Shown piece by piece: positions 1 to 64,000 of a stretch of 64,000 nucleotides of DNA. Both the position numbers and the translations under genes were made by a program. Location: contig NZ_GG692710.1 in the NCBI RefSeq assembly GCF_000156175.1, forward strand, positions 589,961-653,960, given 5' to 3'. The first letter of the stretch is position 1, and every line of letters begins with the position of its first letter. Origin of the DNA: Collinsella intestinalis DSM 13280 (GTDB lineage Bacteria > Actinomycetota > Coriobacteriia > Coriobacteriales > Coriobacteriaceae). Under the pieces are notes generated by a model, which was given only the letters and a program-made list of their open reading frames with translations, did not search any database and was not told the origin of the DNA.

Positions 1-129
1 GCGCAGCCCGCACCCGCCGTCGACCCCGTGCGCGCCGCGTCGATGAACCTTGGCGCCGGCATGGTGCAGTCCCTGCGCGCCACGCTCGACGCGAACGGCG
101 CCACCTGCGGTTCCTCCGACAAGCAGTAA
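1..129 (+). CDS. C-terminal tail of an upstream suf-operon gene (partial)
   Basis: An open frame enters from the left window edge and stops at TAA 127-129, giving 42 residues that end in ATCGSSDKQ. It lies only 10 bases before the sufB start, so it is almost certainly cotranscribed with sufB. By suf-operon convention the gene before sufB would be sufC (the Fe-S assembly ATPase). However, the visible tail shows no recognisable SufC motif, so the identity is positional inference only. Confidence 0.5.
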   Translation, partial: AQPAPAVDPVRAASMNLGAGMVQSLRATLDANGATCGSSDKQ

Positions 130-139
130 GGGGCACGCG

Positions 140-1552
140 ATGGCAAAGAACCGCACCGAGGTCGCGGACATCGACCGCAGCCTCTACGACTTCCGCTATG
201 GCGAGGAGGGCTTCGAGCGCCTGGACGCCGGCCTCACACCCGATATCGTGCGCGAGATCTCCGAGCGCAAGAACGAGCCCGCCTGGATGCTCGAGCGTCG
301 TCTCAAGTCGCTCGAGATCTACCACAATACGCCCAACCCCACCTGGGGCCCGGGCATCGAGGGCCTGGACATGGATCACATCGTGACCTACGTCAAGCCC
401 AACACCGACCAGAAGAACGACTGGGAGTCCGTCCCTGACGATATTAAGGACACCTTCGAGCGCCTCGGCATCCCCGAGGCGGAGCGCAGCTACCTCGCGG
501 GCGTTGGCGCACAGTACGACTCCGAGCTCGTCTACCACAACATGCAGGACACCGCCGCCAAGATGGGCATCGTCTACTCCGGCATCGAGGAGGCCCTGCA
601 GATCCCCGAATGGGAGGCCATCATCCGCGAGAAGTTCATGACGCTCATCCCACCCACCGACCACAAGTTCGCCGCCCTGCACGGCGCGGTGTGGTCCGGC
701 GGCTCCTTCGTCTACGTGCCGAAGGGCATCAAGCTCGACTTCCCGCTGCAGAGCTACTTCCGCCTGAACGCGAAGGGTGCCGGCCAGTTCGAGCACACCC
801 TCATCGTGGTCGAGGACGACGCGGACCTGCACTTCATCGAGGGCTGCTCCGCGCCCAAGTACAACGTGGCCAACCTGCATGCGGGCGCTGTCGAGCTCTT
901 TGTTGGCAAGCGCGCGCACCTGCGGTACTCGACCATCGAGAACTGGTCGAAGAACATGTACAACTTAAACACCAAGCGTGCCCGCTGCGAGGAGGAGGGC
1001 GAGATCGAATGGATCTCGGGCTCCTTCGGCAGCCATGTGGGCTACCTCTACCCCATGAGCGTCCTCGCGGGCCGCAAGAGCCGCTCGAGCTTCACCGGCA
1101 TCACGTTCGCCGGCACCGGCCAGAACCTCGATACCGGCTGCAAGGTCGTGCTCGGCGCGCCCGACACCACCGCCACGGTCGAGACCAAGTCCATCTCCAA
1201 GGGCGGCGGCATCTCCACCTTCCGCAGCTCCATCGTGGCCACCCCGGCCGCCGAGGGATCCGCGGCGAGCGTCTCGTGCCAGTCACTCATGCTCGACGAC
1301 ATCAGCCGTTCGGACACCATCCCCGCGATGGACATCCGCGCCAAGAACGTCGACATCGGGCATGAGGCGACCATCGGCCGCATCGGCGACGATAAGATCT
1401 TCTATCTCATGAGCCGCGGCATCTCCGAGGAGGAGGCCCGCACCATGATCGTGAACGGCTTTGCGAATCCCGTTTCCAAGGAGCTCCCGCTCGAATACGC
1501 CGTCGAGATGAACAACCTGATCAAGCTCGAGATGGAAGGGGCGATCGGATAA
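140..1552 (+). CDS. sufB: Fe-S cluster assembly protein SufB
   Basis: 470-residue scaffold subunit of the SufBCD complex, which assembles Fe-S clusters in the cytosol using sulfur from SufS. Length and sequence match the SufB family along the whole chain. The C-terminal part carries the conserved histidine-containing stretch DIGHEATIGRIGDDKIFYLM and then an SRGISEEEA motif typical of the SufB/SufD core. An upstream in-frame start at 50 exists but would lie within the preceding gene. ATG 140 has an AAGGGG ribosome site and gives the family N-terminus. The stop overlaps the sufD start (TAATG), so the two are translationally coupled. Confidence 0.97.
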   Translation: MAKNRTEVADIDRSLYDFRYGEEGFERLDAGLTPDIVREISERKNEPAWMLERRLKSLEIYHNTPNPTWGPGIEGLDMDHIVTYVKPNTDQKNDWESVPDDIKDTFERLGIPEAERSYLAGVGAQYDSELVYHNMQDTAAKMGIVYSGIEEALQIPEWEAIIREKFMTLIPPTDHKFAALHGAVWSGGSFVYVPKGIKLDFPLQSYFRLNAKGAGQFEHTLIVVEDDADLHFIEGCSAPKYNVANLHAGAVELFVGKRAHLRYSTIENWSKNMYNLNTKRARCEEEGEIEWISGSFGSHVGYLYPMSVLAGRKSRSSFTGITFAGTGQNLDTGCKVVLGAPDTTATVETKSISKGGGISTFRSSIVATPAAEGSAASVSCQSLMLDDISRSDTIPAMDIRAKNVDIGHEATIGRIGDDKIFYLMSRGISEEEARTMIVNGFANPVSKELPLEYAVEMNNLIKLEMEGAIG

Positions 1553-2814
1553 TGAAGATGCCAGGTATGACTATCCGCCATGCGTCCGCCATGCCCGCCT
1601 CCACCTGGAGCTGGCTCAAGATGAACGACGTGACGATTCAGATCCCCGACGACCTCGAGCGCAACTGCCAGGTCGAGATTGAGGCGGGAGACACACTCGA
1701 CAACACCACCAGCTTCGAAGGCTCCGTCGCCGCACTCCAAGAGCGTATCGACAGTGCACGCACGGACAAGCCGGCCGATGAGCGCGCCATGATCACCGCC
1801 GCCACTGGCGCCGACCGTGGAGCCGAGGAGCTCTACATTCCCGCACTCTCAACCTATGAGCATCGCGCCGCGCTCTCCGAAATCGCTTGCGACATCGCCA
1901 ACGATTTTGAAACCGGCGTGGGCGCCGATATGCGCGCCTACCTCAACTTCCTTGCGGGCGGCACCGCCGTGCTCGCCACCGAGGAGGGTGAGGAAGCCGA
2001 GGCCACGATCCGCGTCACTACGCACGAGGGCGAGGCTTCGGGCGCCAGCATCGACATCGTCGCGGCGCCCAACTCCACCTTCTCCATCGCGCTCTCCCTC
2101 GACAGCGCCGCCGATGCCCCCGCCTTCATGGGTTCCACCATGCGTGTGTTCGCCGGCGCCGGGGCACGCGTCGACATCACGGTGTACCTCACCGCATCCG
2201 ATGCCGTCACCTGCGTCGAGGATTCCGGATTCGTTCTGGACAAGGACGCTCGTGTGAGCGTGCGCCACGTGGTCCTGGGCGGCGGCTTCACCGCCACCGG
2301 CCTCGCGGCCGACCTGCGCGGCGACCGCTCCCGCATCGACGTCGACACGAGCTATCTCGCTTCGGGCACCCAACAGCGCGACTTCAACTACATCATCCGC
2401 CATCGCGGGCGCAAGACCGTCTCCAACATGGATGCCAACGGCGTACTCACGGGCACGTCCAAGAAGTGCCTGCGCGGCACCATCGACCTCATCCACGGGG
2501 CAAAGGGCGCCGAGGGCAACGAGCGCGAGACTGTGCTGCTGGCGAGCAAGGGCGTGGACAACAAAACCGTCCCGAACATCCTGTGCGATGAGGACGACGT
2601 CGCGGGCAACCACGGAGCAACCATCGGCCACGTGCGTCCCGATCAGCTCTTCTACGCGGCATGCCGCGGCCTCTCCCAGGAGCAGACCGAGGCCCTGTTC
2701 CTTTCCGCAAAGCTCGAGGACGCCGCGCTGCAGGCGCCCAATGACGCCGTGCGCGCCAACGTCGTGCGCCTCGGCAACCAGATCATCCCGCATTTTGAGG
2801 AGGAGATCGCGTGA
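1552..2814 (+). CDS. sufD: Fe-S cluster assembly protein SufD
   Basis: 420-residue paralogue of SufB that forms the SufBC2D scaffold with it and SufC. The C-terminal core keeps the SufB/SufD signature (GNHGATIGHVRPDQLFY followed by ACRGLSQEQTEALFL). The N-terminal half is divergent, as usual for SufD. The start ATG shares a base with the sufB stop and the end overlaps the GTG start of sufS by four bases, so sufB, sufD and sufS form one tightly coupled unit. Confidence 0.95.
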   Translation: MKMPGMTIRHASAMPASTWSWLKMNDVTIQIPDDLERNCQVEIEAGDTLDNTTSFEGSVAALQERIDSARTDKPADERAMITAATGADRGAEELYIPALSTYEHRAALSEIACDIANDFETGVGADMRAYLNFLAGGTAVLATEEGEEAEATIRVTTHEGEASGASIDIVAAPNSTFSIALSLDSAADAPAFMGSTMRVFAGAGARVDITVYLTASDAVTCVEDSGFVLDKDARVSVRHVVLGGGFTATGLAADLRGDRSRIDVDTSYLASGTQQRDFNYIIRHRGRKTVSNMDANGVLTGTSKKCLRGTIDLIHGAKGAEGNERETVLLASKGVDNKTVPNILCDEDDVAGNHGATIGHVRPDQLFYAACRGLSQEQTEALFLSAKLEDAALQAPNDAVRANVVRLGNQIIPHFEEEIA

Positions 2815-4154
2815 TCGACACCGAGAACGTGACGTGCGACACCTGCACGGCTCCGTCTGAATTCGTCTTCGATGCTTCCGACGAGGTCAGCCGCGGCTGG
2901 CCGCGCGTCGATATCGAGCTCAACCCCTTCAAGGGCGACTTCCCACTGCTCGCCCAGCACCCCGAACTCGCCTTCCTGGACAGCGGTGCCACCGCTCAAC
3001 GTCCCGCCTGCGTGCTCGAGGCGCAGAAGACCTTCTATGAGACGATGAACGCCAACCCGCTGCGTGGCCTGTACTCGCTCTCCGTCGAGGCGACCGAGGC
3101 CATCGCGAAGGTCCGCTCGCAGGTCGCCGAGCTCATCGGCGCCGTGGACGAGCGCGGTCGCGCCCGCGCCAACGAGGTCGTCTTCTGCCGCAACACGAGC
3201 GAAGCCCTGAACATCGTAGCCAAAGGCTTTGCCCCGCGCGTGCTCGAGCCTGGCGACGAGGTTGTCATCTCCATCATGGAGCACCACTCCAACCTCATCC
3301 CCTGGCAGCAGGTCTGCCGCGAGACCGGCGCGAAGCTCGTCTACCTCTACCCAACCCCCACCGGCCAGATCACCGACGACGAGATCGCCGCCAAGATCGG
3401 CCCTGCGACCAAGATCGTCTCCTGCGGCCACGTCTCCAACGTGCTCGGCGTGGAGAACCCCATCGCCAAGCTCGCCGCGGCCGCTCACGCCAACGGCGCC
3501 TACATGGTGGTCGACGCCGCGCAGTCCGTCCCGCACATGGCCCTCGACGTGCGGGAGCTCGGGGCCGACTTCCTGGCTTTCTCCGCGCACAAGGCCCTCG
3601 GCCCCATGGGCGTTGGCGTGCTATGGGGTCGCACGGACCTGCTCGATCGCACCGACCCGGTCTACACCGGCGGCGAGATGATCGACTCCGTCACCGAGCA
3701 GGGAGCCACCTGGGCCCCCGTGCCCGAGAAGTTCGAGGCCGGCACGCAAGACGCCGCGGGCATCTACGCCACGGGCGTCGCGCTGGACTACCTCGTGAAC
3801 AAGGTCGGCTACGAGACCGTCGCCGAGCGCGAGCGCGCACTCGTCCACTACGCCATGAGCCGTATGGTCGAGCTTCCCTTCGTCGACATCGTCGGGTCCA
3901 TCTACTGGGACCAGCACCATGGCGCCATCAGCTTCAACGTGCGCGGTATCCACCCGCACGACGTCGCCAGCATCATGGACATGGACGGCGTGTGCATCCG
4001 CGCAGGCCACCACTGCGCTCAGCCGCTGCTCACCTGGCTTCAGGTCGAGAATCTCGCCTGCTGCCGCGCCAGCATCGCCTTCTACAACGACAAGTACGAC
4101 ATTGATCGCTTCATCGACTCCCTGAACCATGTCTGGAGCGTCTTCCACAACTAG
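2811..4154 (+). CDS. sufS: Cysteine desulfurase SufS
   Basis: 447-residue PLP-dependent class V aminotransferase-fold enzyme that removes sulfur from cysteine and hands it as persulfide to the suf scaffold. The PLP lysine is Lys261 in FSAHKALGPMG. The persulfide-forming cysteine is Cys402 in RAGHHCAQPLL, the group II (SufS/CsdA) arrangement. The start is GTG 2811, overlapping sufD. The family usually starts close to the segment NPFKGDFPLL, so about 40 extra N-terminal residues are present; they include a CDTC pair. No better internal start with a ribosome site is visible. Confidence 0.95.
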   Translation: MIDTENVTCDTCTAPSEFVFDASDEVSRGWPRVDIELNPFKGDFPLLAQHPELAFLDSGATAQRPACVLEAQKTFYETMNANPLRGLYSLSVEATEAIAKVRSQVAELIGAVDERGRARANEVVFCRNTSEALNIVAKGFAPRVLEPGDEVVISIMEHHSNLIPWQQVCRETGAKLVYLYPTPTGQITDDEIAAKIGPATKIVSCGHVSNVLGVENPIAKLAAAAHANGAYMVVDAAQSVPHMALDVRELGADFLAFSAHKALGPMGVGVLWGRTDLLDRTDPVYTGGEMIDSVTEQGATWAPVPEKFEAGTQDAAGIYATGVALDYLVNKVGYETVAERERALVHYAMSRMVELPFVDIVGSIYWDQHHGAISFNVRGIHPHDVASIMDMDGVCIRAGHHCAQPLLTWLQVENLACCRASIAFYNDKYDIDRFIDSLNHVWSVFHN

Positions 4155-4165
4155 TCGCACGCGCA

Positions 4166-4196
4166 CCTCAATTTAGGGACAGTCCCTAAATTGAGG
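4166..4196. repeat. Perfect 14-bp-arm palindrome, GGGGAC/GGGAC family
   Basis: Between sufS and sufU lies a palindrome with 14-base arms (CCTCAATTTAGGGA and its complement) around CAG. There is no T-run, so it is not a standard terminator. Variants recur at 4658, 23233, 32121, 36340 and 46528, which points to a dispersed REP-like repeat. Confidence 0.8.
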
Positions 4197-4222
4197 TTTT
4201 CAGTACACGAAAGGACCCGAGC

Positions 4223-4645
4223 ATGGGCAACCTCTACGGCTCCGCCTCTTTCATGGAGCACAATACACATCCCGACTACAAGTACGAGATGGATGCCCCC
4301 ACGCACACGCACGACGGCATCAACCCTAGCTGCGGTGACGAGCTCACGCTCTCGCTGCGCGTCGAGAACGGCGTGATCGTCGAGGCCGCGTTCACCGGTC
4401 ACGGCTGCGCCATCTCCCAGGCATCGGCCGACATTATGGCCGAGCTCATCACCGACGAGACCGTTGAGGAGGCAAAGCGCCTCTCGAGCCTTTTCCTCGC
4501 CATGATCCGCGGCGAGGAGCTCTCCGAGGAGGATTTCGAAGACCTCGACGAGGCCGCTCAGCTTAAGGACATCTCGCACATGCCGGCGCGTGTGAAGTGC
4601 GCCGAACTCGCCTGGCGCACCCTCGACGGCATGCTCGATGCCTAG
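4223..4645 (+). CDS. sufU: SufU-type Fe-S scaffold / zinc sulfurtransferase
   Basis: 140-residue IscU-fold protein. The expected metal ligands of SufU are all present: Cys37 and Asp39 (SCGDE), Cys62 (GHGCAIS) and Cys126 (RVKCAELAW). The 20-odd residue insertion between the second and third cysteines is the hallmark of SufU, not IscU. In Gram-positive suf systems SufU is a zinc-dependent acceptor that takes the persulfide sulfur from SufS. ATG 4223 has an AAAGGA site. It is separated from sufS by a palindromic repeat but is still on the same strand and clearly part of the suf locus. Confidence 0.94.
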   Translation: MGNLYGSASFMEHNTHPDYKYEMDAPTHTHDGINPSCGDELTLSLRVENGVIVEAAFTGHGCAISQASADIMAELITDETVEEAKRLSSLFLAMIRGEELSEEDFEDLDEAAQLKDISHMPARVKCAELAWRTLDGMLDA

Positions 4646-4657
4646 AGCCCTTCCACG

Positions 4658-4693
4658 CCCCTCGATTTGGGGACTGTCCCTAAATTGAGGGGG
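4658..4693. repeat. Imperfect GGGGAC-family palindrome after sufU
   Basis: Arms CCCCTCGATTTGGGGA and TCCCTAAATTGAGGGG pair with a few mismatches around CTG. It has the same core as the palindrome at 4166-4196. It sits between sufU and the osmolyte transporter and might act as a transcription barrier, but no T-run follows. Confidence 0.7.
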
Positions 4694-4749
4694 CACAAGG
4701 CGGCCACGCTCAATTCACCCGTCACCGTTTGCGACCTCGTTGAACCAAG

Positions 4750-5409
4750 GTGGAGATGATCCAGCAGATTACGACATACTTTTCCGAGCATGGGGCCGAA
4801 TGGGTCCAGATGGTCATCGACCATCTCGCCATCAGCGGCATGGCACTCGCCGCGGCGCTCGCCATCGCGGTCCCACTCGGCATCTTGTGTTCCCAGCACG
4901 CATGGAGCGAACGACTCGCCACCGGGACAGCTGGGGTCCTTCGCGTGATCCCCAGCCTGGCGATTCTCATTATCTGCGTACCGTACCTGGGCGTGGGCAC
5001 CGTGCCCGCAGTCGTGGCGCTCACCGTCCTCGCCATCCCGCCCATCCTCATCAACACGGCCGTCGCATTGAGAAGCGTCCCCGCCGATGTCATAGAGGCG
5101 GGAGTCGGCATGGGCATGAGTCCGGCTCGTCTCTGGCTCACCGTCAAGGCGCCGCTCGCCTTCCCGCTTGCCTTCTCCGGTGTCCGCACCGCCGCTTCCG
5201 AAATCATCGCATCCGCAACACTCGCAGCGTATATCGGGGCGGGCGGCCTGGGTATCCTCATCTATACCGGGCTCGGAGCGCTCCGTAACGTCCTGCTCTG
5301 GATCGGCGGCATCTCCGTCGCCGTGCTCTCGTTGATCGTCAATCGCGTGCTCGCCATGGTCGATCGACGCATCCGCACGTACGAACACGTCGGCTCATCC
5401 GCCCGCTGA
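4750..5409 (+). CDS. Glycine betaine/choline-type ABC transporter permease (first)
   Basis: 219-residue (217 if ATG 4756 is used) integral membrane protein with about five to six hydrophobic segments and the binding-protein-dependent permease EAA loop (VIEAGVGMGMSPARLWLTVKAPLAFP), the site that contacts the ATPase. Sequence and neighbours fit the OpuCB/OpuCD family that imports quaternary ammonium osmolytes. The frame begins at GTG 4750, but ATG 4756 lies better behind AAGGTGG. It is the first gene of a four-gene importer operon that ends at 8070. Confidence 0.88.
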   Translation: MEMIQQITTYFSEHGAEWVQMVIDHLAISGMALAAALAIAVPLGILCSQHAWSERLATGTAGVLRVIPSLAILIICVPYLGVGTVPAVVALTVLAIPPILINTAVALRSVPADVIEAGVGMGMSPARLWLTVKAPLAFPLAFSGVRTAASEIIASATLAAYIGAGGLGILIYTGLGALRNVLLWIGGISVAVLSLIVNRVLAMVDRRIRTYEHVGSSAR

Positions 5410-5541
5410 TTCTACGGACGGCCCTCGTTCCCGCCCATCGACCTCGGCGCAGCATGACCAACCGGCCGCCCGGCAATGTGAGAGCCGCCGTTGATCAGCC
5501 CTTCTAATCAGGCACGTGTCATTCCTTCCGAAAGGACCATC

Positions 5542-6453
5542 ATGAACACCACAATCACCCGTCGCAGCGCTCTAGCCCTATGTGGCACCGCAACACTCTC
5601 ATTCCTGAGCTCCTCATCTCTTTCCGGTTGCGGAAACTCCAAAGGCAGCGAGAACGCCATCACGGTCGGCTCGAAGGCCTTCACCGAGGGCGTCATCCTC
5701 TCCGAGCTCTACGCCCTTGCCCTGGAGGACGCGGGATTCAATGTCAATCGCTCGTTTGAGATCTCGGGTTCACTCATTCACACCGCCATCGAAAACGGCG
5801 ACATCGACCTGTACCCCGAATACACGGGCACCGGCCTCATCTCCGTCCTCAAGATGGACCCCCTGACCGACCCCGAGGAGGTCTACGAGACCGTTAAGAG
5901 CGCCTATGCCGATCGGTTCGATCTAGTATGGCTGAGCAAGTCCGAGGCTGCCGATGGCCAGGGGCTTGTGATTCGCACCGAGGCCGCAAAGAAGTACGGG
6001 ATCAAGACCATCTCCGACCTGCAGGCCCACGCCGAAGACCTGCGCTTCGCCAGCCAGGGTCAATTCGACGAGCGAGCCGACGGCCTCCCCGCCCTCGAGG
6101 CCACCTATGGCCCCTTCGACTGGAAGGCCTCCGCGATTTACGACGAGGGTTTGAAGTACGAGGTGCTTCGCAACGACGAGGCCGACGTCACCCCCGCTTA
6201 CACCACAGAAGCCCAGCTCACCTACCCCAGCTTCACGCTGCTCGAGGATGACAAGCACGTTTGGCCGCCCTACAACGTGGCTCCCGTCGTGCGCGCCGAA
6301 GTCCTCGAGGCCAACCCCGGTATCGCCGAGGCGCTCGATCGCGTGAACGCCGCCCTCACCACCGAGGAGCTCACGCGCCTCAACGCCCGCGTTGACATCG
6401 ACAAGGAGGATTACGAGGACGTCGCGAAGGACTACTACGACTCCATTTCATAG
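5542..6453 (+). CDS. Osmolyte-binding lipoprotein of the ABC transporter (OpuAC/ProX-type)
   Basis: 303-residue extracytoplasmic binding protein. The N-terminus has paired arginines (TRRSALAL), a hydrophobic stretch and the lipobox LSGC with acylated Cys30, so it is a lipoprotein, possibly Tat-exported. The mature part opens with ITVGSKAFTEGVILSELYA, typical of the OpuAC family that binds betaine, carnitine or choline in an aromatic cage. A TTG start at 5491 is also open, but ATG 5542 has GAAAGGA and gives a clean signal peptide. It lies 131 bases after the first permease gene. Confidence 0.9.
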   Translation: MNTTITRRSALALCGTATLSFLSSSSLSGCGNSKGSENAITVGSKAFTEGVILSELYALALEDAGFNVNRSFEISGSLIHTAIENGDIDLYPEYTGTGLISVLKMDPLTDPEEVYETVKSAYADRFDLVWLSKSEAADGQGLVIRTEAAKKYGIKTISDLQAHAEDLRFASQGQFDERADGLPALEATYGPFDWKASAIYDEGLKYEVLRNDEADVTPAYTTEAQLTYPSFTLLEDDKHVWPPYNVAPVVRAEVLEANPGIAEALDRVNAALTTEELTRLNARVDIDKEDYEDVAKDYYDSIS

Positions 6454-6469
6454 CAGTCGCGGCACTTCA

Positions 6470-6600
6470 ATGAGGTTTTTCGTACTGATTCCGGCAGGTT
6501 CGAAGTACATTCCCTTGTCGGCGCTTCCCCAACTGGGGCTTTGTCAGGGCCCAGCGCGCCTCTACTTCGCAAAACCCAACACGAGTACGAAAAACCTCAT
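6470..6600. repeat. 131-bp element with 17-bp inverted ends, within the osmolyte operon
   Basis: The 17 bases ATGAGGTTTTTCGTACT at 6470-6486 recur as an exact inverted copy at 6584-6600. They lie between the binding-protein gene and the ATPase gene, and the interior has no reading frame of note. Size and form match the other long inverted repeats in this window (14543, 39576, 51543), though the end sequence differs. Confidence 0.75.
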
Positions 6601-6655
6601 CCAACATCAGCTCCCGACATGACAAGGCAACGTTACGAGCGGAGAAGGACGGCTC

Positions 6656-7417
6656 ATGACCCCGGCAGTTGAATTCAAAAATGTCACCAAGCGCTTCCCG
6701 GGCGCGGCGGCACCGGCGCTCGACCGCGTCTCCCTGGCGATCGATCCCGGTGAACTCGTCTGCGTGCTCGGCACCTCAGGTGGCGGCAAAACCACGTTCA
6801 TCAAGCTCATCAACCGCCTGCACGATCCCGACACGGGAACCGTGCTGGTGAACGGCCAGGATGTGTCGCAGGTCGACCCTGTCGAGCTGCGCCGGGGCAT
6901 CGGCTATGTCATCCAGCAGACGGGACTGTTCCCGCACATGACCGTCGCCGAGAACATCGCCTGCGTGCCCAAAATCCTCAAGTGGAACCGCGGGCGCATC
7001 GACGCCCGCGTGGACGAGCTGCTTGAGCTCGTCCACCTCGACCCAGCCGATTTTCGCGACCGCTACCCCGCCCAGCTCTCCGGCGGTCAACAACAGCGCG
7101 TGGGGCTCGTGCGTGCATTGGCCGCCTCGCCCGAGATCATGCTGCTCGACGAACCCTTCGGCGCCATCGATGCGATCACCCGCGCCAAACTGCAGGACGA
7201 GCTGCTACGCATCCACCGCGGCAGTGGCAAGACCTTCATCTTCGTAACGCACGACGTCACCGAGGCGCTCAAGCTGGGCACCAAGGTCCTGGTGGTCGAT
7301 GCCGGCCGCGTGCAGCAATACGCCACCCCCGAAGAGCTGCTCGCACATCCCGCCACGCCCTTCATACGCGAGCTGCTCGAAACGCAGGGCTACACGCCCG
7401 AGGGCAGGAGGGCGTGA
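6656..7417 (+). CDS. Osmolyte ABC transporter ATP-binding protein (OpuCA-like, no CBS domains)
   Basis: 253-residue ABC ATPase that powers the importer encoded around it. The Walker A motif is GTSGGGKT (39-46), the signature is LSGGQQQRV and the Walker B is MLLDEPFGAID, followed by the switch histidine in VTHD. OpuCA homologues often carry C-terminal CBS domains that sense ionic strength; this protein ends shortly after the nucleotide-binding domain, so that sensor is absent. ATG 6656 lies behind GGAGAAGGA. The stop overlaps the next start (TGATG). Confidence 0.93.
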   Translation: MTPAVEFKNVTKRFPGAAAPALDRVSLAIDPGELVCVLGTSGGGKTTFIKLINRLHDPDTGTVLVNGQDVSQVDPVELRRGIGYVIQQTGLFPHMTVAENIACVPKILKWNRGRIDARVDELLELVHLDPADFRDRYPAQLSGGQQQRVGLVRALAASPEIMLLDEPFGAIDAITRAKLQDELLRIHRGSGKTFIFVTHDVTEALKLGTKVLVVDAGRVQQYATPEELLAHPATPFIRELLETQGYTPEGRRA

Positions 7418-8070
7418 TGGGCCTGTTGTCATACATGGCCACGCACGCCGACGACCTGCTCGAGGCGACAGCCGAGCACCTCATGCTGCTGGGCGCGACC
7501 ATGCTCATCTCCTGTGCCATCGCCGCGCTCATCACCGTTGCCTGTCTACGGAGCCGACCGCTCGGCAATGCCGTAGTAGAGGTCCTCGGGGCAGCGTACG
7601 CCATTCCCAGTCTCGCACTGTTCGCCCTGCTCATCCCTCTGACCGGATTGGGCTTCACCAGCGCCGTCATCGTCATGGTGGTATACAACCAGTTCATGCT
7701 CGTCCGCAATGCTCTCGAGGGTATTCGTGGCGTTGACCCGGCACTTATCGAAGCTGCGCGCGGCATGGGCCTGAGCGATTCGCAAGTGCTGATCAAAGTG
7801 CAGCTGCCCCTCGCCCTTCCCGCCATCATCGCCGGCGTACGCCTGGCTTGCATCTCCACCGTCGGTATTGCCACCATCGCGGCAACCATCAACGCCGGGG
7901 GACTCGGCATGATCCTGCTCAGCGGTCTGCGGAGCATGAACATCGACAAGATCCTCGCTGGCACGATTTGCTGCGCCGCCCTCGCACTCGCCCTCGATGG
8001 CACGCTCAGGCTTATCGAAGCGCGTAGCCATCTTGTGCATCGGGACAAGCCCGGGGCCGCACGGCGGTAG
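7417..8070 (+). CDS. Glycine betaine/choline-type ABC transporter permease (second)
   Basis: 217-residue permease, a paralogue of the product of 4750-5409, with the same EAA loop (LIEAARGMGLSDSQVLIKVQLPLALP). The pair presumably forms a heterodimeric channel, as OpuCB and OpuCD do. GTG 7414 is possible, but ATG 7417 has the better spacing from AGGAGGG and overlaps the ATPase stop by one base. It is the last gene of the transporter operon. The gene order permease, binding protein, ATPase, permease differs from the Bacillus opuC order. Confidence 0.9.
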   Translation: MGLLSYMATHADDLLEATAEHLMLLGATMLISCAIAALITVACLRSRPLGNAVVEVLGAAYAIPSLALFALLIPLTGLGFTSAVIVMVVYNQFMLVRNALEGIRGVDPALIEAARGMGLSDSQVLIKVQLPLALPAIIAGVRLACISTVGIATIAATINAGGLGMILLSGLRSMNIDKILAGTICCAALALALDGTLRLIEARSHLVHRDKPGAARR

Positions 8071-8131
8071 ACGGGTACACTGTGTACACGGCCGCGACGA
8101 CGCGGCGCACGATGCACCATGGAGGCAAGGC

Positions 8132-9535
8132 ATGACGTCGAACATCGATCGCGAACAGGAGCGCCCAACGGCAACCGGGGCAACCGGGTCCGTCGAGCCG
8201 ACTCGCGATCGGCGTGCCCCCAAGATCGCCGTAGGTGACACCTCGGCCGTCCAGGACCGCAAAGCCGACAGCACCTCCATGAAGCAGGTGCGCACCACGT
8301 TCATCTTCCTCGCGTTCCTCGGAATCGCCTACGCCGCCTACCTCGTCTTGAGCGGCCAGCTCGACGACTTCGTCCGTGCACTCATAGGCGTCAACCCCCA
8401 GTGGATCATCGCGGGCGTCGCCTGCTTTTTGTGCTATTACGTCTTCGGTGTCCTCGCATACGCCGCCATCGTCGTGGTCGACCATGATTCCCCCGTGGGC
8501 TTTCGGGACCTCATGAGCGTCGAAGCCTCCGGCGTCTTCTTCATGCGCCTCACCCCCGGCGGTGCCGGCGTCATCCCCTCCCAAATCTATCGCCTCACCC
8601 GCGCGGGCCTTTCCCTGCCGGATGCCTCGGCATTGCAATTCGTCCGCTTCACCCTCTATGAGGCGGGCGAGGGCATCTTCGCCGCCATCATGCTGCTGTT
8701 CTGCGGTGACTATTTCCTGACGACCTTCGCCGACGTCAAGATCCTTGGGCTCGATGTCGTGTGGATCGGGGTCTTCATGTTCGGGTTCAAGTTCGTCCAA
8801 GTCGGCGGCGTCCTTCTCCTTTGCCTGCTCCCCGGCCCCATCCAAAAGCTCGGCGGTCTCGGTCTCAAGCTGGGCCATGCCCTGCACGTCCTCAATGACG
8901 AACGTTACGAGCGCTATCTCGACTTCCTCACCACGCAGGTCACTTCCTTCTCCCAGGCGTTCCGTTCCGCCGCATCCAACTGGCACGTGCTTCCGGTCGT
9001 CGAGCTCCTCACGCTGCTCCAGCTTGGATGCATGTACGCGCTCCCCTATTTCGTACTTCGCTCATTCGGCCTCGAAGCGGACCTGCTGATCTGCCTCGCC
9101 TCGGGCTCGATGGTCGAGCTCCTGGTCAACGCCATCCCGCTACCCGGCGGCGCAGGCGGCGCCGAGGTGGGCTTCACCTATCTATTCGGCAACATGTTCG
9201 GCTGGCATCTATCTGCAGGCCTAGTCATCTGGCGCTCCGTTGAATACCTGCTCCCCGTCGTCATCGCCGCACCGTGCATGGGCATGCGCTCCACAACCGG
9301 GGAAAGCATCTACCACCGATGGGACCGCCGCCTCGAGAACACCGTCCACGTCGCCCATGGCGATTGGGGCAGCGTCAAACGCCGTGCGGGAATCGCGTAT
9401 CGCCCGACCGCATCGCAGCCGAGCTCGCCCGAGCGCAAAGTCACACGCTCACAAACAGGCGATCTCACCGTGAAAATGCCCAAAAAGCCTCGCCCCGCCG
9501 AATCGGCGCGTCGCAACAACGGGGAGACACGATAA
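8132..9535 (+). CDS. Flippase-like / lysylphosphatidylglycerol synthase transmembrane-region protein
   Basis: 467-residue integral membrane protein of the UPF0104 type, related to the membrane half of MprF. It has a charged N-terminal tail of about 50 residues, then roughly eight hydrophobic segments containing family features such as FFMRLTPGGAGVIPSQIYRL and AIPLPGGAGGAEVGF. The last 90 residues are a basic cytoplasmic tail. No synthetase domain is attached, so lipid translocation is a family-level guess and the substrate is unknown. Start ATG 8132 has GGAGGCAAGG; longer upstream frames overlap the transporter gene and lack a ribosome site. Confidence 0.8.
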   Translation: MTSNIDREQERPTATGATGSVEPTRDRRAPKIAVGDTSAVQDRKADSTSMKQVRTTFIFLAFLGIAYAAYLVLSGQLDDFVRALIGVNPQWIIAGVACFLCYYVFGVLAYAAIVVVDHDSPVGFRDLMSVEASGVFFMRLTPGGAGVIPSQIYRLTRAGLSLPDASALQFVRFTLYEAGEGIFAAIMLLFCGDYFLTTFADVKILGLDVVWIGVFMFGFKFVQVGGVLLLCLLPGPIQKLGGLGLKLGHALHVLNDERYERYLDFLTTQVTSFSQAFRSAASNWHVLPVVELLTLLQLGCMYALPYFVLRSFGLEADLLICLASGSMVELLVNAIPLPGGAGGAEVGFTYLFGNMFGWHLSAGLVIWRSVEYLLPVVIAAPCMGMRSTTGESIYHRWDRRLENTVHVAHGDWGSVKRRAGIAYRPTASQPSSPERKVTRSQTGDLTVKMPKKPRPAESARRNNGETR

Positions 9536-9562
9536 CCCCAACCATTCCTGGGATTCGTCGGC

Positions 9563-9577
9563 TTGAAATCGTTTCAA
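9563..9577. promoter_or_regulatory. TTGAAA-N3-TTTCAA palindrome upstream of the scaffold/GGGtGRT pair
   Basis: A 15-bp interrupted palindrome lies in the 256-base gap before the Fe-S scaffold-like gene, with a further TTGAAA half-site near 9648. Its position suits an operator, but no regulator can be named and no convincing promoter was identified beside it. Confidence 0.35.
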
Positions 9578-9791
9578 TCCGCGCGCAAAATACGTCAACC
9601 TTCGGTCTCTTCACGAAGCGCGAACACTTCACACGCAATTTCACCTATTGAAACGCTCCAGAATCGAATTTCCACCGTTCACGGAATACAGGGTGGACAA
9701 ATCGCGTTAAAATGAATCTGCATGTCAGGTTTGCCCGTTGCGCAGTCGACTGGCCGCGAGATGGGCACCAACTACGAAAGAGAGGAGAGGC

Positions 9792-10526
9792 ATGCAGTAC
9801 TCACAGGAAGTGGAGAACATGTGCCCCGTCGCCAAGGGTGCATACCACGGTCCCGCGCCCATCCCCGAGGAGGGCAAGTGGGTCCAGGCCAAGGAGATCA
9901 AGGACATCTCCGGCCTCACGCACGGTGTGGGCTGGTGCGCCCCCCAGCAGGGTGCCTGCAAGCTCACGCTGAACGTCAAGGAGGGCATCATCGAGGAGGC
10001 CCTCGTCGAGACCATCGGCTGCTCGGGCATGACCCACTCCGCCGCCATGGCTTCCGAGATCCTTCCCGGTAAGACCATCCTCGAGGCTCTCAACACCGAC
10101 CTCGTCTGCGACGCCATCAACGTGGCCATGCGTGAGATCTTCCTGCAGATCGTCTACGGCCGCAGCCAGACCGCGTTCTCCGAGGGCGGCCTGCCCGTGG
10201 GCGCCTCCCTCGACGACCTCGGCAAGGGCCTTCGCTCCCAGGTCGGCACCATGTTCGGCACCAAGGCCAAGGGCGCTCGCTACCTCGAGCTCGCCCAGGG
10301 CTACGTGACCCGCATGGCCCTCAACGCCAACAACGAGATCATCGCGTTCGAGTTCATGAACCTCGGCAAGTTCACCGACGCCCTCAAGACCGGTAAGACC
10401 CCCGAGGAGGCCATCGCCGGCGCCATGGGCCACTACGGTCAGTGGGAGAACGCCGCCAAGTACATCGACCCGCGCACGGACGAGGAGACCCACACGGTCG
10501 CCAACGTCTTCCCGGTCCACGAGTAA
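9792..10526 (+). CDS. NifU-like iron-sulfur cluster assembly scaffold family protein
   Basis: 244-residue soluble protein whose first 130 residues resemble the IscU/NifU-N fold. Candidate metal-binding cysteines are Cys11, Cys49, Cys56, Cys77 (ETIGCSGMTHSA) and Cys106. The rest of the chain is family-specific. Proteins of this type are regularly found directly before GGGtGRT proteins, as here, where 21 bases separate the two genes. The biochemical role of the pair is not established to my knowledge. ATG 9792 has GAGGAGAGG. Codon use is extremely biased toward C/G-ending major codons, which suggests strong expression. Confidence 0.82.
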   Translation: MQYSQEVENMCPVAKGAYHGPAPIPEEGKWVQAKEIKDISGLTHGVGWCAPQQGACKLTLNVKEGIIEEALVETIGCSGMTHSAAMASEILPGKTILEALNTDLVCDAINVAMREIFLQIVYGRSQTAFSEGGLPVGASLDDLGKGLRSQVGTMFGTKAKGARYLELAQGYVTRMALNANNEIIAFEFMNLGKFTDALKTGKTPEEAIAGAMGHYGQWENAAKYIDPRTDEETHTVANVFPVHE

Positions 10527-10547
10527 CGAAAGGGAGGGACTATAACC

Positions 10548-11552
10548 ATGGCTGTTACTTTCGAAGGTTACGAGCGCCGCGTTGAGAAGATCAACGCCTG
10601 CCTCGCTGAGAACGGCATCGCCTCCCTCGAGGAAGCCGAGCAGATCTGCCTCGACAAGGGCGTGAACGCCCGCGAGATCGTGCACGACACCCAGTCCATC
10701 GCGTTCCAGAACGCCGAGTGGGCTTACACCCTGGGCTGCGCGCTGGCCATCAAGAAGGGCGCCAAGACCGCCTCTGAGGCTGCCGCCATCATCGGTGAGG
10801 GCATCCAGGCCTTCACCGTCCCGGGCTCCGTCGCCGAGGACCGCAAGGTCGGTCTGGGCCACGGCAACCTGGGCGCTATGCTCCTGTCCGACGACACCGA
10901 GTGCTTCGCATTCCTCGCCGGCCACGAGTCCTTCGCCGCTGCTGAGGGCGCCATCAAGCTGGCCCTCAACGCCAACAAGGCCCGCAAGACGCCGCTGCGC
11001 GTTATCCTGAACGGCCTCGGCAAGGACGCCGCCCAGATCATCGCCCGCATCAACGGCTTCACTTACGTGAAGACCCAGTTCGACTACTTCACGGGCGAGC
11101 TCAAGGTCGTCGAGACCATCCCCTACTCCGATGGTCCCCGCGCTGCCGTCAACTGCTACGGCGCCGACGACGTCCGCGAGGGCGTTGCCATCATGTGGCA
11201 CGAGAACGTGGACATCTCCATCACCGGCAACTCCACCAACCCCACGCGCTTCCAGCACCCCACCGCGGGCACCTACAAGAAGGAGCGCCTCGAGGCCGGC
11301 AAGAAGTACTTCTCCGTGGCCTCCGGTGGCGGCACTGGCCGTACCCTGCACCCGGACAACATGGGCGCCGGCCCTGCCTCCTACGGCATGACCGACACCA
11401 TGGGCCGTATGCACTCCGACGCCCAGTTCGCCGGTTCCTCCTCCGTGCCTGCGCACGTCGACATGATGGGTCTCATCGGCATGGGCAACAACCCCATGGT
11501 CGGTGCCACCGTCGCCTGCGCCGTTGCCGTGAACGCCGCCATCAACGAGTAG
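10548..11552 (+). CDS. GGGtGRT family protein
   Basis: 334-residue soluble protein carrying the name-giving motif GGGTGRT at residues 260-266, within a strongly conserved C-terminal stretch (HPDNMGAGPASYGMTDTMGR). The family has no assigned function. It lies 21 bases downstream of the scaffold-like gene behind AAAGGGAGGG and shares its heavy codon bias, so both are probably abundant and cotranscribed. A stem-loop terminator follows at 11585. The glycine-rich motif could be a nucleotide or phosphate loop, but this is inference. Confidence 0.9.
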   Translation: MAVTFEGYERRVEKINACLAENGIASLEEAEQICLDKGVNAREIVHDTQSIAFQNAEWAYTLGCALAIKKGAKTASEAAAIIGEGIQAFTVPGSVAEDRKVGLGHGNLGAMLLSDDTECFAFLAGHESFAAAEGAIKLALNANKARKTPLRVILNGLGKDAAQIIARINGFTYVKTQFDYFTGELKVVETIPYSDGPRAAVNCYGADDVREGVAIMWHENVDISITGNSTNPTRFQHPTAGTYKKERLEAGKKYFSVASGGGTGRTLHPDNMGAGPASYGMTDTMGRMHSDAQFAGSSSVPAHVDMMGLIGMGNNPMVGATVACAVAVNAAINE

Positions 11553-11584
11553 CATTCACACTGCACGCATAGACTCGGCATGAT

Positions 11585-11616
11585 AATGGCCGTCACCTTC
11601 GGGTGGCGGCCATTTT
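11585..11616 (+). terminator. Intrinsic terminator after the GGGtGRT gene
   Basis: A 13-bp stem (one G-T pair) closes on a TTCG tetraloop and is followed by TTTT, directly after the GGGtGRT stop codon. Confidence 0.85.
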
Positions 11617-11713
11617 GCTATCCACGATTCCGCATCACGAGTGGCGCGCTTTTGCCAAAATCGATGTTTCACAACACTGGTGATGCGGACTGAAAAGCTA
11701 CGGGCGTGAAACG

Positions 11714-12712
11714 CTACAGCTCGGTTGGGCACTCTCCCGTCGCCATTGCCAAAATGCCGCGAATGCCCTGCTCGACCATACTGTCGACATCGATATCCGT
11801 ATAGAAGGCAATATGCTGCGTCAGGATGACGTTGGGGAACTGGCGTAGATACGCCATGTTGCGATTTGCCAGGATGTCGTGTGTGCGGCTCACATGGTAA
11901 ATGCCGTCTTCCTCTGGGAAGACATCCATGGCAAGGGCACCGATCTTCTCACTCTCAATGCCCTCGACCAGCGCATCGACATCCATGAGCTCTCCGCGGC
12001 TGACATTCACCAGCACCACGCCGTCGCGCATCTTTGCAATCGCCTCGCAGTCGATAATGCCACGCGTGGATTCCATGAGCGGGATATGCACCGTCACAAG
12101 ATCGCTCTGGGCATACAGCTCGTCGAGTCCCACATAGGTGACATCGCCGCGAGCGGCGAGCTCCTCGCTGGGGAACGGATCGTATGCGAGAATCTTGCAG
12201 CCGAAGCCTCGCAGATAATCGATAACGGCGCGGCCGATGCGACCCGTCCCCATGACGCCCACTGTGAGGGTGCGCAGCTCGCGACCGCGCAATCCGGCTA
12301 GCGAGTAGTCGTTGACCTGCTGTCGCCACATGGCGGGCTTGTAGTTGCGCAGAGCCATGAGCATGAGCATGACGGCAAACTCAGCAACGCCATAAGGCGG
12401 ATAGGTCGTATTGCACACATGGATGCCAAGTTCCTTGGCCGCATCTATATCGATATGGTTGAAGCCGATGCTGCGCGTTGCAACATACCGAACCCCTCGA
12501 TCGTGCAGTTCGCGAAGCATGTCCGCATCCAACGGGCTCTTGTTGACGATGACAACTCCCTCAGCGCCATCCAGCATGTCCAGCGTCGCGCTCGTAAGCG
12601 TGTCCGCGGACCAGGCCACCTCGCAACCGGCGGGCAGCTCGCCAACAACACGGTCGTACGCCGCGCGCTCGTCATCGCGGAGTTCGAAAACCTTGATCTT
12701 CATATCGTCCAT
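11714..12712 (-). CDS. D-lactate dehydrogenase-like D-2-hydroxyacid dehydrogenase
   Basis: 332-residue NAD-dependent oxidoreductase. It carries the Rossmann motif GVMGTGRIGRAV in the middle, the catalytic arginine in NVSRGELMD, the acidic residue in the VFPEED region and the catalytic histidine in ILTQHIAFYT. The overall pattern is that of fermentative D-LDH and VanH-type enzymes reducing pyruvate to D-lactate. The frame is open further upstream, but ATG 12712 has GGAG at proper spacing and gives the usual N-terminus (MDDMKIKVFELRDDE). An L-LDH gene is also present at 48105, so both lactate isomers may be made. It is divergent from the flavoprotein gene. Confidence 0.88.
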   Translation of the reverse strand: MDDMKIKVFELRDDERAAYDRVVGELPAGCEVAWSADTLTSATLDMLDGAEGVVIVNKSPLDADMLRELHDRGVRYVATRSIGFNHIDIDAAKELGIHVCNTTYPPYGVAEFAVMLMLMALRNYKPAMWRQQVNDYSLAGLRGRELRTLTVGVMGTGRIGRAVIDYLRGFGCKILAYDPFPSEELAARGDVTYVGLDELYAQSDLVTVHIPLMESTRGIIDCEAIAKMRDGVVLVNVSRGELMDVDALVEGIESEKIGALAMDVFPEEDGIYHVSRTHDILANRNMAYLRQFPNVILTQHIAFYTDIDVDSMVEQGIRGILAMATGECPTEL

Positions 12713-12949
12713 CCCATCTCCGGGTTCCCTTGCGATGCCAGCACTATACCCGATGCGCAATGGGATGAGCCCCCGCACCACAAAGGCAGCGCACAGCCCC
12801 TCAGAGCGGACCTTCGCCCATACGTTGCTCGCACCAGCCACAAGGGACAATCGACCGTTCATGGGCCATTTGAGAGCCTCACTGGGGCATCGGTTGTCTT
12901 ATAACGGTAAGACCCCTACGCTTTTGACAGAACGTGAGAAGGGACCAAC

Positions 12950-14524
12950 ATGCACGAAGAGACCGACGTCCTCGTAATCGGCGGCGGCATCGCCGGCATC
13001 GTTTCCTCGATTGAGGCGGCGCGAGCGGGCGCGAACGTCACAATCGCCTGTGCCAGCCCACTCTTCGGCGGATCGAGCTTCTATCCAGGCACCTGGGGCT
13101 TGGGACTCATCGGCCCATCCGACGAAGAAGACGAAGCCGATCTCATCGCAACCATCGAGAATGTCGGCTGCGGCGTCGCCGATCCCACCCTTGTCGAAAC
13201 GTTCGTTCACAACATCCGCCCCGCAATTGAATGGCTTGAACAGGAGCTCGGCGTTCCCCTCAAACGCCCCTCCAGCGCCAAGAGCGCGCGCGAGGTCACG
13301 TTCATCCCCTGCTTCGACCACACGAATCGCCTGTGGCGGGGCATAAAGCGCGAGGCTTTCGAACGCGTCGCACGTGCCGAGATAGAACGGCTCGGCATCG
13401 AGCTCCTAGAGCGCTGCGAGCTCATGGAAATCGTTCGAGATCAACATGGCCCGGTCATCGGCGCCATCCTGTACGACAGGCGCGAACAGGAGCTTTTCCC
13501 CTTCCCCGCCAAGTCGGTCATCCTGTGCTCCGGCGGCACGGGAGGACTGTTTGAACGCAGTCTCACCTCACGAGACGTCCTCAGTTCCGCACACGGCATC
13601 GCCCTCGACGCGGGCTGCTCACTCGTGAATATCGAATTCATGCAAATGATGCCTGGGCTCGTCTCGCCCGCCCGTGGAATCGTCTTCAACGAAAAGACCT
13701 TCCGTTATGCGGTCTTCGAAGACCCCGCCGGTATTTTGCCCGCCGACCGCAACGGGCTTTCCGATTTACTTGAAGCGCGCTCAGGACACGGACCGTTCAC
13801 GTGCCGTCTCGGTGATGAACTCGTCGACATGGCAATCGACGCCGCCGGAGAGGACGGAATCGCCGTCCACTACAACTTTCCCAAAGACGGCGCGCCGGAG
13901 TTCGTGCAGACGTTCGCGCAATGGATGGAAGACGAGCTTGGAATCACCCCCAACGACGAGCTGCGCGTTGCGATGTACGCGCATGCGGCAAACGGCGGTA
14001 TCCGCATCGACGCTCATGCCAAGACGAGCGTACCAGGACTTTTTGCATGTGGTGAAGTCACGGGCGGCATGCACGGCGCCGATCGAATCGGGGGGCTCTC
14101 CAGCGCAAACGGCCTGGTTTTTGGACGGATTGCCGGCAAGGGCGCCGCGAATCACGGCACCACAGCATCCACCTATATCAATGCGGACCGTATCCTCAAA
14201 GAGTCACTTGAGCGCATCCGGATGAGCGCAGCGCCTTTGGGCGACATGGACGCCAGCCGCATCACCACGGACATGCAAGGGACCATGAGCGCACACGCCA
14301 TGATTCAACGATCCGAAGAAGGCCTTGCAACGGCACTCGACGATATTGAACGACTGCAGCGCGAAGCACGATTTCACGGAGATTGCCGTGGCTGCGTGAT
14401 ACCCGCCGACGCCGCACTTGCGCGTGGGATACGCGTCTCCTCGCAACTCAAGCTCGCCCAGGCGATGCTACAGGCAATGAGAAGCCGTACCGAGGGCCTC
14501 GGATCGCACTATCGCGCTGATTGA
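12950..14524 (+). CDS. FAD-binding oxidoreductase of the L-aspartate oxidase/fumarate reductase family
   Basis: 524-residue flavoprotein. An N-terminal dinucleotide-binding motif GGGIAG lies at residues 11-16. The fumarate-reductase-type capping domain and the FAD-contacting segments ACGEVTGGMHGADRIGGLSSANG and GSHYRAD near the C-terminus are visible. The last motif matches the RGAHYR element of NadB and Sdh/Frd flavoproteins. No iron-sulfur partner, nadA or nadC lies alongside, so the substrate cannot be fixed: L-aspartate, a fumarate-like acid or another alpha-beta unsaturated compound are all possible. ATG 12950 has GAGAAGGGA. Confidence 0.75.
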   Translation: MHEETDVLVIGGGIAGIVSSIEAARAGANVTIACASPLFGGSSFYPGTWGLGLIGPSDEEDEADLIATIENVGCGVADPTLVETFVHNIRPAIEWLEQELGVPLKRPSSAKSAREVTFIPCFDHTNRLWRGIKREAFERVARAEIERLGIELLERCELMEIVRDQHGPVIGAILYDRREQELFPFPAKSVILCSGGTGGLFERSLTSRDVLSSAHGIALDAGCSLVNIEFMQMMPGLVSPARGIVFNEKTFRYAVFEDPAGILPADRNGLSDLLEARSGHGPFTCRLGDELVDMAIDAAGEDGIAVHYNFPKDGAPEFVQTFAQWMEDELGITPNDELRVAMYAHAANGGIRIDAHAKTSVPGLFACGEVTGGMHGADRIGGLSSANGLVFGRIAGKGAANHGTTASTYINADRILKESLERIRMSAAPLGDMDASRITTDMQGTMSAHAMIQRSEEGLATALDDIERLQREARFHGDCRGCVIPADAALARGIRVSSQLKLAQAMLQAMRSRTEGLGSHYRAD

Positions 14525-14542
14525 GTGCCGCCGAAACCATAC

Positions 14543-14676
14543 GTGTACGTTTTGGGGAAGGTTTTGGCTCTCCAACGCTTGTAAAAGCGCTTCCCTTCAA
14601 AAATTACCTGGGGAAACGTCGGCCGTCGTGATGGGCTAAAGCAAATTGAACGGAAAACCTTCCCCAAAATGTACAC
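14543..14676. repeat. 134-bp element with long inverted ends, TGTACGTTTTGGGG family
   Basis: The left end at 14543-14565 (beginning GTGTACGTTTTGGGGAAGG) and the right end at 14654-14676 are inverted copies of each other. The first 24 bases from 14544 are identical to those at 51544-51567, where a second element of almost the same length lies. No coding frame is inside. It fills most of the gap between the flavoprotein gene and the tRNA cluster; the remaining bases to 14842 show nothing recognisable. Confidence 0.8.
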
Positions 14677-14842
14677 TTGTTGTCGCGATCTTACTCCTTA
14701 GGCGCGACAGCAAGGGCGACATCATATCGAGTCTGGCCATACATGCATCAGAACGTACATGCATGAGTGCAAAAGGGACCGAAGCACAGGAGTCGCTACA
14801 GATAGCAAAACAGCCTCTTGCGAGGCTGCACAATTCAATGGG

Positions 14843-14916
14843 TGGGCGATCAGGGATTCGAACCCTGGACCTTGGGATTAAGAGTCCCCTGCTCTAGCCA
14901 GCTGAGCTAATCGCCC
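14843..14916 (-). tRNA. tRNA-Lys(CTT), copy 1
   Basis: Minus-strand cloverleaf with acceptor GGGCGAT/ATCGCCC, a D-loop from TTAGCTCAGCTGG, anticodon loop CTCTTAA (anticodon CTT) and T-arm GGTTCGAATCC. The discriminator is A at 14843 and a full CCA is not encoded. It is identical in the tRNA body to copy 2. Confidence 0.96.
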
Positions 14917-14940
14917 GTATGTCCAAAGGATGCAATGTGG

Positions 14941-15014
14941 TGGGCGATCAGGGATTCGAACCCTGGACCTTGGGATTAAGAGTCCCCTGCTCTAGCCAGC
15001 TGAGCTAATCGCCC
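14941..15014 (-). tRNA. tRNA-Lys(CTT), copy 2
   Basis: Exact duplicate of the tRNA at 14843-14916, separated by 24 bases. It reads AAG codons, which dominate over AAA in the surrounding genes. Confidence 0.96.
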
Positions 15015-15040
15015 CTTTGCATCTGCTATGTGAAAGGGAA

Positions 15041-15118
15041 TGGGGTGGGTAAAGGGACTCGAACCCTCGACCTACGGGACCACAACCCGTCGCTCTAGCC
15101 AACTGAGCTACACCCACC
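15041..15118 (-). tRNA. tRNA-His(GTG) with encoded CCA
   Basis: Minus-strand cloverleaf with anticodon loop TTGTGGT (anticodon GTG). An extra 5' G at 15118 pairs with discriminator C at 15044, the bacterial tRNA-His identity feature. CCA is encoded at 15041-15043. It is probably cotranscribed with the two tRNA-Lys genes. Confidence 0.96.
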
Positions 15119-15237
15119 ATGTCTGTCACACAGCGAAGAGTATTATGCATTCTTATCAAAAACATTGCAAGGGGTATTTTTGAAAAATTTGGCGATGGGA
15201 AAACATCGTCAAAAACAAACCCCCGGATCCGATCCAG

Positions 15238-15720
15238 CTAGGCGTTGCGTCCGTATTCCCTACGGCGATACCATCGCACCACTACACTCCTTATGAACGT
15301 GGCGATGAAAGCCCCGCCGCAATCGATCAGGACATCGGTTACCTGGCCGCAACGCCCCGGCACGAACAGCTGAATCGTCTCATCGATCGACGAGACCAGC
15401 ACGCAAAGAACGCATACGGCGACAACGCCCTCCGATCCAGCGCTACGCTTGGGGTCGAACGCATGAGACGAAAGCAGGGCAAGGATGAAATACTCCGTAA
15501 AGTGGGCCGCTTTGCGAATCAGGAAATTCGTGACCCAGGCAAAGGGGAGTCCCAGCGACTGCAAAAGCCCTTGGATCCACTCCATGACCCCGGCGCTCAA
15601 AGAACCGCTGCCCTCCCCCGCAACAAGGGAATTACCCCAGATCACGCTGATGAACAGAACGACGAGAACGAGCCCCGGAATGCTCACCCTCTCCTTTATG
15701 TCCCGTATAAGCGAGGACAC
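15238..15720 (-). CDS. VanZ family membrane protein
   Basis: 160-residue protein with about four hydrophobic segments and the VanZ hallmarks RKAAHFTEYFIL and SSIDETIQLFVPGRCGQVTD. VanZ proteins are linked to low-level teicoplanin resistance in enterococci, but most homologues have no tested function. The start is GTG 15720 behind GGAGG, which overlaps the end of the upstream unknown gene: only three bases separate its start from that stop. The two genes therefore form an operon. Confidence 0.85.
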   Translation of the reverse strand: MSSLIRDIKERVSIPGLVLVVLFISVIWGNSLVAGEGSGSLSAGVMEWIQGLLQSLGLPFAWVTNFLIRKAAHFTEYFILALLSSHAFDPKRSAGSEGVVAVCVLCVLVSSIDETIQLFVPGRCGQVTDVLIDCGGAFIATFIRSVVVRWYRRREYGRNA

Positions 15721-15723
15721 GCG

Positions 15724-16755
15724 CTACGCCTCCGCCAGCTGGCGAGCATCAAGCGACGCCGTGCCGCCCTCGATGACCTTGAGGTACTCATGGGCGACCG
15801 CATGGACGCTCTTAGACTCGACCTTGTCGAACTCGTCTTCAATCATCGCGTTGACACGCGTGTGCATCTTTGTTTCATTGCCTCCCTCGGCAAGCGCCGC
15901 CATGCGGTCCACGCCAACGCAGACCGTCTGGTCGCCCTGAGGGGCCTTGGGCGTCGTGTCCTCGGCCAGAATGGCGAGAGCGCGGGCCCACATGTCCTCA
16001 TGGCCCGAGTAATCCGCCATGGGGACCTCAACGTCCTCGACGGTCGCCGCTACGGCAACGGGGCGAACGGGTGCGGCGGAGACGGGAGCAGAAGCGGGTT
16101 GCATCTTGGGAAGCACGGGGACATAGGACGCGCGCGCAACAGTACCCCCATAGAGAGACGCCATGGCCTCATCGCGACCGATGACATCCTCGCGTGCATC
16201 GGCCGCCGCAGTTGCAGAACGGGCAGCCGCCTGAGCCGCCGCCTGCTCCGTGCGGCGCAGCTCTTCGAGCGCGATTTGATACATGTCCTTCGAGCGCGTG
16301 GGGTCGCAGCTAAACGGGGAATCACCGCTGAACATGGCGTCGATCTCCGCCCAAGCCTCGGCCTCGTCGAGCGCATCGACCGCACGCGAAATGACCGGGA
16401 CGCCATCTGGAGTGGCGGACCTTCCACCCCGATGACCATGCGGGCGAGAAACAGCGCGCGAGACATGCGTGGAGGCAGCCGAACGGGCATCGGCAAACGC
16501 GGACTTGAATCGAGCGGCTTCGACCTGTTCTTCGGCGAGACGCTCCGCGCGGGCATCCATAAGGTGGCCGGATATGGCGAGCAGGCCGACTCCAGCGAGC
16601 GAGCCGGCGACAAGCGGCAAGATATCGGAGCGAATCGCCTCGTTGACCCCATCGAACGGCAGAGTCGCGGCATATGCGGCCAACGGCAGCGCCACACCCA
16701 GCCCCGCTGAGATGGCGATTGCCCCTTTGCGATACCCCATGCTCTCGACAGCCAT
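15724..16755 (-). CDS. Unknown membrane protein with long Ala-rich cytoplasmic part
   Basis: 343 residues, not recognised. Two hydrophobic segments lie within the first 70 residues (about GAIAISAGLGVALPLAAYAA and a PLVAGSLAGVGLLAISGHL segment). They are followed by an Ala/Glu/Arg-rich soluble region of about 270 residues with low-complexity stretches. A GTG at 16773 is in frame, but ATG 16755 has AAGGAG at the right distance. A good promoter lies about 170 bases upstream at 16927-16956. The gene runs into the VanZ gene with a three-base gap, so an envelope role is plausible but unproven. Confidence 0.75.
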   Translation of the reverse strand: MAVESMGYRKGAIAISAGLGVALPLAAYAATLPFDGVNEAIRSDILPLVAGSLAGVGLLAISGHLMDARAERLAEEQVEAARFKSAFADARSAASTHVSRAVSRPHGHRGGRSATPDGVPVISRAVDALDEAEAWAEIDAMFSGDSPFSCDPTRSKDMYQIALEELRRTEQAAAQAAARSATAAADAREDVIGRDEAMASLYGGTVARASYVPVLPKMQPASAPVSAAPVRPVAVAATVEDVEVPMADYSGHEDMWARALAILAEDTTPKAPQGDQTVCVGVDRMAALAEGGNETKMHTRVNAMIEDEFDKVESKSVHAVAHEYLKVIEGGTASLDARQLAEA

Positions 16756-16926
16756 GACGCGCTCCTTCGTCACCCTCGCAAACGTGCTCTAAACAACGAT
16801 GACCGGCGCGGATGCACCGGTTCGCAATAAGTCGGATGGAAAAGATGAAGTGTGGCGCGCAGGGAATGACCCCGACAACGGTTGGTAGTGCGTTTCATCT
16901 GCGTTTTCCGTCGCGATCTTCGTTGC

Positions 16927-16956
16927 ATTATAAAGAGAACTCCCAGGTATTTGCAA
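16927..16956 (-). promoter_or_regulatory. Sigma-70-type promoter for the unknown/VanZ operon
   Basis: On the minus strand, TTGCAA (16951-16956), an 18-base spacer and a perfect TATAAT (16927-16932) are present. The predicted start lies near 16920, leaving an untranslated leader of about 165 bases. The rest of the 16756-17073 gap holds nothing else I can identify, apart from the ribosome site of the next gene. Confidence 0.6.
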
Positions 16957-17073
16957 GTATCAACCGCCGACGGCGACAAATCGGGCCATCTGTTGCAAAC
17001 GGGAACTTTAGGGAACAAGTACCTCGGCATTCCGTCTTATCCGCAAACGGATCGTTTGAGTAAAGGAGCGAGC

Positions 17074-17850
17074 ATGACACGCATCGCCATCGTCACGGGG
17101 GCGAGTTCGGGCCTCGGTCGCGAATTCGTCAAGCAGCTGGATGCCGGCGCAGCCGGGAAGCTCGATGAGATTTGGGTTGTCGCCCGCCGAGCCGATCGGC
17201 TCGAGGCCCTACGCCGCACCTGTGACACGCCCGTGCGCCCCTTCTGTCTGGACCTGACCGACCCCGCCTCGTTCGATGTGATCGATGGGGCCCTCTCCGA
17301 GACCCCGGCCGCCGAGGTCGCGCTGCTCATCAACAACGCAGGTTTTGGAACGTTTGGGCCGATCGCCGCGCAAAGGCCCAAGGATGGGGCAAGCATGGCA
17401 AAGCTGCTCATGGTCGCCCCAGTCGAGCTGATCTACCGCACACTCCCCTATTACCGCGCGGGCTCGCGCGTCATCAACGTCGCAAGCGTGGCGGCGTTCC
17501 TCCCACAACCCAAGCTCGCCGTCTATTCGGCGGCCAAGCGCTTCATCCTCGACCTGTCCCGCTCGCTCAACGCCGAGCTGGGAGAAGCCGACATCCACGT
17601 CACAGCTCTGTGCCCCAAATTCATGCACACCGAATTCCTGGAACAGCCCGGCGATCAGGCAGCTGCGAACGCCATGTGCGCCATCGGATTCGAGCGCGCC
17701 GAGGACGTCGCCAAGTCGGCCCTGCGCGCCAGCAACCGCGGAAAGGATCTCTGCATCCCCTCCCTCGATATGAAGGCCTATTACGCGGCGTCGCGCATTC
17801 TCCCCTACAAGGCGGCATTGACCGTCGAGCGCGCCCTGGGAATCCTCTAA
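17074..17850 (+). CDS. Short-chain dehydrogenase/reductase family protein
   Basis: 258-residue classical SDR. It has the NAD(P) motif TGASSGLG near the N-terminus, NNAG at 87-90, Ser138 and the catalytic YSAAK with Tyr151 and Lys155. The sequence after the active site (LCPKFMHTEF) resembles the SDR group that includes DltE-like and ketoreductase-like proteins of unknown substrate. ATG 17074 has AAAGGAG; the longer open frame upstream has no site. It is a single gene ended by a bidirectional terminator shared with rho. Confidence 0.88.
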   Translation: MTRIAIVTGASSGLGREFVKQLDAGAAGKLDEIWVVARRADRLEALRRTCDTPVRPFCLDLTDPASFDVIDGALSETPAAEVALLINNAGFGTFGPIAAQRPKDGASMAKLLMVAPVELIYRTLPYYRAGSRVINVASVAAFLPQPKLAVYSAAKRFILDLSRSLNAELGEADIHVTALCPKFMHTEFLEQPGDQAAANAMCAIGFERAEDVAKSALRASNRGKDLCIPSLDMKAYYAASRILPYKAALTVERALGIL

Positions 17851-17886
17851 AAGCAGCGCCGCACCCCAACGCACGACGGATCGAAC

Positions 17887-17929
17887 AAAAAATCCTCCTT
17901 GCCCGCATGCAAACGGCAAGGAGGATTTT
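17887..17929. terminator. Bidirectional terminator between the SDR gene and rho
   Basis: A stem of about 15 bp (AAAATCCTCCTTGCC and its complement) is flanked by an A-run and a T-run. It serves the converging genes ending at 17850 and 17956. Confidence 0.85.
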
Positions 17930-17955
17930 CGTTGTGATGGGTTGGTCAGCTATCT

Positions 17956-20328
17956 CTACAGCGCCTCGGGATGATCAGCGGCCTTCTTGGCTGTGCGAAT
18001 CAGGAAATCCTGGTTGGAGTTCGTGCCCTTGAGCCCCTTGATGAAGGACGCCGCAGCGCGCTCCGTATTGTTCATACCGGCGAGGATACGGCGGATGCCC
18101 CACATGAACGGACGCATCTGCTCGTCGACCAGCAAGTCCTCGTTGCGCGTACCCGAGGCGACCGGATCGATAGCCGGGAAAATGCGGCGATCGGCGAGGT
18201 CGCGGTCGAGCTTGAGCTCCATATTGCCAGTGCCCTTGAACTCCTCGAAGATCACTTCGTCCATCTTGGAACCGGTGTCCACGAGCGCAGAGGCCAGAAT
18301 CGTGAGTGAACCGCCGTTCTCGATATTGCGCGCGGCGCCCAGGAAGCGCTTGGGCGGATACAGAGCGGCAGAATCAACGCCACCGGAGAGAATGCGACCC
18401 GATGCAGGCGCGGCGAGATTGTACGCGCGGGCGAGACGGGTGATGGAGTCGAGCACCACCACAACGTCGCCACCAAGCTCGACGATGCGCTTGGCACGCT
18501 CGATCACGAGCTCTGAGACGCGCGTATGGTTGTCGGCAGGCATATCGAAGGTCGAAGCCACCACATCGCCCTTGATGGAGCGCTGCATATCGGTGACCTC
18601 CTCGGGGCGCTCATCGACCAGCAGGCAGATGAGATGCACCTCGGGGTTGTTGATCGAGATCGACTGGCAGATCTTCTTCAAGATCGTGGTCTTGCCCGCC
18701 TTGGGAGGCGAGACGATCAGGCCACGCTGGCCCTTGCCGATGGGGCTCACGATGTCGATCGCGCGGCCCGTAATCGAGTCCTTGCCATGCTCCATCTTGA
18801 GCGGCTCGTTGGGATAGATCGGCGTGAGATCGGCGAACTTGGGACGATGCTTGATCTGCTCGGGCTCGAGGCCGTTGACCGAGCGGATCTTGGCGAGTCC
18901 CGGAAGCTTGTCGTTGGCGCGCATCGGGCGCAGCGTACCGGCAACCAAGTCGCCGGCGCGAAGCCCTGCGGCGCGGATCATCTGCGCGGGGACGAACGCG
19001 TCGTCGCGACTGGGCATATAGCCGTGTGCGCGAATGTAGCCGAATCCCTGGTTATCCATGTCGAGAATACCCTCGATGTCGCGGAATCCCTCGGCGCGGG
19101 CGGCGGCGGCATAGATCATTTCGACCAGGTCGGCCTTTTTGACGCCCGTCGGGTCAAGTTCGAGGGAGCGGGCCTTTTCGCGAAGCTCGGCGACCTTCAT
19201 GGCCGTGAGCTCCTCGCGCGTGAGCGAGGGCTCGGTCGGGGCAAAGCGGTTGTTGCGCTGCTTGCGGTTCTCCTTCTGGCGCTCACGACGCTCGCGACGG
19301 GCATCGGCCTTAGAAGACGGACCCTCGGCGCGCTCGGCGTCGCGGCGATCCTTATGGTTGCGACGGGATTGCTTGCCGGAGAGCTTCTCCTCGGCCTTCG
19401 CCTCGGCCTTATCCGCAGGTTGGTCGGCCTTCTCGGACGCCTCCTCGCTTTTGGGCTTGGAACCATCCTCGTCAGCACCCGACTTGGGGGCGTCTTCACG
19501 CACCGCTTTTCTCGCACGGGAGGCGCGTCCGGGACGGGCGTCCCTCTTGACCGCAGCCTCTTTCTCAGAGGTCTCCTCAGTAGATGCGGCGGGGGCGGGT
19601 TGCTCGGATTCGACGGAAGTCTCCTCGACCCTCTCAACCTGAATGCCCGGTTCGCGATCGGACTTCTGAGAATCCTTCTCCGCAGGCCCATCAGCCTTCG
19701 ACTCGTCGCGAGCCGCCATCAAGGCAGCCTGCTGAGCCGCCAGGGCAGCGGCAGCGGCCTTCTCGGCCTCAACGTACGCCTTTGGCTTGCGTCCGCGGCG
19801 GTGCGGACGCAGCGCGGGATCGACCAACGGTGCCTCCACCTTGACTTCCTGCGTATCCACAGCCGGCTCGACGGCGGAAAGCACCTCTGCCGCACGCTCG
19901 GCGGCGCGGCGCTGCCTGCGCACGACGGAGGCCTGGCTGATCTGTGCTAGAGCGCGGGCCTGCATGACCTCCGCGGTTGCCGCGGGAGCCTCGGCATCCC
20001 CGGCAGCGGCCTTGGCCTTGCGGGCACGGCGCTTAGCCGGCACCTCTACATCCTCAGACTCCGCAACGGCACGCGCCCGACGACGGGGCGCCGCAGGTGC
20101 CGCGGCTGAATCCGCCGTCTTACGGGTACGGCGCTTGGGCTTTACCTCAGGCTCCTGAGCAGCCGAAACAACCACAGGCTCAGAGGCAACTTCGGACTGG
20201 GCGGCACGGGCCTTGACGGGCGCGCTCGTCTCCCGGGTACCGGGAGCGTCGACCACGGGGATAGGCGCAACTTCAGGCGCGTGATCGTCCCTATTCGGAG
20301 CCTTCTCGATATTCGCTTCTTCAGACAC
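17956..20328 (-). CDS. rho: Transcription termination factor Rho with long N-terminal extension
   Basis: 790-residue hexameric RNA helicase that ends Rho-dependent transcription. The canonical part, about 425 residues, is complete: a Rho N domain from about residue 365 (LTREELTAMKVAELREKARS), an RNA-binding cold-shock domain (LDMDNQGFGYIRAHGYMPS), Walker A SPPKAGKTT near 540 and the Walker B region VVVVLDSITRLARAYN. The first 360 residues are a low-complexity Ala/Glu/Lys/Arg-rich extension, as in many actinobacterial Rho proteins but unusually long. The start is GTG 20328 with a weak ribosome site, so the exact start is less certain. Confidence 0.96.
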   Translation of the reverse strand: MSEEANIEKAPNRDDHAPEVAPIPVVDAPGTRETSAPVKARAAQSEVASEPVVVSAAQEPEVKPKRRTRKTADSAAAPAAPRRRARAVAESEDVEVPAKRRARKAKAAAGDAEAPAATAEVMQARALAQISQASVVRRQRRAAERAAEVLSAVEPAVDTQEVKVEAPLVDPALRPHRRGRKPKAYVEAEKAAAAALAAQQAALMAARDESKADGPAEKDSQKSDREPGIQVERVEETSVESEQPAPAASTEETSEKEAAVKRDARPGRASRARKAVREDAPKSGADEDGSKPKSEEASEKADQPADKAEAKAEEKLSGKQSRRNHKDRRDAERAEGPSSKADARRERRERQKENRKQRNNRFAPTEPSLTREELTAMKVAELREKARSLELDPTGVKKADLVEMIYAAAARAEGFRDIEGILDMDNQGFGYIRAHGYMPSRDDAFVPAQMIRAAGLRAGDLVAGTLRPMRANDKLPGLAKIRSVNGLEPEQIKHRPKFADLTPIYPNEPLKMEHGKDSITGRAIDIVSPIGKGQRGLIVSPPKAGKTTILKKICQSISINNPEVHLICLLVDERPEEVTDMQRSIKGDVVASTFDMPADNHTRVSELVIERAKRIVELGGDVVVVLDSITRLARAYNLAAPASGRILSGGVDSAALYPPKRFLGAARNIENGGSLTILASALVDTGSKMDEVIFEEFKGTGNMELKLDRDLADRRIFPAIDPVASGTRNEDLLVDEQMRPFMWGIRRILAGMNNTERAAASFIKGLKGTNSNQDFLIRTAKKAADHPEAL

Positions 20329-20470
20329 GCGGTTCTACTTTCTTCTCGCGTTAGTACAAGCACGGCGTCGATACGCGCCGATATATCACTTGTTTGAAAA
20401 TGTAGGTAAGAAAAATGAAAGCGCAGGTCGCGCTGGGTTGAATATACCACATTGCAACCGTTCGGCATAG

Positions 20471-20505
20471 AAAAATGCCCGGACGCAAAGGCATCCGGGC
20501 ATTTT
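20471..20505 (-). terminator. Intrinsic terminator after argS
   Basis: The stem AAAATGCCCGG / CCGGGCATTTT ends in T-rich sequence on the minus strand, 32 bases after the argS stop. Confidence 0.8.
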
Positions 20506-20536
20506 CATTCGATTGGGAACCAGCGCAGACGCCGAT

Positions 20537-22390
20537 TTACATCGTGGTGGGCGCGGAAACACCGATAAGGCTCAGAACCAGCTCGAGCACGGAGCGGACG
20601 GCGTCGCAGGCGGCCAGACGTGCGCGGGACAGCTCGGCGTCGACCGGACGGCCCTCGCTCGGCAGCACCTGGCAGGCCTGGTAGAAGCTGTGGAAGCCGG
20701 CGGCCAGCTCCTCGGCGAAGTGGGTCAGGCGGAAAGGCGCGCGGTCGCGGGCGCAGGAGGCGATGAGGTCCTCGAGCTCGGAGATCTTGCGGGAGAGCGC
20801 GAGCTCGGTGGGATCGGTCAGCAGCGCGTAGTCGACGTTCTCGCCGATGGCCTTGGCGGCCACGGCGTCCATGCCCATCTCAGCGGCCTCCTCCGGCGTG
20901 ACGCCGGCGGCCTTGCGCAGGATGGAGCAGATGCGGGCGTGCGCGTACTGGACGTAGTACACGGGGTTGTTCTGGCTCTTCTCCTTGACGGCCTCGATAT
21001 CGAAATCGATGGCCTGGTTGGAAGAGCGGGAGATCAGGGTGTAACGAGTGGCGTCGGCACCGACCTCGTCAACGAGCTCCTGGAAGGTGACCATGGTGCC
21101 CTTGCGCTTAGACATGCGAATCGGCTTGCCGTTGCGGAGCAGATTCACGAACTGGCCGAGCAGGACCTCGAACTGGCCGGGGTAACCCAGGGCGTCGCAA
21201 ACGCAGCGCACGCGGTTGATGTAACCGTGGTGGTCACAGCCCCAGATGTCGATGACATGGTCGACGCGCTGGAACTTATCCCAGTGATAGGCAACGTCGG
21301 AGGCGAAGTAGGTGTACTCACCATTGGCCTTCACCAGAACGCGGTCCTTGTCGTCGCCCAGATCGGTGGAACGGAACCACAGGGCGCCGTCCTTGTTGTA
21401 GAGATAGCCCATCTCGTCGAGCTTGGCAAAGGCGCGGTCGACGGCGGAGGTGCCAGCGTGCTCGCCCTCGGTGTCCTTGATGTAGACGGTGCGCTCGGAG
21501 AACCACTTGTCAAAGTCGCAGCGCACGTCGTGGCACAGCTGACGCATGTTCTCGACCATCTTGGCGTAGCCCTCCTCACGGAAGTAGAGCATGCGCTCCT
21601 CGTCCGTGACGTGGGCCCACTTGTCGCCGTCCTTCTTATAGAAGGCAGCGGCCTCGTCGATGATGTAGGTGCCGCCGTAAGCGTTGCCACCCAGGCCCTC
21701 GGTGAAGGCGTCCATGTAGGGATGGGAATCCAGGTGCTCGTCGGCCTCATCCTGAACGAAGTTGTCACGGTCCTGAGCCAGGAAGTCACGAGCGCCGTCG
21801 ATATCGAGACCCTCCTTCTCCATGATCTCGATGAGCTGCATGTAGCGGTAAGAGATGGAGTTGCCGAACACGTCCATCTGAGAACCGTGGTCGTTGATGT
21901 AGAACTCGCGCTGGATGTCATAGCCGGCGTGGCTCATGACGCGGCAGAGGGAGTCGCCGAGCGCAGCCCAACGGCCGTGGCCGACGTGCATCGGACCGAC
22001 GGGGTTGGCGGAAACGAACTCGACCTGGGTCTTCAGGCCCTGGCCGATGTTGGACTTGGCAAAGTCCATGCCCTCCTTGCGAGCGACGTCCAGAATGGCG
22101 TTGTTGGCGGCGGCGTTCAGGTAGAAGTTGATGAAGCCGGGGCCGGCGACCTCGACCTTGGCGATCTCGGCGCTCTCGGGCATGTGGGCCACGATGGCGT
22201 CGGCGATCTTCTTGGGTGCGCAATGGGCCAGCTTGGCGGACTTCATCGCGCAAGTGGAGGTCCACTCACCGTGAGAAGTGTCAGCCGGTCGCTCCATGCC
22301 ACAATCCTCGAGCTCGAACGCGGGCAGGTCGCCAGCCTCCTGAGCGGCGGCGAGGGCAGTGCGCACCAACTCTTCAATCTTCTCCGGCAT
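20537..22390 (-). CDS. argS: Arginyl-tRNA synthetase
   Basis: 617-residue class I aminoacyl-tRNA synthetase charging tRNA-Arg. The HIGH-type motif is HVGHG at about residue 133-137 (SANPVGPMHVGHGR), the KMSKS-type motif is MSKRKG at about 424, and the C-terminal DALR anticodon domain ends the chain. An upstream in-frame start adds 21 residues without a ribosome site; ATG 22390 is preceded by GAGGACC and gives the family N-terminus MPEKIEELV. Confidence 0.97.
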   Translation of the reverse strand: MPEKIEELVRTALAAAQEAGDLPAFELEDCGMERPADTSHGEWTSTCAMKSAKLAHCAPKKIADAIVAHMPESAEIAKVEVAGPGFINFYLNAAANNAILDVARKEGMDFAKSNIGQGLKTQVEFVSANPVGPMHVGHGRWAALGDSLCRVMSHAGYDIQREFYINDHGSQMDVFGNSISYRYMQLIEIMEKEGLDIDGARDFLAQDRDNFVQDEADEHLDSHPYMDAFTEGLGGNAYGGTYIIDEAAAFYKKDGDKWAHVTDEERMLYFREEGYAKMVENMRQLCHDVRCDFDKWFSERTVYIKDTEGEHAGTSAVDRAFAKLDEMGYLYNKDGALWFRSTDLGDDKDRVLVKANGEYTYFASDVAYHWDKFQRVDHVIDIWGCDHHGYINRVRCVCDALGYPGQFEVLLGQFVNLLRNGKPIRMSKRKGTMVTFQELVDEVGADATRYTLISRSSNQAIDFDIEAVKEKSQNNPVYYVQYAHARICSILRKAAGVTPEEAAEMGMDAVAAKAIGENVDYALLTDPTELALSRKISELEDLIASCARDRAPFRLTHFAEELAAGFHSFYQACQVLPSEGRPVDAELSRARLAACDAVRSVLELVLSLIGVSAPTTM

Positions 22391-22713
22391 AGAGGTCCTC
22401 CTCATCCTATGGCCCTGAAATGTTCTTCTCGCAGGGCTCACGTACAGACGCACTGTACTCTAGCACAGTGCAGCAGCTTAGGGGCGTGAAATCCCCGAAA
22501 ACATGCGATAGCCCGCTTTTTCCGAGTTCAAATCTACAGGAAAACGCATAGAAAGATACGGAATTTAAATTGCGAGAATAGCTCATTCAGGCATTTTTCC
22601 AATACCGTATGCATCATTATTCACGTCCTGCAATGAGTCCTCTGTAGGTTTTCCCATATAAACATGGTATTATTGTTGTTACTGAGCGTATCGCGTATTC
22701 ATTTGGAGGAAGC
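22391..22713 (+). other. Gap between argS and the CarD-like gene; possible promoter
   Basis: This is an AT-rich intergenic stretch between divergent genes. A TATTAT hexamer at 22669-22674 is a plausible -10 element for the CarD-like gene, with no good -35. Nothing else was recognised. Confidence 0.4.
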
Positions 22714-23223
22714 ATGTTTGAAATCGGACAGCACGTTATTCATCCCGGCCAAGGAGTCTGCACGGTCACCGGATTCACCGAGGACGTCGCGCACCCCATG
22801 ATTTTGCTCCGCGCCAAATCCGGCCATGCGGAAACCCACCTCATGTATCCCCTTGCCCAGCAGAGCCGCCTCCATGCAATCATCTCGCGCGAGGACGCCG
22901 AAGACCTCATCGACTCCTACGCCGACCTGACTGTCGATTCATTTACCGAACGCAACAGCGCACTCGAGGAAACGCATTTCAAGCAACAGCTCAAACTCGG
23001 AGCTCCCGAGACGGTGCGTGTTGCAAAGACCGTGCGTCACCGCATCGCAGAAGCGGAAGCCCATGGAAAGAAACCGAGCAGCTACTATTCCCGCATGCTC
23101 AAGGAGGCGCGCCGCCGCACGCTCGAAGAGTTCTCCGTCGCCCTCGGAGCCGACGAAGACGCTGTAGAAGAGCGATTCAAGGCAGCCATCATCCAAGCGG
23201 GCGAAATCCCGACACTCAACTGA
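22714..23223 (+). CDS. CarD family transcription regulator
   Basis: 169-residue protein. The N-terminal 60 residues form the CarD/TRCF RNA-polymerase-interaction domain (FEIGQHVIHPGQGVCTV and a following beta-rich segment). The C-terminal 100 residues are helical and basic (GKKPSSYYSRMLKEARRR, then LEEFSVAL), the DNA-binding part. CarD proteins bind the beta subunit and stabilise open promoter complexes, in mycobacteria at rRNA promoters. The length is close to the usual 160-ish residues. ATG 22714 has TTGGAGGAAGC. It is followed by a palindromic repeat and the leader of the HD gene. Confidence 0.88.
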   Translation: MFEIGQHVIHPGQGVCTVTGFTEDVAHPMILLRAKSGHAETHLMYPLAQQSRLHAIISREDAEDLIDSYADLTVDSFTERNSALEETHFKQQLKLGAPETVRVAKTVRHRIAEAEAHGKKPSSYYSRMLKEARRRTLEEFSVALGADEDAVEERFKAAIIQAGEIPTLN

Positions 23224-23232
23224 TCGACGCCC

Positions 23233-23267
23233 CGCCTCAATTTAGGGACAGTCCCCAAATTGAGGCG
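23233..23267. repeat. GGGGAC-family palindrome after the CarD-like gene
   Basis: The arms CGCCTCAATTTAGGGA and TCCCCAAATTGAGGCG pair around CAG with one mismatch. It is nearly identical to 4166-4196. Confidence 0.8.
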
Positions 23268-23313
23268 CGGAATCGAGGTGCAGCACAACGGTTAGGCCCG
23301 CACTCCATCGTGC

Positions 23314-23432
23314 TATAGTGTGGTGTAGCAAGCCTCCCCCTTCACCGGATGGGGGAATCAAGGTGTCCGACCCCCGACCGTAGGTACGGTGCGCACGCGC
23401 GCCATAAGGCGGGGGTCTCGGGCACCTTTTTT
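23314..23432 (+). promoter_or_regulatory. Structured leader with terminator and alternative pairings upstream of the HD gene
   Basis: A TATAGT -10 (23314-23319) is followed by a GC-rich leader ending in a strong terminator: AGGTGTCCGA-CCCCC (23361-23375) pairs with GGGGGTCTCGGGCACCT (23411-23427) before a T-run to 23432. Inside the terminator stem are two small hairpins (ACCGT-AGGT-ACGGT and GCGC-ACGC-GCGC). Four complementary runs are present: CCCCC 23336, GGGGG 23351, CCCCC 23371 and GGGGG 23411. Runs 1-2, 2-3 and 3-4 can each pair, so terminator and antiterminator forms are possible. Only 29 bases separate the T-run from the start codon, so the gene must be reached by read-through. No leader peptide with regulatory codons and no known riboswitch class was recognised. 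Confidence 0.6.
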
Positions 23433-23461
23433 GCAATCGCAGCCGTTATCTAGGAGGAACC

Positions 23462-24061
23462 ATGGCACAGCTCAACGCCGGCATGACCCGCGAGGCAGCA
23501 TTCGCCCTGCTCAGCGAGCACAACAAGGATCCGTTCCACATCGAGCACGCCGAGACGGTCGAGCAGACGATGCGCTACTTCGCGCGTGAATACGACCCCG
23601 ACAACGAGGAGTTCTGGGGCATCGTCGGCCTGCTGCACGACCTCGACTGGGAAGAGCACGACGACGACCCGATGAACCACACCATCTATGCTGCGAAAGA
23701 CATCGAGGCCGCTGGTGGATCAGCCGAGCTCATCCGCGCCATCCAGACGCACACGAGCGATTTCAACGCCGAGCTTCCAAAGCCGGAGCTGATGATGGAG
23801 AAGATTCTGTTCGCCACCGAGGAGCTCACGGGTCTCATCGGCGCAGCCGTGGTGATGCGCCCCTCCAAGAGCGTCATGGACTTCAACGTGAAGTCCCTCA
23901 AGAAGAAGTTCAAGGACAAGCGCTTCGCCGCCGGCGTTTCGCGCGATGTCATCCGCTCCGGCGCCGAGATGCTCGGCTGGGAGCTCGATGAACTGTTCGC
24001 GCGCACCATCGAGGCCATGCAGTCCTTCGCCCCCGATCGCGACACGTTCCAAGCCGAATAA
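23462..24061 (+). CDS. HD domain phosphohydrolase-like protein
   Basis: 199-residue cytosolic protein of the HDIG-type metal-dependent hydrolases. The ligands are visible as His in DPFHIEHAETVEQTM, the HD pair in VGLLHDLDWEEH and His in IQTHTSDF. The family contains nucleotidases and phosphodiesterases, but this subgroup has no defined substrate. ATG 23462 has AGGAGG. Expression is probably governed by the leader at 23314-23432, which makes this small hydrolase unusual among its neighbours. A bidirectional terminator follows. Confidence 0.82.
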   Translation: MAQLNAGMTREAAFALLSEHNKDPFHIEHAETVEQTMRYFAREYDPDNEEFWGIVGLLHDLDWEEHDDDPMNHTIYAAKDIEAAGGSAELIRAIQTHTSDFNAELPKPELMMEKILFATEELTGLIGAAVVMRPSKSVMDFNVKSLKKKFKDKRFAAGVSRDVIRSGAEMLGWELDELFARTIEAMQSFAPDRDTFQAE

Positions 24062-24096
24062 ACTGTCGAGAGCGCACGGAACGGACAAAATATGCC

Positions 24097-24140
24097 GAAC
24101 CAAAAAGGTCCGAGCTGAGATTGCCGGACTTTTTTGGTTC
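24097..24140. terminator. Bidirectional terminator, HD gene / accessory cluster
   Basis: The stem GAACCAAAAAGGTCCG and its near-complement CGGACTTTTTTGGTTC contain A- and T-runs usable on both strands. They separate the HD gene from the converging accessory operon. Confidence 0.8.
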
Positions 24141-24150
24141 AGACGCTGCC

Positions 24151-24825
24151 CTATTTGACCTCAATGTCAACCACATGTCGGACTGGCATATTTGTCACGG
24201 TAAACGAATAGCTCCCAGCATCAAGCGGCAAACGATTCACATCGCCCATGGCAGCCGGAAATCGCTTATTAAGCAAGGCGCTGAATGGAACGTGAACCGT
24301 AAACGTCGTACCAGGTTTAACAGAAAGCTGAAACGCTCCATCGATCTGCGGAACCGATGCACCGAACAGTGAATGATCGACACGCAGCCACAACTCACGC
24401 GCCCTATCCGGAACAACGCTCCATCCTATTGAATCCAGGTAGCCCTTGTCTTCATCGCCCTGCTTGTTATTCGCAATTTCAATATCGAGCACGAGGAGAG
24501 TTAATTCCTCCATATCCGTCTCGTCACCGAGAAGTGGATAATATGAGCTGGGATCAGAAACATATTTATCGAGATACTGATTGCACGACATCCTCCGAGC
24601 ACCCTCAACCGTCAGAGACAGACCATCAGTGTTTTCCGTCTTATACTCTGCATATGACCCCTCAAGATCAACCTCCCTTCCTAATGCATGCCGCGTCACC
24701 GGATACGAAAGGGCATTCTCGTTCACAAAGGAGACACGGGCAGCAAACAGACCCATCGCTGCAATCGCCACGGACCCGACCAGGACCGCTCCCAGGACAC
24801 AGGGCCGTCGTTTAACATCCATCAT
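24151..24825 (-). CDS. Membrane-anchored extracytoplasmic protein, last gene of the accessory operon
   Basis: 224 residues, family not recognised with certainty. A short basic N-terminus and one hydrophobic segment (about residues 10-30) anchor a beta-rich ectodomain. Its pattern (LTLLVLDIEIANN, then SVKPGTTFTVHVPFSAL and YSFTVTNM) recalls DUF4352/DUF5028-like immunoglobulin-type domains. A similar layout occurs in the product of 27169-27918, so the two may be distant paralogues. It overlaps the ATPase gene by 14 bases. The role may be a substrate-binding, sensing or immunity partner of the ABC transporter; this is inference. Confidence 0.7.
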   Translation of the reverse strand: MMDVKRRPCVLGAVLVGSVAIAAMGLFAARVSFVNENALSYPVTRHALGREVDLEGSYAEYKTENTDGLSLTVEGARRMSCNQYLDKYVSDPSSYYPLLGDETDMEELTLLVLDIEIANNKQGDEDKGYLDSIGWSVVPDRARELWLRVDHSLFGASVPQIDGAFQLSVKPGTTFTVHVPFSALLNKRFPAAMGDVNRLPLDAGSYSFTVTNMPVRHVVDIEVK

Positions 24826-25486
24826 GAGTCACCCACATGTTTCCCTCTCTTACCTCACGACCATCCAAATGACCCTCGGCCAAGTAAACAATCTCATCGG
24901 ATAAAGTGCGCAACACGGTGGCATCGTGGCACGCCAATACAATCGCGGCACCACGCTGACGCTCGCGCTCAACCACGCGATGAATCATGCGGACGCCTTC
25001 GCTATCGAGCGCATTGGTCGGCTCGTCAAGAATGATTAAATCAGGACGCTCCATGACGGCGGCGGCGATGCCCAATCGCTGCTTCATGCCAAGCGAGTAT
25101 TTTCGAAATCGGCGCTTATCATCAGGGTCGAGCCCCACATCCTCCATCGCCGCGCGCACCTCGTCAATGCAAATCTTTTCCTGCACCGCAGCAACAAGAC
25201 GAAGATTGTCCAGCCCCGAGCGTGTATCCAAAAAAGAAGGCGACTCAATCAAAATGCCGGCACTCGGGGGAAACGAGAGGTCGCGCCCCAGCGTCAACCC
25301 ATCGATTATTACCGTGCCCGAAGTTGGCTTGACAAGCCCCACCATTACGCGCATCAGCATCGTCTTGCCCGAACCGTTTACTCCGGCAAGGCCCAAAACG
25401 CTACCCGAAGATATGGAAACCGTTATATCTCGAAGAACATCGACGCCACCTATGCGCTTGCCAAGCCCTTGCACGTCCAGCCTCAT
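24812..25486 (-). CDS. ABC transporter ATP-binding protein of the accessory operon
   Basis: 224-residue ATPase of the ABC-2/antibiotic-exporter type. Walker A is GVNGSGKT, the signature is YSLGMKQRLG and Walker B is LIILDEPTNALD, followed by ACHD as switch region. The SLGMKQRLG form is typical of bacteriocin immunity and antimicrobial-peptide efflux ATPases (BcrA/LanF type). It overlaps the permease gene start by four bases, so it is translationally coupled to it. It probably energises the two permeases upstream. Confidence 0.9.
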   Translation of the reverse strand: MRLDVQGLGKRIGGVDVLRDITVSISSGSVLGLAGVNGSGKTMLMRVMVGLVKPTSGTVIIDGLTLGRDLSFPPSAGILIESPSFLDTRSGLDNLRLVAAVQEKICIDEVRAAMEDVGLDPDDKRRFRKYSLGMKQRLGIAAAVMERPDLIILDEPTNALDSEGVRMIHRVVERERQRGAAIVLACHDATVLRTLSDEIVYLAEGHLDGREVREGNMWVTHDGC

Positions 25487-26337
25487 GACGAGAACTCCTT
25501 ATCCATGATATCCATGTGTGAAAAACCAAAGCCCCCTACCACTGCGGCAATCACTGTAATCACAAGAGCAATTCCACATCCCAGGATTGGGTCGGTTCCA
25601 TGGGCGATGAAGGCTGAACTGCGCGAGAGCATTAGATAGTTACCCACAAGCAGCGGATCAAAGAAATAAGCCGAGGTAAAAAGCAACGACGCCCCACAGG
25701 CAAAACTCATAATGGGCCTAACCATCAAAGAGAGCACAAGCTGAATCAAACAGAGCGCGCACGACATCGAAACAGCCGGGCATATCGCAGGAAGAATAGA
25801 AGTTACATCGACTGCAAGGTCAAGCGAATCGATGCCAGAGAACAACAGGAGCTCCTCCGACGGCATCTGGCCGAGCGACCCAGACATGATGACTGAGATA
25901 ACCGCTGAAACAAGTAGCATGAGGCCCCAATAAGTCAGAACGTACGAAACGGTCCATACGCATTTTGAGAGCCACCAACTCCAACGTTCCCCCGCTTCGA
26001 CCATAAGCGTCTTTCCTATTCCCATTAGATTGCGATACGGAAAACGCAAAGGTATGAACAGCATAAGCAGCATAGAAAGCATCCACTCGACAGGAAGGAC
26101 AAAAGGCATATTTGATGCGGGATCATAAATCATGCTGCCTCCTGCTATCGATAGAACAAAGTCGGCAAAGGTCGCCTTTGAATAATCGGCGCCGGAAGCA
26201 TCCGCCTTCAAAAATAAAAGCCCTATGAGAAGCACAAACAGAGCGCAGGATATGAACATCAGTCGCACAATGCTCGCGAATCCTTCGATCGCATCCGCAC
26301 GCAGCAGACGGAAAAATCGGGCAATTCTATTTTTCAT
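25483..26337 (-). CDS. ABC-2-like permease subunit (second)
   Basis: 284-residue integral membrane protein with about six hydrophobic segments: one near residue 30, one near 95 and four in the second half. A large polar loop follows the first segment. There is no motif beyond the general ABC-2 permease plan, in which a first helix is followed by an extracellular loop and four to five later helices. Four-base overlaps with both neighbours (ATPase and first permease) show operon membership. It likely forms a heterodimer with the product of 26334-27200. Confidence 0.8.
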   Translation of the reverse strand: MKNRIARFFRLLRADAIEGFASIVRLMFISCALFVLLIGLLFLKADASGADYSKATFADFVLSIAGGSMIYDPASNMPFVLPVEWMLSMLLMLFIPLRFPYRNLMGIGKTLMVEAGERWSWWLSKCVWTVSYVLTYWGLMLLVSAVISVIMSGSLGQMPSEELLLFSGIDSLDLAVDVTSILPAICPAVSMSCALCLIQLVLSLMVRPIMSFACGASLLFTSAYFFDPLLVGNYLMLSRSSAFIAHGTDPILGCGIALVITVIAAVVGGFGFSHMDIMDKEFSS

Positions 26338-27200
26338 AAGACATCAGACTCTTTATGCGAGAACAACAGTATAAAGGCCCCAACTGCCATAACCAACGCA
26401 ACAACAGCGGCAGGAACCGCCTCGCGAGGGAAAATCCCCGAACCGCCATGATAGAGCAGGTCCGTTAAGCTGAAAGTAAATCCAGACAAGTCCAGAATAT
26501 AAAAGACCCACTGATTTATAAGACGGATTGCGAAAGTCAACAAAAACGATCCGACAACCAATGCAATGCGATTGCGGACGATTGTGGAAGCCGCCAGCAC
26601 GAGACCGCCCCACAGACCACACAACGCAAAAGCAAGCAGAGTGCTGTAGATTACATACAGCAAGGGAGTCGTAAAAAACTCTCGCGCCCAGAGCTCGTGG
26701 GGTTGCATACCAATGTAAAGATTTGACACGACCTCTGGTGTATAAGCAGGCAAAAAACAAAGAAGTACCAATAGACTCACGATGAGCGGAATGGCAACCA
26801 CAAGTCCAGACGTAATGAAAGCGGCGAAGTAGCGCGCAACGAGCACCGACTCACGGGGGCAACGCACGTACTGCTGCGCGATCGATCCATCATCCATATC
26901 CGCACGCAAGGTCCAGCTGTATGGAACCACCACGAACAAGGGCATCAGGAAGAATAGGATACCCGACCGAAAGGGGTCTCCCGTGCCAACAACAACCCAC
27001 GAGGCATAAGCACTCGATGCGGTCAATCCGGCCCACTCGTTGCCATCCTGCATGATTTGATGCCCAATCCCATGCACGGCAACGCTACTTTCCGCACTCC
27101 AGAGCACAATGAACAGCGCGGCTGCAAGTGACGCTGCGAACCAGCGATTTTTGACAGCCTTATCGAGTTCAATGCGCAACAGAGCTACCAAGTGGCTCAC
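26334..27200 (-). CDS. ABC-2-like permease subunit (first)
   Basis: 288-residue membrane protein with six hydrophobic segments. The N-terminal VALLRIELDKAVKNRWFAA is the usual cytoplasmic entry of ABC-2 permeases (elk-type motif before the first helix). The start is GTG 27200 with GAGGGGG. The first 32 bases overlap the end of the preceding exoprotein gene, suggesting coupling. Two distinct permease halves with one ATPase is the LanFEG-like plan of lantibiotic immunity exporters, though no lanthionine enzymes are present. Confidence 0.8.
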   Translation of the reverse strand: MSHLVALLRIELDKAVKNRWFAASLAAALFIVLWSAESSVAVHGIGHQIMQDGNEWAGLTASSAYASWVVVGTGDPFRSGILFFLMPLFVVVPYSWTLRADMDDGSIAQQYVRCPRESVLVARYFAAFITSGLVVAIPLIVSLLVLLCFLPAYTPEVVSNLYIGMQPHELWAREFFTTPLLYVIYSTLLAFALCGLWGGLVLAASTIVRNRIALVVGSFLLTFAIRLINQWVFYILDLSGFTFSLTDLLYHGGSGIFPREAVPAAVVALVMAVGAFILLFSHKESDVL

Positions 27201-27918
27201 ACTGCCCCCTCATATCATCAACTTTTAGTAAAATGCGATATTTATTTGGGTTAATCGCACCAGCACTCATAAAGAACTCATCGTTTTCGGGATCGCCATT
27301 CGCTCCGCCGATGGCATAACCCACCGTAAAGCAACGTTCCTCGCCAGGGGCAATGTCGAAATAACCCACCTCCTTGCGACCAGCATCCTGCTTGTCAACA
27401 CCGCTGAAATACACCTGTTCAACCGCTGGATGAAGAGAAAGAATGTTGCTCGCTAAAAAACGCTTATTACCCACAAAGGTCTTTAAGGTTGGGTGGGCAT
27501 CGACATTTTTAACAGTAAAATCAACGAGCATGAAATCAAAGTCCTCAATACTTCCCGCGTCCCCATTAAAGAGCGTAGCCCCTGTTAGGCAGTTGTCGGT
27601 CGACGCGATTCCCGCGGCCTCAGGATCGTCGTAGCGGGCCGCCTGGCTTATCCGAACTTGCAAGGTTCCCTCAAAACCGAAGTCGGCACTGTAGGATTCC
27701 ACAGGTGAAAAGGGAACACAAATCGTATCGGCAGCATCCCGACTCGCATCAAGGGTCACCCACTCGTCCATCGCGTAAGTGTTGTTGAGACTATTTTGAG
27801 CATTGGATCGAGCGAGCGACTGAATTACTCCAAGAGTTGCTGCCACACCAAATACAGCGGCAATAGCGGCGGCAACCACGACAGCACGGAACAACGCCCG
27901 TTTCATACGTGGCAACAT
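27169..27918 (-). CDS. Membrane-anchored extracytoplasmic protein of the accessory operon
   Basis: 249 residues, unknown. One N-terminal hydrophobic helix (about residues 8-28, rich in Ala and Val) precedes a soluble ectodomain of about 215 residues, with strands such as FDFMLVDFTVKNV and FDIAPGEERCFTVGYAIGG. The layout resembles the product of 24151-24825. No lipobox is seen. ATG 27918 (MLPRMKR) has GGAAGG; a second ATG at 27906 and longer frames are possible. It sits between the secreted-protein gene and the permeases. Confidence 0.7.
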   Translation of the reverse strand: MLPRMKRALFRAVVVAAAIAAVFGVAATLGVIQSLARSNAQNSLNNTYAMDEWVTLDASRDAADTICVPFSPVESYSADFGFEGTLQVRISQAARYDDPEAAGIASTDNCLTGATLFNGDAGSIEDFDFMLVDFTVKNVDAHPTLKTFVGNKRFLASNILSLHPAVEQVYFSGVDKQDAGRKEVGYFDIAPGEERCFTVGYAIGGANGDPENDEFFMSAGAINPNKYRILLKVDDMRGQCEPLGSSVAH

Positions 27919-27980
27919 ATCCAACCTTCCAGAAATGGTCGCTGCGGCGAAACCCGTTGCGCCGCAGCGACCCATAGGCA

Positions 27981-28454
27981 CTAGTTCAAATCGGCATAGT
28001 TGCCAGAGCAATCAGGACTCCAAACGCCCTTAAGCTTTGCCGATCCGTAATCAGAAGACGCACCAAGACGCGCCCAGCGACGACCGGTCTCGTACACATT
28101 GTTGTGGATCTCGTACTTACCTGGACCAGGAGAAACTACATACCCGCCGATTGTCAAATTGGCGTAGTTTGCCCCGCCGCTGCTGGTGGCACCATCAACA
28201 TAGAGGCGCATATTGGCGCCACTCCGCGAGTCGATACGAATATACGTCGATGACGAAGTGTCCTTGGGGCGATAAGCGGTGTTCTGACGTTGGAACCACC
28301 CATCAAAATTGAAACCGTAGCTGCTATCCACATCATTCACCGGCACAACGCCAGCATCAACCGTTGCTGCCATCGCTGGCGACGGAATAGCAAGGCCAGA
28401 CGTGACGATCATTGCACCCGCCAGACCAACCAGAACTTTTTGTTTGATACCCAT
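27981..28454 (-). CDS. Small secreted protein, DUF2712-like
   Basis: 157 residues with a clear Sec signal peptide (basic MGIKQK, hydrophobic core, cleavage after SPAMA around residue 29). The mature part of about 128 residues is Gly/Ser/Asn/Tyr rich and ends in YGSAKLKGVWSPD. The layout (YGFNF, an Arg-Pro-Lys segment, repeated aromatic and Gly positions, GVW near the end) resembles DUF2712 and more loosely lactococcin-972-type secreted proteins, both often encoded beside ABC transporters. This assignment is from memory of the family pattern, so moderate. The mature chain has one Cys near the end. ATG 28454 has AAGGGGAG; a longer frame to 28508 lacks a site. Confidence 0.72.
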   Translation of the reverse strand: MGIKQKVLVGLAGAMIVTSGLAIPSPAMAATVDAGVVPVNDVDSSYGFNFDGWFQRQNTAYRPKDTSSSTYIRIDSRSGANMRLYVDGATSSGGANYANLTIGGYVVSPGPGKYEIHNNVYETGRRWARLGASSDYGSAKLKGVWSPDCSGNYADLN

Positions 28455-28495
28455 GCTTTGTCTCCCCTTCTTATACGAAGCTAGACTTGCAAAAC

Positions 28496-28507
28496 TGAAG
28501 TACTTCA
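28496..28507. promoter_or_regulatory. Perfect 12-bp palindrome TGAAGTACTTCA upstream of the secreted-protein gene
   Basis: It is centred about 47 bases before the start codon of the DUF2712-like gene and 75 bases after the regulator stop. It is a plausible binding site for the HTH regulator encoded next to it, but no convincing -35/-10 pair could be aligned with it. Confidence 0.4.
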
Positions 28508-28576
28508 AGGGAAATCATCGCAAGAAAAGGGCAACTTGTCTGTAATCACCCAATATGAGATTGAATGAATAAGCGA

Positions 28577-30715
28577 TTACACGTCGTCTACCTTTGACAA
28601 AAGGCGCAGCAGCCCAAGACGATCATGAATGCTCAAGCGCAAATATCCTTCCCTCCGCGCGCTGTTAACCGTACCGCGCGAACAACTGAGTTCACAGCAA
28701 ATATCTGACGAGCTCTTCCCCTCCGCGATAAGCAGCAAAACGGAGGCCTGCGTATCGTTCAAGCCATATCCGAGTAACAGATGTCGCGCTCTCTCCTTCA
28801 GCGCGAGCGGGGTGCAAGAAACGCCGCATGCAGACCCAATCACGCGAAGACGGCGAGACGCCATAAACACAAGCACGAGAACGAGCGCAGTAAGAACACC
28901 AACCGCAACGCAGCATAGGACAACAAAGGCAGCTCGACCTCCATACGGCTGCGTCAAGCCATCATTTCCCCATATCATATCGCCGAATCGGTTGACAATC
29001 ACATCGGCGGCGATTGCAGAAAGTCCGAACGTCATGATACACAGCCCGACCTGAGATAAGACAACCTCACCCGATCGAATGGATTCGATAAGCAAGCCGA
29101 TGGAAGAAAGCAATGCGAGTAGATATAGACCAATGGGAAGGGTGTAAGCCATGGCTGTCGAAACAGCTGCGATGCCAGCCAACACCCCTAATTCCCTCCG
29201 ATAAGCCAAACGCTCTAAGTTCAATAGCGGGGGCACAATGCAGAGAACAATCCCCACCTCTAGAGGACCTAGGATATTGGGCAAGGCAAACGGACCAGTC
29301 GCACGTAGCAGCTCCTCCCAAGAAAATCCGAGCGAGGCAAACAACACCATATGGGAAACTACGGAAGAATCAACCTCCTTACCCCAATCGAGATTTACAG
29401 CCCATGCTGCACCAATCAGGGCAAGAGACAAACCCGTCGCATACATCAACTCACGCCACGCACCCCATTTTTCTGTAGAGATGCATACCGGAACGAATAT
29501 GATAGCTCCAATGGCTAAAGCGACCACGAACACCGCGGCGCGAAAACGATAGGAAGCGAAAGCGAATTCCCCAACGCTTGACCCCTCCTCCATTCCCGCC
29601 TCGGCGGTGTTGGACGAGAGCTCCTTAACAAATGTCAAAAAGCTCTCTTTCCCCTCAACCCCCAACTTGCGATAAGACCGCTGTAATGCGCTACGAACTG
29701 TTGCGGGTTTAATCGATAACTTTGTGGCTATTTCCCCGGATGTACTTCCTGATGCATATAACAAAGCAATTTGTGACTCTCGAGGCGCCAGGCCGTGCTG
29801 CTCGAACGTAAGGCGTAAATCATCCACTGAAAAGCCTTTAGGGCCGTGCGCCAGATCGATATTTGATTCCGGCGTCAGAGCACGGCGAGAATACCAAGCA
29901 AGCAATAGCGTCGCCGCCACAATCAAAGAGAACGCAATAAAGGCCAGGAATGGCATCGGGCCCGATAAAAACCAACTCAACGGGACAACACGAATAAGTG
30001 CGCCCCATGTTATGACTCCAAGCGCAAGCCAGACGGCATCCAACACACGACCTCGCACATGATTTCCCCCCGGCAGCGTCCAAGTCGCAAATGTTGCCAC
30101 AGCAAACACAGCAAAGTGAAAAGAGAGATTCAGGAAAGCAGATTCTGGAATAGGGAGAGAGGATGCGAAAATATTTCCAGAACCAATTCGAATGAAAAAC
30201 CCCGCTATCAGCATCAATGCAGATCGGTCCGCAATATGTACTGCGCTATTGTTTTGTTCATTATCGGCGCCCGCTGAAAAGGCCCCTTGGGACAAATAGC
30301 CTACAACAATCAACGCGCCCGCTGCACCTACAAACCAAGGTCCAAAAACTCTTTCGAACTCCATAAGGCGCACATATTGATTCGAACCAAAAAACCCAAG
30401 ACTGCGGCTCGCCTCAACATAATAAATGACACTCGCCCAGTCGCGCGCCACAAAAGACATCAAGAGTACAACGACAAGCAAAGTAATGGCCACCATTGAC
30501 CTGTTTGAACTTCGGCACATTTGGAAGAAGCGTCGCTTCGGACAAGAGGACCGCGCGAGAAGCGCCCCCATAAGAAGTCCCAAAGCAAATGCGATGGGCA
30601 ACGGCGAAACAGAAGGATTGCCTGAGACAAAGGGGTCTTTTAGAACATCAAACGGAGCGGATAGAAATAAAACGATAAGCACCGCTATAAGTAACTCACA
30701 ATGACGCCAGCTCAT
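28577..30715 (-). CDS. Membrane regulator with two membrane domains and two LuxR-type HTH domains
   Basis: 712 residues (725 if a TTG at 30754 is used). The order is about eight hydrophobic segments (residues 1-285), LuxR-type HTH 1 (about 303-362, LAPRESQIALLYASGSTSGEIATKL split by standard spacing, then KPATVRSAL), about seven to eight more segments (about 380-630) and HTH 2 (about 649-707, NDTQASVLLLIAEGKSSSD then SRGTVNSAR). HTH 2 lacks the conserved PRE glutamate and is divergent. No ATPase, receiver or kinase domain is present. Coriobacteria have many LuxR proteins with one membrane domain plus one HTH; this looks like an internal duplication of that plan. It is the first gene of the operon running to 24151. 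ATG 30715 follows GGACGGGAAT. Confidence 0.85.
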   Translation of the reverse strand: MSWRHCELLIAVLIVLFLSAPFDVLKDPFVSGNPSVSPLPIAFALGLLMGALLARSSCPKRRFFQMCRSSNRSMVAITLLVVVLLMSFVARDWASVIYYVEASRSLGFFGSNQYVRLMEFERVFGPWFVGAAGALIVVGYLSQGAFSAGADNEQNNSAVHIADRSALMLIAGFFIRIGSGNIFASSLPIPESAFLNLSFHFAVFAVATFATWTLPGGNHVRGRVLDAVWLALGVITWGALIRVVPLSWFLSGPMPFLAFIAFSLIVAATLLLAWYSRRALTPESNIDLAHGPKGFSVDDLRLTFEQHGLAPRESQIALLYASGSTSGEIATKLSIKPATVRSALQRSYRKLGVEGKESFLTFVKELSSNTAEAGMEEGSSVGEFAFASYRFRAAVFVVALAIGAIIFVPVCISTEKWGAWRELMYATGLSLALIGAAWAVNLDWGKEVDSSVVSHMVLFASLGFSWEELLRATGPFALPNILGPLEVGIVLCIVPPLLNLERLAYRRELGVLAGIAAVSTAMAYTLPIGLYLLALLSSIGLLIESIRSGEVVLSQVGLCIMTFGLSAIAADVIVNRFGDMIWGNDGLTQPYGGRAAFVVLCCVAVGVLTALVLVLVFMASRRLRVIGSACGVSCTPLALKERARHLLLGYGLNDTQASVLLLIAEGKSSSDICCELSCSRGTVNSARREGYLRLSIHDRLGLLRLLSKVDDV

Positions 30716-30843
30716 ATTCCCGTCCAGCCTTGAGAAAATCAATTCATATCCCAATGCAACTCATGGGCGCTGCATCGGCCCCCCGTTATTATCCTCTCAG
30801 ACTCGCAGCGCACCCCAATACATTTGCCTAACAATATATTCTC

Positions 30844-32109
30844 TTACCGCCGCACCTGCCCCGTGCCTCGAAGCTCATACTTGTACGTCGTGAGCGCCTC
30901 GGCGGCAAATGGGCCTCGGGCATGCAGCTTCTGAGTCGAGATGCCGATCTCGGCACCCAAGCCGAATTCCCCGCCGTCGGTGAAGCGCGTACTCGCATTC
31001 GCGTACACGGCGGCGGCATCCACCTCACGCAAGAAGCGCTCGCAAGCCTCCTCATCCTCGGCGACGATCGCCTCGGAGTGGCCCGTGCCGTAGCGGTTCA
31101 CATGCTCGATCGCCTCGTCGATACCGCCCACGACCTTCACGCTGATCTCAAGAGCGAGATACTCGCGTCCCCAGTCCTCTTCCGTCGCGTCGACAAACTC
31201 GCCGGCAAAGGCGACGCCGCAAACGCGTTCATCTCCATGGATCACCACACCGGCGGATCCAAGCTCCGAGAGCGCCTCGGGCAGGAAGGCATCGGCGATT
31301 GACTCGTCCACAAGCAGGGACTCGCACGCATTGCACACGCCCACGCGTTGGGTCTTGGCGTTCATGATAATCGCGCGAGCCTTGGCAAAATCGGCACTCT
31401 CATGAACGTAGATGTGACAGTTGCCCGTGCCCGTCTCGATAACCGGCACCAGGCTCTCGCGCACGCAGCGCTGGATGAGACCGGCACCACCGCGCGGAAT
31501 CAGAACATCAACCACGCCGCGCAACGCCATGAGCGCCCCCGTTGCAGCGCGATCGGTCGTCTCGATGATGGAAACCGCCGCCCGGTCGAATCCACTCGCC
31601 TCGACGGCATCCGCCAAGATGCGGGCGATTGCGACACAGCTGTTCTGAGCGATGGAACCTCCGCGCAAAATGCAGGCGTTGCCCGTGCGAATGCAAATGC
31701 CGGCGGCATCGGCGGTCACGTTGGGACGCGCCTCGTACACCATCGCGACAAGCCCCAAAGGCACGCTCACGCGCCTCAGATGAACTCCCTCGCTGATGTC
31801 GCGCTCATCGAGCACGCGCCCCACGGGGTCGGGCAAATCGGCAAGTTTATCGAGGCCTGCGGCCATGCCCTCGACGCGCTCCGGCGTGAGCAGCAAGCGG
31901 TCGAGCAAGCCCTCGGATGTACCCGCGGCGCGAGCGGCATCCATATCGATGGCGTTCGCCTCGAGAACCTCGTCGACACGCTGGCGAAGCGCGGTGGCCA
32001 TGGCGCGCACCGCAGCACAGCGCGCCTCGTCGGAGGCAAATCCCAATGAGCGCGAGGCGGCCTTTGCCTCGCGGGCGAGATCTTCAACATATACGGCGAT
32101 ATCGTTCAT
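30844..32109 (-). CDS. proA: Gamma-glutamyl phosphate reductase (glutamate-5-semialdehyde dehydrogenase)
   Basis: 421-residue NADPH-dependent enzyme for the second step of proline synthesis. The aldehyde-dehydrogenase fold has its catalytic cysteine in VGVCNACESLLVDE, about residue 260. The sequence matches ProA along its length, from the N-terminal helix to the end GTGQVRR. ATG 32109 is preceded by GAGGAG; the open frame continues to 32154 through a repeat and is not used. It lies 63 bases downstream of proB on the same strand, and the spacer holds a palindromic repeat. Confidence 0.95.
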   Translation of the reverse strand: MNDIAVYVEDLAREAKAASRSLGFASDEARCAAVRAMATALRQRVDEVLEANAIDMDAARAAGTSEGLLDRLLLTPERVEGMAAGLDKLADLPDPVGRVLDERDISEGVHLRRVSVPLGLVAMVYEARPNVTADAAGICIRTGNACILRGGSIAQNSCVAIARILADAVEASGFDRAAVSIIETTDRAATGALMALRGVVDVLIPRGGAGLIQRCVRESLVPVIETGTGNCHIYVHESADFAKARAIIMNAKTQRVGVCNACESLLVDESIADAFLPEALSELGSAGVVIHGDERVCGVAFAGEFVDATEEDWGREYLALEISVKVVGGIDEAIEHVNRYGTGHSEAIVAEDEEACERFLREVDAAAVYANASTRFTDGGEFGLGAEIGISTQKLHARGPFAAEALTTYKYELRGTGQVRR

Positions 32110-32120
32110 GGCGAACTCCT

Positions 32121-32156
32121 CACATGTGTAAAATGCACCCGTCCCCAATTGCACAT
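32121..32156. repeat. GGGGAC-type repeat between proB and proA
   Basis: On the minus strand the sequence runs from ATGTGCAATTGGGGACGGG to CATTTTACACAT, with ATGTG/CACAT ends. A near-identical copy in the plus orientation lies at 36340-36375. The core GGGGAC links it to the other palindromes of this window. Confidence 0.7.
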
Positions 32157-32172
32157 CGGGCAGGCCGCGGCG

Positions 32173-33294
32173 CTACGCGAATACGATCAGGTTGTCTCGA
32201 TGGATGGCGGGCTTATCGGCGAGCGCGACGAGCAGACGATTGCCGGCGATGTCCTCCTGACGACGGCCCGCAGCGAGCTCGAGCACGTCCCGGTCGGCTT
32301 CGGCGATACCGCGGGCAAGCACGAACCCATCCGCATCGCGAACGTCCAAGATATCGCCTGCGGAAAAATCACCATCGACGGCCTTGATGCCGACCGACAG
32401 CAGCGATCCGCCGCCATCGACCAGGGCCCTTGCGGCGCCGGCATCGACTGTCGCCGTACCGTGAGCCGAATCACCCAGCGCAATCCACAGCTTACGAGGC
32501 GCGATCTCCAAACGGCCCGCAGGCGGCACGAACCGCGTGCCCACCTGCTCGCCCATGGCAAGGCGCACCAGCGGGCGCTCCTCGGCACCCGAGCAGATGA
32601 CGCTCTCAATGCCGGCCGTCATGAGGATGCGGCAGCTGCGGATCTTGGTGATCATGCCGCCCGTGCCGACCGAGGTGGTGGAGTCGCCGGCGGAACCGAT
32701 GATCGCGGCGTCGATCTTGTCCACGAGCGGGATGAACTCGGCATTCGGGTCGAGCGAGGGATTGGCCGTGTACAGACCGTCGATGTCGGAGAGCGTCACG
32801 CACAGATCGGCGGATACCAGGCAGCTCACAAGGGCGGCGAGCGTGTCGTTATCGCCGAACTTGATCTCGTCGACGGCGGTGGTGTCGTTCTCGTTCACCA
32901 CGGGCACCACGCCCAGCTCGAGCAGGCGCGTGAGTGCATCGCGGGCGTGCAGATAGGAGGAGCGGCGAGCGGTATCGCTGCGCGTGAGCAGCACCAGCGA
33001 GGTCAGCATGTCTACGGCGCGAAACTCCTCGTCATACACGGCGGACAGCACGCACTGCCCCACCGAAGCGCAAGCCTGCAGGCTTGGCATGTCGGTCGGG
33101 CGCTTATCGAATCCCAGCAAGGGGGCGCCGCAAGCGATCGCACCCGAGCTCACCACCACGAGGTCCCAGCCGGCATCACGCAGATCGCGAGCCTGCGCGG
33201 CGAGGGACGCTATGAAATCACGGCGAAGCTCACCCGCCTCTACCAACGTGGAGGAGCCGATCTTCACCACCATGGTCTTGCGTTCGTTCATCAT
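32173..33294 (-). CDS. proB: Glutamate 5-kinase
   Basis: 373-residue enzyme phosphorylating glutamate as the first, feedback-regulated step of proline synthesis. The amino-acid-kinase domain (about 1-255) shows VVKIGSSTL, VVSSGAIACG, NENDTTAVDEIKFGDND and TGGMITKI. A C-terminal PUA domain (about 275-370) is present. The start overlaps the pncB stop by four bases and proA follows, so pncB, proB and proA appear as one transcript. Confidence 0.96.
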   Translation of the reverse strand: MMNERKTMVVKIGSSTLVEAGELRRDFIASLAAQARDLRDAGWDLVVVSSGAIACGAPLLGFDKRPTDMPSLQACASVGQCVLSAVYDEEFRAVDMLTSLVLLTRSDTARRSSYLHARDALTRLLELGVVPVVNENDTTAVDEIKFGDNDTLAALVSCLVSADLCVTLSDIDGLYTANPSLDPNAEFIPLVDKIDAAIIGSAGDSTTSVGTGGMITKIRSCRILMTAGIESVICSGAEERPLVRLAMGEQVGTRFVPPAGRLEIAPRKLWIALGDSAHGTATVDAGAARALVDGGGSLLSVGIKAVDGDFSAGDILDVRDADGFVLARGIAEADRDVLELAAGRRQEDIAGNRLLVALADKPAIHRDNLIVFA

Positions 33295-34799
33295 TTCGCC
33301 TTCCAGGGAAGTACGGAGGACGTGGCGGCCATGCGCTCGCGCACGAGGCCGTCGCGCAGGGCGGCGAGCCCGCGCTCCATGCCCACCACGTAGGATTGCG
33401 GATACAAAAAGCGCTTGTACGCGTCATCAAGCGAAGCGAGAGATGCGGCGCAACGGGCGCGGGCGAGCTCGATGTTCTCACGCGGGGCGACCGCGGAGCC
33501 CTCGCGCACGACCGGCTCCAACAACTCACGGAAACTGAATCCTGACACATCGGTCACCAACGCCGCGTCGTTCACCGCCACGAGCGTGTGACCGAACGTC
33601 CCATCGCCAGGCTGGGAGGACTCGTCCCAAATCATGTCGCACACGGGGCTTCCCGTGCGATCCACGTAGCGACGCACCTGCTGAACACCGGGAATCGTGC
33701 GTTTGTAGGGCTGCTCGGAAAACTTCATGACGGGAGTCCAGGCTTCCGAGGCGCTATCGCGACGCGCCGAGAGCTTGTACACGCACCCGAGCGCAGGCTG
33801 GTCGTAGCAGGTGGCAAGCTTGGTGCCCACGCCGAATGCATCGACCGGAGCGCCCTGGCCCAACAGGGAGCTGATCGTATGCTCGTCGAGATCGTTCGAC
33901 ACGACGATCTTCACGTAGTCGAGACCCTCCTCATCGAAGCGACGGCGCGCGTAGGCGGAGAGCTTCGCCAGGTCGCCCGAATCGATGCGGATGCCGGAGA
34001 GACGCTCGCCGGAGGCCTCCATCTCGCGCGCCACGGTTATGGCGTTCTCAACGCCCTCGCGCACGTCATAGGTGTCGACGAGCAGTGTGCAGTTCTTGGG
34101 GGAGCTCTTCGCGAACGCGCGGAAGGCCTCAAGCTCCGTCGGAAAGCTTAGGACCCAACTGTGCGCGTGCGTTCCCGAAACGGGAATGCCATAGCGACGC
34201 CCCGCAAGGACGTTCGAGGTCGAAGCGCATCCCGCAACGTAGCTCGCGCGCGCGACCGCGACGCCGCCATCGGGGCCCTGGGCCCGGCGCAAGCCGAACT
34301 CCGCAACCGGACGGCCCTGCGCCGCCTGCACCACCCGCGCGGTCTTGGTGGCGACAAGCGTCTGGAAGCCGATGATGTTGAGCAGTGCCGTCTCCAAAAG
34401 CTGGCAATCGAGCATGGGGCCCGTCACGCGAACCATCGGTTCGCGTGCGAACACCAACTCGCCCTCGGGAATCGCGTCGATATCCACCCGGGGACGGAAG
34501 TCGGCAAGGAATCGCAGGAATCCCGATTTGAATAGCAAGCCACCGCCAGGCGCCTCGAGCTCGGAGAGGTAGGCGATGTCTTCCTCGGTGAACCGGAAGT
34601 TTTCAACGAACTCCCCGAGTTCGGCGGTACCGCACATGACCGCATAGGAGTTGCCGAACGGCGCCTCCCGGAAGAACGCCGTGAAGCAGCCCTGCTCCTC
34701 GGTCTTATCGTTCTCCCACAGCCCTTGGGCCATAGTCAACTCATATAAGTCGGTGTTCATGGACGCGTCGGTTGGACGCGTGGCATCGGTCAAAGCCAC
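33291..34799 (-). CDS. pncB: Nicotinate phosphoribosyltransferase
   Basis: 502-residue enzyme converting nicotinate and PRPP to nicotinate mononucleotide in NAD salvage. The N-terminus MNTDLYELTMAQ, the SGTHAHSWVLSF segment and the RIDSGDLAKLS phosphate-binding region are family features. The start is taken as GTG 34799 behind GGAAAGGGGC; the in-frame ATG before NTDLYEL is an alternative 13 residues in. Together with NAD synthetase at 54848 it completes the downstream part of NAD salvage in this window. Confidence 0.93.
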   Translation of the reverse strand: MALTDATRPTDASMNTDLYELTMAQGLWENDKTEEQGCFTAFFREAPFGNSYAVMCGTAELGEFVENFRFTEEDIAYLSELEAPGGGLLFKSGFLRFLADFRPRVDIDAIPEGELVFAREPMVRVTGPMLDCQLLETALLNIIGFQTLVATKTARVVQAAQGRPVAEFGLRRAQGPDGGVAVARASYVAGCASTSNVLAGRRYGIPVSGTHAHSWVLSFPTELEAFRAFAKSSPKNCTLLVDTYDVREGVENAITVAREMEASGERLSGIRIDSGDLAKLSAYARRRFDEEGLDYVKIVVSNDLDEHTISSLLGQGAPVDAFGVGTKLATCYDQPALGCVYKLSARRDSASEAWTPVMKFSEQPYKRTIPGVQQVRRYVDRTGSPVCDMIWDESSQPGDGTFGHTLVAVNDAALVTDVSGFSFRELLEPVVREGSAVAPRENIELARARCAASLASLDDAYKRFLYPQSYVVGMERGLAALRDGLVRERMAATSSVLPWKAK

Positions 34800-34877
34800 G
34801 AAAAGCCCCTTTCCGAAATAACGTGCGCCGCGCCGAGATTCGTGCTCGACGCGGCAGAACCGGAAGCATCGACACGG

Positions 34878-35288
34878 CTAGCGCGTGGCGGTGTAGATGA
34901 TGAAAGCGACCACGGCGACGAGGGCGACGGCGATGATGATCTTCTGCGCGACGGGCATGGTGGGAATGCCATCGTCATCCACGGTGTTGGAGGTCACCAT
35001 GCGCTCGCCGAAGGTCTTCTCCTTGGGACTGGACGTGGGCGCGGGTTGAGGCGCCGGACGAGACGAAGCATCCTTGGCCGCGGGCGCCTTCCTAGCAGCG
35101 CGCTCCTCGGCGGCGCGCTCAGCCAAGATCTCGGCATCGACGCGCTCCTGCTCTGCACGCAGGGCCTCAAGCTCCTCGCGCTCCACGCGAGCGCGCTCCT
35201 CCTCAGCGCGGCGCGCCTTCTCGGCGCGCAGGGCCTCGAGCTCCTCGCGCTCCTCGTCCGTCAGCGGCATGGCAGTTTGGTCGGCCAT
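34878..35288 (-). CDS. Small coiled-coil protein with C-terminal membrane anchor
   Basis: 136 residues, unknown. Residues 9-70 are a highly charged Glu/Arg/Ala heptad-type coiled coil with repeats of EELEALRAE. A Pro/Ser-rich linker follows, and then one hydrophobic helix at the very end (VAQKIIIAVALVAVVAFIIY), so it looks tail-anchored with the coil in the cytoplasm. ATG 35288 has AGGAGGAA. It lies between pncB and the radical SAM gene on the same strand. Confidence 0.75.
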   Translation of the reverse strand: MADQTAMPLTDEEREELEALRAEKARRAEEERARVEREELEALRAEQERVDAEILAERAAEERAARKAPAAKDASSRPAPQPAPTSSPKEKTFGERMVTSNTVDDDGIPTMPVAQKIIIAVALVAVVAFIIYTATR

Positions 35289-35378
35289 AGCGGATTCCTC
35301 CTGATATCAAGGGCAGGCGACCGCGCCGCGCACCCCTCATGCATGTATGGATGGGTTGCAGTATACCCGTTCACACCC

Positions 35379-36323
35379 CTAGCCTGCAGACGCCGAGCGC
35401 AGCACACCCGTGGTGTCGAACGCGGGCGTGAAGCTCTCATCCACCGCGCCGCCCTCCTGCCAGAACATCTGCGTGAACCCCACATCGTCGGCATGGTCGA
35501 GCACGAACTCATATTCGTCTTCCGTAACCGCGCGAGAAAGCTCCCCACCCGATGCTCGCATCCGCTCATTCGGCGTGTACTGGTTCATAACAGAGATCGG
35601 CACGTCGCCGGCCACATCCCAAATACGATCGAGCACGCGACACGAATCATCCGCGTGACCGGGAAGCACCAAGTGGCGCACGATCACCCCACGCCGCATC
35701 ATGCCGTCCGCATCTACGAGCTCTCCCCCGCGGGCGGCCACCGCGGCGCACATACGAGACAGGGCAAGCGCCGCCGTCTCGGGATAATCGACGACATGGG
35801 ACAGCGCGCGGCCCAGGTCGGCGTCGGCGTATTTGTAGTCCACGAGCCAGACGTCGACCAAGTCGGCAAGCTCGGCGACGGCCTCCTCGCGCTCGTAGCC
35901 GCTCGTGTTGTAGACGATGGGAATCGACAGGCCCCTTCGGCGCGCCTCGCCGATCGCCGTGGGCAGGAGGTGCGCGTAATGCGTCGCGGTGACGAGGTTG
36001 ATGTTGTGCGCCCCCTGCTCCTGGAGCTCGAGCATGATCTCGACCAGGCGTCCGGGCGCGACTTCGATGCCAAATCCGCCTGTCGAGATCTCATGGTTCT
36101 GGCAGTACACACATTTGAGGGGGCAGGCGGAAAAGAAGATCGTGCCCGACCCGCGCTCGCCGGAGATGGGCGGCTCCTCCCAATAATGCAGTGCCGCACG
36201 GGCGATTTTGAGAGTGTCGTCCGCCCCGCACACGCCATGCGCCCCCGCCGCGCGATTCGCCCCGCAGCGACGCGGGCAAAGCTCGCAATGACTGAGCGAG
36301 GCGGTTTCGAGCAGGTTTGTCAT
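35379..36323 (-). CDS. PflA-like radical SAM protein
   Basis: 314 residues. The radical SAM cluster motif CX3CX2C is Cys67, Cys71, Cys74 (CPLKCVYCQN). An N-terminal set of cysteines (13, 16, 20, 32 in HCELCPRRCG and GVCG) may bind a second cluster. The sequence resembles the PflX/YgiQ-independent group annotated as putative pyruvate-formate-lyase activating enzymes, but no glycyl radical enzyme is adjacent, so the target is unknown. ATG 36323 follows GGAAGGA; a repeat of the GGGGAC family lies just upstream. Confidence 0.85.
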   Translation of the reverse strand: MTNLLETASLSHCELCPRRCGANRAAGAHGVCGADDTLKIARAALHYWEEPPISGERGSGTIFFSACPLKCVYCQNHEISTGGFGIEVAPGRLVEIMLELQEQGAHNINLVTATHYAHLLPTAIGEARRRGLSIPIVYNTSGYEREEAVAELADLVDVWLVDYKYADADLGRALSHVVDYPETAALALSRMCAAVAARGGELVDADGMMRRGVIVRHLVLPGHADDSCRVLDRIWDVAGDVPISVMNQYTPNERMRASGGELSRAVTEDEYEFVLDHADDVGFTQMFWQEGGAVDESFTPAFDTTGVLRSASAG

Positions 36324-36339
36324 GGCGTGCGTCCTTCCC

Positions 36340-36375
36340 ATGTGTAATTTGGGGACGGGTGCGTTTTGCACATGG
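36340..36375. repeat. GGGGAC-type repeat upstream of the radical SAM gene
   Basis: The sequence from ATGTGTAATTTGGGGACGGG to GTTTTGCACAT matches, in opposite orientation, the element at 32121-32156 with few changes. It sits in the 5' leader of the radical SAM gene. Confidence 0.7.
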
Positions 36376-36446
36376 CGCAACGTCGCACCGTGCATCCAAA
36401 TACAACTGAAGCGACCAACAGTGGGCGCATTCAACCGATATGAAAA

Positions 36447-36466
36447 AGGCCCCGTTACCGGAGCCT
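36447..36466 (-). terminator. Terminator after tRNA-Ala
   Basis: On the minus strand the stem AGGCTCCG / CGGGGCCT (one mismatch, TAA-type loop) is followed by TTTTT, 14 bases after the tRNA 3' end. Confidence 0.7.
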
Positions 36467-36479
36467 AATCAAAATCCTG

Positions 36480-36555
36480 TGGTGGAGACGAAGGGGATCG
36501 AACCCTCGACCTCCTCGATGCGACCGAGGCGCTCTCCCAGCTGAGCTACGTCCCC
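36480..36555 (-). tRNA. tRNA-Ala(CGC) with encoded CCA
   Basis: Minus-strand cloverleaf with anticodon loop GTCGCAT (anticodon CGC, codon GCG) on stem CCTCG/CGAGG. The acceptor GGGGACG/CGTCTCC has the G3-U70 pair that identifies tRNA-Ala. CCA is encoded at 36480-36482. Confidence 0.95.
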
Positions 36556-36682
36556 AGGACAAGTGAACATTCTAGCAACCATGCGCGCGGTGTCAACGGC
36601 AAAATGGCGAAGAATTTCTCATCGCAACGCGAGCACGGCGCACGCACCGCGTCGCGCCGGACCGCGCACGCTGGCGCGATAC

Positions 36683-36852
36683 AAGAAAACCGCCCCCCAC
36701 TTCACGAAAATGAACCCACCTCTGCAAGGTGGGTGCCCTCATCGCTCGGTTCCAGCTTCCTTAACAACGAAGGATTCCTGTACTGCGCTCGACTTCTCGG
36801 GCTCCCTAAATAAACGCGACGGTTCACCCAGTTGCTCCGCGGGGGGCGGAAC
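36683..36852 (-). ncRNA. ssrS: Probable 6S RNA
   Basis: On the minus strand a TATGAT -10 (36859-36864) precedes an RNA of about 170 bases. Its 5' CCGCCCCCC (36841-36849) pairs perfectly with 3' GGGGGGCGG (36690-36698), followed by TTTTCTT. Between them are a rod of weak stems, an apical hairpin (TCCTT...AAGGA) and, in the 3' half, the hairpin ACCCACCT-TGCAG-AGGTGGGT followed by TCA, a layout characteristic of 6S RNA. 6S RNA binds the housekeeping RNA polymerase and mimics an open promoter. It lies beside tRNA-Ala in an otherwise empty 535-base gap. The call rests on structure and motif, not on a covariance search. Confidence 0.6.
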
Positions 36853-37090
36853 ACCTTCATCATAGGGCATGCGATTTGCGATACTAGTCTTGACTTCGAA
36901 AAAGTGTTGTCGGACGATGGTGAAGAGCCGCGCGTAATGCGGCTTTCTTTATGTATAACGACGAGGAATTCGCAGGTGACCCGCACATTCGCACGCATGG
37001 CCTGCGATACTGGAAACGACTGGGCCGCGCACCGCGGCAGACGGTCTCCAACGATCATACGTCCCCAATTGAACAGGCACGGGAGGCGCC
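36853..37090 (+). other. Rest of the tRNA-Ala/rlmD gap
   Basis: It holds a small GC hairpin (AGCCGC...GCGGCT, about 36925-36943) followed by TTTCTTT, and a GTCCCCAATTG fragment of the repeat family at about 37060. No convincing small gene was found. Confidence 0.4.
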
Positions 37091-38404
37091 ATGAGGCTCA
37101 CCATCGACACTATGACATACGGACCGGACGGCCTCGCCCGCACGGATGAGGGCAAAGCCGTTTTCGTCTCCGGTGGCCTGATCGGCGATACCGTCGAGGC
37201 CCGCATCACCGATGACGGGCCTTCCTTCTCACGCGCCGTAGTCGAGGAGGTCCTCGAGCCCTCCGCCGATCGCGTCCAGGCGCCCTGTCCTTTCATCGGT
37301 ATCTGCGGCGGTTGCCCCTGGGGCGGCCTCTCGCATGAGTCCCAACTCGCAGCCAAAGAGGAGAACCTGCGCAGTGCCCTCACACGCATCGGCAAGTTCT
37401 CCCCCGAGGAGGTCGCCGAGCTCATGCGCCCCATTCGTCACACCAAGGAGCCCTGGGGGTATCGCAATAAAGTCGAGCTCGCACCGGTGCGCGAGGGCGG
37501 TAAGTTCCGTCTCGGCATGCACGGGCGCGATGCCAGCCAGGTCATCAAAGTCGATTCTTGCCCGCTGTTCGACAAAAAACATGCCAAGGCCATCAAGGCC
37601 GTGACAGGCGCACTCGGCTTCCTCGGCAACTCGCGCGATCTTGAGCTCGAGCGCGTCGGCATCCGCTCGAGTCGCCGAACTGGCGCTCTCGAGATAGCGC
37701 TGTGGACCCCCACGGGGGCCTTCCCGCGCGCCCAGGTCTCACGGGTGCTGAGCGACGCCGTGCGCGCGACGAGCGTGGTACGCGTCATGTCCAAGGGCGA
37801 GAAGCGAGCTCGCCGCGTCGCCGGCGTCGAGGCCCTTGCGGGTGAGGGCTCCTGGACCGAGAAGATCGGTGAGGAGAACATGCGCCTGTCTGCCCCGTCG
37901 TTCTTCCAGGTGAACACCAAAGCCGCCGAGATACTCATCGACCTCGTCATGGAGGCGCTCGACCCTCAACCCGACGAGTTCGGCATCGACCTGTATTGCG
38001 GCGCCGGCACCTTCACGTTGCCGCTCGCGCGCCGCTGCGACTTCGTGAGCGCCGTCGAGTCCTACGGACCGGCCGTGCGTGACCTGCGCCGCAACCTCGA
38101 TATCGCCAACCTCACCAACGTCGACGTGATCGGCGGAGACGCCGTGCGCGAGTTCCCCGATGAGGACGCCGATGTGCTCGTGGTGGACCCGCCGCGCGCA
38201 GGCCTGGCGCCCGAGGCGATTCGACTCATCGCGTCGACGAGCGCACGCGATGTGGCCTACGTCTCCTGCGACCCCGCCACCCTCGCCCGCGACCTGCGCC
38301 GCTTTGTGGAGGAGGGCACATTCCGCCCCGTTTGGGCCACCCCCGTCGACTTGTTCCCACAGACCTTCCACTGCGAGACGGTCGTCAGGCTCACCCGCGC
38401 GTAA
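37091..38404 (+). CDS. 23S rRNA (uracil-5-)-methyltransferase, RlmD/TrmA family
   Basis: 437-residue SAM-dependent RNA methyltransferase. The order is a TRAM-like N-terminal domain, a 4Fe-4S cysteine set Cys66, Cys72, Cys75 and Cys157 (CPFIGICGGC and DSCPLF), a SAM-binding motif DLYCGAGTFTLPLA, VDPPRAGL and the catalytic nucleophile Cys393 in YVSCDPATLARDL. The cluster cysteines favour an RlmD/RlmCD-type enzyme acting on 23S rRNA over TrmA. The exact uridine cannot be told. ATG 37091 has GGGAGGC. Confidence 0.9.
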   Translation: MRLTIDTMTYGPDGLARTDEGKAVFVSGGLIGDTVEARITDDGPSFSRAVVEEVLEPSADRVQAPCPFIGICGGCPWGGLSHESQLAAKEENLRSALTRIGKFSPEEVAELMRPIRHTKEPWGYRNKVELAPVREGGKFRLGMHGRDASQVIKVDSCPLFDKKHAKAIKAVTGALGFLGNSRDLELERVGIRSSRRTGALEIALWTPTGAFPRAQVSRVLSDAVRATSVVRVMSKGEKRARRVAGVEALAGEGSWTEKIGEENMRLSAPSFFQVNTKAAEILIDLVMEALDPQPDEFGIDLYCGAGTFTLPLARRCDFVSAVESYGPAVRDLRRNLDIANLTNVDVIGGDAVREFPDEDADVLVVDPPRAGLAPEAIRLIASTSARDVAYVSCDPATLARDLRRFVEEGTFRPVWATPVDLFPQTFHCETVVRLTRA

Positions 38405-38475
38405 AGCGGCTGATACTCACAAGGACGAATCGGGTATAACTCCGGCATCGCTGCATCCAAATGAGAGGATTTGCC

Positions 38476-39021
38476 ATGTCCGGAGTTGCCGTACTTGCCG
38501 CCGATGGTTTTGAGACCATCGAATGCCTGACCGTCGTCGATGTTCTGCGTCGCGGCGGCATCCACACCGCCCTCGTCTCGATCATGGATACGCGCGACGT
38601 CGTGACCTCCCAGCAGATCCCCGTCACATGCGACGTCACGTTCGACGAGGTCGATTTCTCCGAATACGACTACGTCGTGCTGCCCGGCGGCCTGCCCGGC
38701 GCCACCAACCTTCGCGCCGACGAGCGCGTCTGCGAGCTGGTGCGCGAGTTCGCCGCCACCAAGCACGTCGCCGCCATCTGCGCCGCACCCTTCATCCTGG
38801 CAGAACTCGGCGTACTCGAGGGTCACAAGGCCACGTGCTTCCCCGGCTTCGAGACCGCCTTCCCCGCGGGCTCCTTCGCAGGGGACCGCACCGTGGTGGT
38901 CGACGGCAACGTGATCACCGCCTCCGGCATGGGCCAGGCGCTGCCCTTCGCCCTCGCCATCCTGAATGACATCGCCGGCGAGGTCGCCGTCCAGAAGGTG
39001 AAGGACGGTATCCAGCTGTGA
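38476..39021 (+). CDS. DJ-1/PfpI family protein
   Basis: 181 residues with the DJ-1 fold. The nucleophile is Cys102 in AAICAAPFIL and a conserved acidic residue lies at Glu16 (GFETIEC). VVLPGGLPGATNL is the family glycine loop. Members act as glyoxalases/deglycases or chaperones, and some as ThiJ-like proteins; the precise function is open. An ATG at 38461 is in frame, but ATG 38476 has AGAGGA at correct spacing. The stop overlaps the maf start by four bases. Confidence 0.88.
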   Translation: MSGVAVLAADGFETIECLTVVDVLRRGGIHTALVSIMDTRDVVTSQQIPVTCDVTFDEVDFSEYDYVVLPGGLPGATNLRADERVCELVREFAATKHVAAICAAPFILAELGVLEGHKATCFPGFETAFPAGSFAGDRTVVVDGNVITASGMGQALPFALAILNDIAGEVAVQKVKDGIQL

Positions 39022-39572
39022 TCCTCGCCTCCCAATCGCCTCGCCGCATCGAGTTGATGCGTGAGGCGGGTTTCGACGCCCGCGTCATACCCGCAAACAT
39101 CGATGAGACCGCTCTGCCAGACGAGAGCCCGTTCGACCTGGTCGAGCGCCTGGCCCGCGCCAAGGCCGCGGTAGTGGCAAAAGAACATGCCGAGGAAGGC
39201 GAACCGGTCGTGGCAGCCGACACCATCGTCGCCCTCGCCGGAGAGCTGCTCGGCAAACCGGCAGACGAAGCCGATGCGCGCCGTATGCTCCACGCCCTCT
39301 CGGGCAAAACACACCAAGTCGCCACCGGGGTCTGCATCGTGCGCGACGGGAGTGCCGAATCCTTCGTCGACATAACCGACGTCACGTTTTACGAACTCTC
39401 GCACGACGAGATCGACGCGTACGTTGCAACAGGCGAGCCTATGGACAAGGCCGGTGCCTACGGCATCCAAGGGCAGTACGGCCGCATGCTCGTCGAGAAG
39501 ATCGACGGCGACTTCTACAACGTCGTCGGCCTCCCCATCGCCAAGGTCGTCCGCGCGCTGTCACGAACCTAA
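39018..39572 (+). CDS. maf: Maf family nucleoside triphosphate pyrophosphatase
   Basis: 184-residue pyrophosphatase that hydrolyses non-canonical or pyrimidine NTPs. LASQSPRRIELM is the N-terminal substrate loop, followed by VVAADTIVAL, GKTHQVATGV and a C-terminal GAYGIQGQYGRMLVEKIDGDFYNVVGLP, all standard Maf blocks. The start is GTG 39018, overlapping the DJ-1 gene, so the two are translated together. Maf was first described as a septum-formation inhibitor in Bacillus. Confidence 0.93.
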   Translation: MILASQSPRRIELMREAGFDARVIPANIDETALPDESPFDLVERLARAKAAVVAKEHAEEGEPVVAADTIVALAGELLGKPADEADARRMLHALSGKTHQVATGVCIVRDGSAESFVDITDVTFYELSHDEIDAYVATGEPMDKAGAYGIQGQYGRMLVEKIDGDFYNVVGLPIAKVVRALSRT

Positions 39573-39575
39573 CGC

Positions 39576-39696
39576 GCGCCCTGCGGCGGGCATACAAGAC
39601 CCGCTGCTCGGACAGTCCTGCTCGCACGGAGAGCCCACTGGGCTCTCCGGCTCGTGCGGAACTCGCGACGGGCCTTGTATGCCCGCCGCAGGGCGC
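39576..39696. repeat. 121-bp foldback element with 23-bp perfect arms
   Basis: The arms at 39576-39598 (from GCGCCCTGCGGCGGGCATAC) and 39674-39696 are exact inverted copies. Inside is a second perfect hairpin, GGAGAGCCC-ACT-GGGCTCTCC (39628-39648). It fills the gap between maf and the P1 peptidase gene. It has no T-run and is GC-rich, so it is closer to a palindromic repeat than to a terminator. Confidence 0.85.
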
Positions 39697-39745
39697 TCAG
39701 GCAGCATCATGTATCGTAAGCCTCAGCAAATGGATAGGAGACACC

Positions 39746-40759
39746 ATGTCCACGCTCTCCCCCATCTCAATCACCGAGATTCCCGGATTCAAGTTCGGGC
39801 ACTTCACGGACCGCGCGGGCGGAACGGGATGCACGGCGATCGTCGCGCCCGAGGGCGCCGTCGGCGGCGTCGACGTGCGCGGGGCTGCGCCGGCATCGCG
39901 TGAAACAGACCTGCTCAAACCGGAGAACACCGTTGAGGAGGTACACGCTGTCGTATTGAGCGGCGGATCGGCCTTTGGTCTCGATGCCGCCTCGGGCGCC
40001 GCCAACGAACTCGAAAAGCATGGCATCGGCCTCGACGTGGGCTGCGGACGCGTGCCCATCGTATGTTCGAGCTGCCTGTTCGACCTTGCATTCGGAAACT
40101 CGCAGGCACGACCCACGAGCTTCGACGGGGCCATGGCAGTCCGCGAAGCGCTCATCACGCCCAAAAGCCTCCCACTCGCGGAGGGGTGCGTGGGCGCTGG
40201 CACCGGAGCCACCGTCGGCAAGCTCGGCGGACCCGAGCGCTGCATGAAGTCGGGACTCGGCGCACGCGCCTTCCAGCTTGGCAGCCTGCAGGTGGGCGCG
40301 GTGTCTGCCGTGAACGCCGTGGGCAACGTAGTCGACCCCGCCACCCTCCAGCCGATTGCCGGCATGCGCGCCACCGCTGACGGACTCGAGATCGTCGACA
40401 TGGAAGAGGCGATGCTCGCCATGGGCGAGCAGGTCACCATGCCGCTCGACCGCACGAACACCACCATTTCCTGCATCGTCACCAATGCCTGCCTCACCAA
40501 AGCGCAGGCAACCAAGGTCGCCCAGATGGCAGCCGACGCTTATGCACACGCCATCCGCCCCACGCACACGACCAACGACGGCGACACCATCTACGTTCTC
40601 GCAAACGGCTCGCTCGGTGCCGATGCATCCGCGCGCATCCCGCTCGACCTGATCGGGCTCGTCGCCACACGCGCGCTTGAGGCGGCCATCGTCGCCGGGT
40701 GCACCGAGGCGACAGCCCTGCACGGGCTCCCCGCCCATCGCGACATCGCGGCCCCTTAA
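39746..40759 (+). CDS. P1 family peptidase (DmpA-like aminopeptidase/amidase)
   Basis: 337 residues of the S58/P1 autoprocessing Ntn-type family. ITEIPGFKFGHFTD at the N-terminus, VVLSGGSAFGLDAASGA, the glycine-rich AGTGATVGKLGG and the presumed cleavage/nucleophile region RTNTTISCIVTNA at about 230-240 are family blocks. Such enzymes cut themselves before the nucleophile and remove N-terminal residues from peptides or hydrolyse amides. ATG 39746 follows ATAGGAG. It stands alone on this strand. Confidence 0.87.
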   Translation: MSTLSPISITEIPGFKFGHFTDRAGGTGCTAIVAPEGAVGGVDVRGAAPASRETDLLKPENTVEEVHAVVLSGGSAFGLDAASGAANELEKHGIGLDVGCGRVPIVCSSCLFDLAFGNSQARPTSFDGAMAVREALITPKSLPLAEGCVGAGTGATVGKLGGPERCMKSGLGARAFQLGSLQVGAVSAVNAVGNVVDPATLQPIAGMRATADGLEIVDMEEAMLAMGEQVTMPLDRTNTTISCIVTNACLTKAQATKVAQMAADAYAHAIRPTHTTNDGDTIYVLANGSLGADASARIPLDLIGLVATRALEAAIVAGCTEATALHGLPAHRDIAAP

Positions 40760-40897
40760 TCAACGATCGGATCCTCATCAGGCCCATCCAAGCCGTTCGC
40801 GGACAACGCCCCGCCCCTCACCGGACATCCGGCAGGACGCGGAGCGTTGCTCTATGCTGATAACATCTTTGACCATCACGAGATTCAAGGCTCCACG

Positions 40898-42355
40898 ATG
40901 TCCGATTCAACTCCAAATCCCACCGTCCAAGACGCGCCGCACAAGCATGGCATCAGCCTCATGGGGCTCATCGCGCTCGTCATCAGCTCGGCAATCGGCT
41001 CGGGCGTGTTCGCACTCTCCACTGATGTCTCGGCCGCCGCGGCTCCCGGACCCGCGCTCATTGCCTGGCTCATCACCGGAATCGGCTTCATGGGCCTCGC
41101 CACCACCTTTGGACGCCTCTCCATCGTCAAACCCGAACTCGACGGTATCGTGGCTTACGCCCATGCGGGATTTGGCCCGTTCGTCGGATTCATCTCCGGA
41201 TGGGGTTACTGGCTCTCGATTTGGATCGGCAACGTGGCGTTCGGCGTCATGCTCGTAACCGCCATCGGATATTTCTATCCTCCGTTCGCGGGCAACCTCA
41301 CCATTCCGGGCGTGGTTTTCATCTCTCTCCTGAACTGGGCGATCGTGCTGCTCGTCAACCGCGGCGTGGAGCAGGCGAGCACGCTCAACGCCATCGTCAT
41401 GGTCTGCAAACTCGTGCCCATCTTCTCGTTCATCATCGCAATGGTCTTCGTCTTCGATTTCGACGTGTTCACTGCGGACTTTTGGGGCAACGTCGCAAAC
41501 AACCTCTACGGCACATCATATACAAACGTAAACGGCACCGTGGTGGGTGCGCCCGGGCCCATTCCCCGGCAGATCGTCAACTGCCTCATGGTTATGATGT
41601 GGGTCTTCGTGGGCATGGAGGGCGCAAGCGTGCTGGGCCACCGCGCCGAACGCAAGTCCGATGTGAGCCGCGCCAGCATCCTGGGATGCACGATACTCGT
41701 GGCGATTTACGTCGCGGCATCTATCCTGCCCTACGGCTATCTCACCCGTGAGGAGCTCATGGCGCTCGGCTCCCCGTCCATGCCCTACATCTTCGCGCGC
41801 GTCGTGGGACCTTGGGGCGGTGCGTTCATCTCCGCAGGCCTGATCATCTCCATTTTTGGCGCCTGGCTCTCCTTCACCATGTTGGCGTCCGAGGCGCTGT
41901 GCGGTATGGCGCAGATGAAGTTGCTGCCCCGTGCGTTCTCTCATCTAAACGCATACAGCGCGCCCACGGCCTGCCTGTTCACCACGGGCGCCATGGTTCA
42001 ACTCCTCACCATCGTGATGATGTTCTCCAGCGAGGCATACCAACTGGCTTACTCGCTCTGCACGGCGGCGATCACTATCAGTTGGACGCTCGCCGCCGCA
42101 TATATGGTCAAGCTCGGAATTGAGCAGCGAAAGCGGGGACGGGCGGACTATCCCGAAGCCGTCGGAAACGCAGAGCATCCAAACTCCGAACGCGTCCGTG
42201 GAACCGATTTGGCGCTCGCTTCGTTCACGGTCGTGTTCCTCGTACTTGCCGTGGCACTTGCGGGCATCCAGCAACTCCTGTTGTGCTGCATTGCCTACGT
42301 CCCTGGCATCTTCTTCTACAAGAAAGCCCAACGCGAGCGAGAAATGTTGCAGTAA
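40898..42355 (+). CDS. APC family amino acid permease/antiporter (ArcD-like)
   Basis: 485 residues with about 12 hydrophobic segments. The N-terminal motif LIALVISSAIGSGVFAL and the fifth-helix region resemble the arginine/ornithine antiporter branch of the APC superfamily. No arcA, arcB or arcC genes are nearby, so the substrate could be another basic or small amino acid. ATG 40898 has AAGG at correct distance; a TTG at 40847 would add 17 residues. It is a single gene. Confidence 0.85.
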   Translation: MSDSTPNPTVQDAPHKHGISLMGLIALVISSAIGSGVFALSTDVSAAAAPGPALIAWLITGIGFMGLATTFGRLSIVKPELDGIVAYAHAGFGPFVGFISGWGYWLSIWIGNVAFGVMLVTAIGYFYPPFAGNLTIPGVVFISLLNWAIVLLVNRGVEQASTLNAIVMVCKLVPIFSFIIAMVFVFDFDVFTADFWGNVANNLYGTSYTNVNGTVVGAPGPIPRQIVNCLMVMMWVFVGMEGASVLGHRAERKSDVSRASILGCTILVAIYVAASILPYGYLTREELMALGSPSMPYIFARVVGPWGGAFISAGLIISIFGAWLSFTMLASEALCGMAQMKLLPRAFSHLNAYSAPTACLFTTGAMVQLLTIVMMFSSEAYQLAYSLCTAAITISWTLAAAYMVKLGIEQRKRGRADYPEAVGNAEHPNSERVRGTDLALASFTVVFLVLAVALAGIQQLLLCCIAYVPGIFFYKKAQREREMLQ

Positions 42356-42582
42356 ATCTCGCTTCGGACGACATCAAGTACATCCAGCTACCGCGCGACC
42401 TGCGGGAATGGCGACTGAACCTCTCTCGGTATTCGACCACTCGCCGATTCACTGCAACATATCTCACGGTTACGCCAGCTTGGCCGAAATGCAGGCATAC
42501 AATCACCCGAAATCGGATAGGATAACCGTATATTCGTGTGCGCCGCAGCATAGGGCGCACCATTCTCAATGGGAGGCAACCA

Positions 42583-43140
42583 ATGAGCTTTTTCTCCAGT
42601 ATCACCAGTGTGTTCCACAGCACCGAGAACACCGAGACCCCCGTTTCCGCCACGTTCGCATCCCGAAAGGACACGGTCTACGCGCCCATCTCCGGCATGC
42701 TCGTCGACCAGAAGGAAATCAACGACGAGGTCATCTCCCAGGGCCTGCTCGGCAAGGGCTACGGCATCCTGCCCGTCGGCAACGTCGTGTACGCCCCGGT
42801 GTCCGGCCGCGTCGACGTGGTGACCGTCACCAACCACGCCATCGGCATCCTGTCCGAAACGGGTGCCAAGGTTCTCATCCACGTCGGCTTGGACACCATC
42901 GACATGGATGGCAAGGGCTTCATCCGCTATGTCGAGGCGGGCGATATCGTCTCCGCCGGTCAGCCCATCCTCTCCTTTGACGACGAGGCCATCAAGGCCG
43001 CCGGCCATGACGACGTCGTGACCTGCGTGGTGAGCAACCCCCAGGAGCTGGACGAGGTCCACGCGATCGGTTCCTCCAGCACCCTGCTCGGCGGGCGCCC
43101 GCTCGTGAAGGTCGGCGATCCGCTGATCGTCACCAAGTAA
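42583..43140 (+). CDS. PTS glucose-type IIA component
   Basis: 185-residue soluble EIIA of the glucose/sucrose class (crr-like). The phosphorylated histidine is His100 in KVLIHVGLDTIDMDG, with the partner histidine expected in NHAIGI. A stand-alone IIA accepts phosphate from HPr and passes it to IIBC permeases encoded elsewhere. The N-terminal 30 residues are a variable linker. ATG 42583 has GGGAGGC. The 227-base upstream gap shows no gene. A strong terminator follows at 43183. Confidence 0.92.
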   Translation: MSFFSSITSVFHSTENTETPVSATFASRKDTVYAPISGMLVDQKEINDEVISQGLLGKGYGILPVGNVVYAPVSGRVDVVTVTNHAIGILSETGAKVLIHVGLDTIDMDGKGFIRYVEAGDIVSAGQPILSFDDEAIKAAGHDDVVTCVVSNPQELDEVHAIGSSSTLLGGRPLVKVGDPLIVTK

Positions 43141-43182
43141 AACGCTGAGCACGTCAATCGAGCTCAGCCGCACATGACGCAA

Positions 43183-43219
43183 AATCCCGGAAGTCCACAA
43201 GCCTTCCGGGATTTTTTTT
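43183..43219. terminator. Bidirectional terminator, PTS IIA gene / ndpA
   Basis: The perfect 11-bp stem AATCCCGGAAG / CTTCCGGGATT is followed by eight T on the plus strand and by TTTT on the minus strand. Confidence 0.9.
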
Positions 43220-43262
43220 CATGAGAAGGAACGATACCGCCTACAGAACCAAGCCACACGGC

Positions 43263-44267
43263 CTATCGGTTCTCGATACTGCCGATGTTCCTCAACTCGA
43301 TCGAGATCAACCCGTTGGGCTCATTGACGAATTGCACGTAGTCGGTGTCTTTGAGCATCTCCGCGGGGAAGCTGATCTCGATACCGGTGTCGGTGCGGAT
43401 CTTGTGGTTGCGCACGGGCGCGCGCTCCACCACGGCGCGCTCCACCGCCACGCGTTCGGGCAGGCGCTCCTCGCGCACGCGCTCCTCGACGCGCTCCTTG
43501 AGCACGGGCTCGTCCTCGAAGATGTCCTCGGCGATATCCCAGGGAGCGATCTCCTCATCAACCTCGACCTTCTCGGCCACCGCGGCTTTGGCCTTGGCAA
43601 GCGCCACAGCCGTGTTGGCGCCGTGCTCCTCGGCAACCTCCTCGACAATGCGCGTCACGGCCTCGATGACCTCCTTGCCCGAGACGCCGCTTTCGCACTG
43701 GAGCAAGCCGTCGGGAATGATGAAGGTGTCCTCGCCCATGATCTTGCGCTTCTTGTCCACATAGAACGCCTCCATGGAGCTCGCGCGCACGAGCGCGTAG
43801 GAGCTGACCTTTTGCGAGGGCCCCGGCAGGATGGCGTAGCGCTTCGCGATGTCGTTGCGGACCTCGCCCGCCTCGCGCGCCACCTCGTGCATGAAGGCGG
43901 TGCGGCTCGCCATGAGCAGCACGGCGAACCAACGCACGTCATCATCATCGTCGAAGTCCGCAACGAGGATGTCGGTGGACTCCATTTTGTCCGCTTTGGC
44001 GAGCTCGGCCGCGAAGAACTCCGCGATCTGCTGCGACAGGTCCACGAACTCGCGATCGCCAAAGAAATACCCCTTGAGCTCGCCGGCGAAGGCGCTCTCT
44101 TCGGAGAACGCCGCACGTCGATTGTCCACACTCGTGCGGGCTCGACGCAGATGCGAACTCACAAACGAGTGGACGGCACGGGTATCGAAGTCGAGCTCGC
44201 GCTCGCTCATGACGTTCACGGCGGAATCGAAATCGAGAATATGCAGGATGGCGTGGTTGATCTTCAC
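43263..44267 (-). CDS. Nucleoid-associated protein NdpA (YejK family)
   Basis: 334 residues matching the NdpA/YejK family from the N-terminal KINHAILHILDF to the C-terminal DTGIEISFPAEML and YVQFVNEPNG. The family is found on nucleoids, but its mode of action is poorly defined. The open frame extends far upstream, but GTG 44267 has AGGAG at ideal spacing and gives the family start, so the longer version is rejected. It has an acidic and Glu-rich central region at about 215-275. Confidence 0.85.
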   Translation of the reverse strand: MKINHAILHILDFDSAVNVMSERELDFDTRAVHSFVSSHLRRARTSVDNRRAAFSEESAFAGELKGYFFGDREFVDLSQQIAEFFAAELAKADKMESTDILVADFDDDDDVRWFAVLLMASRTAFMHEVAREAGEVRNDIAKRYAILPGPSQKVSSYALVRASSMEAFYVDKKRKIMGEDTFIIPDGLLQCESGVSGKEVIEAVTRIVEEVAEEHGANTAVALAKAKAAVAEKVEVDEEIAPWDIAEDIFEDEPVLKERVEERVREERLPERVAVERAVVERAPVRNHKIRTDTGIEISFPAEMLKDTDYVQFVNEPNGLISIELRNIGSIENR

Positions 44268-44438
44268 TGACAGGCTCCTTTGATGCGCTTGAACCTGGCC
44301 ATTATACCCGCGGGAAAGCGGCGGGCGGGCGGCGGGGCACGGTGACAAAGTCACAGACTTGCCGAGAGCGGGCGCGTAAGGTGTAAGACGAACAGCAAGG
44401 CGGGCGATACGGCCCGCGCACCGACGAAAGGCCCCGCC

Positions 44439-44762
44439 ATGTCCATCTTCTCCAGCATCTTCGGCCCCGGCTTCGACGAGCTCGCCGCCCAGGCGCGCGA
44501 GACGCCCGGCAGCATCATGATCGATGTCCGCACCCCGGATGAGTACCGCGACGGTCACATCGAGGGTGCCATGAGCATCCCGCTGGTCTCCATCCCCGCA
44601 ACCGCCGCCAAACGCCTGCCCGACAAGAATGCGCCCATCTTCGCCTACTGCCTCTCCGGCGCCCGCAGTGCACAAGCGGTGCGCGAACTCGAGCGCCAGG
44701 GGTATACCAATGTCGTGAACATGGGCGGCATCGGCCGTTGGTCCGGTCCGCTAGTTCGCTAA
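44439..44762 (+). CDS. Single-domain rhodanese-like sulfurtransferase
   Basis: 107 residues, one rhodanese domain. The active loop is AYCLSGARS with Cys71; the fold begins at IMIDVRTPDEYRDGHI and ends at MGGIGRW. Such proteins carry sulfane sulfur as persulfide. It lies 54 bases before the CoA-disulfide-reductase/rhodanese fusion gene, and both are likely cotranscribed and act on persulfides or low-molecular-weight disulfides. Confidence 0.9.
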   Translation: MSIFSSIFGPGFDELAAQARETPGSIMIDVRTPDEYRDGHIEGAMSIPLVSIPATAAKRLPDKNAPIFAYCLSGARSAQAVRELERQGYTNVVNMGGIGRWSGPLVR

Positions 44763-44816
44763 CGAACCGCCTCGACGACCCCCATCCGCATGGACCTCAC
44801 CGAAAGGAACCCAATC

Positions 44817-46514
44817 ATGAAAGTCATCATCGTCGGCGGCGTCGCCGGAGGAGCGACCGCCGCGGCCCGTCTGCGCCGGCTGGATGAGAGCGCCGAAATC
44901 ATCATGATCGAGCGTTCCGGATACGTAAGCTACGCCAACTGCGGCCTGCCCTACTACATCGGCGGGACCATCACCGATCGCTCCAAACTCACGTTGCAAA
45001 CACCGCAGAGCTTCCGCAACCGCTTCGACGTCGATGCCCGCGTGCGCCAGGAGGTCGTCGCCATCGACCGCGCCGCCCGCACCGTCACCGTGCGTCGCCT
45101 GGACGACGGCACCGAGTACGTCGAGAGCTACGACAAGCTGATCTTGTCCCCCGGCGCCCGCCCCGTGACGCCCGACCTTCCCGGCATCGATGCCGGGCGC
45201 CTGTTCACGCTGCGCACCGTCGAGGATACCTACGCAGTCGCCGACTTCATCGACCGCGAGCAGCCGCGGCGCGCCACCGTCGTGGGCGCCGGCTTCATCG
45301 GCCTCGAAATGGCCGAGAACCTGCGTGAGCGGGGCCTTGAAGTCACGGTCGTGCAGCGAGGCGAGCACGTCATGCCCGTTTTTGACGCAGACATGGCCTC
45401 ACTGCTCCACAACCATCTCCGCGAGCACAGCATCGAGCTGCTGCTCAAAGCCAACGTCACCGGCTTTGAGGAAACATCGAACGCGATCTTTACCACCCTC
45501 GCAGATGGGCGCGTCCTCGAAAGCGACCTCGTCATGCTCTCCATCGGCGTGGCGCCCGAATCGACCCTCGCCCGCGAGGCCGGCCTCGAGCTCGGCATGC
45601 GCGGATCCATCAAGGTCGATGCCACCATGCGCACGAGCGATCCGGATATCTACGCCGTTGGCGATGCCGTCGAGGTCACCAACGTAGTGACCGGCTCCCC
45701 CGCCCTGATTGCACTCGCCGGTCCCGCCAACAAGCAGGGCCGCATCGCCGCAGACAACATCTGCGGCCGCGAGAGTAAGTTCGGAGGATCCCAAGGCTCT
45801 TCCGTCCTCAAGTTGTTCGAGCTCGATGCCGCCTCCACCGGCCTCACCCTCACCGCGGCTCGCGCCGCGGGAATCGACGCCGAAGCGGTGATTCTCTCCC
45901 CCGCCAATCACGCCACCTACTACCCCGGTGCCGAGACCATGACCCTCAAGGTCGTCTTCGAACGCGGGACCGGGCGTATCCTGGGCGGGCAGGCCATCGG
46001 ACGCGGCGGCGTGGACAAGCGCATCGACGTGCTCGCCGTGGCCATCCGCACCCGCATGACCGCCGCCGACCTCACCGAACTCGACCTCGCCTACGCCCCT
46101 CCGTATTCCTCTGCCAAAGACCCGGTGAACATGGCTGGCTTTATGATCGAGAACATCCTCGATGGCCTGGTCGACCAGGTCACGTGGGGCGAGGCGCTCG
46201 AGCTCGTCACCGAAGACGGCGACGCGATTCTACTCGATACGCGCACCGCCGGCGAGCATGCGCGCGGTGCGATCGAGGGCGCACTGCACATCCCGGTTGA
46301 TGAGCTCCGCGAACACCTCGACGAGCTACCCCGCGACAAGTGCCTGCTCATGTTCTGCGCAAGCGGCCTGCGCAGCTATGTGGCCTGCCGCATCCTCTCT
46401 CAGCACGGTTTTGCCTGCGCCAACGTCTCCGGAGGCTACGGCTTCCACTCGCAGGTGATGCGTGGCTGCACCGTGTCCCACACCTGCGTGGGCGATTGCG
46501 GCCTGCCCGTCTAG
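44817..46514 (+). CDS. CoA-disulfide reductase-like flavoprotein fused to rhodanese
   Basis: 565 residues. Residues 1-445 form an FAD/NAD(P) disulfide oxidoreductase of the CoADR group: FAD motif VGGVAGGATAA, single redox Cys42 in SYANCGLPYY, NAD(P) motif VGAGFIGLEMAE and a dimerisation domain ending in YAPPYSSAKDPVNMAG. Residues 460-555 are a rhodanese domain with Cys514 (MFCASGLRSY). CoADR-Rhd proteins reduce CoA-persulfides, polysulfides or disulfides. The short C-terminus holds extra cysteines (RGCTVSHTCVGDCG). ATG 44817 has GAAAGGAA. Confidence 0.92.
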   Translation: MKVIIVGGVAGGATAAARLRRLDESAEIIMIERSGYVSYANCGLPYYIGGTITDRSKLTLQTPQSFRNRFDVDARVRQEVVAIDRAARTVTVRRLDDGTEYVESYDKLILSPGARPVTPDLPGIDAGRLFTLRTVEDTYAVADFIDREQPRRATVVGAGFIGLEMAENLRERGLEVTVVQRGEHVMPVFDADMASLLHNHLREHSIELLLKANVTGFEETSNAIFTTLADGRVLESDLVMLSIGVAPESTLAREAGLELGMRGSIKVDATMRTSDPDIYAVGDAVEVTNVVTGSPALIALAGPANKQGRIAADNICGRESKFGGSQGSSVLKLFELDAASTGLTLTAARAAGIDAEAVILSPANHATYYPGAETMTLKVVFERGTGRILGGQAIGRGGVDKRIDVLAVAIRTRMTAADLTELDLAYAPPYSSAKDPVNMAGFMIENILDGLVDQVTWGEALELVTEDGDAILLDTRTAGEHARGAIEGALHIPVDELREHLDELPRDKCLLMFCASGLRSYVACRILSQHGFACANVSGGYGFHSQVMRGCTVSHTCVGDCGLPV

Positions 46515-46527
46515 AACACACGCTTCA

Positions 46528-46610
46528 ATTGGGGACAGGCACAAATTGAGACACCGCACCGATTGGCAGCCGAGCAGATGAGCATGTCTCAATTTGTGCC
46601 TGTCCCCAAT
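46528..46610. repeat. 83-bp inverted repeat with 25-bp perfect arms, GGGGACAGG type
   Basis: The arms ATTGGGGACAGGCACAAATT... (46528-46552) and the exact inverse (46586-46610) enclose 33 bases. It lies between convergent genes and has no T-run. The core GGGGACAG links it to the palindromes at 4166 and 23233. Confidence 0.85.
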
Positions 46611-46661
46611 CGATGCTCCACCGCCCCCGGGGATCGCACAATCGCACATGCACTGGGCAGT

Positions 46662-47891
46662 CTACTTCTGCTCCCCATGCCCCCGCTCGCCCGCACGCTT
46701 TTTGATTGCATCGATTGCCGGACTCGCCGTCTTGATCGAGTCGATGATGCCGCTCGCCGCGTCGGCGGCCCGCTCGACCGTCGCGGTCTTCACGAATGAC
46801 ACGATCACATCTTTGACGAATTGCTGCAGATCGTCGTCAAGCCCCTCGATGGCCTTGAGCATGAGCGGCACGTTCGTCTTGCGGTCGGCCATGATATCCG
46901 AGAAATGCGTGGCACCCGTCACTCCGATGACGTCGAACAAGGCGTCGACGAAGCGTCCTCGCTCGTCTAACGTGTATTTGTCCATCCACGCATCGAGAGT
47001 CGCGTTGAAGAAACGCGAAGAGGCCGTGTAGCCTTCGGCGCGCACGAACTCCGCCGCCCCAACGTCCACCATCCACAAAAACGGGTTGTGCTGGAACATC
47101 GAGATGCCGTCGCTCTCCACAATCGTCGGTTCAAAATCCGGTGCCTCCGAGAGCACCACTCCAATCATGGTCGACTTGGGCACCGTCTTCTCCATGATGG
47201 GCATGATGCGCCGATAGGGGTCGCCCGCGCAGAACTCGCGGTGAAATCCCGGCCCATCATGGGAGAAGACGCGCTTGATGCGCGCACGATGCTGTGGCAT
47301 GCACATCGCCGCGGCATAGACCGCAAGGTTACCGCCCTTTGAATGGCCACCCACATACAGCTCACCCGGCGTGCGAGCCGCCACTTCGTCCAGATATGCG
47401 GCTGCCTCCTCCTGCGCGGGCACGGGGCTCAGATAGGTCATGTTGAAATCTTCCTTCCAACCCACGACGGTGGAATCCGTACCGCGAAACGCGATGTAGG
47501 ATGTGCCGTCGGGCAGACGGAAGGTCATGGCGGCAAATTGCTCCTCGCCCACCTTATCCGTTCGGAATCGAAGATCGCACAGGCGGCAGGTACGAAACCG
47601 CGGGCTCGCGCATACCGCAAACAGCAAATCGCGACTACCCTGCTCATCCCAGCTCGAACCGAACATGCCCTCGAAATCCTCCGCACGCAACAGCTCGTGC
47701 AGCGCGATGCCGCGCACGGTGCATGCGCGCGTGAGCTCCGGCCCGATATGCACGTAGGAGAGCCAGGAGAACACGAGGCTGTCGACGGCGCAAAGCGGCC
47801 GTTCGTCGAACGTGTCCATGCGCTCGCGAACGTATTCCAAGAAGTTCCCAGCGGGCTTGGCCTTCAGCGGTAATCTCCCCTTCTCATCCAT
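46662..47891 (-). CDS. DUF2974 (Mbeg1-like) lipase-fold protein
   Basis: 409 residues with an alpha/beta-hydrolase core. The nucleophile elbow is GGHSKGGNLA in the ELYVGGHSKGGNLAVYAA segment, and a class-3-lipase-like strand (TSYIAFRGTDSTVVGWKEDF) lies before it. The DUF2974 family is common in Firmicutes and Coriobacteria and has no assigned substrate. No signal peptide is present, so the enzyme is intracellular. ATG 47891 follows GAGG. Confidence 0.82.
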   Translation of the reverse strand: MDEKGRLPLKAKPAGNFLEYVRERMDTFDERPLCAVDSLVFSWLSYVHIGPELTRACTVRGIALHELLRAEDFEGMFGSSWDEQGSRDLLFAVCASPRFRTCRLCDLRFRTDKVGEEQFAAMTFRLPDGTSYIAFRGTDSTVVGWKEDFNMTYLSPVPAQEEAAAYLDEVAARTPGELYVGGHSKGGNLAVYAAAMCMPQHRARIKRVFSHDGPGFHREFCAGDPYRRIMPIMEKTVPKSTMIGVVLSEAPDFEPTIVESDGISMFQHNPFLWMVDVGAAEFVRAEGYTASSRFFNATLDAWMDKYTLDERGRFVDALFDVIGVTGATHFSDIMADRKTNVPLMLKAIEGLDDDLQQFVKDVIVSFVKTATVERAADAASGIIDSIKTASPAIDAIKKRAGERGHGEQK

Positions 47892-48029
47892 AGCGCCTCA
47901 ACCCCTTTCACCGATCTCGCATTTGGACCATTCTATCCCCTTGGTCGTACGCAAAAGACGCTCGTAGCCGGAGGCCATCGCGGCCACCGCGAGCGGTTTG
48001 CGAGACCCCAGCCCGATCGGCAAAGGAAA

Positions 48030-48055
48030 CCCCCGGCCCATGTGCGGACCGGGGG
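48030..48055 (-). terminator. Terminator after the L-lactate dehydrogenase gene
   Basis: The stem CCCCCGG / CCGGGGG with a 12-base loop is followed on the minus strand by TTTCCTTT. It lies 50 bases after the stop. Confidence 0.65.
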
Positions 48056-48104
48056 CGAAACAAAGCGGAGCGCAGCGAAGTACCCGCCGTGTTGGCGTCG
48101 ATGA

Positions 48105-49055
48105 CTAGTCGTTCAGACCGGCCTCGTCGACGATGGCCTTGAGGGCCGCAGCGGACTTCTGGAACTCGGCGTTCTCCTCCTCGGACAGAGAGACGGGCAC
48201 GCGCGTAACCACGCCGTTGCGACCGACGACGGTCGGCACGGAGATGCACAGGTCGTTCAGGCCGTACTCGCCCACCATGAGGCTGGAAACGGGCAGGACG
48301 CAATCCTCATCACGCATGATGGCGGTGCAGATGCGGCGGACGGACATGGCGATGCCGTAGTAGGTGGCGCGCTTCTTCTCGATGATCTCGTAAGCGCTGT
48401 TCTTCACCTCGTCGGCGATACGGCGCTCGGACTCCTCGTGGTTATAGTGGCCGTGCAGCTCACAGTAGGTGGACAGCGGCACGCCGGCAACCGTGGCGCT
48501 GGACCACGCGGCGACCTCGGAGTCGCCGTGCTCGCCCACGATGTAGGCATGGACGTCGCGAGGGTCGACATCGAGGTGCTCGCCGAGCATGTACTTGAGG
48601 CGGGCGGTGTCCAGCACGGTGCCGGAGCCGATGACCTGGCCCTCGGGCAGGCCGCTCATCTTGATGGCGGCATACGTGAGGACGTCGACCGGGTTGGAGA
48701 CGATGAGCAGGATGCCGTTGAAGCCGCTCTCGCGGATCTGCGGGATGATGCTGCCGAAGATGGAAATGTTCTTGTTCACGAGGTCGAGACGGGTCTCGCC
48801 GGGCTTCTGGGCGGCGCCGGCGGTGACCACGATCACGGCGGCGTCGGAGACGTCGGAGTAATCACCGGCATAGATCTTCATGGGATTGCCAAAGGACACG
48901 CCGTGCGCGATGTCGAGGGCCTCGCCCTCGGCGCGAGCGCGATCGACGTCGATCAGGACCATCTCGGAGAACAGGCCGCTCTGCATGAGCGCGAAAGCCG
49001 AGGAGGAACCGACGAAGCCGCAACCGACGACGGCAACCTTGCGATCGTTCACCAT
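48105..49055 (-). CDS. ldh: L-lactate dehydrogenase
   Basis: 316-residue NAD-dependent enzyme reducing pyruvate to L-lactate. The Rossmann motif GCGFVGSSSA, substrate-binding GETRLDLV, NPVDVLTYAA and the catalytic histidine in VGEHGDSEVAAW are present. Gln in the GAAQKPGETR region marks LDH over malate dehydrogenase, where an Arg is expected. ATG 49055 has AAGGAAG; an upstream in-frame start lacks a site. Codon use is strongly biased, fitting a main fermentation enzyme. Confidence 0.95.
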   Translation of the reverse strand: MVNDRKVAVVGCGFVGSSSAFALMQSGLFSEMVLIDVDRARAEGEALDIAHGVSFGNPMKIYAGDYSDVSDAAVIVVTAGAAQKPGETRLDLVNKNISIFGSIIPQIRESGFNGILLIVSNPVDVLTYAAIKMSGLPEGQVIGSGTVLDTARLKYMLGEHLDVDPRDVHAYIVGEHGDSEVAAWSSATVAGVPLSTYCELHGHYNHEESERRIADEVKNSAYEIIEKKRATYYGIAMSVRRICTAIMRDEDCVLPVSSLMVGEYGLNDLCISVPTVVGRNGVVTRVPVSLSEEENAEFQKSAAALKAIVDEAGLND

Positions 49056-49196
49056 GTTTACTCTTCCTTTCCCCCATCGCATCGATGGGCGATACAGTCT
49101 GCCCGTTTTGGACAGGCCACGGGATATTCGGCATCGTTCGCCGAATTATCCTTGTGTTTAGGCGTGAACTCGATTATAGAACAATCCCTCGCAAGG

Positions 49197-50363
49197 CTAG
49201 CCCAAAATACCCGCTTCTTCGATTGCGGAAACGGCGCGCTCAAGCCCCTCGGGAGGCAGCACGAGCGCCATGCGGACATATCCCTCGCCATGGGGGCCGA
49301 AACTCGCTCCCGGGGTCACGATAACGCCGGCCTTCTCCATGAGCTCCTCGCAGAACGCCATCGAATCGATTCGGCCGCCGGGCAGCTTCACCCACACGAA
49401 CATGGAACCGTGCGCGTTCGGGCGCTCCCAGCCCAAACGCTCAAGACCGTCGCACAGGGCGTCGCGGCGCTCCTGGTACCTAAGGCGCTGCGCCTCGACC
49501 TCCTCGAGCGGGCCCTCGAGCGCGGCAATCGCCGCCTTCTGGATGGGCATGAACATGCCGAAGTCGATCTGACTGCGCAGCTTGGTGAAAGCGGCGACCA
49601 CGTCAGGGCGTCCCACCAGAAAACCGATGCGCGCGCCCGTGACGTTGAAGGACTTGGAGAGGGAGAAGAACTCGACGCCCACCTCGAGCGCACCGGGGTG
49701 CGCCAGGAACGTACCGCCGGCGGGACCGTCGAACACGATGTCGGAATAGGCGTTGTCGTGCACGATGAGCAGGTCGTGCTCACGGGCGAACGCGATGATC
49801 TCGTCGTACAGGGCGTCGTTACCCACCGATCCCACGGGGTTGGCGGGAAGCGACACGATCATGTACTTGGCGCGGTCGGCAATCTCGGGATCGATGCCGG
49901 CGACATACGGTAGGAAATCGTGCTCGGCGTCGAGCGGGTAATACGCGAGCTCGGCGTCGGCGATCTTGGCACCCGCCTCGAAGACGGGGTAACACGGATC
50001 GGGCACGAGGATCGTGTCACCAGGATTCAACAGCGCCAGGCCCAAGTGACCGACGCCCTCCTGAGTGCCGTTGCAAGAAGCGACCATGTCGGGCGTGATT
50101 CCCGCGACACCAAAGCGGCGCTCGTAGTAATCGCAAACAGCCTGCTTGAGCTCGGGCAGGTCGCGTAGCGAGTACTTCCACATCTGCGGGTCCTGGGCGG
50201 CCTGCGTGAGAGCCTCGACCACGTGCGGGTACGGCGTGAAGTCGGGGGTGCCCACGGACAGGTTGTAGATGGTACGGCCCTGCTCCTCAAGCGCGACGCG
50301 ACGGGCGTTTAGGGACGAGAAGACCTCGGCGCCGAAGCGGTCGAGGCGATGAGAAAACTGCAT
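49197..50363 (-). CDS. Class I/II aminotransferase
   Basis: 388-residue fold-type I PLP enzyme. The lysine that binds PLP is in FFSLSKSFNVTGARIGF, and NPVGSVGNDALYDEI and DNAYSDIVFDG are the cofactor pocket. Overall similarity is to the LL-diaminopimelate/alanine-type aminotransferases (the DapL/PatA-like group), but the amino donor and acceptor cannot be decided. ATG 50363 has AAAGGAA. Its start lies 55 bases after the fruK terminator. Confidence 0.88.
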   Translation of the reverse strand: MQFSHRLDRFGAEVFSSLNARRVALEEQGRTIYNLSVGTPDFTPYPHVVEALTQAAQDPQMWKYSLRDLPELKQAVCDYYERRFGVAGITPDMVASCNGTQEGVGHLGLALLNPGDTILVPDPCYPVFEAGAKIADAELAYYPLDAEHDFLPYVAGIDPEIADRAKYMIVSLPANPVGSVGNDALYDEIIAFAREHDLLIVHDNAYSDIVFDGPAGGTFLAHPGALEVGVEFFSLSKSFNVTGARIGFLVGRPDVVAAFTKLRSQIDFGMFMPIQKAAIAALEGPLEEVEAQRLRYQERRDALCDGLERLGWERPNAHGSMFVWVKLPGGRIDSMAFCEELMEKAGVIVTPGASFGPHGEGYVRMALVLPPEGLERAVSAIEEAGILG

Positions 50364-50418
50364 GGGCTGTTCCTTTCTCACAGATGGCGTCGGACATGGC
50401 GGATTCGCTCGTATGAGA

Positions 50419-50439
50419 AAAGGGGCCGAAAGCCCCTTT
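50419..50439 (-). terminator. Terminator after fruK
   Basis: The stem AAAGGGGC / GCCCCTTT with a 5-base loop is followed by TTTTC on the minus strand, 61 bases after the fruK stop. Confidence 0.75.
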
Positions 50440-50499
50440 CCCCTTTGACTATACGCCATGTATCTCGCCGAAACCACGGTCGTCCGGCGACGGGAGTCC

Positions 50500-51432
50500 C
50501 TACTTCAGCAGGCGGACCTCAATGCCCTTCTCATATTCCTCAACGTGCGCGAAATCGCCCAGGCCGGCGCATTCGACCACATTGGCACCGGTTGCCATGG
50601 AACGGCGCAATGCATCCTCCACGCGGTCGCGCTCGGAGAACCAAATGGACAGGAAGGCCGCAAGCGAAGAGTCGCCGGCGCACACCGTGGAACGGACCTC
50701 GACCTCGAAGGTGCGGTTGGCAAACCAGATGTGCTCGCCGTTCGAGAAGTACGCGCCCGATCCACCCAGGGTGAGCAGGACATTTTGCGCCCCGCGGGCA
50801 TGCAGCTCGGCCATGGCGGCGGCAACGGATTCCTCGTCGCCGGCATGGACGTCGATGCCGAAGATATCACGCAGCTCATCATCGTTGGGCTTGATGAGCA
50901 GGGGCTCGAGTCCGAGCAGGTCGGCGAGCTGGGGGCTTGAGATGTCGAGCACGAACTGCGCCCCGCGGGCACGGACGCGCTCGATGGCGCCTCGCAGGAA
51001 GCCCTCGGAGGCATTCGGCGGCAGCGAACCCGAGATCGCCAGGCAATCGAGGTCCTCGAGCCCATCGATGAGCTCGAACATGGCACTCTCGTCCGCATCG
51101 GTGATGGCGGCGCCGGAGTTCACCATGTTGTACTCGGTATCGGGACCCGCATTCAGGAAAACGTTCACGCGCGTAATGCCCTCAGTCCAAACGGGATGAA
51201 CGTCGACCCCGAGCTCGCGGGCGCCTTCGACGATGTAACGGCCGGAAAAGCCGGCGAAAAAGCCGAGGATTGCGGTGTCCACGCCGTAGTGATTGAGCGT
51301 GAAGGAGACGTTCAGCCCCTTGCCGTTGGGAGTGTACACGGCATCGCGCGTACGCGTGACCGTATTGGGCTGCAGGCCATCGCAGGAGATGTTGTAGTCG
51401 ATGGCCGGATTGGGGGTGAGAGTGTAAATCAA
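50500..51432 (-). CDS. fruK: 1-phosphofructokinase
   Basis: 310-residue PfkB-family sugar kinase converting fructose 1-phosphate to fructose 1,6-bisphosphate. The N-terminal IYTLTPNPAIDYNI, the GKGLNVSFTL motif and the C-terminal TVCAGDSSLAAFL (with Asp as catalytic base) are diagnostic. The start is TTG 51432 with AAAGGGAACACC before it; the open frame runs further upstream into an inverted repeat and is not used. It lies downstream of fruA with a 293-base gap holding that repeat. Confidence 0.93.
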   Translation of the reverse strand: MIYTLTPNPAIDYNISCDGLQPNTVTRTRDAVYTPNGKGLNVSFTLNHYGVDTAILGFFAGFSGRYIVEGARELGVDVHPVWTEGITRVNVFLNAGPDTEYNMVNSGAAITDADESAMFELIDGLEDLDCLAISGSLPPNASEGFLRGAIERVRARGAQFVLDISSPQLADLLGLEPLLIKPNDDELRDIFGIDVHAGDEESVAAAMAELHARGAQNVLLTLGGSGAYFSNGEHIWFANRTFEVEVRSTVCAGDSSLAAFLSIWFSERDRVEDALRRSMATGANVVECAGLGDFAHVEEYEKGIEVRLLK

Positions 51433-51542
51433 GGTGTTCCCTTTCTCGAAGCTGCCGTGAATCACCGCAATGTCGCCGTGAAACAGAAAAAGAAGGCACG
51501 TGAGGCGCCCAACCACATGAATCCGGGCTGCCCAAAACATAT

Positions 51543-51677
51543 CTGTACGTTTTGGGGAAGGTTTTGGGGTGCTTGAAGGATATACGCCGCTCGAATGCCG
51601 GCGTTTCCGCAGGAAAGCCCCTCGGGGAAGAGGCCGCACAAAGGAAAGACCGCCAAAACCTCCCCCAAATCGTACAG
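51543..51677. repeat. 135-bp element with long inverted ends between fruA and fruK
   Basis: The left end (CTGTACGTTTTGGGGAAGG...) and right end (51653-51677) are inverted copies with few differences. The first 24 bases from 51544 are identical to those at 14544. The interior is different from the copy at 14543. It is a second member of one repeat family, inside the fructose operon. Confidence 0.8.
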
Positions 51678-51725
51678 GTTGCCCGACGGTGCGACAGGGC
51701 ACCGCCGGGCAAACACGATAACTGT

Positions 51726-53726
51726 TTACGCGAGGCGCTCGTTGATGAGCTTGGCGATCGCAGCGGGGTCGTCGGTCGACTTGACGGCGGCGCGGAAGGC
51801 CTCATCAGTCAGGGCCGTAGCCACCTTGGAAAGAATCTGCAGGTGGGAGGTGCCCGCCTCGGATTCGGGAACGAGAAGGGCGATGGCGCAGGTGACCGGG
51901 GACTCGTCCATGGTCTCCCAGGAGGCGATGCCCTCGGAGCTCTTCAGCACCATGACCTGGGCGGTCTTCACCGTATCGGACTTGGCATGCGGGATGGCGA
52001 AGCCCTCAACCATGCCCGTGGTGCCCTCTGCCTCTCGCTTGAGGAAGGCGGCGTACAGGGCGGCGGAGTCCTCGGCGATACCCGCCTCGACGGCGCGCTC
52101 GGAGATAAGGGCCAGGGCGGCGTCGCGATTCTCGACCGTCTGGCCGCAGAGCACGTCGGAAGCCTTGACGAAGCCCTCGTCGGAAGCCTGCTCAGCCTCG
52201 ATGGCGGCAACCTCTGCCGTGGCGACCTCGGTCTCAGCGGCCTTCTGGGCCTTCGTCCACTCGTGCTTCTTGAAGGCGACGAACAGGATACCGCCCACAA
52301 CGGTGCCGATGGCGATGGCGAGCACCCACATGGGGGCGTTCTCGACGACGGGCAGGACCAGGAAGCCGCCGTGGGGCGCGGGGTCGTGGACACCGAACAT
52401 GAGGCTCAGGATGGAGGCGATGGAGGAACCGATCATCATGATGGGCATGACCGGCCAGATGTTCTTGGTCATGAACGGGATGGCGCCCTCGGTGATGTGG
52501 GTGCAACCCAGGATGAAGTTCACGATACCGGCGTCATGGTCCTCCTGGGAGAAATACTTCTTGCCCACGACGACCGCGAAGGTGGTGATCAGCGGCGGGA
52601 CGATGCACGCGGCGGAGACGGCGGCCATGAAGTTGGTACCGAAGTTGTAGGTCTCGGTGCCCACACCGGCGGCGAGGGCCTCGGTGAGCATGGCGGTGCC
52701 GGTGACGTAGGCGGCCTTGTTGACCGGGCCACCCATATCGACGGAGCACATGCAACCGATCGCAAGGCCGAGCACGATAGCGCCGGAGGCGGACAGGCCC
52801 TTGAGGAAGTCCATCATCGCGGTGTTGATGGCGGACATGGGACCGGAGATGGCGAGCATGACCAGGCCGACGATGAGCGTGGAGAACAGCGGGTAGAGGA
52901 AGATCGCCTTAAGGCCGTTGAGGTTGGCCGGGAGCTTGGCGAAGACCTTCTCGAGCAGCAGGATGACGTAGCCGGCCAGGAAGCCGCCCACGATACCGCC
53001 AAGGAAGCCGAAGCCCACGCCCGCACCGCCGGCGTCGATCATGCCGGTTGTGGCGTTGACGGGCAGGCCCTGGATGGCGATCATGCCGGCGACGAAGCCG
53101 GGAACGAGCGCCGGGCGCTTACCGATGGACTCGGCGATATAGGCGGAGAGCACCGGAACCATGAGGCCCATGGCCACACCGCCGATGATCTTGAGCATCG
53201 CGGCGAAGCTGTTGTAGTCGGCCGCGGTGGAATCGAAGGACGTGATGCCCCACAGGAAGGACAGCGCGGTGAGTACGCCGCCGGCGACGACGAACACCAG
53301 CATGTGGGAGACGCCGTTCATAAGGTGCTTGTAAAGCTGATGACCGAAAGACTCCTTCTCACCGGTGGCCTCGGCGGACTCGACGGCAACGGCCAGACTC
53401 GGATCGGCCTTGGCGACCAGGGCGTCGTCGATCAGCTTGCCTGCGGCCTCGACGGCAATGGCGCGGGACACGCCCACGGAAACCATGGGCTTGCCGGCGA
53501 AGCGCTCGGCATGGACGTCCTTATCGGCGGCGACCACGACGGCGCGAGCGCCGGCGATCTCGGCGGCGGTGAGCTCATTCTCAACGCCCACCTGGCCGTG
53601 CGTCTCGACCTTGATGGTGAGGCCTCGCTCGGCCGCGGCCTTCTCGAGCGCCTCCTTCGCCATGAAGGTGTGGGCGATGCCCGTGGGGCAGCCCGTGGCA
53701 GCGACGATGTCGTACTTCTCTGCCAT
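51726..53726 (-). CDS. fruA: Fructose-specific PTS EIIBCA protein
   Basis: 666 residues. Domains in order: IIB (about 1-110, phosphorylated Cys13 in AATGCPTGIAHTF), IIC with about eight to nine hydrophobic segments (about 130-480), a Glu/Ala-rich linker and IIA (about 515-666, His580 in GFAIPHAKSDTV). Phosphate passes from HPr to IIA, then IIB, then fructose, giving fructose 1-phosphate for FruK. ATG 53726 has AAGGGAGGGAA. It is divergent from an MurR/RpiR-type regulator that probably controls it. Confidence 0.95.
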   Translation of the reverse strand: MAEKYDIVAATGCPTGIAHTFMAKEALEKAAAERGLTIKVETHGQVGVENELTAAEIAGARAVVVAADKDVHAERFAGKPMVSVGVSRAIAVEAAGKLIDDALVAKADPSLAVAVESAEATGEKESFGHQLYKHLMNGVSHMLVFVVAGGVLTALSFLWGITSFDSTAADYNSFAAMLKIIGGVAMGLMVPVLSAYIAESIGKRPALVPGFVAGMIAIQGLPVNATTGMIDAGGAGVGFGFLGGIVGGFLAGYVILLLEKVFAKLPANLNGLKAIFLYPLFSTLIVGLVMLAISGPMSAINTAMMDFLKGLSASGAIVLGLAIGCMCSVDMGGPVNKAAYVTGTAMLTEALAAGVGTETYNFGTNFMAAVSAACIVPPLITTFAVVVGKKYFSQEDHDAGIVNFILGCTHITEGAIPFMTKNIWPVMPIMMIGSSIASILSLMFGVHDPAPHGGFLVLPVVENAPMWVLAIAIGTVVGGILFVAFKKHEWTKAQKAAETEVATAEVAAIEAEQASDEGFVKASDVLCGQTVENRDAALALISERAVEAGIAEDSAALYAAFLKREAEGTTGMVEGFAIPHAKSDTVKTAQVMVLKSSEGIASWETMDESPVTCAIALLVPESEAGTSHLQILSKVATALTDEAFRAAVKSTDDPAAIAKLINERLA

Positions 53727-53804
53727 ATTCCCTCCCTTATACTCGTGCACCCCTTTGGTGCTTGTTGACAGGAACAATCTATCACGCGGGCATTTGATGG
53801 CTTT

Positions 53805-53899
53805 CTTTCACGCCTGCATCTTTCCGTGAAAGGTACTTCAGCGCCGATGAACGGTATGAAACTTCCATTCATCTGATTGATGATGAAAGAAATCAATCA
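53805..53899. promoter_or_regulatory. Operator-like inverted repeats in the fruA/regulator divergent region
   Basis: Three interrupted inverted repeats lie in the 211-base divergent gap: CTTTCACG-N12-CGTGAAAG (53805-53832), GATGAA-N16-TTCATC (53846-53873) and TGATTGA-N12-TCAATCA (53874-53899). They suit binding sites of the adjacent MurR/RpiR-family protein; which ones function is unknown. Confidence 0.5.
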
Positions 53900-53937
53900 T
53901 TGGGTATCCTAGTTATATATGAACCCGAGGAGGAACC

Positions 53938-54804
53938 ATGTCCACGATCACCGAATTGCCCAGCGCCCTGCCGCTCATCACATCTTCGCGGCAGTTCCTC
54001 GACAGCGAGCAGCACATCGTCGACTTTATCCTGGCCAATACCGAGCGTGCGCCCCAGATGACATCTGCCCAGCTCGCTCGTGCGAGCAGCACCTCAGAAG
54101 CGTCTGTCTCGCGCTTCTGCAAGAAACTTGGATTCAAGAATTACCGCTCGTTCCAATTCTCCCTCGCACGCGACCTTGCGGCCCGCGAGGGCGATGAGCG
54201 CGTGACGGGCGAAGTCACCCTCGATGACATCGAGCAATCCCTCGCCAACATCAAGCACGCCAAGCAGCGCGAGATCGAGGCGACGCTCGATGCGCTCGAC
54301 CCCGATACGCTGCGCCGCGTCGTCGATCTATTCCGACGTGCGGGACTCGTCATGTTCGCCGCCGTGGGTAACACGAACGCCGTCGCCATCGACGCGGCCA
54401 TCAAGTTCGGCCAGCTCGGCATCCGTTGCGTCGCGAACACCATCACGGAGAGCTCGACCTCGCTCGCCCTCACCATGGGCAAGGACGATGTGCTGGTGCT
54501 GGTCTCGAATTCGGGCAAGTCCCAGCGACTCGAGCGCATCCTACGCGCGGCCAAACACGGAGGCGCGACCGTCATCCTCATCTGCGGAAACGAGAACGCG
54601 CCCCTCGCGCGCCTGGCGGACATCGTGCTGCGCACCGTCAATTACGAAGCTCTTCTCACGACTGTCGACTTCACGTTCTCCAAAATCTCGGCGACGCTGA
54701 TCATCGAGGTCATCTACAGCTTCCTGCTTTCCGTCATGCCGGGGGCCCGCGACCGCATCAGCGGTTACGAGGAGCTCATCCAACCCGACAAGGAGATGGA
54801 ATAA
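53938..54804 (+). CDS. MurR/RpiR family transcriptional regulator
   Basis: 288 residues. The N-terminal HTH (about 20-75, SAQLARASSTSEASVSRFCKKLGF) is followed by a SIS sugar-phosphate-binding domain (about 120-260, FAAVGNTNAVAIDAA and VLVSNSGKSQRL). SIS regulators sense sugar phosphates, here possibly fructose 1-phosphate. It is divergent from fruA with operator-like repeats between. ATG 53938 has GAGGAGGAA. Confidence 0.9.
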   Translation: MSTITELPSALPLITSSRQFLDSEQHIVDFILANTERAPQMTSAQLARASSTSEASVSRFCKKLGFKNYRSFQFSLARDLAAREGDERVTGEVTLDDIEQSLANIKHAKQREIEATLDALDPDTLRRVVDLFRRAGLVMFAAVGNTNAVAIDAAIKFGQLGIRCVANTITESSTSLALTMGKDDVLVLVSNSGKSQRLERILRAAKHGGATVILICGNENAPLARLADIVLRTVNYEALLTTVDFTFSKISATLIIEVIYSFLLSVMPGARDRISGYEELIQPDKEME

Positions 54805-54847
54805 CCCTGTCCCGCCGGCCGGATGGGAGGCAAAAAGACGTGGGCGC

Positions 54848-56947
54848 CTACGCGCTCAGGCTGTCGACCTCCTCGAGCCAGAGGGCCGCGGAGGCGTCGC
54901 TCGGCATACGCCAATCACCGCGGGGGCTCACGCTCACGGAACCGACCTTGGGGCCGTCGGGCAGGCAGCTGCGCTTGAACTGCTGGGCGAAGAACCGGCG
55001 GTAGAACGTGCGCAGCCAATACAGGATCGTCGCAGGCTCGTAGGCGGGCGCCCCGTCCGAGCCGAGCTCGGCGAAGGTGCGGCACGCCATGCGGTAGATC
55101 TTGCCCGGAGCAAAGCCATAGCGCATCATGTGGAACAAGAAGAAATCGTGCAGTTCATACGGGCCGACGAGCTCCTCGGTGCACTGCGCGATCTCACCGT
55201 CGCCCGTAGGCGGCAATAGCTCGGGTGAGACGGGCGTGTCGAGGATATCGCGCAAGATCGCGGCCGTCTCCCCGCCCAACGAATCGGCGGCGTGCGACAC
55301 CAGATGGCGCACGAGCGTCTTGGGCACACCGGCGTTCACGCCGTACATACTCATATGGTCGGCGTTGTAGGTGGCCCAACCGAGCGCGAGCTCGGACAGG
55401 TCGCCCGTGCCGATCACGAAGCCGCCGAGCTCGTTGGAAAGGTCCATGAGGACCTGCGTGCGCTCGCGGGCCTGAGCATTCTCATAGGTGACATCCGTCA
55501 CGCTCGGATCGTGACCGATGTCGGTGAAGTGCGCGCGCACAGCCTCGCCGATCGCGATGGTGCGAAAGTCGACGCCCAGTTGCTCGGCCAGGCGCTCGGC
55601 GTTGGACTTGGTGCGGCCCGTCGTGCCGAAGCCGGGCATGGACACCGCATGGACGCCCGTGCGGGGCAACCCCAGCATATCGAAGGCGCGCACCGTGACG
55701 AGCAGGGCGAGCGTGGAATCGAGGCCGCCCGACAGGCCGATCACGGCCGAGTGGGTACCGGTATGGGCAAGGCGCGTCTTGAGACCGGCGGCCTGTAGGT
55801 CCAAGATCTCCTCGCAGCACGCGGCGCGACGCGCGGGATCCGTGGGCACAAACGGAGTGCGCGGTGCGGGGCGCAGCACATCGAGGGCAGAATTGAGCAG
55901 CAGCTCGGTGTCCTCGGCGGGAAGGACCGTGGGCTGATCCGACGCTTCTGTGATGGACTCGCAGGCAGCAGAGACGCCCCCGCTGGTCTCCGTGAAGCTG
56001 AAATCGATTATCTGCAGATGGTTCATGCACCACTCCCCGGCGCGCCACGTGTTGGAGCGCCGACGCTCGGCCATGAGCTTCTCCAGATCCACATCGGCCA
56101 CGGCCATCTCGCGCGAGAACAGCGAAGTGCTCGCCACGATCGAGCCGTTCTCAGCGATGAGGTTCTCGCCCGAGAAGACGAGGTCGGTGGTGGACTCACC
56201 CTCGCCCGCGTTGGCGTAGGCGTAGGCGCAGTACAGGCGCGCGCTCTGACCAGACACGAGGCTGCGGCGGTACGCCGACTTGCCCAAGATCTCACTCGAC
56301 GCGCTCGCGTTCAGAATGACCGTCGCGCCGCCGGAAAGCGCCATGTCAACCGAGGGCGGGTTGGGGACCCACAGGTCCTCGCAGACCTCGACGCCGATGC
56401 GCACGTCCTCGAGGCCGGGGTCGGAACAGGTGTAGACGATGCCGCCCATGAGAGGCACGGAGTCCTGGCCGGCGAACGGGATGAACCCCGACCCGTTCAC
56501 GGGCGCGGGCGCGAACCAGCGCTGCTCGTAAAACTCGCCGTAATTGGGCAGGTGGCGCTTGACGGTGAGACCCAGCAGGCGCCCCGCGCAGCATGCGGCG
56601 ACGCAGTTATAGACGTTCTCACGATGCGCCACGGGTAGGCCCACGGTGAACAGCAGCGGTGTGTCGGATGTGTCCTCGAGCAAGCCGGAGAGCGCGGACT
56701 CAGCTGCGCGCAGCAGGGCGCGGTCGTGGAACAGGTCACCGCAGGTATAACCCGTGAGGCAGAGCTCGGGCAAGGCCAACACGCGCGCACCGGCACGAAC
56801 GGCCGCGTCGACACACTCGAGAATGGCGGCGGCGTTGCCGGCCACATCCCCCACGCGGATCTTGGGCGTGGCCGCGGCGATGCGCAGATACCCGTCGCTC
56901 ACCGCGATCTCACTCGTTGCCTGGCAAGCGGCCTTGACCTCGTCCAT
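54848..56947 (-). CDS. nadE: Glutamine-dependent NAD(+) synthetase
   Basis: 699 residues. The N-terminal nitrilase-type glutaminase has the triad Glu61, Lys130 and Cys189 (LPELCLTGY, TVKRHLPNYGEF, VEVCEDLW). The C-terminal NAD synthetase has the PP-loop SGGLDST at 406-412. The product makes NAD from deamido-NAD, ATP and glutamine. ATG 56947 has AGGAGG. It is a single gene convergent with the regulator. Confidence 0.96.
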   Translation of the reverse strand: MDEVKAACQATSEIAVSDGYLRIAAATPKIRVGDVAGNAAAILECVDAAVRAGARVLALPELCLTGYTCGDLFHDRALLRAAESALSGLLEDTSDTPLLFTVGLPVAHRENVYNCVAACCAGRLLGLTVKRHLPNYGEFYEQRWFAPAPVNGSGFIPFAGQDSVPLMGGIVYTCSDPGLEDVRIGVEVCEDLWVPNPPSVDMALSGGATVILNASASSEILGKSAYRRSLVSGQSARLYCAYAYANAGEGESTTDLVFSGENLIAENGSIVASTSLFSREMAVADVDLEKLMAERRRSNTWRAGEWCMNHLQIIDFSFTETSGGVSAACESITEASDQPTVLPAEDTELLLNSALDVLRPAPRTPFVPTDPARRAACCEEILDLQAAGLKTRLAHTGTHSAVIGLSGGLDSTLALLVTVRAFDMLGLPRTGVHAVSMPGFGTTGRTKSNAERLAEQLGVDFRTIAIGEAVRAHFTDIGHDPSVTDVTYENAQARERTQVLMDLSNELGGFVIGTGDLSELALGWATYNADHMSMYGVNAGVPKTLVRHLVSHAADSLGGETAAILRDILDTPVSPELLPPTGDGEIAQCTEELVGPYELHDFFLFHMMRYGFAPGKIYRMACRTFAELGSDGAPAYEPATILYWLRTFYRRFFAQQFKRSCLPDGPKVGSVSVSPRGDWRMPSDASAALWLEEVDSLSA

Positions 56948-57072
56948 GCGAGCCTCCTGAACTGTTCGTCATTCACGACGCCTATTGTACCCGCCCCAGC
57001 GGACGGAAGCGCAGCGGACAAACGTCGCATTTGAACGGCCGATGAGCAAACGGGGCCTTGGCAGACGGGGCT

Positions 57073-57780
57073 TTAGCCCACACGTTTCGCCGCGGTCAGC
57101 ATCGGCCCGGCCACCTTGGTGTAGACCGCCAGCCAGATGAGGGACGCGCAGAAACCGCCGAGCACGTCCGAGGCGTAATGAACACCCAGGTACACACGGG
57201 AGAAGCCGACGGCGGCAATCATCACGCACAGACACGCGGTCAATCCGGCGCGCGCACGACGGTCGCGCACGTAGCGCCAGGTAAGCCAGATGAACAGCCC
57301 GAAGAACGCCATGGCCGCCATGGAGTGGCCGGAGGGGAAGCTAAAGCCGCCGATCTCGACCAAACGCAGGGAGACATCGGGGCGGGGACGCTGGATTGCG
57401 AACTTTAGCAGCTGGTTGAGAATGGTGGATCCCGCAAGGTTGACCGTGCAAAACCAGCCCAGGCCCTTCAGGCCACGCGAGCGCCCGGCGAGCGTCACGG
57501 CGAATATACAGGCGAAAAGCGGCACCGGCGTGACCAAAAACGAGACCATCTCCATGATGGGGGTCAGCCATGCCGTGCGAACATGCCCGACCATAAGCGC
57601 GATGGCCGAGCGGTCGAGCGCCATGATCTCGCCCGCCAGCACACGGCTGAGCAGGATGAGGAACACGAGCAGGCACACCGACACGATGACGAACCGCCTG
57701 TTCTCGCACAGCCGCTGCGCGATATCGCCCATGCATGCGATGCCATCTCCCAAACCAGTCGATTGCTTCTCCTCAGTCAT
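57073..57780 (-). CDS. PAP2 family membrane phosphatase
   Basis: 235 residues with five to six hydrophobic segments and the three PAP2 signature pieces: KFAIQRPRPD, FPSGHSM and SRVYLGVHYASDV. The active site faces outward in this family. Candidate substrates are undecaprenyl pyrophosphate or phosphatidate/phosphatidylglycerophosphate. An upstream in-frame extension is rejected: ATG 57780 has GGAGG. Confidence 0.9.
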   Translation of the reverse strand: MTEEKQSTGLGDGIACMGDIAQRLCENRRFVIVSVCLLVFLILLSRVLAGEIMALDRSAIALMVGHVRTAWLTPIMEMVSFLVTPVPLFACIFAVTLAGRSRGLKGLGWFCTVNLAGSTILNQLLKFAIQRPRPDVSLRLVEIGGFSFPSGHSMAAMAFFGLFIWLTWRYVRDRRARAGLTACLCVMIAAVGFSRVYLGVHYASDVLGGFCASLIWLAVYTKVAGPMLTAAKRVG

Positions 57781-57927
57781 AAAACCTCCGCCGGGCAGCG
57801 CGTCCATCGAACATGTTGTGCCAATTCCATGGCGGGATTGTACCCGCGCCCGCGCACGAGCAGCGAACCTTCGCCAAACCCACAGGCACGCGACGCGTTT
57901 GACTCTGTCCGCACGGGACCATATCAT

Positions 57928-57954
57928 CGAACAGAAGTTCGGAACACATGTTCG
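57928..57954 (+). promoter_or_regulatory. Two adjacent LexA (SOS) boxes
   Basis: CGAACAGAAGTTCG (57928-57941) is a perfect CGAAC-N4-GTTCG box. GGAACACATGTTCG (57941-57954) overlaps it by one base and differs from the consensus at one base. They lie 14-40 bases before the start codon of the Y-family polymerase gene, so LexA would cover its promoter/leader. Confidence 0.85.
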
Positions 57955-57967
57955 ATGGGAGGATCCG

Positions 57968-59485
57968 ATGGGAAAGCCGGCAGCGGGAGCACTCGGCCGT
58001 GAACGCACCTACATCTGCATAGACCTAAAGACGTTCTACGCCTCCGTCGAATGCGCCGCGCGCGGGCTCGATCCGTTCACGCAAAACCTCGTCGTGGCCG
58101 ACACCTCACGTGGCCGCACCACCATCTGCCTGGCGATCAGCCCGGCCATGAAAAAGCTCGGCATACGCAACCGCTGCCGTCTCTTCGAGATTCCCCAAAA
58201 CATCGACTACATCGCAGCCCCGCCCCGTATGCGCCACTACATGGAGATCTCGGCGCGCATCTACGGCATCTACCTTGAATATGTGAGCCCCCTGGACGTC
58301 CACGTCTACTCGATCGACGAGTGCTTCATCGACGCGACATCCTATCTGTCACTCTACGGCCTCACAGCGCGCGAGTTCGCCGATGAACTGCGCGGCGCCG
58401 TGCTCGCCCGCACCGGCATCACAGCGACCGCGGGCATCGGGCCCAATCTCTTCCTGGCGAAAGTCGCACTCGACATCACGGCCAAGCATGAGGATGACGG
58501 CATCGGCGAACTGGACGAGGAGCGCTTCAGGCAAGATATCTGGCGCCATCGCCCCATCACGGATATATGGGGAATCGGTCCGGGCACCGCCGAGCGCCTT
58601 GCGAAGTACCGCGTCTACGACCTCATGGGCGTCGCCGCGCTCGACTCCCGCATCCTCTACCGTGAGTTCGGCGTGAATGCCGAATACCTCATAGACCATG
58701 CGCACGGCATCGAACCCTGCACCATCGCCGAAATCCAGGCGTACCGCCCACAGGCGACCTCCATGGTGAACGGGCAGGTGCTCTCCCGCAACTACAGCTA
58801 CGACGAAGCGCTCACCGTGCTCCGCGAGATGGTGGAAGCCTCGGTGCTCGAGCTCGTCGAACGGGGCGTGGTAGCCAGTTCGATCTCACTGCATGTGGGC
58901 TATGGCAGCGAGGTCCGCGAGCTTCGAAGACTCGACGTAAGCGGCAGCGCGTCGTACGTGGACGGCTGCGGCCATCGGCGCAGCACCACCGCGGAGGACA
59001 TCCCTCGCATCACACCGCGGCCAGGCGAGAACCGCGTCGAACCCACGCGGAACGGCGATCGCGAACGCGACCTCTACGCCGAGGGCGCGCGGCGCGCGGG
59101 GGCATTCACCGGGGAACATGGAACGAGACCGGCCGGCGGGAGAGGCGCATACGCGCACGCGGGTAAGCAACGCAAGCTGCAGGAGCGAACGAACTCGCGC
59201 CGCAAGCTTCAAGAATACTTCGAGCGCCTGTTCGCCGAGTCGGTCGACCCCCGCCGCCCCATCAAGCGGCTGAACATCGGCTTTGGCGACCTGCTCCCCG
59301 AGGAGTTGGCCACCATCGACCTCTTCACCGACGTCGAGGCAGAGGCCCGGGAACGGGAACTGCAGCGCGCCATCATCGACGTGAAGGGACGGTATGGAAA
59401 AAACGCACTCGTCATGGGGCGGAGCCTGCGCCCCGAGGCGACGGGGCGCGAGCGCAACGAACAGGTGGGAGGACACCATGCGTGA
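57968..59485 (+). CDS. Y-family DNA polymerase (UvrX/ImuB-like)
   Basis: 505-residue translesion polymerase relative. Catalytic aspartates are in YICIDLKTFYASVEC (N-terminus) and SIDECFID; ITDIWGIGPGTAERLAKY is the helix-hairpin-helix region. Between about residues 330 and 430 is a charged insertion of low complexity (GRGAYAHAG, RTNSRRKL) within the little-finger part. It is followed, with an 8-base overlap, by a YolD-like gene, the pairing known from SOS-controlled uvrX loci. ATG 57968 has GGGAGGA and lies behind two LexA boxes. The open frame extends back to 57290 but that part is a shadow. Confidence 0.92.
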   Translation: MGKPAAGALGRERTYICIDLKTFYASVECAARGLDPFTQNLVVADTSRGRTTICLAISPAMKKLGIRNRCRLFEIPQNIDYIAAPPRMRHYMEISARIYGIYLEYVSPLDVHVYSIDECFIDATSYLSLYGLTAREFADELRGAVLARTGITATAGIGPNLFLAKVALDITAKHEDDGIGELDEERFRQDIWRHRPITDIWGIGPGTAERLAKYRVYDLMGVAALDSRILYREFGVNAEYLIDHAHGIEPCTIAEIQAYRPQATSMVNGQVLSRNYSYDEALTVLREMVEASVLELVERGVVASSISLHVGYGSEVRELRRLDVSGSASYVDGCGHRRSTTAEDIPRITPRPGENRVEPTRNGDRERDLYAEGARRAGAFTGEHGTRPAGGRGAYAHAGKQRKLQERTNSRRKLQEYFERLFAESVDPRRPIKRLNIGFGDLLPEELATIDLFTDVEAEARERELQRAIIDVKGRYGKNALVMGRSLRPEATGRERNEQVGGHHA

Positions 59486-59843
59486 TCACATGAATGCACA
59501 AGAGGCCGCGGGCGCGGGTCCGCTGACGGCAAACGGCAAACCGAGGGCGAGCAGAGCGGCCCAGTTCATGCCCTTCGCCGCCCTCACCGGCTACTACGAG
59601 CTCGCGCGGCAGCAGGAGCGCATCACCGAGCCCCGCCACGAGCTCACCGAGGAGGAGGCCCTGGCCCTTTCCCGCACGATCATGCAGGTGAAAAAAGGCG
59701 ATCTGGTGCGCGTGACCTATTACGACTGGGACACCTACCGCACCGTGTCGGGCATCGTCGCCCGCATCGACTTTGCGTTTCGGCGAATACAGATCGTAAA
59801 GACCGTCATCGGCTTCGATGACATCTTGACCATCAAACGCTAG
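59478..59843 (+). CDS. YolD-like protein
   Basis: 121 residues. The middle carries the YolD signature: RAAQFMPFAALTGYYELAR, then GDLVRVTYYDWDTYRTVSGIV and a terminal beta pair IDFAFRRIQIV. YolD proteins are encoded beside UvrX-type polymerases and are thought to assist or regulate them. The start ATG 59478 lies inside the end of the polymerase gene behind GGGAGGA, so the pair is cotranscribed and SOS-induced. Confidence 0.88.
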   Translation: MRDHMNAQEAAGAGPLTANGKPRASRAAQFMPFAALTGYYELARQQERITEPRHELTEEEALALSRTIMQVKKGDLVRVTYYDWDTYRTVSGIVARIDFAFRRIQIVKTVIGFDDILTIKR

Positions 59844-59956
59844 CACCACCGGCACCGGAGTCGTGCCACAATGGAACAGATCGGGCTTACGGGAGATGGA
59901 GCTGCCAAGCTACCCCCCCCCACAACCCGCACCGCACACCAAGCCGAGGAGGCAGC

Positions 59957-60595
59957 ATGGAAGATGTGAAGAGGACCGCACGCCGCACCACCGCGGAGCA
60001 CATCATCAAGAAACTCGCGATTCGCAACATGACCGGCCACTACCGCCATACCGCCGCAGAGGCGGTCGAGCTCGCACGCGACCTCGTAGAACCGGGCCAA
60101 AGCGTCACCTGGGGCGGAAGCGTCTCGTTTTCCGAAAGCGGCATCAAAGCGGCCCTGGAGGCCGACGGTCACCGCATGATCGACCGCTCGCAGGCCACCA
60201 CGCCTGAGGAGCAAGATGCCATGTGGCGCGAACAGGTCGGCGCAGACTGGTTCTTCATGGGCACCAACGCCATCACACTCGACGGCGAACTCGTCAACAT
60301 CGACGGCAACGCCAACCGCCTCGCTCTGTTGCTCCATGGTCCCAAGCATGTCTGCGTCATCGCCGGCATGAACAAAGTCGTGGCGGATGTCGAAAGCGGG
60401 CTCAAACGCATCCGCACCGTCACATGCCCGCTCAACGCCGCGCGCCTACACACCGGCACCCCGTGCGAACTCGCCGGCGTCTGCTCGAACTGCCACGCCG
60501 AGAAATGCATGTGCTGCCAGGAGGTCATCACCCGCCACTCGCGCCACGATGGGCGCATCCACGTCATCCTCGTCGGAGAGGACCTCGGCTTTTAA
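59957..60595 (+). CDS. LUD-domain protein (lactate-utilisation-like), Cys-rich C-terminus
   Basis: 212 residues of the LutC/DUF162 type. VTWGGSVSFSESG and FMGTNAITLDGELVNIDGNANRLA, with VIAGMNKVVADVESGLKRI, are family blocks. The C-terminal part has GVCSNCHAEKCMCCQEV, which may bind a metal or cluster and is common in stand-alone LUD proteins. Neither LutA nor LutB homologues are here. The next gene, an alcohol dehydrogenase, follows after 39 bases. ATG 59957 has GAGGAGG. Confidence 0.85.
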   Translation: MEDVKRTARRTTAEHIIKKLAIRNMTGHYRHTAAEAVELARDLVEPGQSVTWGGSVSFSESGIKAALEADGHRMIDRSQATTPEEQDAMWREQVGADWFFMGTNAITLDGELVNIDGNANRLALLLHGPKHVCVIAGMNKVVADVESGLKRIRTVTCPLNAARLHTGTPCELAGVCSNCHAEKCMCCQEVITRHSRHDGRIHVILVGEDLGF

Positions 60596-60634
60596 GAACC
60601 TGCGCGTCGGAGAGCCCGACAGGAAAGGACATCC

Positions 60635-61876
60635 ATGAACAATTTCACCTTCTGCTCCCCCACCAAGTTCGTATTCGGCCGCGGCGTCACCGATACGGTC
60701 GGCGCCGAGCTGGCGGAAGCCGGATATCGCCGCGCCCTGATCGTATACGGCCAGGGCTCCGTGGTCCGCACGGGCACGCTCGACCGCGTAAAGGCCTCAC
60801 TCGACGCCGCCGGCGTGTCCCATGTAGAACTGGGCGGCGTGCGCCCCAATCCCGAGATCGCCCTCGTGCGCGAGGGCGCGGCGCTCGCCGAGCGCGAGCA
60901 GGTCGACATAGTCTTGCCAGTCGGCGGCGGCTCGGCAATGGACTGCGCCAAGGGGATCGCAATCGCCACGGGCTATACCGGCGATGCCTGGGACTTCTGG
61001 TCCAAAAAGGCAACCGTCGAGCACTGCCTGCCGATCGCGACCGTGGTGACCATCCCCGCCTCCGGCTCCGAGGCCTCCAACTCCTGCGTCATCAGCAATG
61101 ACGCCGAGGGGCTCAAGAGCGGCTGCAACAGCGAGCTCATCCGCCCCAAGATTGCCTTCCTGGATCCCGAACTCACCTTCACCCTCCCGCCGTATCAGAC
61201 GGCGGCGGGGGTGACCGACATGATCGCCCACATCATGGAGCGCTTTTTCTCCGGAGAGCCAGAGGTGGGCGCGACCGACAACATCGCCTGCGGCCTCATC
61301 CGCGCAGCCATCGATGCGGCCCGCATCGTGATGGACGAACCCGAGAGCTACGATGCGCGAGCCGAGCTCATGTGGATCGGCACACTCGCACATAACGGCC
61401 TGGCAGGCTGCGGTCTGGGCATCCCCGGCATGCGCGACGGCGACTGGTCCTGTCACGGCATGGAACATGAAGTCTCGGCCGTCGATCCGCGCATCACGCA
61501 CGGCGCGGGCCTTGCCGTCATCTTCCCCGCGTGGATGCGCCATGTGTGGAAGAGCCATCCCGAGCGCTTCCTCACCTTCGGCGCCGAGGTGTTCGGCATC
61601 GAACCCATCGACCCCGAGGTGGACGACCTGTCCGACATCGACGAGGAGATCACGCCCGAGCGCGCTGTACATGACGCCGTCGAAGCGACCATCGACGAAC
61701 TGCAGGACTTCTTCATGTCCATGGGTATGCCCTCCACGCTCGGCGAGCTCGGTATCGCAGAAGATGACATCGACCAGATGATCTGCGGTCTGCGCGTGAA
61801 CCGCGGAGAGAGCTTTGGCACATTCCGCAAGCTCACCCTGGAAGACGCCCGGGAAATCTACGAGAGCGCCTTGTAG
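60635..61876 (+). CDS. Iron-containing alcohol dehydrogenase
   Basis: 413 residues of the group III (YqhD/BdhA-like) family. VGGGSAMDCAKGIAIATG is the NAD(P) loop. Metal ligands are in FLDPEL/AHIMERFF and in the CHGMEHEV and THGAGLAVIFPAWMRHV segments. The enzyme reduces aldehydes such as butyraldehyde to alcohols with NAD(P)H; the in vivo substrate is unknown. Cotranscribed with the LUD gene, it may serve as a fermentation outlet. ATG 60635 has AGGAAAGGA. Confidence 0.93.
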   Translation: MNNFTFCSPTKFVFGRGVTDTVGAELAEAGYRRALIVYGQGSVVRTGTLDRVKASLDAAGVSHVELGGVRPNPEIALVREGAALAEREQVDIVLPVGGGSAMDCAKGIAIATGYTGDAWDFWSKKATVEHCLPIATVVTIPASGSEASNSCVISNDAEGLKSGCNSELIRPKIAFLDPELTFTLPPYQTAAGVTDMIAHIMERFFSGEPEVGATDNIACGLIRAAIDAARIVMDEPESYDARAELMWIGTLAHNGLAGCGLGIPGMRDGDWSCHGMEHEVSAVDPRITHGAGLAVIFPAWMRHVWKSHPERFLTFGAEVFGIEPIDPEVDDLSDIDEEITPERAVHDAVEATIDELQDFFMSMGMPSTLGELGIAEDDIDQMICGLRVNRGESFGTFRKLTLEDAREIYESAL

Positions 61877-61910
61877 CCCGGACCCGCTTGCACGACAGCG
61901 CCCCATCCGA

Positions 61911-61954
61911 AAGGCGCCTCGCAGCCCCTCATACCGGGAGCCGCGAGGCGCCTT
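61911..61954. terminator. Terminator between the alcohol dehydrogenase and yaaA
   Basis: The perfect 12-bp stem AAGGCGCCTCGC / GCGAGGCGCCTT has a 20-base loop with partial pairing. It lies between convergent genes. Confidence 0.75.
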
Positions 61955-61988
61955 CTCACACATTCCGATGACAAACCAGCTGACGTGC

Positions 61989-62816
61989 CTATCCCCTCAT
62001 GAAGACAAGGGTCTGCCCTTTCGCATCTCCCTGGGATAGATCGGGGTCGAATGTATAGCCAACGTCGAAGTGTTTAAGCTCCTCAGCGCGATGCACTCCA
62101 CGCTCCGCCATCCAACGAACCATGCTGCCGCGCGCGATCTTGCTCGCGGTCGAACGCTGGATTGGCCTGCCGTTGCGCAAACCCTCACCGAAGATGCACG
62201 TGACCTCACGTGCTCCGTCAGGTCGATGCGGAAGCACCGCCTTGGAATACTCCACGCTGGCCAGATTCACAATTTCGACCACATCGTCCGGCCGTGCGTC
62301 CAACTCGGCACACACGGCCCGTGCGATCGAATCGCCCCAAAACGCATAGAGATTCTTCTCCCCATCCACGGACAATTTGGCACCCATCTCCAAGCGATAC
62401 GGCTGAACAGCATCGAACGGTCGAACGCAGCCATAGAGCGCGGAAAGCACCCACAGATGCCCCTGCAACCACTCGAGCGCGGCGGCGTCGAGCACGTCCG
62501 GCGCCATGCTGCGGAATTGAATGCCCACATAAGAGAAGATCGCGGGAGAGACAAGGCGAGACAGTTCCGCATCCCCAAGGAGATTCGCGTCGACAATGTC
62601 TCGATAGCTATGCAGGCGGTCCATGTTCTCGGCCAACAACCTGTCGTTGACGCCCCACAGTGCTTGCAACCCCTCGCCCCCCTGCTCACGCTCGATTGTG
62701 CGCAGGGCATCCATGACGTGGGCGGTCTTCTCCGAAAGCGGCGGGATGCCACGTGGGGCAAACCCATCACGAGCCACCTGCATCTGCTTTGCGGGAGAGA
62801 TGATGACCTGCAACAT
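61989..62816 (-). CDS. yaaA: YaaA (peroxide stress) family protein
   Basis: 275 residues of the UPF0246/YaaA family. The N-terminal IISPAKQM, the middle LSALYGCVRPFDAVQPYRLEMG and the C-terminal IARGSMVRWMAE are conserved blocks. In E. coli YaaA lowers free iron and Fenton damage under peroxide. ATG 62816 has GGAGG. It lies between convergent and upstream transporter genes on its own. Confidence 0.9.
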   Translation of the reverse strand: MLQVIISPAKQMQVARDGFAPRGIPPLSEKTAHVMDALRTIEREQGGEGLQALWGVNDRLLAENMDRLHSYRDIVDANLLGDAELSRLVSPAIFSYVGIQFRSMAPDVLDAAALEWLQGHLWVLSALYGCVRPFDAVQPYRLEMGAKLSVDGEKNLYAFWGDSIARAVCAELDARPDDVVEIVNLASVEYSKAVLPHRPDGAREVTCIFGEGLRNGRPIQRSTASKIARGSMVRWMAERGVHRAEELKHFDVGYTFDPDLSQGDAKGQTLVFMRG

Positions 62817-62903
62817 GAAAAAGCCTCCGAGCGCTCGAGTACCCGACCCATTATGTCAAAGGTACCCGGGCGCTCGGGGCACATGCACGGAATCGATGTT
62901 CGC

Positions 62904-63740
62904 CTACGAGATATGGCCGAGGAAATCCTTGGTTCGTTCCGATTGCGGATGGTCGAACACCTGCTCGGGAGTCCCTTGCTCCACGATAACGCCCCCGTCC
63001 ATGAACACCACGCGATCGGCGACGTCACGGGCGAACTGCATCTCGTGCGTGACGACGATCATGGTCATCCCCTCGCGAGCCAAGTCGCGCATGACGCCCA
63101 ACACGTCGCGCACGAGCTCGGGGTCAAGCGCACTCGTCGCCTCGTCGAAAAGCATGACGTGCGGGTTCATGGCCAGGGCGCGCGCTATGGCGACGCGCTG
63201 CTGCTGACCGCCGGAAAGCTGAGAAGGCATAAAATCCACGCGATCGGCAAGGCCGACCTTCCCCAGCTCCTCGACCGCGATGCGCTCGGCCTCCTCACGG
63301 CTGCGCTTGAGCACCTTTTGCTGCGCGATCATCACGTTCTTTTTCGCCGAGAGATGCGGGAACAGGTTGAACTGCTGAAACACCATGCCCAAGGTTGAGC
63401 GGACCTTGTTGATGTCCACGCCCTTCCCGGTAATGTCTACACCCTCGACCACGATCGAGCCCGCGGTGGGCGTCTCGAGCAGGTTAACGCACCTCAGCAT
63501 CGTCGACTTGCCGGAACCCGACGGCCCCAGCACCACGACGACCTCGCCGCGATGCACGTCCAGGTCGATTCCGCGCAGGACCTCGTTGCCGCCGTACGCC
63601 TTGTGCAGTCCCCGAATCTGCACCACGGGGGCATCGCCAGCAGAGGGCGCCGCTTGAACACCGGCACCGGTGCCCGCATCCGCGCGCCCGTCAACGGGTA
63701 CGCCCTCGACCGCGGCGTCGCGCTTCGTCACATCAGTCAT
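62904..63740 (-). CDS. Polar amino acid ABC transporter ATP-binding protein (GlnQ-like)
   Basis: 278 residues. The first 35 are a variable tail; then comes the nucleotide-binding domain with Walker [21 protein letters not shown]-loop, signature LSGGQQQRV, Walker [14 protein letters not shown] and VVTHEM. This is the GlnQ/HisP/ArtP class for amino-acid import. ATG 63740 has GGGAG at proper spacing; GTG 63749 is in frame but too close. The permease gene lies 12 bases upstream in transcription direction. Confidence 0.93.
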
Positions 63741-63752
63741 CTCAAGCACTCC

Positions 63753-64000
63753 CTACAGGTTGGCGATATGGTCGGCAGGCGTGGGCACCATGGTCCCCGC
63801 GCTCTTGGCGGGTTTCTTGCCGAGGGGGCCCGCATTGGTGCCCGCCGTGGCACCGGTGAGGCGCAACTCGAGCAGGCTCACCACGCGAGCGAGCGGCAAT
63901 GTCACCACGAGGTAGAACAGAGCGGCGACCACATAGGGCGTGATGGACCCGGTCGTGGCCACGATGGTCTTCGCGTACATGACGATCTCCATGACACCAA
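63753..64000 (-). CDS. Polar amino acid ABC transporter permease (partial, C-terminal end)
   Basis: The last 82 codons of a permease entering from the right window edge, with stop at 63753. The visible part includes GVMEIVMYAKTIVATTGS and a final hydrophobic helix (VAALFYLVVTLPLARVVSLLE), the usual C-terminus of the HisM/GlnP-type permeases, then a Gly/Pro/Lys tail of about 35 residues. The gene is directly followed by the ATPase gene of the same importer. Confidence 0.88.
   Translation of the reverse strand, partial: GVMEIVMYAKTIVATTGSITPYVVAALFYLVVTLPLARVVSLLELRLTGATAGTNAGPLGKKPAKSAGTMVPTPADHIANL

What the first reader, a model, noticed from the sequence alone, without database searches (positions are those of the whole stretch)
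24151..30715. Candidate undescribed secreted-protein/ABC/membrane-regulator system
Seven genes on one strand, most with overlapping ends, form one unit: a membrane-bound regulator, a small secreted DUF2712-like protein, an anchored ectodomain protein, two ABC-2-like permeases, an ATPase and a second anchored ectodomain protein. The block is lower in GC than its neighbours (sampled 60-base lines at 47-48% against 60% in the GGGtGRT gene), so it may have been acquired. The permease pair plus single ATPase recalls LanFEG immunity exporters, yet no lanthionine, protease or leaderless-bacteriocin genes are present. One reading is a system in which the secreted protein is sensed by, or protected against through, the transporter and ectodomain proteins, with the regulator reporting the state at the membrane. 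That function is inference; the gene set and order are seen.
Basis: partly seen in the sequence, partly recalled or inferred. Interest (0 to 1): 0.8.

Follow-up and report, generated by a model that had tools for sequence, protein, structure and literature searches.

The report
Widespread secreted-protein and transporter cassette
A gut actinobacterium carries an acquired seven-gene cassette (a secreted protein, an ABC exporter, two surface proteins and a membrane regulator) whose core recurs in the same order across Coriobacteriia, Clostridia and Bacilli and looks most like an undescribed protein bacteriocin with its own self-protection, although its activity has not been tested.

Summary
Seven minus-strand genes (24151-30715/30754) form a low-GC block (49-54% against 61-66%) between an HD-domain gene and proA. 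Closely related genomes lack the block at that site.

It is a conserved unit, not a chance grouping. In 150 genomes of the order, every confident relative of the secreted protein (15 loci) has PermA-PermB-ATPase-DUF5028 next to it. The same layout occurs in Vescimonas, Lachnospiraceae, Bacillus, Priestia, Enterococcus, Listeria, a Carnobacterium plasmid and a prophage-like contig. Component divergences correlate (r 0.58-0.85).

Two results bear on function. First, of 27 transporter loci, 8 lack the secreted protein and 1 has a remnant, but the secreted protein never lacks the transporter: toxin needs immunity, not the reverse. Second, a hairpin lies just after the secreted-protein gene in 23 of 35 loci, with unrelated sequences (3% at random positions, 11% at other same-strand gaps). 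This implies the secreted protein is made in excess.

Best reading: a Sec-exported, unmodified, all-beta antibacterial protein with a LanFEG-like exporter and MPT63-like surface proteins for self-protection, switched by a tandem membrane LuxR regulator. It works like a lactococcin-972 or lantibiotic operon but fails the membership tests for both. Antibacterial activity is inferred (about 0.5). No held paper names DUF2712 or DUF5028.

The parts
28577..30754 (-). Reg: membrane-bound regulator, two fused halves, each several TM helices followed by a LuxR-type (GerE) HTH; start ATG 30715 or TTG 30754
   Evidence: GerE at 322-369, second HTH at 669-701; 12 predicted TM segments
27981..28454 (-). 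Sec: secreted DUF2712-like protein, signal peptide ending AMAA, mature part about 127 aa with C-terminal WSPD motif (ORF as listed begins TTG 28508; ATG 28454 has the ribosome site)
   Evidence: AlphaFold2 all-beta, low confidence
27937..27972 (-). 13-bp stem-loop directly downstream of Sec, before EctoA; intra-operon attenuator or RNA-stability element (function inferred)
27169..27918 (-). EctoA: single-TM anchored extracellular protein, DUF5027-like (weak); relatives in Clostridia have lipobox-like N-termini
26334..27200 (-). PermA: 6-TM ABC-2-like permease, no Pfam match
25483..26337 (-). PermB: ABC-2-like permease, 5-6 TM
24812..25486 (-). ATPase of the ABC exporter, nearest to the lantibiotic-protection (LanF) family, below its cut-off
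24151..24825 (-). DUF5028-like single-TM anchored protein; ectodomain model has the MPT63/YxkC/YjhA-type beta-sandwich
24095..24135 (.). inverted repeat with T-tract after the last gene, likely bidirectional terminator closing the block
   Evidence: (stem 24095-24113) and sequence printed

Best explanation
The block is a horizontally acquired bacteriocin-type cassette. The Sec protein is exported by the general Sec pathway, cleaved after the signal peptide and released as an unmodified, all-beta, roughly 13-kDa antibacterial protein acting at the cell surface of related bacteria. The two-permease/one-ATPase exporter removes it from the producer's own membrane, as LanFEG does with lantibiotics. 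The two anchored ectodomain proteins (EctoA and the MPT63-like DUF5028 protein) shield the producer's surface target or hand the protein to the exporter. The hairpin after the Sec gene uncouples expression so that the secreted protein is made in excess of the membrane proteins. The tandem membrane LuxR regulator switches the operon on in response to an unknown membrane-level cue. Shown here: gene content, conserved order, co-inheritance, acquisition, the asymmetric co-occurrence, the conserved hairpin, the DUF5028 fold class (predicted). Inferred: antibacterial activity, target, immunity role of the exporter and ectodomains, the regulator's cue.
For: Conserved order Sec-(EctoA)-PermA-PermB-ATPase-DUF5028 at every confident Sec locus in 150 genomes of the order, and similar layouts in Clostridia, Bacilli, plasmids and a prophage-like contig. 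Asymmetry over 27 transporter loci: 18 with Sec, 1 remnant, 8 without; Sec never without transporter. Hairpin of 9 bp or more right after Sec in 23 of 35 loci, against 3 of 94 other operon genes, 3.3% of random positions and 11 of 99 other co-directional gaps (Fisher p 1e-6). ATPase best hit is the lantibiotic-protection family. Lipoprotein-type EctoA in Clostridia. Paired or duplicated Sec genes (L028, L079). Mobile, patchy distribution and an empty site in relatives. The Lcn972 precedent of Sec-secreted, unmodified beta-sandwich bacteriocins with a presumed immunity/ABC pair (PMC11796350).
Against: No activity data. Sec shows no detectable homology to any bacteriocin family. The predicted beta fold is generic and low in confidence (pLDDT 58.6). 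The DUF5028 fold matches MPT63-like proteins rather than known lantibiotic immunity proteins among the hits returned. Transporter loci without Sec would also be expected if the transporter were an antibiotic-sensing or detox module that Sec merely accompanies.
Confidence: 0.5

Rival explanations
1. Envelope-stress or detoxification module (Bce/Psd-like in spirit): the exporter plus ectodomains protect against foreign or host cell-wall-active compounds, and the Sec protein is a secreted decoy or sensor ligand whose state is read by the regulator.
For: Eight transporter loci have no Sec; one (L049) follows a two-component system; MPT63-like ectodomains resemble B. subtilis surface lipoproteins, one modelled with the penicillin-binding protein DacA (9a4z).
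Against: Where Sec is present the exporter always follows it in fixed order, the two co-diverge (r 0.58-0.69), and Sec is set up for excess expression. Sec sequences are diverse and sometimes paired, more like a set of toxins than one decoy.
Confidence: 0.22
2. Signalling cassette: Sec is an extracellular signal protein, the ectodomains are its receptors and the membrane LuxR regulator its output; the ABC transporter clears the signal.
Against: The regulator is swapped for ECF sigma/anti-sigma or two-component genes or missing while Sec and the exporter stay constant, and the regulator's other relatives are general TM-LuxR proteins.
Confidence: 0.13
3. Surface-structure cassette: Sec is an adhesin or cell-wall component and the ABC system with ectodomains assembles or anchors it.
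For: All-beta prediction with weak similarity to carbohydrate-binding modules (Z up to 7, within the range the tool calls common).
Against: No sortase motif or other anchor seen in the aligned Sec sequences; a classical signal peptide makes a dedicated exporter unnecessary; ABC-2/LanF-type exporters are not known as adhesin assemblers.
Confidence: 0.08
4. Chance grouping of unrelated genes.
For: None beyond weak individual family matches.
Against: Fixed gene order in more than 20 divergent loci over several classes; distance correlations p<0.0005.
Confidence: 0.01

Closest known systems
Lactococcin 972 family operons (lclA/B plus ABC ATPase; streptococcin B scbABC)
   Same: Sec-secreted, unmodified, beta-rich small protein encoded first, followed by membrane protein and ABC genes presumed to give immunity; patchy and often plasmid-borne.
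   Different: No PF09683 match in any of 22 members, no profile-profile match (hhalign probability 0.5%), no DUF1430-type large membrane protein, different ABC (LanF-like, two or three small permeases), extra anchored ectodomains, mature protein about twice as long.
LanFEG lantibiotic immunity exporters (NisFEG, SpaFEG, MutFEG)
   Same: Short ATPase plus two 6-TM ABC-2-like permeases, with an extracellular anchored or lipoprotein partner (cf. LanI).
   Different: ATPase at half the TIGR03740 cut-off (155 against 309.75 bits), permeases match no lantibiotic permease model, no lanthionine cyclase anywhere in the genome, secreted partner uses a normal signal peptide.
DUF2712 / DUF2705 / WxPxxD clusters of Priestia, Listeria and Enterococcus (uncharacterised)
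   Same: Same overall layout: secreted protein, permeases, LanF-like ATPase, anchored ectodomain.
   Different: Three permeases of other subfamilies, no WSPD motif, different ectodomain. These are the firmicute branch of the same cassette type.
Coriobacterial 10-12-TM LuxR regulators (DadR, HcdR, CadR; PMC9734109)
   Same: Multi-TM N-terminal part with LuxR HTH, encoded next to the genes they control.
   Different: Here two TM-plus-HTH halves are fused in tandem (725 aa), with one HTH in mid-protein.

Membership tests
Lactococcin 972 bacteriocins | PF09683 domain in the secreted protein | tested here: not met
   22 members scanned, none; hhalign probability 0.5%
Lactococcin 972 bacteriocins | Sec-type signal peptide, no modification enzymes in the cluster | tested here: met
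   signal peptide judged by eye and hydropathy, not by a dedicated predictor
Lactococcin 972 bacteriocins | ABC ATPase of TIGR03608 and large DUF1430-type membrane protein | tested here: not met
   85 bits against cut-off 254.85; no DUF1430-type match to any of the seven proteins
LanFEG lantibiotic protection transporter | ATPase over the TIGR03740 cut-off | tested here: not met
   best-scoring family, but 155.1 against 309.75 bits
LanFEG lantibiotic protection transporter | permeases matching lantibiotic permease models | tested here: not met
   PermA and PermB match no lantibiotic permease model
LanFEG lantibiotic protection transporter | linked lanthipeptide synthesis genes | tested here: not met
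   no LanC-like gene in the genome
DUF2712 (PF10916) | match over the gathering score | tested here: inconclusive
   window protein 17 against 22 bits; L061, with the same WSPDS motif, passes at 23.7, and Enterococcus/phage members in like clusters score 71
DUF5028 (PF16431) | match over the gathering score | tested here: inconclusive
   26.8 against 29.9 bits; orthologues in the same operon position are annotated DUF5028 in C. aerofaciens and Vescimonas
MPT63/DUF4352-like extracellular domains | immunoglobulin-like beta-sandwich fold of MPT63, YjhA, YxkC | tested here: met
   DUF5028 model hits 9a4z, 3cfu, 1lmi, 5bxg, 4r4g, 4les at Z 8.0-9.4, clear of unrelated rows (6.2 and below); prediction only, pLDDT 78
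Coriobacterial TM-LuxR regulators | LuxR HTH with multi-TM part | tested here: met
Coriobacterial TM-LuxR regulators | single C-terminal HTH after 10-12 TM helices | tested here: not met
   two HTH domains, one in mid-protein
Bacteriocins in general | kills or inhibits related bacteria; producer protected | not testable with these tools
   needs expression and killing assays

The most novel reading that the evidence does not exclude
A large, undescribed superfamily of Sec-exported protein antibacterials (WSPD and DUF2712 types), each linked to a LanFEG-like exporter and MPT63-like immunity ectodomains, spread over Coriobacteriia, Clostridia, Bacilli, plasmids and prophages, with toxin excess set by a position-conserved but sequence-free hairpin.
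Probability: 0.45. Interest if true: 0.78.

Novelty: new variant of a known kind. Interest (0 to 1): 0.6.

Why it matters
If the reading is right, two uncharacterised domain families (DUF2712, DUF5028) and a class of ABC exporters would gain a function: competition among human gut Actinobacteria and Firmicutes by unmodified secreted proteins. Such proteins need no modification enzymes, so they are easy to express and test as narrow-spectrum agents. Antimicrobial mining that keys on lanthionine enzymes, double-glycine leaders or PF09683 would not be expected to find them. The conserved hairpin and the asymmetric co-occurrence give simple rules for finding further members.

Tried and rejected
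Chance grouping: rejected by synteny and co-divergence. Lactococcin 972 membership: rejected. Lantibiotic cluster: rejected. Anti-phage defence: PADLOC gave only generic ATPase and HTH matches. Known RNA element in the block: none in Rfam. Sigma-70 promoters: no more than in shuffles, so no promoter is claimed. Sec fold: Foldseek and VIA-align gave only common beta-sandwich matches, so no fold-based function is claimed. A search for solved relatives of Sec gave nothing significant. Backtranslated Sec searches of viral contigs and alignments of Sec for genome scans failed, so the survey was made with the ATPase, whose wider hits include ordinary LanF-like exporters. Papers: no held paper contains DUF2712, DUF5028 or DUF2705; no paper on this cassette was found. 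The hairpin count depends on the threshold (stem of 9 bp or more, one mismatch) and some loci share ancestry, so the p value is indicative only.

Full report
WHAT IS THERE. In transcription order: Reg (28577-30754 or from ATG 30715; 725 aa), Sec (27981-28508 as an ORF; ATG 28454 preceded by GGGGAG is the likely start), EctoA (27169-28011 as an ORF; ATG 27918 is the likely start), PermA (26334-27200), PermB (25483-26337), ATPase (24812-25486), DUF5028 protein (24151-24825). Four junctions overlap; Reg-Sec and Sec-EctoA do not. GC drops to 49-54% inside the block from 61-66% around it. An inverted repeat with T-tract closes the block at 24095-24135.

FAMILIES. Sec: DUF2712 at 17 bits, cut-off 22. 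DUF5028 protein: 26.8 bits, cut-off 29.9. EctoA: DUF5027 at E 0.01. ATPase: clear ABC. Reg: two LuxR-type HTH. Permeases: no Pfam match. In NCBIfam the ATPase scores best with the lantibiotic protection family TIGR03740, at half its cut-off. The genome has no LanC-like gene.

ACQUISITION. The HD-domain gene and proA flank the block. In two genomes of the same genus they lie about 80 bp apart; in the closest one found (flanking proteins 91-98% identical) the same site holds a short stretch with ECF sigma/anti-sigma-like genes, not the block. Genome names are withheld, but a same-genus relative's Sec protein is 98% identical to one on a Collinsella aerofaciens plasmid, so the genus is most likely Collinsella.

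SYNTENY. Searching 150 genomes of the order with Sec gave 16 copies at E<=1e-5 in 15 loci; each has PermA, PermB, ATPase and DUF5028 in the same order, and many have EctoA and a long membrane LuxR regulator upstream. The best regulator relatives outside the window are those of other such loci. PermA gave 27 loci in 21 genomes: 18 have Sec adjacent, one has a truncated remnant (L048), eight have transporter and ectodomains only. DUF5028 gave 21 places in 15 genomes, consistent with the same loci.

REACH. Named records: C. aerofaciens plasmid, Vescimonas plasmid with sigma-70/DUF4367 genes upstream, Carnobacterium plasmid with repeated cassettes, Priestia plasmids with bona fide DUF2712 and three permeases, Listeria. 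An ATPase-guided scan of 84,980 species genomes found the layout in Coriobacteriales, Lactimicrobium, Lachnospiraceae, Bacillus inaquosorum and Enterococcus moraviensis; in more distant loci (Lachnotalea, Clostridium tetanomorphum, Butyrivibrio) other small signal-peptide proteins sit in the same place. On a viral contig the block follows holin- and amidase-like genes, the usual place for prophage cargo.

CO-DIVERGENCE. Over 17 complete loci the pairwise identities of Sec, PermA, PermB, ATPase and DUF5028 correlate (r 0.58-0.85, all permutation p<0.0005). ATPase is the slowest (47% mean identity); Sec, permeases and DUF5028 are fast (23-32%).

HAIRPIN. Directly after the Sec stop codon the window has a 13-bp stem at 27937-27972. 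A stem of 9 bp or more lies within 65 nt of the stop in 23 of 35 Sec loci, with unrelated sequences; the rate is 3 of 94 for other genes of the operon, 3.3% at random positions and 11 of 99 for other same-strand gaps of 35-260 nt (Fisher p 1e-6). Some firmicute copies have a T-tract (leaky terminator); the coriobacterial ones examined mostly do not (RNA processing or stability). Known lantibiotic operons place a hairpin after the structural gene to make peptide in excess; that comparison is from general knowledge and was not found in the held papers.

STRUCTURE. Sec is predicted all-beta (eight strands) at low confidence, with only generic matches. The DUF5028 ectodomain is predicted well (pLDDT 78) and falls among MPT63/YjhA/YxkC-type secreted beta-sandwiches, Z 8.0-9.4. 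One of those entries is a YxkC-DacA model, a hint, no more, at cell-wall enzymes.

INTERPRETATION. Sec has its own signal peptide, so the ABC system is not needed to export it. The exporter can exist without Sec, Sec not without the exporter. Sec is set up for excess. The cassette is mobile and patchy and its Sec genes are diverse and sometimes paired. These features together match toxin plus self-protection better than sensing, adhesion or housekeeping. The Lcn972 family is the precedent for unmodified Sec-secreted beta-sandwich bacteriocins with presumed immunity/ABC genes whose roles are likewise unproven (PMC11796350). Membership in Lcn972 or LanFEG was tested and not met, so this is filed as a new variant that works like them. 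Antibacterial action, target and the regulator's cue remain inference.

Noticed in passing
L133 (IMGVR_UViG_3300033127_000172), 1368-6621: DUF2712 protein, three permeases and LanF-like ATPase directly after holin- and amidase-like genes on a viral contig: possible prophage cargo.
   Followed up: partly
window 28577-30754; L026, L029, L031, L037, L042: Tandem-fused membrane LuxR regulators (two TM-plus-HTH halves in one chain), an architecture different from the described 10-12-TM single-HTH LuxRs.
   Followed up: partly
L025 (Carnobacterium plasmid NZ_CP016845), 623-9360: Repeated cassettes: 4-TM protein, Sec, permeases, ATPase, ectodomain and an Rv2525c-like glycoside-hydrolase protein with a peptidoglycan-binding domain.
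   Followed up: no
L148 2611-3886: ECF sigma/anti-sigma-like genes occupy the same HD-proA site in the closest genome: a variable insertion site.
   Followed up: partly
L048 5250-8591: Truncated Sec and interrupted ATPase in G144: decayed copy or assembly error.
   Followed up: no
Sec alignment A1; window 28007-28009: Cysteines in the NCT and WSPDC motifs tend to occur together (possible disulfide); the window protein keeps only the second.
   Followed up: no
L079 798-1735, L095 4676-5113, L090 5223-5639, L099 5821-6243: Other small signal-peptide proteins without Pfam family sit at the Sec position before LanF-like exporters in Lachnospiraceae and other Clostridia, so the cassette type is wider than DUF2712.
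   Followed up: partly
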